Shown here: in pieces, positions 1 through 22,653 of the stretch | Layout: each line of letters starts with the position of its first letter | Numbering within the stretch: position 1 is the first letter of the stretch | Origin: a virus | Virus record (IMG/VR): IMGVR_UViG_3300037427_000386 | Location: 1-22,653 of that record | Direction: 5' to 3' (one strand) | Length of the DNA stretch: 22,653 bases | Notes under the pieces: model-generated | Seen by the model: the letters and a program-made list of their open reading frames with translations, nothing else | Told to the model about the DNA's origin: nothing | Database searches by the model: none | Program-made: the position numbers and the translations under genes

Positions 1-286
1 GTGTATGTCCTTCTTGGTTGAACTTTTTAAGTTGTGCTAAAAAGTGTGGGTGGTCTTTTGTAGAATGCGTAAAATTTACATCCGGGTGTATGTGTTGTAA
101 GTATTCTTTCTTATGATTGTGATGTAAAGGATCTTTTTTCTTGTTTTGTGAATGACTAACCACAACGGCATGATTTGCTCCAATCTCTTTAGCATGAGAA
201 TGAACCTTATCAATAACCTTAGAGTGTCCAGCAGTTGGAGGATTCATCCTACCAAATGAGAATACTATGTGTTTATCTTCTGCCAT
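1..286 (-). CDS. Histidine-rich HxGH-type nucleotidyltransferase, partial at the left edge
   Basis: The reading frame opens with ATG at 286 and is still open at base 1, giving the first 95 residues. Residues 9-21 read VFSFGRMNPPTAG followed by H, the T/HxGH nucleotide-binding signature of the cytidylyltransferase/NMN-adenylyltransferase superfamily, in the FGRMNPPTxGH form I recall from many marine T4-like phages. A VVVSHSQNKKKDPL stretch follows, also familiar from these phage proteins. The substrate cannot be told from the sequence. About 15 of the 95 residues are histidine, very high and shared with the next upstream gene. It begins 6 bases after the stop of the Cys-rich peptide gene, with only a weak GGAT-like ribosome site, so translational coupling is likely. 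The C-terminal part lies outside the window. Confidence 0.85.
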   Translation of the reverse strand, partial: MAEDKHIVFSFGRMNPPTAGHSKVIDKVHSHAKEIGANHAVVVSHSQNKKKDPLHHNHKKEYLQHIHPDVNFTHSTKDHPHFLAQLKKFNQEGHT

Positions 287-292
287 AATTAA

Positions 293-346
293 TTATCCGC
301 AACAAGTGCAAGAACAACATTCACAACATTTACATTTACTATTCAT
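293..346 (-). CDS. Seventeen-residue cysteine-rich peptide
   Basis: A very short frame reads MNSKCKCCECCSCTCCG and then TAA: 8 of 17 residues are cysteine, in C-x-C-C, C-C and C-x-C arrangements. A strong ribosome site, AGGAG at 354-358, lies 7 bases before the ATG and touches the TAA stop of the upstream gene (357-359). The next gene begins 6 bases after its stop. The spacing, strong ribosome site and non-random composition argue that it is translated. Clustered thiols suggest metal binding, as in metallothionein-like peptides, but this is inference only. It lies between two unusually histidine-rich proteins. The sequence could instead be a leader controlling the downstream gene. Confidence 0.6.
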   Translation of the reverse strand: MNSKCKCCECCSCTCCG

Positions 347-356
347 GTTCGTCTCC

Positions 357-1514
357 TTAGTTATTCTTATTAAAGTTAAGAGCACTAAACTCTTTCCTAT
401 CTACAAATTTTGAAGGCCTGCCACCCCTAATGGCAACAAATCCTTCGGGTTTAACTTCTTGACCATCTACCTCATGACCGAATTCTGAGCGTTGTGACAT
501 CGTCTTTGTTAGTATGTCCTTTGCTGCTTGAATATGTTTGTGCATATTCATTGGTCCTTCGAAGTGGTCCTTATTCTTATTTATATGACCTATTGTGTTA
601 TCGTGTGTAGTTTGATGTCTCGCTTTTGCTACATCTGTTTTAACTTTATCTACTTTCTTCATCATGTTTGCACTATGATGTGCTACAAATCCTTCGTGCG
701 AATGTTGTTCGCCTGTTCTTACTGTGTGATTAATATAAGTCTTTAGCGCCGCATGATGTTTTAAAACTGTATCGTGATGTTCATCAGGTGTATTTTTAAA
801 ATGTGATACTGCCTGTTCTAAATGATGTTCAACTTGTTTTCTATCTTCTTGTGTATAATGGTGTTGACTTGTGTCGTGATTTGTGCTCATCATATGAACA
901 TCTGGGTGACTATCAAAATGAGACATATCAGCACCATGTACTGCTTTCATATCTTTAATTGATTTACCTTCATATTGTGTATGAACTGCAAGTCCTAATT
1001 TTGCCTTCTGGGCTGCTTTACCATGTTCTGAATCGTGTGGTACATGATAAGTTATTGTGTTAGGTGTAAACTCCACTCTATTACCATTCTTTTTAACATC
1101 ATCTGGTGTGTGCATAATATCTGCTTGGTAAACACCTTGTGGTTTTATTTTGTGTGCATGGTCTAATGCCGCTTTTAACTTTGTTACAAGTCCTGGTGCG
1201 TGACCATGATTCTTTTCTATATCCTCATGCGTATGGTTAATTTTAGGATCTTTGTTAAATGCTGATTTAGATGCTACAAAAAATTTTTTATTCTCAGGGT
1301 GTTCCCCAAATACAACAGCGGGACTGCCATCATATTTAATTGTAGTCTGTGTATCTGTTTTAATGCCTTGCATCTTGTGATGAACGTCTCTGACTGTGTG
1401 AAACGCATGACCAAAACCTTCTTTACCAGCATGCAAGACATGGTCTTCCACGTGTTCTAAGTGTTTTAGTTTATCTTCTTCTGTGGCTTCTGTTAAAAAG
1501 TCTTTAAATCGCAT
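357..1514 (-). CDS. Histidine-rich protein with covalent nucleotidyltransferase (ligase-like) motifs
   Basis: This 385-residue protein carries KYDGS at 60-64, matching motif I (KxDG, the lysine that takes AMP) of ATP-dependent DNA/RNA ligases. EGFV occurs twice, at 274-277 and 357-360. The second copy is followed by SKFVDRKEF, which resembles ligase motifs IV and V. Related proteins in marine T4-like phages are, as I recall, annotated only as a domain of unknown function (DUF6267). About 46 residues (12 percent) are histidine, many in HH pairs, mainly between motif I and the C-terminal motifs. A sigma70-like promoter and a TATAAATA late promoter both lie just upstream. The Cys-rich peptide and the His-rich nucleotidyltransferase follow directly. 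The ligase-type fold is a motif-based inference; substrate and activity are unknown. Confidence 0.72.
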   Translation of the reverse strand: MRFKDFLTEATEEDKLKHLEHVEDHVLHAGKEGFGHAFHTVRDVHHKMQGIKTDTQTTIKYDGSPAVVFGEHPENKKFFVASKSAFNKDPKINHTHEDIEKNHGHAPGLVTKLKAALDHAHKIKPQGVYQADIMHTPDDVKKNGNRVEFTPNTITYHVPHDSEHGKAAQKAKLGLAVHTQYEGKSIKDMKAVHGADMSHFDSHPDVHMMSTNHDTSQHHYTQEDRKQVEHHLEQAVSHFKNTPDEHHDTVLKHHAALKTYINHTVRTGEQHSHEGFVAHHSANMMKKVDKVKTDVAKARHQTTHDNTIGHINKNKDHFEGPMNMHKHIQAAKDILTKTMSQRSEFGHEVDGQEVKPEGFVAIRGGRPSKFVDRKEFSALNFNKNN

Positions 1515-1546
1515 TTTTTACCTACTTTACTAACCTTATATTCTAT

Positions 1547-1575
1547 ATGATAACACCATATGGACCAAAAGTCAA
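1547..1575 (-). promoter_or_regulatory. Sigma70-like (early) promoter for the ligase-like gene
   Basis: Minus strand: TTGACT at 1575-1570, a 17-base spacer, and TATCAT at 1552-1547. It is preceded by GC, giving the CTTGAC form. The first spacer bases, TTTGGT, are shared with the promoter at 5676-5704. The predicted start near 1540 leaves a leader of about 25 bases before the ATG at 1514. Confidence 0.8.
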
Positions 1576-1588
1576 GCATTATTTACAG

Positions 1589-1596
1589 TATTTATA
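1589..1596 (-). promoter_or_regulatory. T4-type late promoter box TATAAATA
   Basis: An exact TATAAATA on the minus strand, overlapping the stop codon of the glycosyltransferase gene (1592-1594). It lies about 75 bases before the start at 1514 and directly upstream of the sigma70-like promoter, so the ligase-like gene may be expressed both early and late. T4 late promoters need only this -10 box (sigma gp55 with gp33 and gp45). Confidence 0.55.
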
Positions 1597-2326
1597 AGAT
1601 TCTTTCGTAGGAGAAATTGATTTTTGTTTCGACTGTTCCTGTTAATTTTTTAATATTTTCTTCTGTATCAGGTTGTATGAAGAAATGGTCATCAAAATAT
1701 TCTGTTTTCTTGTATTGTTTACGGACGCTACCATGTTTACCCATTCTTCGTAACATCATAACTTCACCAGAGTCCCTTTCAAATTGTGCTTTTCTCTTTA
1801 ATCTTGCTATGAACTCTCTGTCTCCATAATGATATCCTGTGTAGGATTCATCATATCCTCCAGCTTCCCAGAAGAGTTGTTTTGAACATAAAAAGGAATT
1901 TAGATGGCCAGGGTATGGCAACATTTTTTGTTCTGGAAAAATATAAAATTGATGATGATATAACGATTGGTGTTGCCAGTTTCTCTGTCTCATTCTTCCC
2001 ATGGTGTCGCCCATACATAACATATCAATATCAAAGAAACATACAAATTCAGATTTTGCCAATTTAGCTATAGCATTTCTACAACCGTGACTATTAAATC
2101 CTAAATTTTCTGTTACTTTATATATGGATATTTCTGGACTATGTGCCGGCATTATCTCAATAGGGTATAATAAATCCTCAAGTGGTGTTGCATCAGAGGC
2201 ATCGTCAAATATAATAACTTCTATATCTGAAGGATAGAACTTAAATTGATGATACCATTCATGTATCCATTTTTCGTCGTTGAAATAGGTTAATCCTAAT
2301 GTAAGTCTAGGAAGTTTCTTCGACAT
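1592..2326 (-). CDS. Family 2-like glycosyltransferase (GT-A fold)
   Basis: A 244-residue protein with the order of motifs expected for a GT-A glycosyltransferase. IIFDDASD at 38-45 forms the nucleotide-binding strand, NLGFNSHGCRNA lies near 74-85, and a DID triplet at 99-101 fits the metal-binding DxD position. GGYDESYTGYHYGDREF near 155-172 resembles the acceptor-side motif of galactosyltransferase-type family 2 enzymes. It would move a sugar from a nucleotide-sugar donor to an unknown acceptor. The start is ATG 2326 with AGGGA 8 bases upstream. It overlaps the preceding unknown gene by 20 bases. Together with the TagD-like cytidylyltransferase (2801-3280) it hints at glycan, surface or DNA decoration. 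Acceptor and sugar are unknown. Confidence 0.85.
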   Translation of the reverse strand: MSKKLPRLTLGLTYFNDEKWIHEWYHQFKFYPSDIEVIIFDDASDATPLEDLLYPIEIMPAHSPEISIYKVTENLGFNSHGCRNAIAKLAKSEFVCFFDIDMLCMGDTMGRMRQRNWQHQSLYHHQFYIFPEQKMLPYPGHLNSFLCSKQLFWEAGGYDESYTGYHYGDREFIARLKRKAQFERDSGEVMMLRRMGKHGSVRKQYKKTEYFDDHFFIQPDTEENIKKLTGTVETKINFSYERIL

Positions 2327-2642
2327 CTAGTTTATCCCTAATATCTTCTGCTGGATAATCAATGGCGTCGCCTAATTGTAATTGAAATGCTTCATTATGT
2401 GTTAAAGCATTAGCGTCGTATACCTCATAACCTGAGAATACTTCAACTACTGTATCTTCTATTCTACCTTCTAATAAGTGCATTAATCTCATTACTGATT
2501 GACTAATATCTTTTAGAGTAGGCTCTTTTTCCATTTTGTCGATGATATATTCCCTACTTCCAACAGGTGTCCACATAGGAAACTCTTTACTTGGGCCTTT
2601 TGCCTCCCAAATATTAGTGATAGCTACGACTTTTAGTTTCAT
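2307..2642 (-). CDS. Unknown 111-residue protein
   Basis: I do not recognise this protein. It begins MKLKVVAITNIWEAKG, a beta strand rich in hydrophobic residues, followed by a mixed helical region. The C-terminal part is acidic (IDYPAEDIRDKLDVEE). No catalytic motif, signal peptide or membrane span is visible. It overlaps both neighbours (29 bases with the upstream gene, 20 with the glycosyltransferase), the compact pattern of a phage operon, which supports it as a real gene. The ribosome site is poor (GGA 13 bases before the ATG), so translation probably depends on the upstream gene. Confidence 0.7.
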   Translation of the reverse strand: MKLKVVAITNIWEAKGPSKEFPMWTPVGSREYIIDKMEKEPTLKDISQSVMRLMHLLEGRIEDTVVEVFSGYEVYDANALTHNEAFQLQLGDAIDYPAEDIRDKLDVEETS

Positions 2643-2814
2643 TTTGATATAGTCCTAATTCAAATCTATCTCTAATAGTAGAAATATCAATATTATGTTC
2701 TTGTGCTATTTTATTAGCAGTGTCTTTCCAATATGCTTTGAATTCGCCGTGTAAAGCTCTTTTCTCAGCAACCATACAATTTACTATTCTCTTGACAGGA
2801 TTAGTTTTTGCCAT
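2614..2814 (-). CDS. Unknown small basic protein
   Basis: A 66-residue protein beginning MAKTNPVKRIVN. ATG 2814 is preferred over the in-frame GTG at 2820 because GGAG lies 7 bases before it (CGGAGAGTGAAAATG). The middle (HGEFKAYWKDTANKIAQEHNI) is predicted helical, followed by DISTIRDRFELG, which could form a small helix-turn-helix-like pair, though this is weak. The start lies inside the end of the TagD-like cytidylyltransferase gene and the 3' end overlaps the next gene. No function can be assigned. Confidence 0.7.
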   Translation of the reverse strand: MAKTNPVKRIVNCMVAEKRALHGEFKAYWKDTANKIAQEHNIDISTIRDRFELGLYQNETKSRSYH

Positions 2815-3280
2815 TTTCACTCTCCGTTTTTATAGGTTTCAATTCAATAGGTTGATTCTCGGTTCTTTTCCTCAAATCAGTTGTACTAAAAGAATGGTCT
2901 CTTTTGTTGTATACAATTTCAATCTTTCTCTTATAACAAATTCGTTTACCAGTGAACTCTTTATTTTTATATTCATCACCAAGTACCCTTACATCAATTG
3001 GTAATGTAAGTAATAAATCTTCTAAATCTTTTTCCGTATTATATATTACGACTTCATCTACAAATTTTACGGCGCATAATTGTATCTGTCTTTCAACAAT
3101 ACTCTGTACAGGGGCGTTTTTATTTTTCCTATCCAATGTTGGGTCACTTTGTAACCCGCATATTAAATAATCACAATGCCTTTTTGCCTCTTCCAACATT
3201 ACAATATGTCCTGCGTGTAGGAAGTCAAATGTACTACAGGTAAATCCTATTTTACCTACATTATTATAATCAAGTTTCAA
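2801..3280 (-). CDS. TagD/RfaE-type cytidylyltransferase
   Basis: About 159 residues. FTCSTFDFLHAGHIVML at 13-29 carries the HxGH motif (HAGH 22-25), and FSTTDLRKR near the C-terminus matches the ISTT-type motif, as in glycerol-3-phosphate cytidylyltransferase (TagD) and the nucleotidyltransferase half of RfaE/HldE. It should transfer CMP or AMP to a phosphorylated sugar, polyol or similar. No ATG precedes the HAGH motif. I place the start at TTG 3280 because AGGAG at 3289-3293 lies 8 bases before it; an upstream in-frame TTG at 3304 has no ribosome site. It overlaps the upstream gene by 11 bases. With the glycosyltransferase downstream it suggests activation and transfer of a sugar-like group. 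Confidence 0.87.
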   Translation of the reverse strand: MKLDYNNVGKIGFTCSTFDFLHAGHIVMLEEAKRHCDYLICGLQSDPTLDRKNKNAPVQSIVERQIQLCAVKFVDEVVIYNTEKDLEDLLLTLPIDVRVLGDEYKNKEFTGKRICYKRKIEIVYNKRDHSFSTTDLRKRTENQPIELKPIKTESENGKN

Positions 3281-3815
3281 GTTGTTCTCTCCTAAATTCT
3301 TCAATTTGTTCAGTTACAAAGTCCTGAAAGTCCCTTGGGTCTCTCCCTTGGTCATGTTGTTCTTGTGTAAACCAACCACCTGATTCTTGTTGTTGGTCAA
3401 ATTGTCCTTCTGCAAATGTTATAGCACCTGCAAAATTATAATATTCGTCCTCATATACTAAGGATAATTTTACATCTTCATCAAAGTCGTATAAGTGGTC
3501 TGCTAGTTCCTCAAAAAACTTAATAGGCGGAGTCCACTTTGCCTTAATGATATGTTCATATATGTAGTTATATTCGCTACATGCTATGAACGTTACAGGA
3601 CCTTCTAATAATGCTGATGTGGACCCTATGTGTTCCATCATAAATTCATTATCTGCTATCTCAGCATTTGTTTTGTAGATATCCAGATATTGTAATCCGT
3701 AGTCATTAGAATAAGGATCAAGTTTTGTCAGTAATCTAAAAACCCTCTTCCATTCTTCCTCTGCTTGAGGACTTCCGTAGTTTAGTTGCAGTGTGCAATA
3801 TACATTATTAGCCAA
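3270..3815 (-). CDS. Ferredoxin-like-fold protein resembling the YubB/DUF1281 group, TTG start
   Basis: 181 residues, beginning MANNVYCTLQLNYG and followed by a helix (EEEWKRVFRLL), then MMEHIGSTSALLEG and a helix-strand repeat. The pattern M-x-N-x-x-x-x-x-L-x-(hydrophobic) recalls the ferredoxin-like domain of YubB/DUF1281 and Api92 proteins; this is from memory and moderately uncertain. The C-terminus is acidic and Gln/Glu-rich. The start codon is TTG at 3813-3815, with AGGAG about 7 bases upstream inside the end of the previous gene; no ATG or GTG fits the same site. It overlaps its neighbours by 8 and 11 bases. Function unknown. Confidence 0.75.
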   Translation of the reverse strand: MANNVYCTLQLNYGSPQAEEEWKRVFRLLTKLDPYSNDYGLQYLDIYKTNAEIADNEFMMEHIGSTSALLEGPVTFIACSEYNYIYEHIIKAKWTPPIKFFEELADHLYDFDEDVKLSLVYEDEYYNFAGAITFAEGQFDQQQESGGWFTQEQHDQGRDPRDFQDFVTEQIEEFRREQLET

Positions 3816-4011
3816 TGGTACTCTCCTTTGATAAAACGAACTTCTCTGCCATCTCTATGGCTTCCTTATTCCTAATATTTCTGTTCTCATCATTGAAAAC
3901 ATAATTTGTAAATAATTCCTCATTACCTTGCCAATATTTTACAATCGTCATCTTCGGATCGTCTTCTACTGTTGCATGAAAGTCTGTTCGTTTACCAAAG
4001 GTTTTAATCAC
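3808..4011 (-). CDS. Unknown 67-residue protein
   Basis: The frame opens with GTG at 4011, overlapping the TGA of the upstream gene (GTGA at 4008-4011). A weak AAGGT lies 9 bases upstream, so translation is probably coupled. The residues (VEDDPKMTIVKYWQGNEELFTNYVF, quoted here only as far as its strand-helix pattern needs, near 15-40) suggest a small alpha/beta fold with a C-terminal helix. No recognised motif. It is supported by its tight fit between neighbours and the ribosome site for the next gene in its last codons. Confidence 0.65.
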   Translation of the reverse strand: MIKTFGKRTDFHATVEDDPKMTIVKYWQGNEELFTNYVFNDENRNIRNKEAIEMAEKFVLSKESTIG

Positions 4012-4238
4012 TCTTGTGGTACCTTGCTAAATGTCGCTAATGCATCTAATTTTTCTTGTGCATTTGCCATTGCTTGAATTTGTGTATCTATAGCTGCAAG
4101 CACATCAGGATGTTCCCCTATGCCTACAGGATTTTCTAAATAAATTTTTATGTTGGCCTTTGCTTCGGCCATTTCGCCTCTATATTTTGCTACTAAAGCA
4201 TCTACGATATCTGCTGTTAATTGTTTGTTGTTTGTCAT
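4008..4238 (-). CDS. Unknown 76-residue helical protein
   Basis: A predicted all-helical protein: DIVDALVAKYRGEMAEAKA at 10-28, a break at NPVGIGEHPDV, then AAIDTQIQAMANAQEKLDAL. The two helices have heptad-like spacing and may form a small coiled coil. I recall similar short proteins in marine T4-like phages but no function. ATG 4238 has AGAGA 7 bases upstream. A TATAAATA box at 4306-4313 lies 68 bases before the start, and this gene heads the run of overlapping genes that continues to 1592. Confidence 0.75.
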   Translation of the reverse strand: MTNNKQLTADIVDALVAKYRGEMAEAKANIKIYLENPVGIGEHPDVLAAIDTQIQAMANAQEKLDALATFSKVPQE

Positions 4239-4305
4239 TGTGTATCTCTCTATATGTATAATGGCATACTTTAGTCTCGGACGACTTTGGTGTATGTTAC
4301 CTCAA

Positions 4306-4313
4306 TATTTATA
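4306..4313 (-). promoter_or_regulatory. T4-type late promoter box TATAAATA
   Basis: An exact TATAAATA on the minus strand in a non-coding stretch, 68 bases before the start at 4238. Because it lies outside any coding sequence it is one of the more credible late boxes here. It would drive the gene run 4238 to 1592 late in infection. Confidence 0.6.
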
Positions 4314-4339
4314 GCGCTGTTTTTAGAGTTATATGCGCT

Positions 4340-4377
4340 AACTTTTTTTGCTCCAAAATATCGTAAAAAATTTTGTC
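4340..4377 (-). repeat. 38-bp dispersed repeat, copy 1
   Basis: The 38 bases here are identical to 20652-20689. On the plus strand the unit begins AAC, then seven T, GCTCC, AAAATATCG, T, six A, TTTT and GTC. Both copies have the same orientation and both lie between genes. The flanks differ immediately (CGAC versus CACAG on one side). Confidence 0.9.
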
Positions 4378-4407
4378 GACATATTTCAAAGTGGACAAAA
4401 TCGGGTA

Positions 4408-4462
4408 AATTAGGGTACGAAAGTAATCTACAGTCATCGATGTCTACAATCGTACCCTAATT
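4408..4462 (-). promoter_or_regulatory. Perfect 13-bp inverted repeat with 29-base loop (operator, processing site or unusual terminator)
   Basis: The arms AATTAGGGTACGA (4408-4420) and TCGTACCCTAATT (4450-4462) are exactly complementary. The loop 4421-4449 contains the palindrome CATCGATG and, on the minus strand, TGTAGA twice. It lies 9 bases after the stop of the small HTH gene (4472). No U-run follows the second arm in the transcript, so it is not a classical intrinsic terminator. It may be an RNA stability hairpin or a protein-binding site. Confidence 0.65.
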
Positions 4463-4471
4463 AATTAATTT

Positions 4472-4729
4472 CTAGCTAAAGACTGTTGAGCCTGCTGCTG
4501 CGTGTGCTGCTGCAACCATTGCTCTGCTAGGTGTGCCAAGTCTGTAAGCGGTGTTACCGGCCTTGTTCACGTTTGTATAGATTGCAAAACCTTGCGCTCT
4601 AAGTTCTGTTACCCTTGCAGGTAACTGTGTTACACCAAGTTTATTCTTGGCGTATGCGATGCTAAGTGATTGTCCTGTGTTTAGGAAATTCACGATTTTA
4701 GCATGTTGGTTAGTTTTAGCTTTTGCCAT
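4472..4729 (-). CDS. Small helix-turn-helix protein
   Basis: 85 residues. The segment AKIVNFLNTGQSLSIAYAKN (11-30) followed by KLGVTQLPARVTELRAQGF (31-49) and a strand pair ending in YRLGT fits a winged helix-turn-helix. It resembles the small phage HTH group with a helix-GxSLT-A-helix pattern (HTH_39 type, from memory). The C-terminal tail is Ala-rich and locally high in G+C. ATG 4729 has GGAG 7 bases upstream and follows the previous stop by 2 bases, so both genes share the promoter at 5072-5100. As a putative DNA-binding protein located beside an inverted repeat, it may regulate this region; that link is inference. Confidence 0.75.
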   Translation of the reverse strand: MAKAKTNQHAKIVNFLNTGQSLSIAYAKNKLGVTQLPARVTELRAQGFAIYTNVNKAGNTAYRLGTPSRAMVAAAHAAAGSTVFS

Positions 4730-4731
4730 AA

Positions 4732-5040
4732 CTATTCTCCTCCATCATTTAAAGAAACACCTTTGTTCACAACCTTAGTTGATCCCTTGGGTGTATTACG
4801 AAATACGACCTTGAGCAAAGCATTTTTAATGTCGAAATCACTATTGAACTTTTCGTTCTCAAGTAAGAATTCCGATGCTTCTTTCTTAGTCATTGCTTTT
4901 GGTAGTTCCTCAAACCAAACGTCTGAGTTCGTACCAGAAAGTTTTTTAACACGGGAAACCATGTCATTGCCAAAACGAGCTTTTGTTTGTCCGTTAGCAG
5001 TAACAGAGTACCCTGCATAAGTAAATAATTGATCAGTCAT
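4732..5040 (-). CDS. Unknown 102-residue protein
   Basis: The protein begins MTDQLFTYAGYSVTANGQTKARFGND, then a basic stretch (SRVKKLSG). A helical KKEASEFLLENEKFNSDF and a C-terminal strand region (ALLKVVFRNTPKG) follow. I do not recognise the family and see no catalytic motif or membrane span. Good evidence for expression comes from an exact sigma70-like promoter at 5072-5100, a leader of about 25 bases and an AGGAGACG ribosome site before ATG 5040. It is the first gene of a two-gene unit with the HTH protein downstream. Confidence 0.75.
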   Translation of the reverse strand: MTDQLFTYAGYSVTANGQTKARFGNDMVSRVKKLSGTNSDVWFEELPKAMTKKEASEFLLENEKFNSDFDIKNALLKVVFRNTPKGSTKVVNKGVSLNDGGE

Positions 5041-5071
5041 TACGTCTCCTTAATTTCTAATTACAATACAC

Positions 5072-5100
5072 ATTATAGGATCTTTTAAACCTAAAGTCAA
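5072..5100 (-). promoter_or_regulatory. Sigma70-like (early) promoter
   Basis: TTGACT at 5100-5095, a 17-base spacer and TATAAT at 5077-5072 on the minus strand. The spacer begins TTAGGT and ends GATCC, shared with the promoter of the DNA polymerase gene (15484-15512). It drives the genes at 5040 and 4729. Confidence 0.85.
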
Positions 5101-5121
5101 CCATAAAGGTGACCAAAAGGC

Positions 5122-5643
5122 CTAAACTCCCACAATCCTTTGGATAAGTCTTTCTTTTGTATAAGAAAGACCTTTGAGGTAACAGTAATAACTAATATCA
5201 CCGTTGATTTCCTCAGCATCCATATCCCAAATAAGCGCTTGCTTTAAGCTCTTAGCACCCATTGAAAGTAAAGAACCGAGATGTTCTTTCCACTTAGTTG
5301 TGGCTTCTTTTTCTCTAATTCTATCCTGTTCAATAGCTTCGGTAACTTCCTGAGATACTCTGTCAGCTAGTTTTTCTAGCTCTACCATTGACATAGAGTC
5401 AAAGTCAAAGTGTCTAGGACGGAAACCGTGTGCGTCCTTATAAGCATCGTAAATATAAGATGTTAAACTATAACGTTCATACTGCTTAATGTTGTAGATA
5501 CCGTAATCCGCCCAATGTTGCAGGTCAGATACTGTCGTACACCAAGCAGTAGCACCCTCGGCCTTACATCTAGCAACGAACTTCTCGTTCTCTGCCTCAA
5601 TATGTGCCTTAAGCTCTAGTTGTTCTTGTGTATAGTTTGACAT
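5122..5643 (-). CDS. Unknown 173-residue helical protein
   Basis: A hydrophilic, largely helical protein. It opens with a charged helix (QEQLELKAHIEAENEKFVARCKAE, near 6-29, named here only for its heptad pattern). A central YIYDAYKDAHGFRPRH at 63-78 is a segment I recall from hypothetical proteins of many phages. A long helical stretch (KLADRVSQEVTEAIEQD) and a C-terminal WDMDAEEINGDISYYCYLKG follow. No catalytic residues are evident. ATG 5643 has AAGG about 8 bases upstream. It stands alone behind its own promoter at 5676-5704, with another promoter directly after its stop, so it forms a single-gene early unit. Confidence 0.78.
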   Translation of the reverse strand: MSNYTQEQLELKAHIEAENEKFVARCKAEGATAWCTTVSDLQHWADYGIYNIKQYERYSLTSYIYDAYKDAHGFRPRHFDFDSMSMVELEKLADRVSQEVTEAIEQDRIREKEATTKWKEHLGSLLSMGAKSLKQALIWDMDAEEINGDISYYCYLKGLSYTKERLIQRIVGV

Positions 5644-5675
5644 TAATTTACCTTACTTTTTTAGTTTATGTGTAT

Positions 5676-5704
5676 ATGATAGCATCTACGGAACCAAAAG
5701 TCAA
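5676..5704 (-). promoter_or_regulatory. Sigma70-like (early) promoter
   Basis: TTGACT at 5704-5699, a 17-base spacer and TATCAT at 5681-5676 on the minus strand. GCTTGACTTTTGGT is identical to the promoter at 1547-1575. The -35 box overlaps the TGA of the upstream gene (5701-5703). Confidence 0.85.
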
Positions 5705-6330
5705 GCATTTTTTCCAGGTATTTTCTCTTGTTTTTCAGTAACTTGTGCCGCATCACCATAATGTATGTAAGTTTGTAGTGCAAATACGTCATTATCTTCA
5801 TCAGATAAGTCGTATCTGTAAGGATATTCCCAATTTGGTGGATAAACTACTACCCTACCTTCTTCTGCCTGTACTCCTACATTCTGTCTAAAGAATTGTA
5901 CTTTAGAATCAGCAGTATTTAAGAAAAATATGAACCCAATAGCACGAATAGAACTAGTTCGGTCTCTAGTATCTACTGTAACTACCACGTCCTTGGGATT
6001 TGTAATTTTTCTTATTCTTAGTTTTTCAACACCCGCTCTGTGGAAGATACCACTTGGTAAGTTCAGGTGTTCCATGTAATGTTCGTGAAGTGTGGAGCAA
6101 AAATTGACTAATTGTTCTTTTACCTCATCCTGGTCTTCAACATCATCAGAGTAATTTATTTCTATAAATGTTTCTTTTGTCTGTTGTTTGTCTAAATTCA
6201 ATTTGAACGTATCAATCAGCAGTGAACAAATTTCAGGTGTAAGCGCCTGATCAAAGATCCTTAAAGATCCCTGAATTGCAAATTGTTCTTCGTCAGCTAC
6301 TGCTTCGCTATCTCTTCTTCTGTCTTCCAT
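5701..6330 (-). CDS. 2OG-Fe(II) oxygenase-fold protein with degenerate active site
   Basis: 209 residues. The segment GFIFFLNTADSKVQFFRQNV, followed by AEEGRVVVYPPNWEYPYR, matches the late strands of the jelly-roll (double-stranded beta helix) in prolyl-4-hydroxylase-like enzymes, where a strand reading YLN..GGxxxF is followed by G..xxFP...H. The usual HxD and distal His iron ligands are not where expected: VTVDTRDR and YPYR occupy those places. It may therefore be inactive or use other ligands. The fold call is moderate. ATG 6330 has GGAG 10 bases upstream and lies 34 bases inside the upstream gene. Compare the intact oxygenase at 16820-17500. Confidence 0.6.
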   Translation of the reverse strand: MEDRRRDSEAVADEEQFAIQGSLRIFDQALTPEICSLLIDTFKLNLDKQQTKETFIEINYSDDVEDQDEVKEQLVNFCSTLHEHYMEHLNLPSGIFHRAGVEKLRIRKITNPKDVVVTVDTRDRTSSIRAIGFIFFLNTADSKVQFFRQNVGVQAEEGRVVVYPPNWEYPYRYDLSDEDNDVFALQTYIHYGDAAQVTEKQEKIPGKNA

Positions 6331-6527
6331 ACTAACTTCACTCCACGTCTTGTTAATTCATTAATAAATTTCATTCTGTGCTTTCGTTTGCCTTTGTTAA
6401 TTGCGTCTATAATCTCTTGGGTAGGAGTGTTTCTCAAATAGTAGTGTTTTATAAAAGTCCTACCTGTTGGTTTCCCGTCCCTACCTCGGACGTTTTCTTT
6501 GTGACTTGGTTTAAACTTTGGTGGCAT
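6297..6527 (-). CDS. Small basic conserved phage protein
   Basis: 76 residues, strongly basic, opening MPPKFKPSHKENVRGRDGK. The segment KHYYLRNTPTQEIIDAINKGK is followed by KHRMKFINELTRRGVKLVW. I recall the pattern KHYYLRNTPxxEL...KxK..NEL.RRG from hypothetical proteins of T4-like marine phages; no function is known to me. The charge suggests binding of nucleic acid. AAAGGAGATATATT before ATG 6527 is a strong ribosome site. No promoter is seen directly upstream, so it is probably read through from the genes to the right. Confidence 0.78.
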   Translation of the reverse strand: MPPKFKPSHKENVRGRDGKPTGRTFIKHYYLRNTPTQEIIDAINKGKRKHRMKFINELTRRGVKLVWKTEEEIAKQ

Positions 6528-6548
6528 AATATATCTCCTTTCAATTAA

Positions 6549-6929
6549 TTATTTTTTAACGTTATCGCTATGCTCCTTAGCAGCGCTATTAACATACAAT
6601 CCGAACCATGCAGCTCCGGCACCAACTAGGATTGATATCAATCCACTTTGTTCCATACTAGGTTCTGGTAAATCCATAAACCATATTGCTGCATAATACA
6701 CTAAAAATATATAAACACTCAAAAAAGCCCTTGGCCAAATTCTCCAGCTGTCTACTGTTCTAGCTAGATGAACCCATTTTTGCCAGGGGTTGACAGTTGA
6801 ATCAGCCATTGCTTCTGCTAACTTTGTTTTGAGATCTGCGTTTTCTTGAATCAAGTCCATGAACTTGTTAAGGTCCATTTCGACTTCATTACGACTCATG
6901 TCACCTCTAAACTCTTCTCTGTCCGGCAT
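6549..6929 (-). CDS. Two-span membrane protein, holin candidate
   Basis: 126 residues. A charged N-terminal helix (18-43, coiled-coil-like MDLNKFMDLIQENADLKTKL) precedes two hydrophobic spans, near 68-85 (RAFLSVYIFLVYYAAIWF) and 96-113 (GLISILVGAGAAWFGLYV), and a short charged tail. Size, two spans and charged tail fit a phage holin or a related inner-membrane protein, but no lysis enzyme is adjacent in this window, so the role is inferred. ATG 6929 has GGAG 7 bases upstream and overlaps the preceding gene by 23 bases. A TATAAATA late box at 6996-7003 lies 66 bases before the start, which would suit a lysis protein. Confidence 0.65.
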   Translation of the reverse strand: MPDREEFRGDMSRNEVEMDLNKFMDLIQENADLKTKLAEAMADSTVNPWQKWVHLARTVDSWRIWPRAFLSVYIFLVYYAAIWFMDLPEPSMEQSGLISILVGAGAAWFGLYVNSAAKEHSDNVKK

Positions 6930-7683
6930 TGAATAACTCCATATAATTTTTATTCTTACCCTTATGCTTTAATAGCATGTTGGATAGTTCATTTGTATTT
7001 ATATGTCGTTGCAGTTTGGCAAATGGAATATATCCTATTCTCATCTCAGGATCTGTGTATTCCGGCAATTCCAATCTGGTTTTCAATTTTTCGTGTAGCT
7101 CCTTTCCTCTCATTTCAAACATATCAAGTTGTTTCTTGGTAAATTCTTTGCCTAACCAACAGAAAAAACTTGGACGTGCCAAATGTTGAGGCACATACTG
7201 AGACTTCTTAATCTTATAATCGTTACTAAAAACAATCTCAGCATAATGTTTTCCTACGTGAGCATAATTAATATACAAATAGCCAGGTTTACGTTGTAAT
7301 GTAAACTGCTTAGCGTCTTCATCATCTAATACTAATTCTGCTCCCACATTTTTACCAGGAAAATATCCCCATCTACCTGGAAAATTACTTTTACTTAATT
7401 CATAGTAATGAATAAGATTGTTCAACCTTTCCATTTCATCGTCATCTTCATGATCTGCAAAATGTTCATGCAGTTTATTCATATTGTTAGTTGGGGCTTT
7501 ACCTAACATATAAACAATCTTATCTATTTCGTCTTTTATTTCTTCAGCTTTATCGCCTATAAAATAAAACTCCCTGCAAGTATCCACGTGTTCACATAAA
7601 AACTTGCCAAACTTTATAGCTGTGGGATTATTTAAAATGTCCCACTTTACTCCATTAAAACTTAAAGTCTGAGAACTTGTCAT
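6907..7683 (-). CDS. Unknown 258-residue protein downstream of the helicase gene
   Basis: I place the start at ATG 7683 (MTSSQTLSFNG), not at the more upstream in-frame codon at 7716, because AGAGG precedes it by about 10 bases and the upstream choice lies deeper in gene 41. The protein is mixed alpha/beta: an N-terminal FNGVKWDILNN, an acidic middle (HFADHEDDDEMERL), and a well-defined strand pair (GYLYINYAHVGKHYAEIVFS). The C-terminus is basic (KHKGKNKNYMELFNAGQRR). No recognised catalytic motif. It overlaps the end of gene 41 by 29 bases and so is probably co-transcribed with the replication genes. Related proteins probably exist in other marine T4-like phages, but I cannot name a function. 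Confidence 0.75.
   Translation of the reverse strand: MTSSQTLSFNGVKWDILNNPTAIKFGKFLCEHVDTCREFYFIGDKAEEIKDEIDKIVYMLGKAPTNNMNKLHEHFADHEDDDEMERLNNLIHYYELSKSNFPGRWGYFPGKNVGAELVLDDEDAKQFTLQRKPGYLYINYAHVGKHYAEIVFSNDYKIKKSQYVPQHLARPSFFCWLGKEFTKKQLDMFEMRGKELHEKLKTRLELPEYTDPEMRIGYIPFAKLQRHINTNELSNMLLKHKGKNKNYMELFNAGQRRV
6996..7003 (-). promoter_or_regulatory. Possible late promoter box TATAAATA inside a coding region
   Basis: An exact TATAAATA on the minus strand, 66 bases before the holin-like gene at 6929. It lies inside a coding sequence (codons for His-Ile-Asn), so chance is a real alternative. Confidence 0.35.
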
Positions 7684-9031
7684 CTTCTTTTCCTCTGTCA
7701 AATACTGGAATGTCAATGTTTGAATCTGTGATATTTTGTTGTGCAGAGTCTTCTAAATCATACAATTTCATTTTAGCTCTATCAACACCTATCATAAATC
7801 TTTTGTTTCTTGTAGGATCAGCATATCTGTTTTTCAACTGTTTAACCATAAACTGTCCCATCTGTTCTAACTCTTCTGTACTAATTAAAGCAAACATCAA
7901 GTCTGCTGTAGCAGGAAGTCCAAAACTTTCTGATGTATCCGTTAAATCAACATCACTAGAATTATAACCTCCCCTAGTTGTTTGTGTAGCACTTACAATA
8001 GGAACATCTTGTTCCACTGCTAAGCCCCTAAGTTCCTCTGCAATACTTTTAATAATTGTATAGGAGTTAGCGCTACTACCGGGCCTAAATCTTGAACTTG
8101 TACAAATGTTCAAGTAATCTATAAAAATAATATCAGGACTAAAGTTTCTTTTTAATTTAAGTTCATTAATAAGAGCCTTAAAATGTCCTGCGTGTGCTGA
8201 AGCTGTAGGATATTCTTTAACTATTAACCTACCCTCCATTTTGTTTCTAAGTTTTTCTATACGTTCAACATACATTGCCTTAGATAAATCTTTTAATTCC
8301 ATAATAGGAATGTTCATTAGATTAGCATCAATACGTTCTGCTATTCTTTCTTCTGACATTTCTAATGTAATATACAATACATTTCTAGCTCTAGATATAC
8401 ATGCACTCGCCATATGACACATGAATAACGATTTACCTACACCTGTGCCTGCTAGTGCAATGTTTAATGTCTTATTAGAAAGTCCACCTTCTGTAATTTT
8501 GTTGAACATTTCTAAATCAAACTCAACTTTTTCTTCTAGTCTATGATAATATTCATATCGTTTATCGGCATCTTCTATAAAGTCGTGTCCTACATTAGTA
8601 TCAAAACCTACTTGTAATGCCTCAGATAAAATATCAGGTAAGGCATCAGGACCTTTTTCTTTATCCTTTCCATCAATAATCTGGATACTTTCCATAATAC
8701 CCAAATAAATTGCCTTGTCTTTACAGAACTTTTCTGTTTCATCTAATAACCATTGATAGTCTACTTCATTACCATTTAGCGTATCAATAATTTCTATACA
8801 TTGTTTGTGACCATCCTCATTTAAAGTCTTGTCATCATCCAATGCAATTTTTAGAGCCTGTTTTGTAGGAGTGTTGTTGTATTTTTCAACGAACTTTTGT
8901 ATAGCTCCAAATACTTTTTTATCTGGATAGTCTAAAAAGTATTCCTCTTTTAAGAAAGGAACAACCTTACGAATGTAATCATCATTCTTTAATAGGTTTT
9001 CTAATATTAGTTTTTCAACTCTCTGTGTCAT
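7655..9031 (-). CDS. 41: Replicative DNA helicase gp41 (DnaB family)
   Basis: 458 residues, close to T4 gp41 in length. The N-terminal helical domain is followed by a RecA-type core with Walker A AGTGVGKS at 194-201, then LYITLEMSEERIAERIDANL typical of the DnaB H1a/H2 region. Walker B is IIFIDYLNI, and VSATQTTRGGYN is the Gln-containing motif H3. It should form a hexamer that unwinds DNA 5' to 3' at the fork with gp43, the clamp and the primase. ATG 9031 overlaps the zinc-ribbon gene by 17 bases; the nearest ribosome site (AAGGA) is 11 bases away. The gene lies downstream of uvsX, as in T4, where uvsX, 40 and 41 are neighbours. Confidence 0.97.
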   Translation of the reverse strand: MTQRVEKLILENLLKNDDYIRKVVPFLKEEYFLDYPDKKVFGAIQKFVEKYNNTPTKQALKIALDDDKTLNEDGHKQCIEIIDTLNGNEVDYQWLLDETEKFCKDKAIYLGIMESIQIIDGKDKEKGPDALPDILSEALQVGFDTNVGHDFIEDADKRYEYYHRLEEKVEFDLEMFNKITEGGLSNKTLNIALAGTGVGKSLFMCHMASACISRARNVLYITLEMSEERIAERIDANLMNIPIMELKDLSKAMYVERIEKLRNKMEGRLIVKEYPTASAHAGHFKALINELKLKRNFSPDIIFIDYLNICTSSRFRPGSSANSYTIIKSIAEELRGLAVEQDVPIVSATQTTRGGYNSSDVDLTDTSESFGLPATADLMFALISTEELEQMGQFMVKQLKNRYADPTRNKRFMIGVDRAKMKLYDLEDSAQQNITDSNIDIPVFDRGKEDDKFSDFKF

Positions 9032-9185
9032 TCTCTATAAAATCCTTATATACTTCTTTCACACATTTCTCACAGATATAAAGTTCATTGTTATCATTAT
9101 GGAAACAATACGCTTTGTCTTTTTTAAGATTGATGCCTTTATTACACCTATCACACTTTGTCGTATTCTGCTTCCACATCTTCAT
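9015..9185 (-). CDS. Small zinc-ribbon protein
   Basis: About 56 residues from ATG 9185 (MKMWKQNTTKCDRCNK). Two CxxC pairs, CDRC and CEKC, are 28 residues apart, with YCFHNDNNELYICEKC between, the layout of a treble-clef or zinc-ribbon knuckle. The start is uncertain: ATG 9179 and an upstream ATG at 9218 are also in frame. I prefer 9185 because GGAGAAG lies upstream and it reduces the overlap with uvsX (35 bases). The position between uvsX and gene 41 corresponds to T4 gene 40, but the protein does not resemble gp40. A nucleic-acid or protein-binding role is inferred. Confidence 0.75.
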   Translation of the reverse strand: MKMWKQNTTKCDRCNKGINLKKDKAYCFHNDNNELYICEKCVKEVYKDFIENDTES

Positions 9186-10227
9186 CTGATACTTCTTCTC
9201 CCATGATTTCAATACCACCCATTGTGTACTTTTCCTGTACCCACTTAGTAAATGTAGGATCTTTTAATATAGGGAGCCAGAACTCTTTCTTATATGTATC
9301 TTTTTGTCTTATTTTTGCCTCAGGAAGTACCTCTCCTGTTTCGGGATTACTTTTCTGATACCAACCATTACTAGGTTTAATAACGTGACCAGATTCTAAT
9401 GCCATATCCAATAATCCTGACCACTTACTAATACCAGATTCCCATGTTACTTCAACAGGAATTTTAGACTTCTCTCTAACAAATCTAGACTTCTCAACAT
9501 TAATTACAAATTCATAACCTGTAACTTCTGTTCCTGTTTTTTGTTGTCTCCTACCAATAATAAAAATATTATCTGCTGAGTAATAAATTCCTGTACCACC
9601 TGATACAACATCTTTAGGAAACAATCCTATTTCTTTGTATGTGTGATTAATAACAATAGCAGGAATGTCTTTAATTGTTAAGTGAGGTGTAATCATTCTG
9701 AATAAGGACTTCATTTGTTTAGCCCTTGTCATGTCTGCTACACTTTTACCTTCTAAGGCATCTTCTACTTCTTTCTTACTCGCTAAGTTTCCTACGGAAT
9801 CAACAACAATCATAACATTGTCTTCACGTTCTAATTGATTCAACTGTGCCATGACATCATGTTTAAGTTGTTCAATGTCTGCAATAGGAACATGAACTAC
9901 TCTGTTTGTATCAATTTTAAAAGTTTCAAAGTAGGATTGTGGAGCACCAAACTCACTATCATAAAATAGTATTACTCCGTCTTCATACTTGTCTAAAAAA
10001 CTTTTTGCTAACAACATACCAAATGCTGTTTTAAAATGTTTACTAGGGCCTGCAAATACTGTAAGTCCTGGCGTTAATCCTCCATCAAGTTTTCCACTCA
10101 ATGCTACATTAACTGCTGGAACAGATGTTTGTATCAAGTCCTTATCATTAAAAAATTTAGAATCAGATAAAACAGCAGTCTCTCTAATTGTGCTGTTTTT
10201 CTGTAATCTATCAACTAAATTACTCAT
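9151..10227 (-). CDS. uvsX: UvsX recombinase (RecA-like)
   Basis: 358 residues, against about 390 in T4. Walker A is GPSKHFKT at 60-67, comparable to GPSKSFKS in T4 UvsX. Walker B is VMIVVDSVGNL, and KIPVEVTWESGISKWSGLLD near the C-terminus is typical of UvsX. It would coat single-stranded DNA and catalyse strand exchange in recombination-dependent replication. I choose ATG 10227 over an in-frame GTG at 10233 because the ribosome site GAAGGAG overlaps the GTG and lies 5 bases before the ATG. The promoter at 10283-10312 lies inside the preceding gene. The C-terminus is acidic (EEVSDEDVEAEYDKV). Confidence 0.97.
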   Translation of the reverse strand: MSNLVDRLQKNSTIRETAVLSDSKFFNDKDLIQTSVPAVNVALSGKLDGGLTPGLTVFAGPSKHFKTAFGMLLAKSFLDKYEDGVILFYDSEFGAPQSYFETFKIDTNRVVHVPIADIEQLKHDVMAQLNQLEREDNVMIVVDSVGNLASKKEVEDALEGKSVADMTRAKQMKSLFRMITPHLTIKDIPAIVINHTYKEIGLFPKDVVSGGTGIYYSADNIFIIGRRQQKTGTEVTGYEFVINVEKSRFVREKSKIPVEVTWESGISKWSGLLDMALESGHVIKPSNGWYQKSNPETGEVLPEAKIRQKDTYKKEFWLPILKDPTFTKWVQEKYTMGGIEIMGEEVSDEDVEAEYDKV

Positions 10228-10996
10228 AATCACTCCTTCTTTCTTTGTTGGCCATTACAGCCGTTTCCATAATATTGTTTGTATGATAACATAAAGTTGA
10301 AGTGTGTGTCAAGTCCTTTGGTAAACAAGTTCCACCAAAACCTCTTTTATTATCATGTCCTGGTACGTCCCAATGCGTACCCCCTAAGTTTGGATCTTCC
10401 TTTAGATGTTCTACAAAGACATCAAAGTCAGCACCGTTATTTTTACATATATCATAAAAATCATTTGCCAGTGCAACTTTCATTGCCAGTGCAGCATTTC
10501 TTCCCATCTTAATCATTGATGCTGTAACAGGATTTGTAATTTTTATGTTCCTATTTAAAGACCTTAATGCGTATACTAAACCTCTAGGATCTGTATTGTA
10601 ACTTCCTATTATAATATCTATACTATCGTTGTCCACATCTGCCTTCCAATGGTTTTCTCGTAAAAACTCTGGCATAATAATAGGACAAGGATAAAATTGT
10701 TCCACAATAAAAAGGGTTTGGTCAGGGCCGAGTGTGCTTCTAATGACAGGTTGGACGTGTTCCGGTAGAGTTTTTAGAATGGTGTGTACTATCGACACGT
10801 CTAACTTACCGTCATTATGTATACCTGTTTTTTGATTTGTTGGTACACAAATAAAAGCATACTCAACACCTGACCAATTTTTAATTTCATGACCCAAAGC
10901 AGGGTCTTGAATTAAAACTTCAAATGTAGGAGTTTTACTTAACAATCTATGCGTTGCTTTACCTACAAAACCGTAACCAATTATTGCTACTTTCAC
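10220..10996 (-). CDS. Short UDP-glucose/GDP-mannose dehydrogenase-like protein
   Basis: 258 residues. A Rossmann motif GYGFVG at 7-12 binds NAD. IMPEFLRE and the active-site loop GFGGTCLPKDL, with catalytic cysteine at 224, match UDP-glucose 6-dehydrogenase-type enzymes that oxidise a nucleotide-sugar to an acid. Family members are normally near 400 residues or more; here the C-terminal nucleotide-sugar-binding domain is absent and the frame ends about 35 residues after the cysteine. The product may be a reduced but working phage version, act on a different substrate, or be a remnant. GTG 10996 overlaps the TGA of the upstream gene (10993-10996). The uvsX promoter lies in its last codons. 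Confidence 0.85.
   Translation of the reverse strand: MKVAIIGYGFVGKATHRLLSKTPTFEVLIQDPALGHEIKNWSGVEYAFICVPTNQKTGIHNDGKLDVSIVHTILKTLPEHVQPVIRSTLGPDQTLFIVEQFYPCPIIMPEFLRENHWKADVDNDSIDIIIGSYNTDPRGLVYALRSLNRNIKITNPVTASMIKMGRNAALAMKVALANDFYDICKNNGADFDVFVEHLKEDPNLGGTHWDVPGHDNKRGFGGTCLPKDLTHTSTLCYHTNNIMETAVMANKERRSDYE
10283..10312 (-). promoter_or_regulatory. Sigma70-like promoter for uvsX, inside the preceding gene
   Basis: TTGACA at 10312-10307, an 18-base spacer and TATCAT at 10288-10283 on the minus strand, preceded by AC to give CTTGACA. It ends about 55 bases before uvsX ATG 10227. The -35 is a perfect consensus but the spacer does not share the TTTWGGT bases of the other promoters. Confidence 0.7.
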
Positions 10997-11355
10997 CTGT
11001 TAAGCCACCCCTGTTTTCTAATTTTAGTTGCTGAGATATTTTCTATATCAGCATCTAAATGTTCTTGTTCAATTTTATAACCTACGTCTCTTCCATAAGT
11101 TATATGCGTAATGTTAGGTACTACCATGATTTCGTATTGTTCTCCATATTCATACCCTTCATTTTCTAGTTCAACCTTAATTAGTTCTGTCCTTTGAACA
11201 GCACTGTAAGGATTATCTTCATTTATTTCCATGTCCCTTAGAAGTATTATTACTTGACCAGTCTTGGAAATTGCTCGCTTAAAAAGTTCTGTATGGCCTG
11301 CATGCCAGGGTTGGAATCTTCCAAGCATTTGCGTAGTTGGTTTATGTTTATCCAT
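10993..11355 (-). CDS. HxGH nucleotidyltransferase domain protein
   Basis: 120 residues. QMLGRFQPWHAGHTELFKRA at 9-28 has the HAGH motif (18-21), and ENISATKIRKQ near 106-116 matches the ISATxIR motif of NMN-adenylyl/cytidylyltransferases. YGRDVGYKIE lies between. From memory this GRFQPWHxGH domain often occurs fused behind an adenylylsulfate-kinase-like domain in marine phages and Alphaproteobacteria. Here its ATG (11355) lies 106 bases inside the kinase gene in the -1 frame, with no clear ribosome site. The two may thus be a split bifunctional enzyme or be joined by frameshifting. The 3' end overlaps the dehydrogenase-like gene by GTGA. Substrate unknown. Confidence 0.85.
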   Translation of the reverse strand: MDKHKPTTQMLGRFQPWHAGHTELFKRAISKTGQVIILLRDMEINEDNPYSAVQRTELIKVELENEGYEYGEQYEIMVVPNITHITYGRDVGYKIEQEHLDADIENISATKIRKQGWLNR

Positions 11356-11690
11356 TTATCTACTCGTATGTCATATTCCTCTAACGGCTCAAAGATTTTA
11401 TTTGTGTCTTCAAACCTTCCTTCTTTTATTGTATCCATCCATATGACGTAATCTGGGTGTACAATACTGCGGTACTTTTTTAAAGGACAAACAAAGTCGA
11501 AGATTCCAAATGGATAATCATTTGCAAAGCGCCATGCTTGTCTTTCTCTTCCTTCTTCTGTAAAGTCCCAATCATTAAAATGTTCTCGAATAGTATCTGC
11601 GTTAAAATGTGGTACGCAAAAGTAATATGCCAGTTCTCTAGCTAGTGTAGTTTTACCACTACCCGGAAGTCCACATATCAATAGTTTCAT
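11250..11690 (-). CDS. Adenylylsulfate-kinase-like P-loop kinase
   Basis: 146 residues from ATG 11690 (GGAA 8 bases upstream). Walker A GLPGSGKT occupies 7-14. FNADTIREHFNDWDFTEEGR, then FDFVCPLKKYR, then IWMDTIKEGRFEDTNKIFEP follow, the order of motifs in APS kinase (CysC), where the last holds the GRFEDTN lid segment. In cells APS kinase phosphorylates adenylylsulfate to PAPS; the phage version may act on another small nucleotide-linked substrate. The last 35 residues overlap the start of the nucleotidyltransferase in another frame. This C-terminal tail (LEDSNPGMQAIQNFLSEQ) looks unlike the family, suggesting that the kinase domain ends near residue 110. Confidence 0.85.
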   Translation of the reverse strand: MKLLICGLPGSGKTTLARELAYYFCVPHFNADTIREHFNDWDFTEEGRERQAWRFANDYPFGIFDFVCPLKKYRSIVHPDYVIWMDTIKEGRFEDTNKIFEPLEEYDIRVDKWININQLRKCLEDSNPGMQAIQNFLSEQFPRLVK

Positions 11691-11829
11691 GTATTCGTTT
11701 CCATTGTTCTTCAATCTCTTTTTCTTGATCCTTGATTCGTTTCTCTTGAAACTTAACCTTATGCGCCTCTAATTCTGGATTCAAGTGTCGCGATTTGTTC
11801 TTCCTTCTTCTTTGTCCAGTTCTCTTCAT
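11659..11829 (-). CDS. Possible small Lys/Glu-rich coiled-coil protein
   Basis: A 56-residue frame from ATG 11829 (MKRTGQRRRKNKSRH), with a helical segment (ELEAHKVKFQEKRIKDQEKE then EIEEQWKRIHETI) that could form a coiled coil. It overlaps the previous small gene by 71 bases in another frame and the kinase by 32 bases. The ribosome site (GGGA, about 12 bases upstream) is weak. It bridges the gap that would otherwise exist between the flanking genes, which is in its favour, but the long overlap with a well-supported gene keeps confidence low. Confidence 0.4.
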   Translation of the reverse strand: MKRTGQRRRKNKSRHLNPELEAHKVKFQEKRIKDQEKEIEEQWKRIHETIDMWTSG

Positions 11830-11941
11830 TGCGTTCTTTTCCCTTAACAATTTTAGGTGTAAATTTAGATGCCCTAAGTCTTTCTAAAGCACCCTCCCTT
11901 CTAGCATTTATGCCTTTCTTTCTCCAAGCATTCGTTCCCAT
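11759..11941 (-). CDS. Small basic conserved phage protein
   Basis: 60 residues beginning MGTNAWRKKGINARREGALE, then LRASKFTPK and a Lys/Glu-rich helix (KERNEENWTKKKEEQIATLE). The pattern W-R-K-x-G-x-N-A-R-R-x-A-A/G-L-x-R-L resembles short proteins I recall from many phages; no function is known to me. A strong GAGGAG ribosome site lies 6 bases before ATG 11941, overlapping the end of the membrane protein gene upstream. The basic charge suggests binding of nucleic acid. Confidence 0.75.
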   Translation of the reverse strand: MGTNAWRKKGINARREGALERLRASKFTPKIVKGKERNEENWTKKKEEQIATLESRIRGA

Positions 11942-12097
11942 TTATAACTCCTCGTAAATTCCTAATATTTCTGCTAATAAAAATCCTACTAACATAACTT
12001 CTATCATCCATAGTCCCCAGATACAAGCGCCAATTCTTACGCCACTCTTAATCATACTAATTTTAAAATGACTATCTCTTTCGTCTTTGCCTACCAT
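11942..12097 (-). CDS. 51-residue single-span membrane protein
   Basis: The frame starts at ATG 12097, reads MVGKDERDSHFKISMIKSGV, and then has a hydrophobic span near 22-45 (IGACIWGLWMIEVMLVGFLL followed by AEILGI), ending with IYEEL and TAA directly before the next ATG. GGAG lies 8 bases upstream of its start, which overlaps the last 7 bases of the SGNH gene. With a charged N-terminus and one span it is probably a small inner-membrane protein; a lysis, superinfection-exclusion or host-membrane role would be guesswork. The strong ribosome site and exact fit between neighbours support it. Confidence 0.75.
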   Translation of the reverse strand: MVGKDERDSHFKISMIKSGVRIGACIWGLWMIEVMLVGFLLAEILGIYEEL

Positions 12098-12960
12098 TTA
12101 TATTTCTCCTCTAAGTACGGTATAATAATATCTTGTGTAAATATTCTATGTCCTTTTGGACTAGGATGCCAACCAGGATAATTCTGTTTTGTTTTACCTG
12201 TATGGTCTATATACTCAATTAACTTATTCCATATAGCAGGATTGTATTCATCCTCTTTAAATAGGTCCTGATTATTTTGTTCAAACATCCAATCCCAATA
12301 ACTGTCTACTGGTAGCCATCTATGTTCTTGTGATTTAATAGCATTGAACAACCAACTAATATTTCCATCACCTTTAGTAAAGTCAATATCAAAGAAACCA
12401 TCAGTTCCTAGCCAATTTTGTCCTGCATTTCCAAAAGTTGATGGGCTCATTGAAGTCATAAAATAATCAATGCCTTTTGTATTCAAATAATTTTGTACCC
12501 ACATTATTGATTCTAATGTGTTGATTACTCCTCCAAGTGCGTCGTGAAACCATTTATAATATATTTCAGAATCCTTAGCACCTTTCTGTAACCAATTATG
12601 ATTTATTGATACCCAATCACCTACTGCTTCATAAACAAATTTTGTCCAATGCCTGAATCCTAATTGTTCGCTAGGAATATCTCTTTTAAAATATTCAGTT
12701 CTAGCAGATGTTGACCAACATATTCCTACAAGGATATTCCTATTCTTTATGCCAGGTTCCTGTAGTTCTTTTTCTACCATATGTATTACACGTCTTGCTA
12801 TATTTCTATTTCCTATTCCTGATACTGCTGTGTTTTTTAAGTTTAAAGCAAAGTTATTTGCAACATGACTTGGCCAAGAGTTACCTTGCACTGCGTCTTC
12901 AGTAAAGGAGCAACCTCCTGTAATTAATGTTGTAAAACCTGGAGTAATAACATTAGCCAT
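12091..12960 (-). CDS. SGNH/GDSL hydrolase-like protein
   Basis: 289 residues from ATG 12960, whose first bases overlap the TAA of gene 43 (TAATG). Block I is LITGGCSFTED, with Ser18 in the nucleophile position. SGIGNRNIARRV holds the Gly and Asn of the oxyanion blocks, and WHPSPKGH near 264-271 is block V with His265. The usual block V aspartate is replaced (PGWHP), so the catalytic set may be Ser-His only. Such enzymes act as esterases or lipases, often removing acyl groups from polysaccharide or lipid. The Trp-rich C-terminal half may bind sugar. Together with the nearby sugar and nucleotide enzymes it may act on glycans, an inference. Confidence 0.8.
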   Translation of the reverse strand: MANVITPGFTTLITGGCSFTEDAVQGNSWPSHVANNFALNLKNTAVSGIGNRNIARRVIHMVEKELQEPGIKNRNILVGICWSTSARTEYFKRDIPSEQLGFRHWTKFVYEAVGDWVSINHNWLQKGAKDSEIYYKWFHDALGGVINTLESIMWVQNYLNTKGIDYFMTSMSPSTFGNAGQNWLGTDGFFDIDFTKGDGNISWLFNAIKSQEHRWLPVDSYWDWMFEQNNQDLFKEDEYNPAIWNKLIEYIDHTGKTKQNYPGWHPSPKGHRIFTQDIIIPYLEEKYKW

Positions 12961-15455
12961 TATGAAAATAAGTCCTCTAAACTTGCCTGTTCTTCTGTAT
13001 TCCAACCTAAAGGTTGTACAATGTTAGATAAAGGATCTAAAAATGCCTTAGTAAATATTGTTTCATAATCCACATATTGTTTTAGAGCAAACTCATCAGG
13101 CAATTTTGTTACGAAAGCAATTGTATTTTCTCCTATTGAATTAGGCTCTTTGAGATACAAGAATTTAATTTTATCACCATCTTGTACCTTTTCATATTTG
13201 TAACCAAGTTTATTTTTAGCCAACTGTGAATTGTAAAGTAAAGCACCACGGACATGAATAGGAGTACCCTTCGCATATATCCCATTACTTGTCTCATATT
13301 TTTTAAGATTGTTACAACCTCGAGGGAATGCTACTTCCTCAGGAGATTGTTTGTTGAAATTGTCTTTAACATTTTCAATATATTCTTGTAATGTTTTCTC
13401 ATCACTTGTAAGAACTAAACGAACTGCCTCTCTCAAAGCGTCTCTGACAACCATTGGAGTAGAACTTCTAACAATTTCTAGTCCCATAATTTTTAGTTTA
13501 GGTTTTGTAAGACGTAATCCTTCGTCATCTAATACATTAAGTGCATAACGTTTTTTAGCAACCCATATACCTTTATCTGCAATTACCTCACGCTTGAAAT
13601 CTATCTTTTTCTCAAAGGCATTTGTATAGTTTGCCAACTTAACCATCGCATTATCGATAGCAGGTTCTATTTTATCTGTACCAATTCTATCTAACAAGTC
13701 AAGTACCTTGTCTTTAGGTTTGTCTGCAAAGAAGTTTGTAACCATATCTTGTAATGTTACATAACAAGAATCTGTATCAGAATAGAACGAATAAACTTTA
13801 TCCTCTGTGCCACATACTTTATTCATAAACACATCAAGAGCTTTAGCAGTATCACGGATAATTAATTGTCCTGACATAGTAATACCTTCAGCAATTCTAT
13901 CATCATAAAACCTAAAGTATTGATTAGCCAACGCACCATATAAACTGTTTAATTGAATCTTACGAGCCATCTGGAAATTATTATACTTACTAACCTCATT
14001 CTGATATGCCTTGGCACCTGTTTCTTGATATTTACGCTGTGCATCCTGCATAAGTTTTTTGTATCTTAATCTGTCATCAAAGAACTTTTGTACTATCTCA
14101 GGAAATAAACCTTTTTTCTCACGGGAGAAACATACACCATTAGCTGCCATGGCATAGTTTTTCTCTTTAAGTTTATCTAGTTTATATCTATCTAATAAGT
14201 CATCTACACTTACATCATATTTAAATCCAGGAACAATAGTCTCAGGACTCATATTGTATTGCATAATAATACTAGGATATAGACTTGTAGCATCGAATGA
14301 TGATACCCAATCATAACCACCTGGCACGGGCTCTTGTACAAAGGCACCTTCTATTTGTCGTTCCTTACGTCCACCACCTTGATGAAGAACAATGTTTTTC
14401 TCCCACAGGTGATTATAAAGGATACTATCCCAAGTTCTAACTGCTGAATAAACATCATTGTAATTACACTTGGCGTCATATGCCATTGTAAGTGCAAGTT
14501 CAATAAGTTTCATTTTATCCTCAAGTTTATCAATAAGAACTGTATCAATGATATTATAATCTACAAATCTATTCCAGTCATTATCATAAAACTCCTTGAA
14601 TGTTTCGTAACCCGATTCAAGTTTTTTCTCACCAAGTTCTGTTTCAGCAATAAAATCTAGTTTGTAGGATTCACGAGTAACATAAGTAAACTTCTTATAT
14701 AAGTCTAGGTAATCTAATTGTGCAACACCTGTAATTTCAAATGCTGTCATCTCCCTAGTTTGGAATCTAATAGGACGCTTGTTTACAAGTCCAAAGGGAG
14801 AAAACTTTTTATGTTCGCCTTCTCCTAATATACGTTCTGTTCTAGCCAACAAGTAAGGAATATCAAACAATGCTGAGTTCCAACCTGTAATAACATCGGG
14901 ACAATTATCCTGCCACCACTCTAAGAATGTTTTCAATAGAGTATATTCATCTTTACAATGAACGTAATCAACATCTAAGTCTTTTGTTTCTTCACCTGGT
15001 GTCCAACTATGTAAACCAAATGTTTTTATCTTTTTACTGAGATTATCCTGCATTGTAATAACTAAGAGCTGTTCAGTAGGATTATCTACATTAGGAAACC
15101 CTCCGTCTGCTGTTGTTTCTATATCCATAGACCATATTGAAATATGTTTTTTGTCCCAATCAACAACACCAGGATATTTTTCTGTTATGTATTGATACGC
15201 ATAATAGTTTTGTCCGTATATAGGATAATTAGATACGTCTTTGTAGTTATCAAAGAATTCATTAGCGGCTTTGTTGCCGTCGAATTGTATAGGTGCTAAG
15301 TTCTCACCATAAATGGATTTGTATTCTGAAGGTTTGTTAGATTTAACAAATAGGGTTGGCCTGAAGTCTTGTCTTGAAACAAAACGCTTACCATCTTTAA
15401 TGCCTCGAACGAGGACTTTGTCACCGTAATGACGTGCGTAAGTATAAAAGTTCAT
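12960..15455 (-). CDS. 43: DNA polymerase gp43 (family B)
   Basis: 831 residues, against 898 in T4. The 3'-5' exonuclease site has SMDIETT with D111 and E113, then DVITGWNSALFDIPYLL. Polymerase motif A is DATSLYPS at 388-395, motif B is KIQLNSLYG near 499-507, and motif C is SDTDS at 559-563; KKRYAL follows. The C-terminus ends QASLEDLFS, a likely clamp-binding peptide for gp45. It copies the phage genome with proofreading. A sigma70-like promoter of its own lies at 15484-15512, unlike the compact gene 45-44-62-regA-43 order of T4, because accessory genes separate it from regA here. A start at ATG 15455 is well placed, and the 3' end couples into the SGNH gene. Confidence 0.98.
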   Translation of the reverse strand: MNFYTYARHYGDKVLVRGIKDGKRFVSRQDFRPTLFVKSNKPSEYKSIYGENLAPIQFDGNKAANEFFDNYKDVSNYPIYGQNYYAYQYITEKYPGVVDWDKKHISIWSMDIETTADGGFPNVDNPTEQLLVITMQDNLSKKIKTFGLHSWTPGEETKDLDVDYVHCKDEYTLLKTFLEWWQDNCPDVITGWNSALFDIPYLLARTERILGEGEHKKFSPFGLVNKRPIRFQTREMTAFEITGVAQLDYLDLYKKFTYVTRESYKLDFIAETELGEKKLESGYETFKEFYDNDWNRFVDYNIIDTVLIDKLEDKMKLIELALTMAYDAKCNYNDVYSAVRTWDSILYNHLWEKNIVLHQGGGRKERQIEGAFVQEPVPGGYDWVSSFDATSLYPSIIMQYNMSPETIVPGFKYDVSVDDLLDRYKLDKLKEKNYAMAANGVCFSREKKGLFPEIVQKFFDDRLRYKKLMQDAQRKYQETGAKAYQNEVSKYNNFQMARKIQLNSLYGALANQYFRFYDDRIAEGITMSGQLIIRDTAKALDVFMNKVCGTEDKVYSFYSDTDSCYVTLQDMVTNFFADKPKDKVLDLLDRIGTDKIEPAIDNAMVKLANYTNAFEKKIDFKREVIADKGIWVAKKRYALNVLDDEGLRLTKPKLKIMGLEIVRSSTPMVVRDALREAVRLVLTSDEKTLQEYIENVKDNFNKQSPEEVAFPRGCNNLKKYETSNGIYAKGTPIHVRGALLYNSQLAKNKLGYKYEKVQDGDKIKFLYLKEPNSIGENTIAFVTKLPDEFALKQYVDYETIFTKAFLDPLSNIVQPLGWNTEEQASLEDLFS

Positions 15456-15483
15456 AATATAAACACCATTCTAATTATTATAC

Positions 15484-15512
15484 ATTATAGGATCTTACGA
15501 ACCTAAAGTCAA
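15484..15512 (-). promoter_or_regulatory. Sigma70-like promoter for DNA polymerase gene 43
   Basis: TTGACT at 15512-15507, a 17-base spacer and TATAAT at 15489-15484 on the minus strand, preceded by AC (CTTGACT). TTAGGTTC and GATCC in the spacer are shared with 5072-5100. Leader of about 22 bases to the ATG at 15455. Confidence 0.87.
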
Positions 15513-15515
15513 GTA

Positions 15516-15944
15516 TTATTTGTCGAAAAAGGTTCGATTTCTTATATGTAAGTCTGCGATTTCTTCTTTGGATTTCCCAAAATAGGGAACAGCATGATGA
15601 TTTTCTACCAATAAATCATTAACGCTATAAGTGAGCGCGGGCGTCACCTGTTTGGTCTCGTCCCAAGGATTCACTAAAAACTCACCGAGGATCCTACCAT
15701 ATTTTCCTTTTCCATCGAGCCTCGTTTTGAGTATAGCTCCATCTCCAAGTAATTCTTTGAGGTATTCCTTCGCCATGAGTCCGAACTTTTTCTCGACGAG
15801 ATCACGGGTTCTACTTTCCGGTGTGTCGATCCCGTATAATCTAACTCTCTGCTTTTTGAGCCATACACCGAAACCCAAGTCGATATCCACATCTACTGTG
15901 TCTCCATCTACTACCTTTACAATTTTACATCTATATTCGTACAT
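15516..15944 (-). CDS. Thermonuclease (SNase)-family nuclease
   Basis: 142 residues, about the size of mature staphylococcal nuclease. VVDGDTVDVDIDLGF at 11-25, RVRLYGIDTPE at 33-43 and GKYGRILGEF at 80-89 are the family's three core motifs. The residues matching the staphylococcal Arg35, Asp40, Glu43 and Arg87 are R35, D40, E43 and R84. It should be a calcium-dependent nuclease, perhaps for breaking down host DNA or for repair. No signal peptide is seen, so it acts inside the cell. ATG 15944 overlaps the TAA of the upstream gene (TAATG) and has no own ribosome site, so translation is coupled. SNase genes near gene 43 are common in marine T4-like phages. Confidence 0.93.
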   Translation of the reverse strand: MYEYRCKIVKVVDGDTVDVDIDLGFGVWLKKQRVRLYGIDTPESRTRDLVEKKFGLMAKEYLKELLGDGAILKTRLDGKGKYGRILGEFLVNPWDETKQVTPALTYSVNDLLVENHHAVPYFGKSKEEIADLHIRNRTFFDK

Positions 15945-16303
15945 TATGTTTTAATTAATTTTCCTTCTTTTACTTCTTTTAATACCTTTTTATTTATAAA
16001 GTCAGGTTGAACTAATCCAGATCCAAATCGTTGATTGTAAGCATTTAGTAATTGAATTTCAGGTTCATATAATGATACCACATGATTGGCAAAAATAGGA
16101 ACTGCATATCCTTTTGCAAAAGGGGCGTAAGGAGCTAGTCCAACACCGAATTCTTCTTCACCTTGACCATCTGTTTTAGGCATCATTAATATAACTGCTG
16201 GCTTTTCAATTACAATCATATTATTACCATCAATTTCCTGTTCTTTAACATCACCAATGATGTCCTCTCCAGAAGTAAGTTTTATAATTCTAATGTTTGA
16301 CAT
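15944..16303 (-). CDS. Conserved phage protein of unknown function, possibly Sm-like fold
   Basis: 119 residues, opening MSNIRIIKLTSGEDIIGDV and then strands VIEKPAVILMM. A LAPYAPFAKGYAVPI segment and EPEIQLLNAYNQRFG near the C-terminus follow. The alternation of short strands with SGEDIIG near the start is like an Sm/LSm-type small barrel, and I recall similar proteins in cyanophages near hsp20, but I cannot confirm either. GAGAGGAG before ATG 16303 is a strong ribosome site. It sits in the unit hsp20 - this gene - SNase. The C-terminal codons carry a possible late promoter box. Confidence 0.75.
   Translation of the reverse strand: MSNIRIIKLTSGEDIIGDVKEQEIDGNNMIVIEKPAVILMMPKTDGQGEEEFGVGLAPYAPFAKGYAVPIFANHVVSLYEPEIQLLNAYNQRFGSGLVQPDFINKKVLKEVKEGKLIKT
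15991..15998 (-). promoter_or_regulatory. Possible late promoter box TATAAATA inside a coding region
   Basis: An exact TATAAATA on the minus strand, 46 bases before the SNase ATG 15944. It lies within codons for Ile-Asn-Lys of the upstream gene, so chance is possible; if real it would give late expression of the nuclease. Confidence 0.35.
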
Positions 16304-16327
16304 TGTTGCTCCTCTCGCTTTTATTAA

Positions 16328-16741
16328 TTATGTAATTTTAATTTTAACTGGTTTGTCTTCCTCAGGAATAACTCTTTCAAGCTCTACCTTTAAAATACCA
16401 TTTTCCAGTTTGCCACTTTTGACTTCTACATCTTCTGCTAATGTAAAATGTCTTTGAAAAGATCTAGAAGCAAGTCCTTTATGTACGAACTCCTTCTCAG
16501 AATCTTCATTGCTACCTTCAATAGATAAAACATTCTTTTCTATTTGAATGGTAACATCTTTTTTATCAAACCCAGCAACAGCAAGTTCAATAACGAAATG
16601 TTCGTCATCTAATTTTACAATGTTGTAGGGTGGATAGTTTTGTTGGTTAGTAACAGACTGTGCTTGTAGTTGTTGAAATAGTCTATCAAATCCAACTGTG
16701 AACGGACTAAAACGTCCAAAAGTTTCTTCGTAAATTGTCAT
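16328..16741 (-). CDS. hsp20: Small heat shock protein Hsp20
   Basis: 137 residues, like IbpA (137 in E. coli). The N-terminal FDRLFQQLQA matches the IbpA-type segment. The alpha-crystallin domain follows: YPPYNIVKLDDEHFVIELAVAG is its first strands, with the familiar A-V-A-G-F and NVLSIEG near 89-95, then FQRHFTLAEDVEV and NGILKVELER. The C-terminal IKI triplet fits the IxI motif used in oligomer contacts. It would hold unfolded proteins during infection. Hsp20 genes are a hallmark of marine T4-like phages. ATG 16741 has a strong AGGAGG site 6 bases upstream. Confidence 0.96.
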   Translation of the reverse strand: MTIYEETFGRFSPFTVGFDRLFQQLQAQSVTNQQNYPPYNIVKLDDEHFVIELAVAGFDKKDVTIQIEKNVLSIEGSNEDSEKEFVHKGLASRSFQRHFTLAEDVEVKSGKLENGILKVELERVIPEEDKPVKIKIT

Positions 16742-16770
16742 ATATTCCTCCTATAATTTAGCAAAGATTT

Positions 16771-16799
16771 ATTATAGGCCCATTCTCGGCACCTATATA
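16771..16799 (-). promoter_or_regulatory. Possible promoter for hsp20 with weak -35
   Basis: On the minus strand TATAAT at 16776-16771 is preceded by GGGCC, similar to the CC-TATAAT of other promoters here. Seventeen bases further up is TATATA instead of TTGACT, so the -35 box is missing. The 78-base gap and good spacing to ATG 16741 support some promoter, perhaps one needing an activator (middle type). Confidence 0.4.
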
Positions 16800-16819
16800 C
16801 TATATATAATACTTTTTCC

Positions 16820-17500
16820 TTAATTTTCAAGTTCTTTATGTCTTTCTTTTAACCATTCCTGATAGTTTAGGTTAGTTTCCTCTCTATTCCTAAACCATAA
16901 ATTAACTGCCCACTTTTCTCCCTTTATAACGGGGTCTGCTGAATGTAATGATTGTGGGTCTCTAACCTGTGTTCCTATATATGTATTACTAAACACGACT
17001 GCTTTACCTATTTCTGGCATAATTGTTTTTCTACATTCTGGAAATGATGTGCTGCCACCTTCTTCTACATCGTTTAGATATAATAGAACAGTTGCTACCC
17101 GATTGCCAGATGCGTTTTTACTTGGCCCTTCTAGTCTTGTACTTTCAGGTGGGAACGCATCGTGATGTGCTTTATATTCCTCTCCGACATTGTAGTGAAC
17201 TGCTTGTATATTTTCTGCCTGACTCCAATGTAGTTGACAAACCAAACTTGCTCTCTTTAAAAACTCTCTAGCCATGTGACTATCTTTATATGGAAGAAAA
17301 CAATTACTATTAGTTCTGTGGTCTGATAATGTTGAATAATCATCTAATCCTGTTTCAGGATTTTTTGCTACTACCTCAGCGTCTTTTAATGTACCAAATT
17401 GTTTTATATCTCTAACAATTTCCTCACATTCTTCTCGACTCATAAAGTCATATATTTCTACTAAGGTTGGATTAAATATCCTGTGAACGTGCGCTCTCAT
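16820..17500 (-). CDS. Prolyl-4-hydroxylase-like 2OG-Fe(II) oxygenase
   Basis: 226 residues. The iron-binding HxD is H112-D114 in YKAHHDAF, the distal His is H186 in SLHSADP, and K196 in KGEKWAVNLWFR fits the 2-oxoglutarate-binding position. RVATVLLYLNDVEEGGSTSFP is the central strand typical of P4H enzymes. It should hydroxylate a protein or other substrate using oxygen and 2-oxoglutarate. Such enzymes are frequent in marine T4-like phages; the target is unknown. ATG 17500 lies 29 bases inside the end of the radical SAM gene, so the two are probably co-translated and may act together. Compare the degenerate protein at 5701-6330. Confidence 0.93.
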   Translation of the reverse strand: MRAHVHRIFNPTLVEIYDFMSREECEEIVRDIKQFGTLKDAEVVAKNPETGLDDYSTLSDHRTNSNCFLPYKDSHMAREFLKRASLVCQLHWSQAENIQAVHYNVGEEYKAHHDAFPPESTRLEGPSKNASGNRVATVLLYLNDVEEGGSTSFPECRKTIMPEIGKAVVFSNTYIGTQVRDPQSLHSADPVIKGEKWAVNLWFRNREETNLNYQEWLKERHKELEN

Positions 17501-18791
17501 AAAAATCTCTCAATTCAGGAAAAGCTTCTAAAAAATTAGTGCCTCTCCTTTTATCATGTTCAGTTACAAATTTAGCAAAGTCTTTTCTGTGTAGTTTAAG
17601 TTCCTCGCCGGTGAATCTATTATTGGCAATCCAATTTACTGTTCGTTCAAACTTTTTATATTCTCCTATACTAAACATATCGCCACCAATAAAATTCTTC
17701 ATATAGTCTAATTGGCCTAACATACTATTTATTGTATAATCATCAGCAATCATCGCCGTTAGGTGTTCTGGTTGTACCATATGTGGTGTATCAATAGTTA
17801 CTTGTCCTGGATATCTTCTTTTTAAGTATGCTATTCTAGTTATAAAGTCCTCGAAGTGTGGTATAGATAATAAGCAGTATGTAATCATTAGCCCCACATT
17901 CATTCCTGCATCTAATATCTTATGTAAATTGTTCTCGAAGTGTCTCATTTCCAAACCATTTCTAATCCACTCTGCACGTTTACCCCAATTATCTATACTT
18001 ACATAAGTCTTATTATTACTTTTATCTTTGACTAGATCTATGTACCTCTGCACACGTTTTTCTGTAACCATTAAGTTTGAATTAACGTGGAATCCTAACC
18101 TTTCTCTCGGGTGTTCTTTGACGTACTCCAGCAGTTTATATGTGTTCTTATCTAATAACGGTTCGCCACCTGTAACTCTTAATACGAACAAATGATTGTA
18201 TGCTTGTGGGAACCATTTCCAAAACTTTGTAATATAAGGATTACTTTCTGTAGGAATAATATCATCTCTGCTATTGTATTGTGCTTTAGAAGGTCCATGT
18301 TCTAAATCATATTCTCCAAACTTATCTATTTCCTTTTGCCACATACTAGACTTAGCAGGAGTACAATAACTGCAAGACATTTGACATTTATTTGTAAAAG
18401 ATATTTCTAAGTATCTCGGATAAACGTATTCTAGTCCTGCCCGTACAGCAGTTTCTACCACATTTTTGGCATCTTGGAAAAATTGTGCTGCTAATGTTTG
18501 CCTATCACTTATTAAACCTAAATCCTCTGCACTCCAACAATACGAACATTCTTCTGGCCTTTCACCATTTAACATTCTCGCTCGTTGTTCTACTTTGAAA
18601 GGTGTGTTATGTAAATCAGATCCTAAAGGTATTTTATGCTGAGGACAATGATAACATGAATGGTTCATGCCCTCTGCTAAGTGCATTTCTTGATGATACC
18701 ATTTGAGGACACAAAACCCAGGACCAACTGCATCCTGTGTTGTTTTAATAAGTTCTAGGTATTCTAAGTCTTTATTTTGTCTTCTTTCCAA
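17472..18791 (-). CDS. Radical SAM protein with twitch-type cysteine clusters
   Basis: About 439 residues. The iron-sulfur motif CxxxCxxC is C136-C140-C143 in NKCQMSCSYC, with GGEPLLD later for SAM binding. Two extra Cys pairs, C46xxC49 (SCYHCPQ) and C82xxC85W (ECSYCW), resemble additional cluster ligands in the twitch/SPASM-like group; marine phages carry a 'twitch domain-containing radical SAM protein' by my memory. Reaction and substrate are unknown. The start is uncertain: TTG 18791 inside regA is the only early candidate and has no clear ribosome site; the next ATG would remove conserved-looking residues. It overlaps regA by 20 bases and the oxygenase by 29, so it may modify the same substrate. 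Confidence 0.9.
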   Translation of the reverse strand: MERRQNKDLEYLELIKTTQDAVGPGFCVLKWYHQEMHLAEGMNHSCYHCPQHKIPLGSDLHNTPFKVEQRARMLNGERPEECSYCWSAEDLGLISDRQTLAAQFFQDAKNVVETAVRAGLEYVYPRYLEISFTNKCQMSCSYCTPAKSSMWQKEIDKFGEYDLEHGPSKAQYNSRDDIIPTESNPYITKFWKWFPQAYNHLFVLRVTGGEPLLDKNTYKLLEYVKEHPRERLGFHVNSNLMVTEKRVQRYIDLVKDKSNNKTYVSIDNWGKRAEWIRNGLEMRHFENNLHKILDAGMNVGLMITYCLLSIPHFEDFITRIAYLKRRYPGQVTIDTPHMVQPEHLTAMIADDYTINSMLGQLDYMKNFIGGDMFSIGEYKKFERTVNWIANNRFTGEELKLHRKDFAKFVTEHDKRRGTNFLEAFPELRDFYESARSQDI

Positions 18792-19191
18792 TGTTATATT
18801 TAGGAATTAGATTCCATTCACCTTTCTCTTTAAAAGATATTATTTTTATCTGACTGAGTGGCGCCTGTTCTCCTAGTTCTTCCTTAACATCAATCAGTCC
18901 CCAATCCGACAAGAGTTTTGCTACCGTGTTTCTACGTTGCAAATCATTCTCTAAGAAATCTGCCTCTTTACCATCCAAAGCAAATAGTTCTTTGAAGTGT
19001 ACGATAAAGTAACGTCCTTTCTTGTGTAAGATGTGGCATGATTGATAAAGAACTTTTTCTTTTTTAGACGCTACTCCTATTCGAGACAAAGTTTCCCTAA
19101 CTTTTAAAAAGTCTTCGGGGTCTTTTAATGAGACTTCGATGGGTGCATAACCTGGAAAGTCAATATTAAAGAAATTCTCTTGATCATTCAT
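18772..19191 (-). CDS. regA: RegA translational repressor
   Basis: 139 residues, slightly longer than the 122-residue T4 protein because of about 16 extra N-terminal residues. KDPEDFLKVRETLSRIGVA, KVLYQSCHILHKKGRYFIVH and LLSDWGL, then ISFKEKGEWNLIPKYNIG follow the T4 RegA sequence closely. RegA binds the start region of early phage mRNAs and blocks ribosomes, including its own in T4. ATG 19191 has no clear ribosome site (TATAATTGAAATG), which could fit self-control. A TATAAATA box lies 32 bases upstream. Its order after gp62 matches T4. Confidence 0.96.
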   Translation of the reverse strand: MNDQENFFNIDFPGYAPIEVSLKDPEDFLKVRETLSRIGVASKKEKVLYQSCHILHKKGRYFIVHFKELFALDGKEADFLENDLQRRNTVAKLLSDWGLIDVKEELGEQAPLSQIKIISFKEKGEWNLIPKYNIGKKTK

Positions 19192-19222
19192 TTCAATTAT
19201 AGCCTGTTAATAATTACTGAAC

Positions 19223-19230
19223 TATTTATA
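19223..19230 (-). promoter_or_regulatory. T4-type late promoter box TATAAATA upstream of regA
   Basis: An exact TATAAATA on the minus strand that includes the TAA stop of gene 62 (19226-19228). It lies 32 bases before regA ATG 19191, giving a leader of about 25 bases if used. The overlap with a stop codon means it could also be chance. Confidence 0.5.
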
Positions 19231-19687
19231 CCTTTCCACCTTTTGAAGTGGTTTGGTACAGTTTAATCCGATCAAGATCTGTTTCAGTTAGTATAGATAA
19301 AGCTTCCTTTGCCTTAATAAAAGAGTATCCGAAGAACTTTTGTACTGCTTCAATGTTCTCTTCTTCAGTTTTTAGCCACTTATTATAGCGTTTAGATTTC
19401 CTCACAACCTCACGGAGAAAATCATATTGCATTTTGTTATCTAGATGTGGACGAGAATTCATTTCGTTACCAGCTATAACTGTGTCTTTACCAAATCCCA
19501 TTGCACGGTTTACAATGAAAGGATTATATTCTTTTTCTGTCCTCTCATCTACGATTAGGTTTTCTTTTGTAAAGTTTATGCTGTTGGCAAAATCAAACGG
19601 AGAGATCTTTTTAATTTTCTGTTGAAAGTCCTCTTCGTTTATATCCTCAATAGGGTCTCCGAACCCTTCTAGTATACCGTCGCTCAT
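19226..19687 (-). CDS. 62: Clamp loader small subunit gp62
   Basis: 153 residues, compared with 187 in T4. The family pattern is visible: SPFDFANSINFTKENLI, then YNPFIVNRAMGFGKDTVI, then NEMNSRPHLDNKMQYDFLRE, and KRYNKWLK, with FGYSFIKAKEAL near the C-terminus. It works with four gp44 subunits to load the gp45 clamp at primer ends. ATG 19687 overlaps the gp44 stop (ATGA), with GGAG 5 bases before it, so the two subunits are translationally coupled as in T4. Confidence 0.95.
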   Translation of the reverse strand: MSDGILEGFGDPIEDINEEDFQQKIKKISPFDFANSINFTKENLIVDERTEKEYNPFIVNRAMGFGKDTVIAGNEMNSRPHLDNKMQYDFLREVVRKSKRYNKWLKTEEENIEAVQKFFGYSFIKAKEALSILTETDLDRIKLYQTTSKGGKV

Positions 19688-20622
19688 GTGAACTCCACAT
19701 TAGCCATAATCTCAGTTAAGCATGCAGTAATATTGATCTCTTGATCTGCTACGAATGCCGCTTTGTATTGATAGTCTGCTATGAGGAGTACCAAGTGTGG
19801 AATACCTTTAACCTCAGGCAATAATGTGTCGTATATTTGTCTAAATAACCCTTGAGGATCTGTGTCTACATTGTTGACAACCCATTGCCTCATCTTCTTC
19901 CAATCCTTCTCTCTAAGGCTCTCTATTAGGTTCTTAGAGTTAATTTCCTGGAAGTTACTTAGTATACCCTCATCAATAGAACCTGCCACAGAGTATCTCT
20001 GGAGTTCATTGATAACCCTACGATAGTCAGGAAAGTATTTCATCAATAGCTCTGCTAGGACCTTCTCATTGTAGTCCACACCCTCATTATTTAGGATGTA
20101 TGCCATACGTTCCATAAACAATTTAGCCATCTTAGGACGGTCCTTAGGGGCTATCTTAAAGTCTATGACAGTTGTTCTACTATGTAAGGGCTCTATAAGT
20201 CTATTAGCATAGTTACAAGTAAAGATGAATCTACAGTTCTCTGAGAACGTCTCTATGAACGCCCTAAGTGCAGGTTGTACACTATCGCGGTTCATATAGT
20301 CCGCCTCGTCTAGTATAACTACCTTTGTAGCACCCTCAAATGAAACTGCTGATGCAAACTGCTTGATCTTGGTCCTGAGAGTGTCGATCTGACGACCTTC
20401 ATCACTACCATTGATTACTATATAGTCACACCCTAACTCCTCACAGAGAGCACGCGCGAGCGTTGTCTTACCTGTGCCAGCAGTACCTGCTAGTAATAAG
20501 TTAGGGGCTTCCTTTTTAGCTATAAACTGTTTGAATTGTTTTTTAACATCCTCAGGAAGGATACAATCGTCTATACGCTTGGGTCTATATTTTTCAACCC
20601 ATAAGAATTGTGCTGGTTCCAT
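19684..20622 (-). CDS. 44: Clamp loader large subunit gp44 (AAA+ ATPase)
   Basis: 312 residues from ATG 20622. The AAA+ order is Walker A GTAGTGKT at 46-53, Walker B VVILDEADYM, FIFTCNYANRL (sensor 1), and PLHSRTTVIDF, the SRC-like motif written here SRT. FPDYRRVINELQ is the sensor 2 region. It is the ATP-driven part of the clamp loader for gp45. The start is ATG 20622, not the in-frame GTG at 20628, because AGGAG overlaps the GTG and is 6 bases before the ATG. The 38-bp repeat lies 30 bases upstream, between this gene and the peroxiredoxin gene. Confidence 0.97.
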   Translation of the reverse strand: MEPAQFLWVEKYRPKRIDDCILPEDVKKQFKQFIAKKEAPNLLLAGTAGTGKTTLARALCEELGCDYIVINGSDEGRQIDTLRTKIKQFASAVSFEGATKVVILDEADYMNRDSVQPALRAFIETFSENCRFIFTCNYANRLIEPLHSRTTVIDFKIAPKDRPKMAKLFMERMAYILNNEGVDYNEKVLAELLMKYFPDYRRVINELQRYSVAGSIDEGILSNFQEINSKNLIESLREKDWKKMRQWVVNNVDTDPQGLFRQIYDTLLPEVKGIPHLVLLIADYQYKAAFVADQEINITACLTEIMANVEFT

Positions 20623-20651
20623 ACTCACTCCTATTCATAATATAATTAACC

Positions 20652-20689
20652 AACTTTTTTTGCTCCAAAATATCGTAAAAAATTTTGTC
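20652..20689 (-). repeat. 38-bp dispersed repeat, copy 2
   Basis: Identical over 38 bases to 4340-4377 and in the same orientation. It fills half of the 80-base gap between the peroxiredoxin stop (20703) and gp44 start (20622). No sigma70 or TATAAATA promoter is obvious in this gap. Confidence 0.9.
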
Positions 20690-20702
20690 ACAGAAAAAGG
20701 TT

Positions 20703-21314
20703 TTAGGAAATATCTTCCTTAATATCTGTCGAATCTGAGATATCAAGTTTAATATCTTTCCCTTCAAAAGGATTATTTCTAATCCATTCCATCACATTTC
20801 CGGGTGTGCTAACAACATAAGGATCGTCCTCGAAGTTATCACCAAACCCTTCTTCAATAAAACTCTGTACGAGTTTGCCATCATCATAGATTGCAGCATA
20901 TCTCCAACTTCTAACACCAAACTGTAGATTGTCCTTACGAACATCCATGCCAAGTTTAATTGTAAGTTGGGCGCTACCATCTGGGATAAGTTTTACATTT
21001 ACCAATCCTTGATCCTGTGCCCACTCGTTCATTACGAAAGTATCGTTGACACTAATACAATAGATGTCATCAATACCCAAGTTTCTAAACAAGTGATATT
21101 GGGATTCAAATCCTGGTAGTTGTTTACTAGAACAAGTAGGTGTAAATGCACCAGGCAATCCAAATAGAATTACTCTTTTACCTGTAAACAGAACATCGTT
21201 GTCCATGTCTACAAATTTAGATACGCCTGAAGTTGTTTTAACCTGCTTGATTAGTTTGAATGGTGGGATTGTTTCTGCGATTGTAGCAGTTTCTGTAAAT
21301 ACATGCTCTCCCAT
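20703..21314 (-). CDS. Peroxiredoxin (Prx5-type)
   Basis: 203 residues. PGAFTPTCS at 54-62 is the Prx5 signature, with peroxidatic Cys61 and the supporting Pro and Thr. A second Cys at about 86 (DIYCISVND) may act in resolving. SVNDTFVMNEWAQDQG is also typical of Prx5 (hybrid Prx5 or AhpC-TSA redoxin family). It would reduce hydrogen peroxide or organic peroxides using thiols. ATG 21314 overlaps the stop of the upstream gene (TAATG), with GGAGG 7 bases before it. It is embedded between the sliding clamp and clamp loader genes, so it is expressed with DNA replication; the C-terminus has an acidic extension (DISDSTDIKEDIS). Confidence 0.93.
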   Translation of the reverse strand: MGEHVFTETATIAETIPPFKLIKQVKTTSGVSKFVDMDNDVLFTGKRVILFGLPGAFTPTCSSKQLPGFESQYHLFRNLGIDDIYCISVNDTFVMNEWAQDQGLVNVKLIPDGSAQLTIKLGMDVRKDNLQFGVRSWRYAAIYDDGKLVQSFIEEGFGDNFEDDPYVVSTPGNVMEWIRNNPFEGKDIKLDISDSTDIKEDIS

Positions 21315-21493
21315 TATTCATCCTCCCCTGATGCGAAAGGATCTAATTCTCCCTTCATTACTTTTCTAACTAAATTAATTGCTGGGTTGGGTCTAGTGAA
21401 AATATATTCTACTGTCTCACCATCCAGATTAATTTCAACAATCCAGCCGTTAGTCGCTTCTCGGATTGTTACTTCTAATTTACTCTCGTCCAT
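21314..21493 (-). CDS. Conserved 59-residue phage protein
   Basis: A 59-residue frame from ATG 21493, beginning MDESKLEVTIREATNGWIVE, then INLDGETVEYIFTRPNPAIN and LVRKVMKGELDPFASGEDE. It predicts a small beta sheet followed by a helix. The pattern IREA-NGWIVE-x6-EYxFTRPxxAI is one I recall from small proteins beside the clamp gene in marine T4-like phages; no function is known to me. AGGAG 5 bases before the ATG is strong. The upstream clamp gene ends 8 bases before its start, and its stop overlaps the next ATG (TAATG). Confidence 0.82.
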   Translation of the reverse strand: MDESKLEVTIREATNGWIVEINLDGETVEYIFTRPNPAINLVRKVMKGELDPFASGEDE

Positions 21494-21501
21494 AGTTACT
21501 C

Positions 21502-22155
21502 CTATATATCTGAGGATCTTTCAAGTGCTAACCAATACTTACGACCAGCTTTACTTTCAAGATACATAAATTTCTTTTTAGAGACGATTACTTTGTAAGT
21601 GTCTGCAATAACCTTAAAGTTCTCAATAGCCAGTCTCGCATCAAACGTTACGTCTGATTGTATGATGTCTGTTCTATATGCGTTGGACTTAGGTGTATTG
21701 GGATCTCCTACTTCTACTCTAATGTTCTCACCGTCACCTTTAATAGATAACATAGGTGCGCCTGTAATACCCGCAGCCTTAAGAATCATTTCAACGTTAT
21801 CCTTTGTAAGTTCAAACTCGAAGAAGTTGTCTACTTCAATTGACTTATCAGGAGCGCTAACAATGATGTTAGGATCTGCAAAGTAATATTCAAATCTAGA
21901 TGAACCTTTAGACACGAGGAGTCTTTCTTCCTCGAATACTACGTCAGGATCTTCTATGACTGTTAGTAAAGATAGCAGGCTATTTAAATCATAGACTGCA
22001 AATTCTTGTGGGAAACTTTCCTCAATCTCTGCACGTGCAAAAATATTTTTACCTGTACTAATTGTTGAAAGTAAACTACCTTCACGAACTAGAATGTTCG
22101 TGTTGATAGTTGCAAAGTTCTTTAGAACTTCAATTGTGTTTTTCGATAATTTCAT
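21502..22155 (-). CDS. 45: Sliding clamp gp45
   Basis: 217 residues from ATG 22155, against 228 in T4. MKLSKNTIEVLKNFATINTNIL closely parallels the T4 gp45 start (T4 MKLSKDT...LKNFATIN), and AVYDLNSLLSLLTVIED matches T4 (AIYDLNGFLGIL). It forms the trimeric ring that holds gp43 on DNA and, in T4, also links late transcription to replication. GGAG lies 8 bases upstream of this ATG; a TTG at 22167 is in frame but has no site. It has its own promoter at 22181-22209. Confidence 0.97.
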   Translation of the reverse strand: MKLSKNTIEVLKNFATINTNILVREGSLLSTISTGKNIFARAEIEESFPQEFAVYDLNSLLSLLTVIEDPDVVFEEERLLVSKGSSRFEYYFADPNIIVSAPDKSIEVDNFFEFELTKDNVEMILKAAGITGAPMLSIKGDGENIRVEVGDPNTPKSNAYRTDIIQSDVTFDARLAIENFKVIADTYKVIVSKKKFMYLESKAGRKYWLALERSSDI

Positions 22156-22180
22156 AATATACTCCAAATATTATCCTACT

Positions 22181-22209
22181 ATTATAGGACCTTTCATACT
22201 AAAAATCAA
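22181..22209 (-). promoter_or_regulatory. Sigma70-like promoter for the sliding clamp gene
   Basis: TTGATT at 22209-22204, a 17-base spacer and TATAAT at 22186-22181 on the minus strand, preceded by AC. The spacer ends GGTCC, like GATCC in the promoters at 5072 and 15484. Leader of about 20 bases to ATG 22155. Confidence 0.8.
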
Positions 22210-22226
22210 GTGGTAAGAGTACCGTT

Positions 22227-22601
22227 TTAACCAGTAAGCTCAGGTGATACTGAGGCCGCCTCCATTAAAGTTTGTACTGTACCGTCGTTGTTTTCGGTTA
22301 TCGCCAAAGTTATTCCTGCCGATGCCATTGCTGCTGATAAATCAGCTCTTAATGCGTTATATCTACCATCAGATAAGTCCGCTGTCTTAAACGCATCGTA
22401 AGTTGCCTCGTCTGCGCAAGTTTCTGTGACAGTTAATGTTAGTTCATCTGATGATAAATCAAAAGAAACACTAATACCATTGTCTGCCTGATACTGTCTT
22501 CTCCAATCCCAATAGTCAGAACCTTCGCCGTGGTCCTTAACTGATGTCCATGCTGTACCAGTGCTTGGTCGGACAAATGTATTGATTTTAGAATATGCCA
22601 T
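22227..22601 (-). CDS. Unknown 124-residue protein, richer in G+C
   Basis: It begins MAYSKINTFVRPSTGTAWTS, then has an aromatic segment (DYWDWRRQYQADNG). The remainder is rich in Ala, Ser, Thr and Asp, with strand-like VSFDLSSDELTLTVTE and a helical LRADLSAAMASAGI. The base composition is visibly richer in G+C than its neighbours. TTAGGAG before ATG 22601 is a strong ribosome site. A TATAAATA late box lies 31 bases upstream, suggesting late expression and perhaps a virion component. I do not recognise the family. Confidence 0.75.
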   Translation of the reverse strand: MAYSKINTFVRPSTGTAWTSVKDHGEGSDYWDWRRQYQADNGISVSFDLSSDELTLTVTETCADEATYDAFKTADLSDGRYNALRADLSAAMASAGITLAITENNDGTVQTLMEAASVSPELTG

Positions 22602-22632
22602 TAAATTCTCCTAAATTAACTTTCTATACTCT

Positions 22633-22640
22633 TATTTATA
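22633..22640 (-). promoter_or_regulatory. T4-type late promoter box TATAAATA
   Basis: An exact TATAAATA on the minus strand in non-coding sequence, with its downstream edge 31 bases before the start at 22601. The leader would be about 25 bases, ending with a strong ribosome site. Confidence 0.6.
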
Positions 22641-22653
22641 AACTTTTAATCTT

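Follow-up and report, generated by a model that had tools for sequence, protein, structure and literature searches.

Three consecutive genes at one end of a 22,653-nt stretch of DNA from a marine T4-like phage (IMG/VR record IMGVR_UViG_3300037427_000386, positions 1 to 22,653; hereafter the window) raise the question of what a histidine-rich protein, a minute cysteine-rich peptide and a histidine-rich nucleotidyltransferase (NT) do side by side in a phage. One reading in the original prediction, made from the letters alone, was a metal-linked nucleotidyl-transfer system with the peptide as metal carrier. The histidine counts given there were borne out (46 of 385 residues, 11.9%, in the first protein; 15 of 95, 15.8%, in the partial NT), and the motifs KYDG (residues 60 to 63), EGFV and TAGH are present as described; EGFV occurs twice in the first protein, the second copy being residues 357 to 360. 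The composition supposed to be common to all three genes is found in the two proteins, both His-rich, but not in the peptide, which is rich in Cys and not in His. The features of the locus are compiled in Table 1. The window stops within the NT gene and contains no head genes, and both were taken from relatives; contig G006 (G6) is near-identical, with 100% identity across the 385-aa protein. The reading favoured here, with a probability of about 0.72, is that this protein, a member of family DUF6267, and the NT are a nucleotidyl-transfer module that is loaded into the phage head via a T4-like tag and injected with the DNA. The tag, the linkage of the two genes, their conservation and the NT fold can be seen in the sequences and their comparison; the packaging of DUF6267, the chemistry, its purpose and the participation of any metal are what we infer.

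Table 1. Features at the DUF6267-NT locus of the window (all on the minus strand).
Feature	Position	Strand	Remark
DUF6267 protein gene	357..1514	-	385 aa, 46 His, 0 Cys, ligase-like motifs
Predicted capsid targeting sequence MRFKDFLTE of DUF6267	1488..1514	-	Predicted cut Glu9/Ala10
Motif I, K60-Y-D-G63, of DUF6267	1326..1337	-	Candidate nucleotidylated lysine
EGFV (Glu357-Val360) of DUF6267	435..446	-	Candidate motif IV
Lys369 of DUF6267	408..410	-	Candidate motif V lysine
Micropeptide gene MNSKCKCCECCSCTCCG, 17 aa, 8 Cys	293..346	-	ORF with Shine-Dalgarno
Shine-Dalgarno AAGGAG of the micropeptide	353..358	-	Six bases 5' of ATG; overlaps DUF6267 stop
Nucleotidyltransferase (NT), first 95 aa	2..286	-	NMNAT/cytidylyltransferase-like; contig end cuts gene
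GRMNPPTAGH, (T/H)xGH active-site signature of NT	224..253	-	Alignment A2
T4-type late promoter box TATAAATA	1589..1596	-	Upstream of DUF6267
Sigma70-like promoter TTGACT-17-TATCAT, early-type	1547..1575	-	Number not above chance

Both members of the predicted pair of tandem promoters were found, but sigma70-like sites occur in the region at chance number (18 found, 19.6 expected from shuffles). In relatives, the late box precedes DUF6267 (35 of 57) more often than other ORFs (59 of 525). In approximately 25 relatives (among L004-L013, L020-L028 and L039-L067), the distance from the late box TATAAATACT(g/a)(a/t)t to the DUF6267 ATG downstream is exactly 13 nt, so that the transcript would start at or beside the AUG as a leaderless mRNA.

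The 385-aa protein was assigned to DUF6267 (Pfam PF19782, E 2.6e-97) and to phrog_455 (E 1.3e-90). DUF6267 is present in at least 465 phage records, the majority of them from cyanophages, and no paper naming it was found in a literature search. Lys60, the residue on which the predicted chemistry depends, is invariant in 37 of 37 members of the His-rich group and in 7 of 7 distant homologues, as are D62, G63, K83, D132, E357, G358 and K369. Their arrangement along the protein is that of motifs I, IV and V in ligases. Like RNA and DNA ligases (T4 Rnl2, TbREL1, T4 DNA ligase), DUF6267 shows KxDG, EG(F/Y)V farther along and a lysine towards the end, in ligase order; a large helical insert (residues 222 to 340) ahead of the EGFV block sets it apart from them, and no fold or profile match reached significance. 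A ligase-like fold is upheld in part: in searches with the AlphaFold (AF2) model of DUF6267 (pLDDT 88.8, pTM 0.86), RNA and DNA ligases lead the list (1xdn, 2hvr, 6vt8, 3w5o), but none of the PDB matches is significant (best 1xdn, E 0.4, probability 0.16). In the BFVD viral library, the first named match outside the family is an RNA ligase (E 6.5e-3), and one DUF6267 member matched PF09511 (E 0.015). An hhalign comparison of the DUF6267 profile with T4 ligases yielded 0.1% probability, no better than the gp24 control. Assignment of DUF6267 as a ligase by profile was dropped, since the profile comparisons gave no support, and PDB profile matches to amyloid-like protein 1 were judged to be compositional or helical noise. 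By its motif order and the ligase-headed fold list, DUF6267 is probably, but not certainly, a covalent nucleotidyltransferase, the similarity to the ligase fold being only suggestive. The cyanophage proteins (Pfam DUF6267, T4-GC 71) belong to the same family and keep K60, D62, G63, E357 and K369; those examined differ from the window protein in containing approximately 1 to 4% His and 1 to 7 Cys and in lacking the tag.

That the second protein is a nucleotidyltransferase is clear from the structure search. The partial NT matches PHROG 3041 (E 1.6e-22), and the full-length protein, read in L002 (281 aa), matches PF01467 (CTP_transf_like, E 4.5e-6). Its fold search gave 35 matches at E <= 0.001, with a NaMN adenylyltransferase on top (8aih, E 1.7e-6) and NaMN adenylyltransferase, FAD synthetase and PPAT as the leading types. 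Residues G12, R13, N15, P16, P17, T18, G20 and H21 are invariant in alignment A2, and the signatures GRMNPPTAGH and ISGTKMR of the L002 protein are near-invariant there. The NT neighbouring DUF6267 matches the second half of phrog_455 (764 columns). Furthermore, the S-PM2 protein A0A0M6VVW4 (591 aa, annotated as cytidyltransferase-like), to which the DUF6267 model was matched over its length (E 1.8e-30), is a fusion of DUF6267 and NT. Since phrog_455 spans both proteins and S-PM2 carries them fused, the two genes belong together. The proposed linkage of all three genes held for DUF6267 and NT, adjacent in most relatives, but the complete trio was found in one clade only.

Other genes with related domains are located in the window. 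A further CTP_transf_like protein is encoded at 2801-3304 (minus strand; PF01467, E 1.5e-13), so that the window holds three such proteins. At 10993-11714 (minus strand), two overlapping ORFs match the halves of phrog_10255 (kinase; 3-114 and 127-227 of 230). The second of them is nucleotidyltransferase-like, and the pair is possibly a split NadR-like kinase-adenylyltransferase. In L153, L209 and others, the NT is followed by a small membrane protein and an overlapping lipoprotein-like ORF in a spanin-like arrangement.

The original prediction overlooked a packaging tag on DUF6267 and NT. DUF6267 opens with a short tag of the form F-x-x-F-L-x-E (MRFKDFLTE/A), which lies in a part of the model that is disordered (residues 1-16, MRFKDFLTEATEED; pLDDT <50). 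The T4 internal proteins IPII and IPIII start with MKTYQEFIAE/A, with spacing equal to that of the DUF6267 tag. The ten-residue capsid targeting sequence of T4 is enough to send foreign proteins into the head, and mutagenesis showed positions 4 and 7 to matter for targeting and positions 8 and 10 for processing by gp21 (PMC9026906). In 68 of 78 DUF6267 proteins of the His-rich group, a count not fully independent because the tag-bearing relatives share descent, position 4 is F or L, position 7 F, Y or H, position 8 L or I and position 10 E. The other positions vary, giving 37 distinct tag sequences among these homologues. None of 80 members of the P-HM2-type cyanophage DUF6267 carries the tag. 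On the 170-kb contig G3, five tag-like N-termini were found among 237 ORFs, four of them in one block consisting of two NTs, DUF6267 and one DUF6321 protein. The head proteins gp20, gp21, gp22 and gp23 are encoded in all four long relatives checked (G1, G3, G6 and G7; tblastn). The place taken by gp67/gp68 in T4, between gp20 and gp21, is occupied by an ORF of 99-100 aa (L229:7781-8077; equivalents in G1 and G7) with a tag-like start (MKTFKQFREG, MKTLREFRER or MKTFKDFRNG) and 6-7% His. DUF6321 (PF19846) is either fused behind the NT tag (L002:5229-6071) or stands alone behind an N-terminal tag (L241:13186-14178), a position that suggests another packaged domain.

In the NTs the tag is movable. 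Those of the window clade have no N-terminal tag, and the motif sits after the NT domain instead, as QSFGEFLKED in L002, at the edge of a disordered linker in the model, and as LSFKAFLNEQ in L020; in L012 (LDFRTFLTEQC) it is the extreme C-terminus. Among 58 distinct NTs, 36 have the C-terminal tag only, 35 of these at 41-45 residues after SGTKMR, and 12 the N-terminal tag only. Tags at both ends were found in none of the 58, and the same search within the NT domain gave no match; the exclusivity of the two positions is significant (Fisher p 7e-7). The remaining 10 carry neither tag, and most of them start with an aliphatic variant, MKSFLE-(I/V/L)-(V/I/L/Y)-x-E or a near form. Mutual exclusion together with a fixed C-terminal place is not expected for a chance motif. 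In T4, gp21 trims Alt at its N-terminus as well as its C-terminus (PMC5694885), the latter cut being a precedent for a C-terminal propeptide; targeting by a C-terminal tag is not known from T4. Both proteins bear a T4-like tag and so probably enter the host together with the phage DNA. The same motif might instead serve as an intracellular docking site joining DUF6267, NT and partners. Its presence on both proteins and at either end of the NT, as well as the fusion in S-PM2, would suit such a role; the fit to the targeting and processing residues mapped in T4, its presence on all virion-detected NTs examined (see below) and the DUF6267 neighbours without motif in cyanophages make docking unlikely.

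According to three proteome reports, a cytidylyltransferase/NMNAT protein was detected in purified virions of S-SCSM1 (PMC9602691), S-SZBM1 (PMC9146016) and S-CREM2 (PMC10665884). These NTs, as well as that of S-CBWM1, which is cited there, are homologous to the NT of the window, and the three examined are all tagged (MKSFLQFLKEA, MRFRQFIIEA and MKNFSSFLTEA, respectively). Unlike in the window clade, the cyanophage tag is N-terminal, and those examined contain 0.7-6.4% His. The DUF6267 adjoining the NT in S-SZBM1 (397 aa) starts with MAKNTHLEHLED and is without tag, and the S-SZBM1 virion table, the entries of which were assigned to genes via length and order, lists no protein of this length. 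In the available text of these reports, no targeting signal was named for the NTs; in the literature searched, a capsid targeting sequence was tied to cyanophages nowhere except in a T4 review mentioning both. Within a 48-kb region of S-SCSM1, the tag is present in 1 of 14 virion proteins and 0 of 45 others, too few for a statement on enrichment. If the two proteins were ordinary replication or repair enzymes made late, their presence in virions would reflect contamination. Their genes adjoin gp41, mazG and uvsX in cyanophages, and contamination was allowed for by the authors of the S-SCSM1 and S-CREM2 proteomes (PMC9602691, PMC10665884). This explanation is nevertheless improbable, considering a tag that is conserved and exclusive to one end of the NT, and the repeated detection of the NT in independent preparations, but not of the S-SZBM1 DUF6267.

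The histidine content bears on the metal-linked system of the original prediction. Among ORFs of at least 80 aa in G006, G3 and G7, DUF6267 and NT are the most and second-most His-rich, and they rank second and third in G1; the median in G006 is 1.7% His. The 78 DUF6267 relatives have a median of 10.7% His, and 77 of them lack Cys; in 80 cyanophage-type proteins, His stands at 1.5% and the median number of Cys is 4. The tagged DUF6267 proteins of Methylophilales phage Melnitz and Stenotrophomonas phage DLP_6 contain 1.2 and 3.4% His, respectively, and no Cys. Lack of Cys therefore tracks the tag in the lineages seen, high His is found in one lineage only, and the link between His and packaging is loose. 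The idea that high His follows from the tag was ruled out, since tagged proteins of Melnitz, DLP_6 and S-SCSM1 are His-poor. As the His-poor homologues of cyanophages, Melnitz and DLP_6 keep the motifs, a high His content is not needed for the chemistry. Metal-linked catalysis was dropped as the main reading because His is not conserved alongside the catalytic residues. In its full form, with metal bound by the His-rich proteins and delivered by the Cys peptide, the metal-linked system could draw on the extreme His and Cys contents, on an NfuA-type Fe-S protein in the same slot in L008, L103, L153, L203 and L209, and on a ferritin/Dps-like gene (PF00210, 3.8e-20; L241:11554-12012) directly upstream of DUF6267 in G3. 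Against this, homologues with 1-3% His retain the catalytic columns, many relatives whose proteins are equally rich in His do without the peptide, and other phages have the peptide but neither protein in the surrounding stretch; we consider it unlikely that the three genes work in this way.

At the 42 positions where the window DUF6267 has His and the family varies, homologues show a hydrophobic residue in 45% of cases; for polar and Lys positions, the figures are 12% and 10%, respectively (p 3e-10). His rose from 1.7 to 10.2% in DUF6267, with Leu, Ile, Phe, Trp and Cys all reduced. No such replacement was seen in the NT (0.29 at His columns, 0.30 overall), which confines the effect to DUF6267. 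One reading would be a DUF6267 core destabilized so that the protein can pass the tail tube. An extended version, in which a tag at either end loads the enzyme pair, a His-rebuilt DUF6267 almost free of Cys and Trp unfolds to pass the tail tube and refolds in the host, and the His-rich cargo and the micropeptide may also carry metal into the cell, is rather doubtful.

The 17-residue peptide with eight cysteines is a real gene, as had been claimed, with its own ribosome-binding site. All eight Cys columns are invariant across 13 distinct sequences; seven of the eight Cys codons show synonymous TGT/TGC changes, and the residues between change freely. The Shine-Dalgarno sequence and the retention of Cys despite synonymous change argue for a real gene, and the codon pattern indicates purifying selection on the peptide. 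With half of its codons for Cys and its position just upstream of the NT, it might be regarded as a leader peptide that regulates the gene behind it and not as a product with its own function. The synonymous drift with Cys kept, and downstream genes that are unrelated in other phages, make a leader very unlikely. The peptide is found in the window clade, several members of which have an adjoining NfuA-type Fe-S protein. Such proteins are encoded between DUF6267 and NT at L008:5230-5832 and L234:16149-16781 (TIGR03341, 4.3e-64, in L008; PF01521 and PF01106 in both). Many relatives lack the peptide, and their slot holds other small genes, for example a small basic peptide in L009 and L011. An identical or similar 8-Cys micropeptide was also observed in unrelated phages (L095, L206, L207, L208, L212 and L213; L155 and L200). 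In a second phage type, it is part of an operon encoding small basic proteins, ahead of putative terminase and portal genes, and a variant precedes a terminase-like gene. Because it recurs in unrelated phages and its slot is variable, the micropeptide is best regarded as accessory. In cellular genomes, all 28 pattern matches were judged to be of low complexity or out of frame and none a real peptide, so that no bacterial copy was found. From its composition, the peptide is likely to bind metal. It shares CxCC and CCxCC spacing and eight Cys with metallothionein-like short peptides and differs from them in its length of just 16-17 aa and in being found only in phages here.

In the head-loading reading, the sequence points to late transcription from TATAAATA, followed by synthesis of DUF6267, the peptide and NT. 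The tags, N-terminal MRFKDFLTE/A on DUF6267 and C-terminal QSFGEFLKE/D on the NT of the near-identical contig, would drive loading into the core, as suggested by T4 and the virion data, followed by cleavage behind the tag Glu by a prohead protease of the gp21 type. Both proteins would then enter the host with the DNA. Judged by its motifs, DUF6267 would carry out nucleotidyl transfer through adenylylated Lys60, and the NT, by its fold, would have a dinucleotide such as NAD as its product or substrate. The likeliest purpose, still speculative, would be to repair or protect nucleic acid at once, or to provide a cofactor (NAD), ahead of phage gene expression. The abundance of His and the lack of Cys would represent a lineage-specific adaptation of the packaged DUF6267 outside catalysis, and the micropeptide an accessory gene in the DUF6267-NT slot, probably metal-binding. 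Some injected proteins of T4-like phages counter host defence; a search for defence systems with PADLOC gave no match.

The predicted system resembles the internal head proteins of T4. IPI, IPII, IPIII and Alt carry a ten-residue N-terminal tag of the pattern aromatic-xx-aromatic-aliphatic-x-Glu, as on DUF6267; a gp21-type protease and a late promoter are common to both systems, and Alt is likewise an injected enzyme that uses a nucleotide. It differs in its cargo, DUF6267 (for which packaging is predicted) and an NMNAT-like enzyme, and in the tag at the C-terminal side of the window-clade NT. Packaging would give DUF6267, with its at least 465 phage records, a testable role and would explain why NMNAT-like enzymes are repeatedly found in cyanophage virion proteomes. 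The head-loading code of T4 would be extended to marine phages, with an added C-terminal version, and a simple motif would be available for predicting injected phage proteins.
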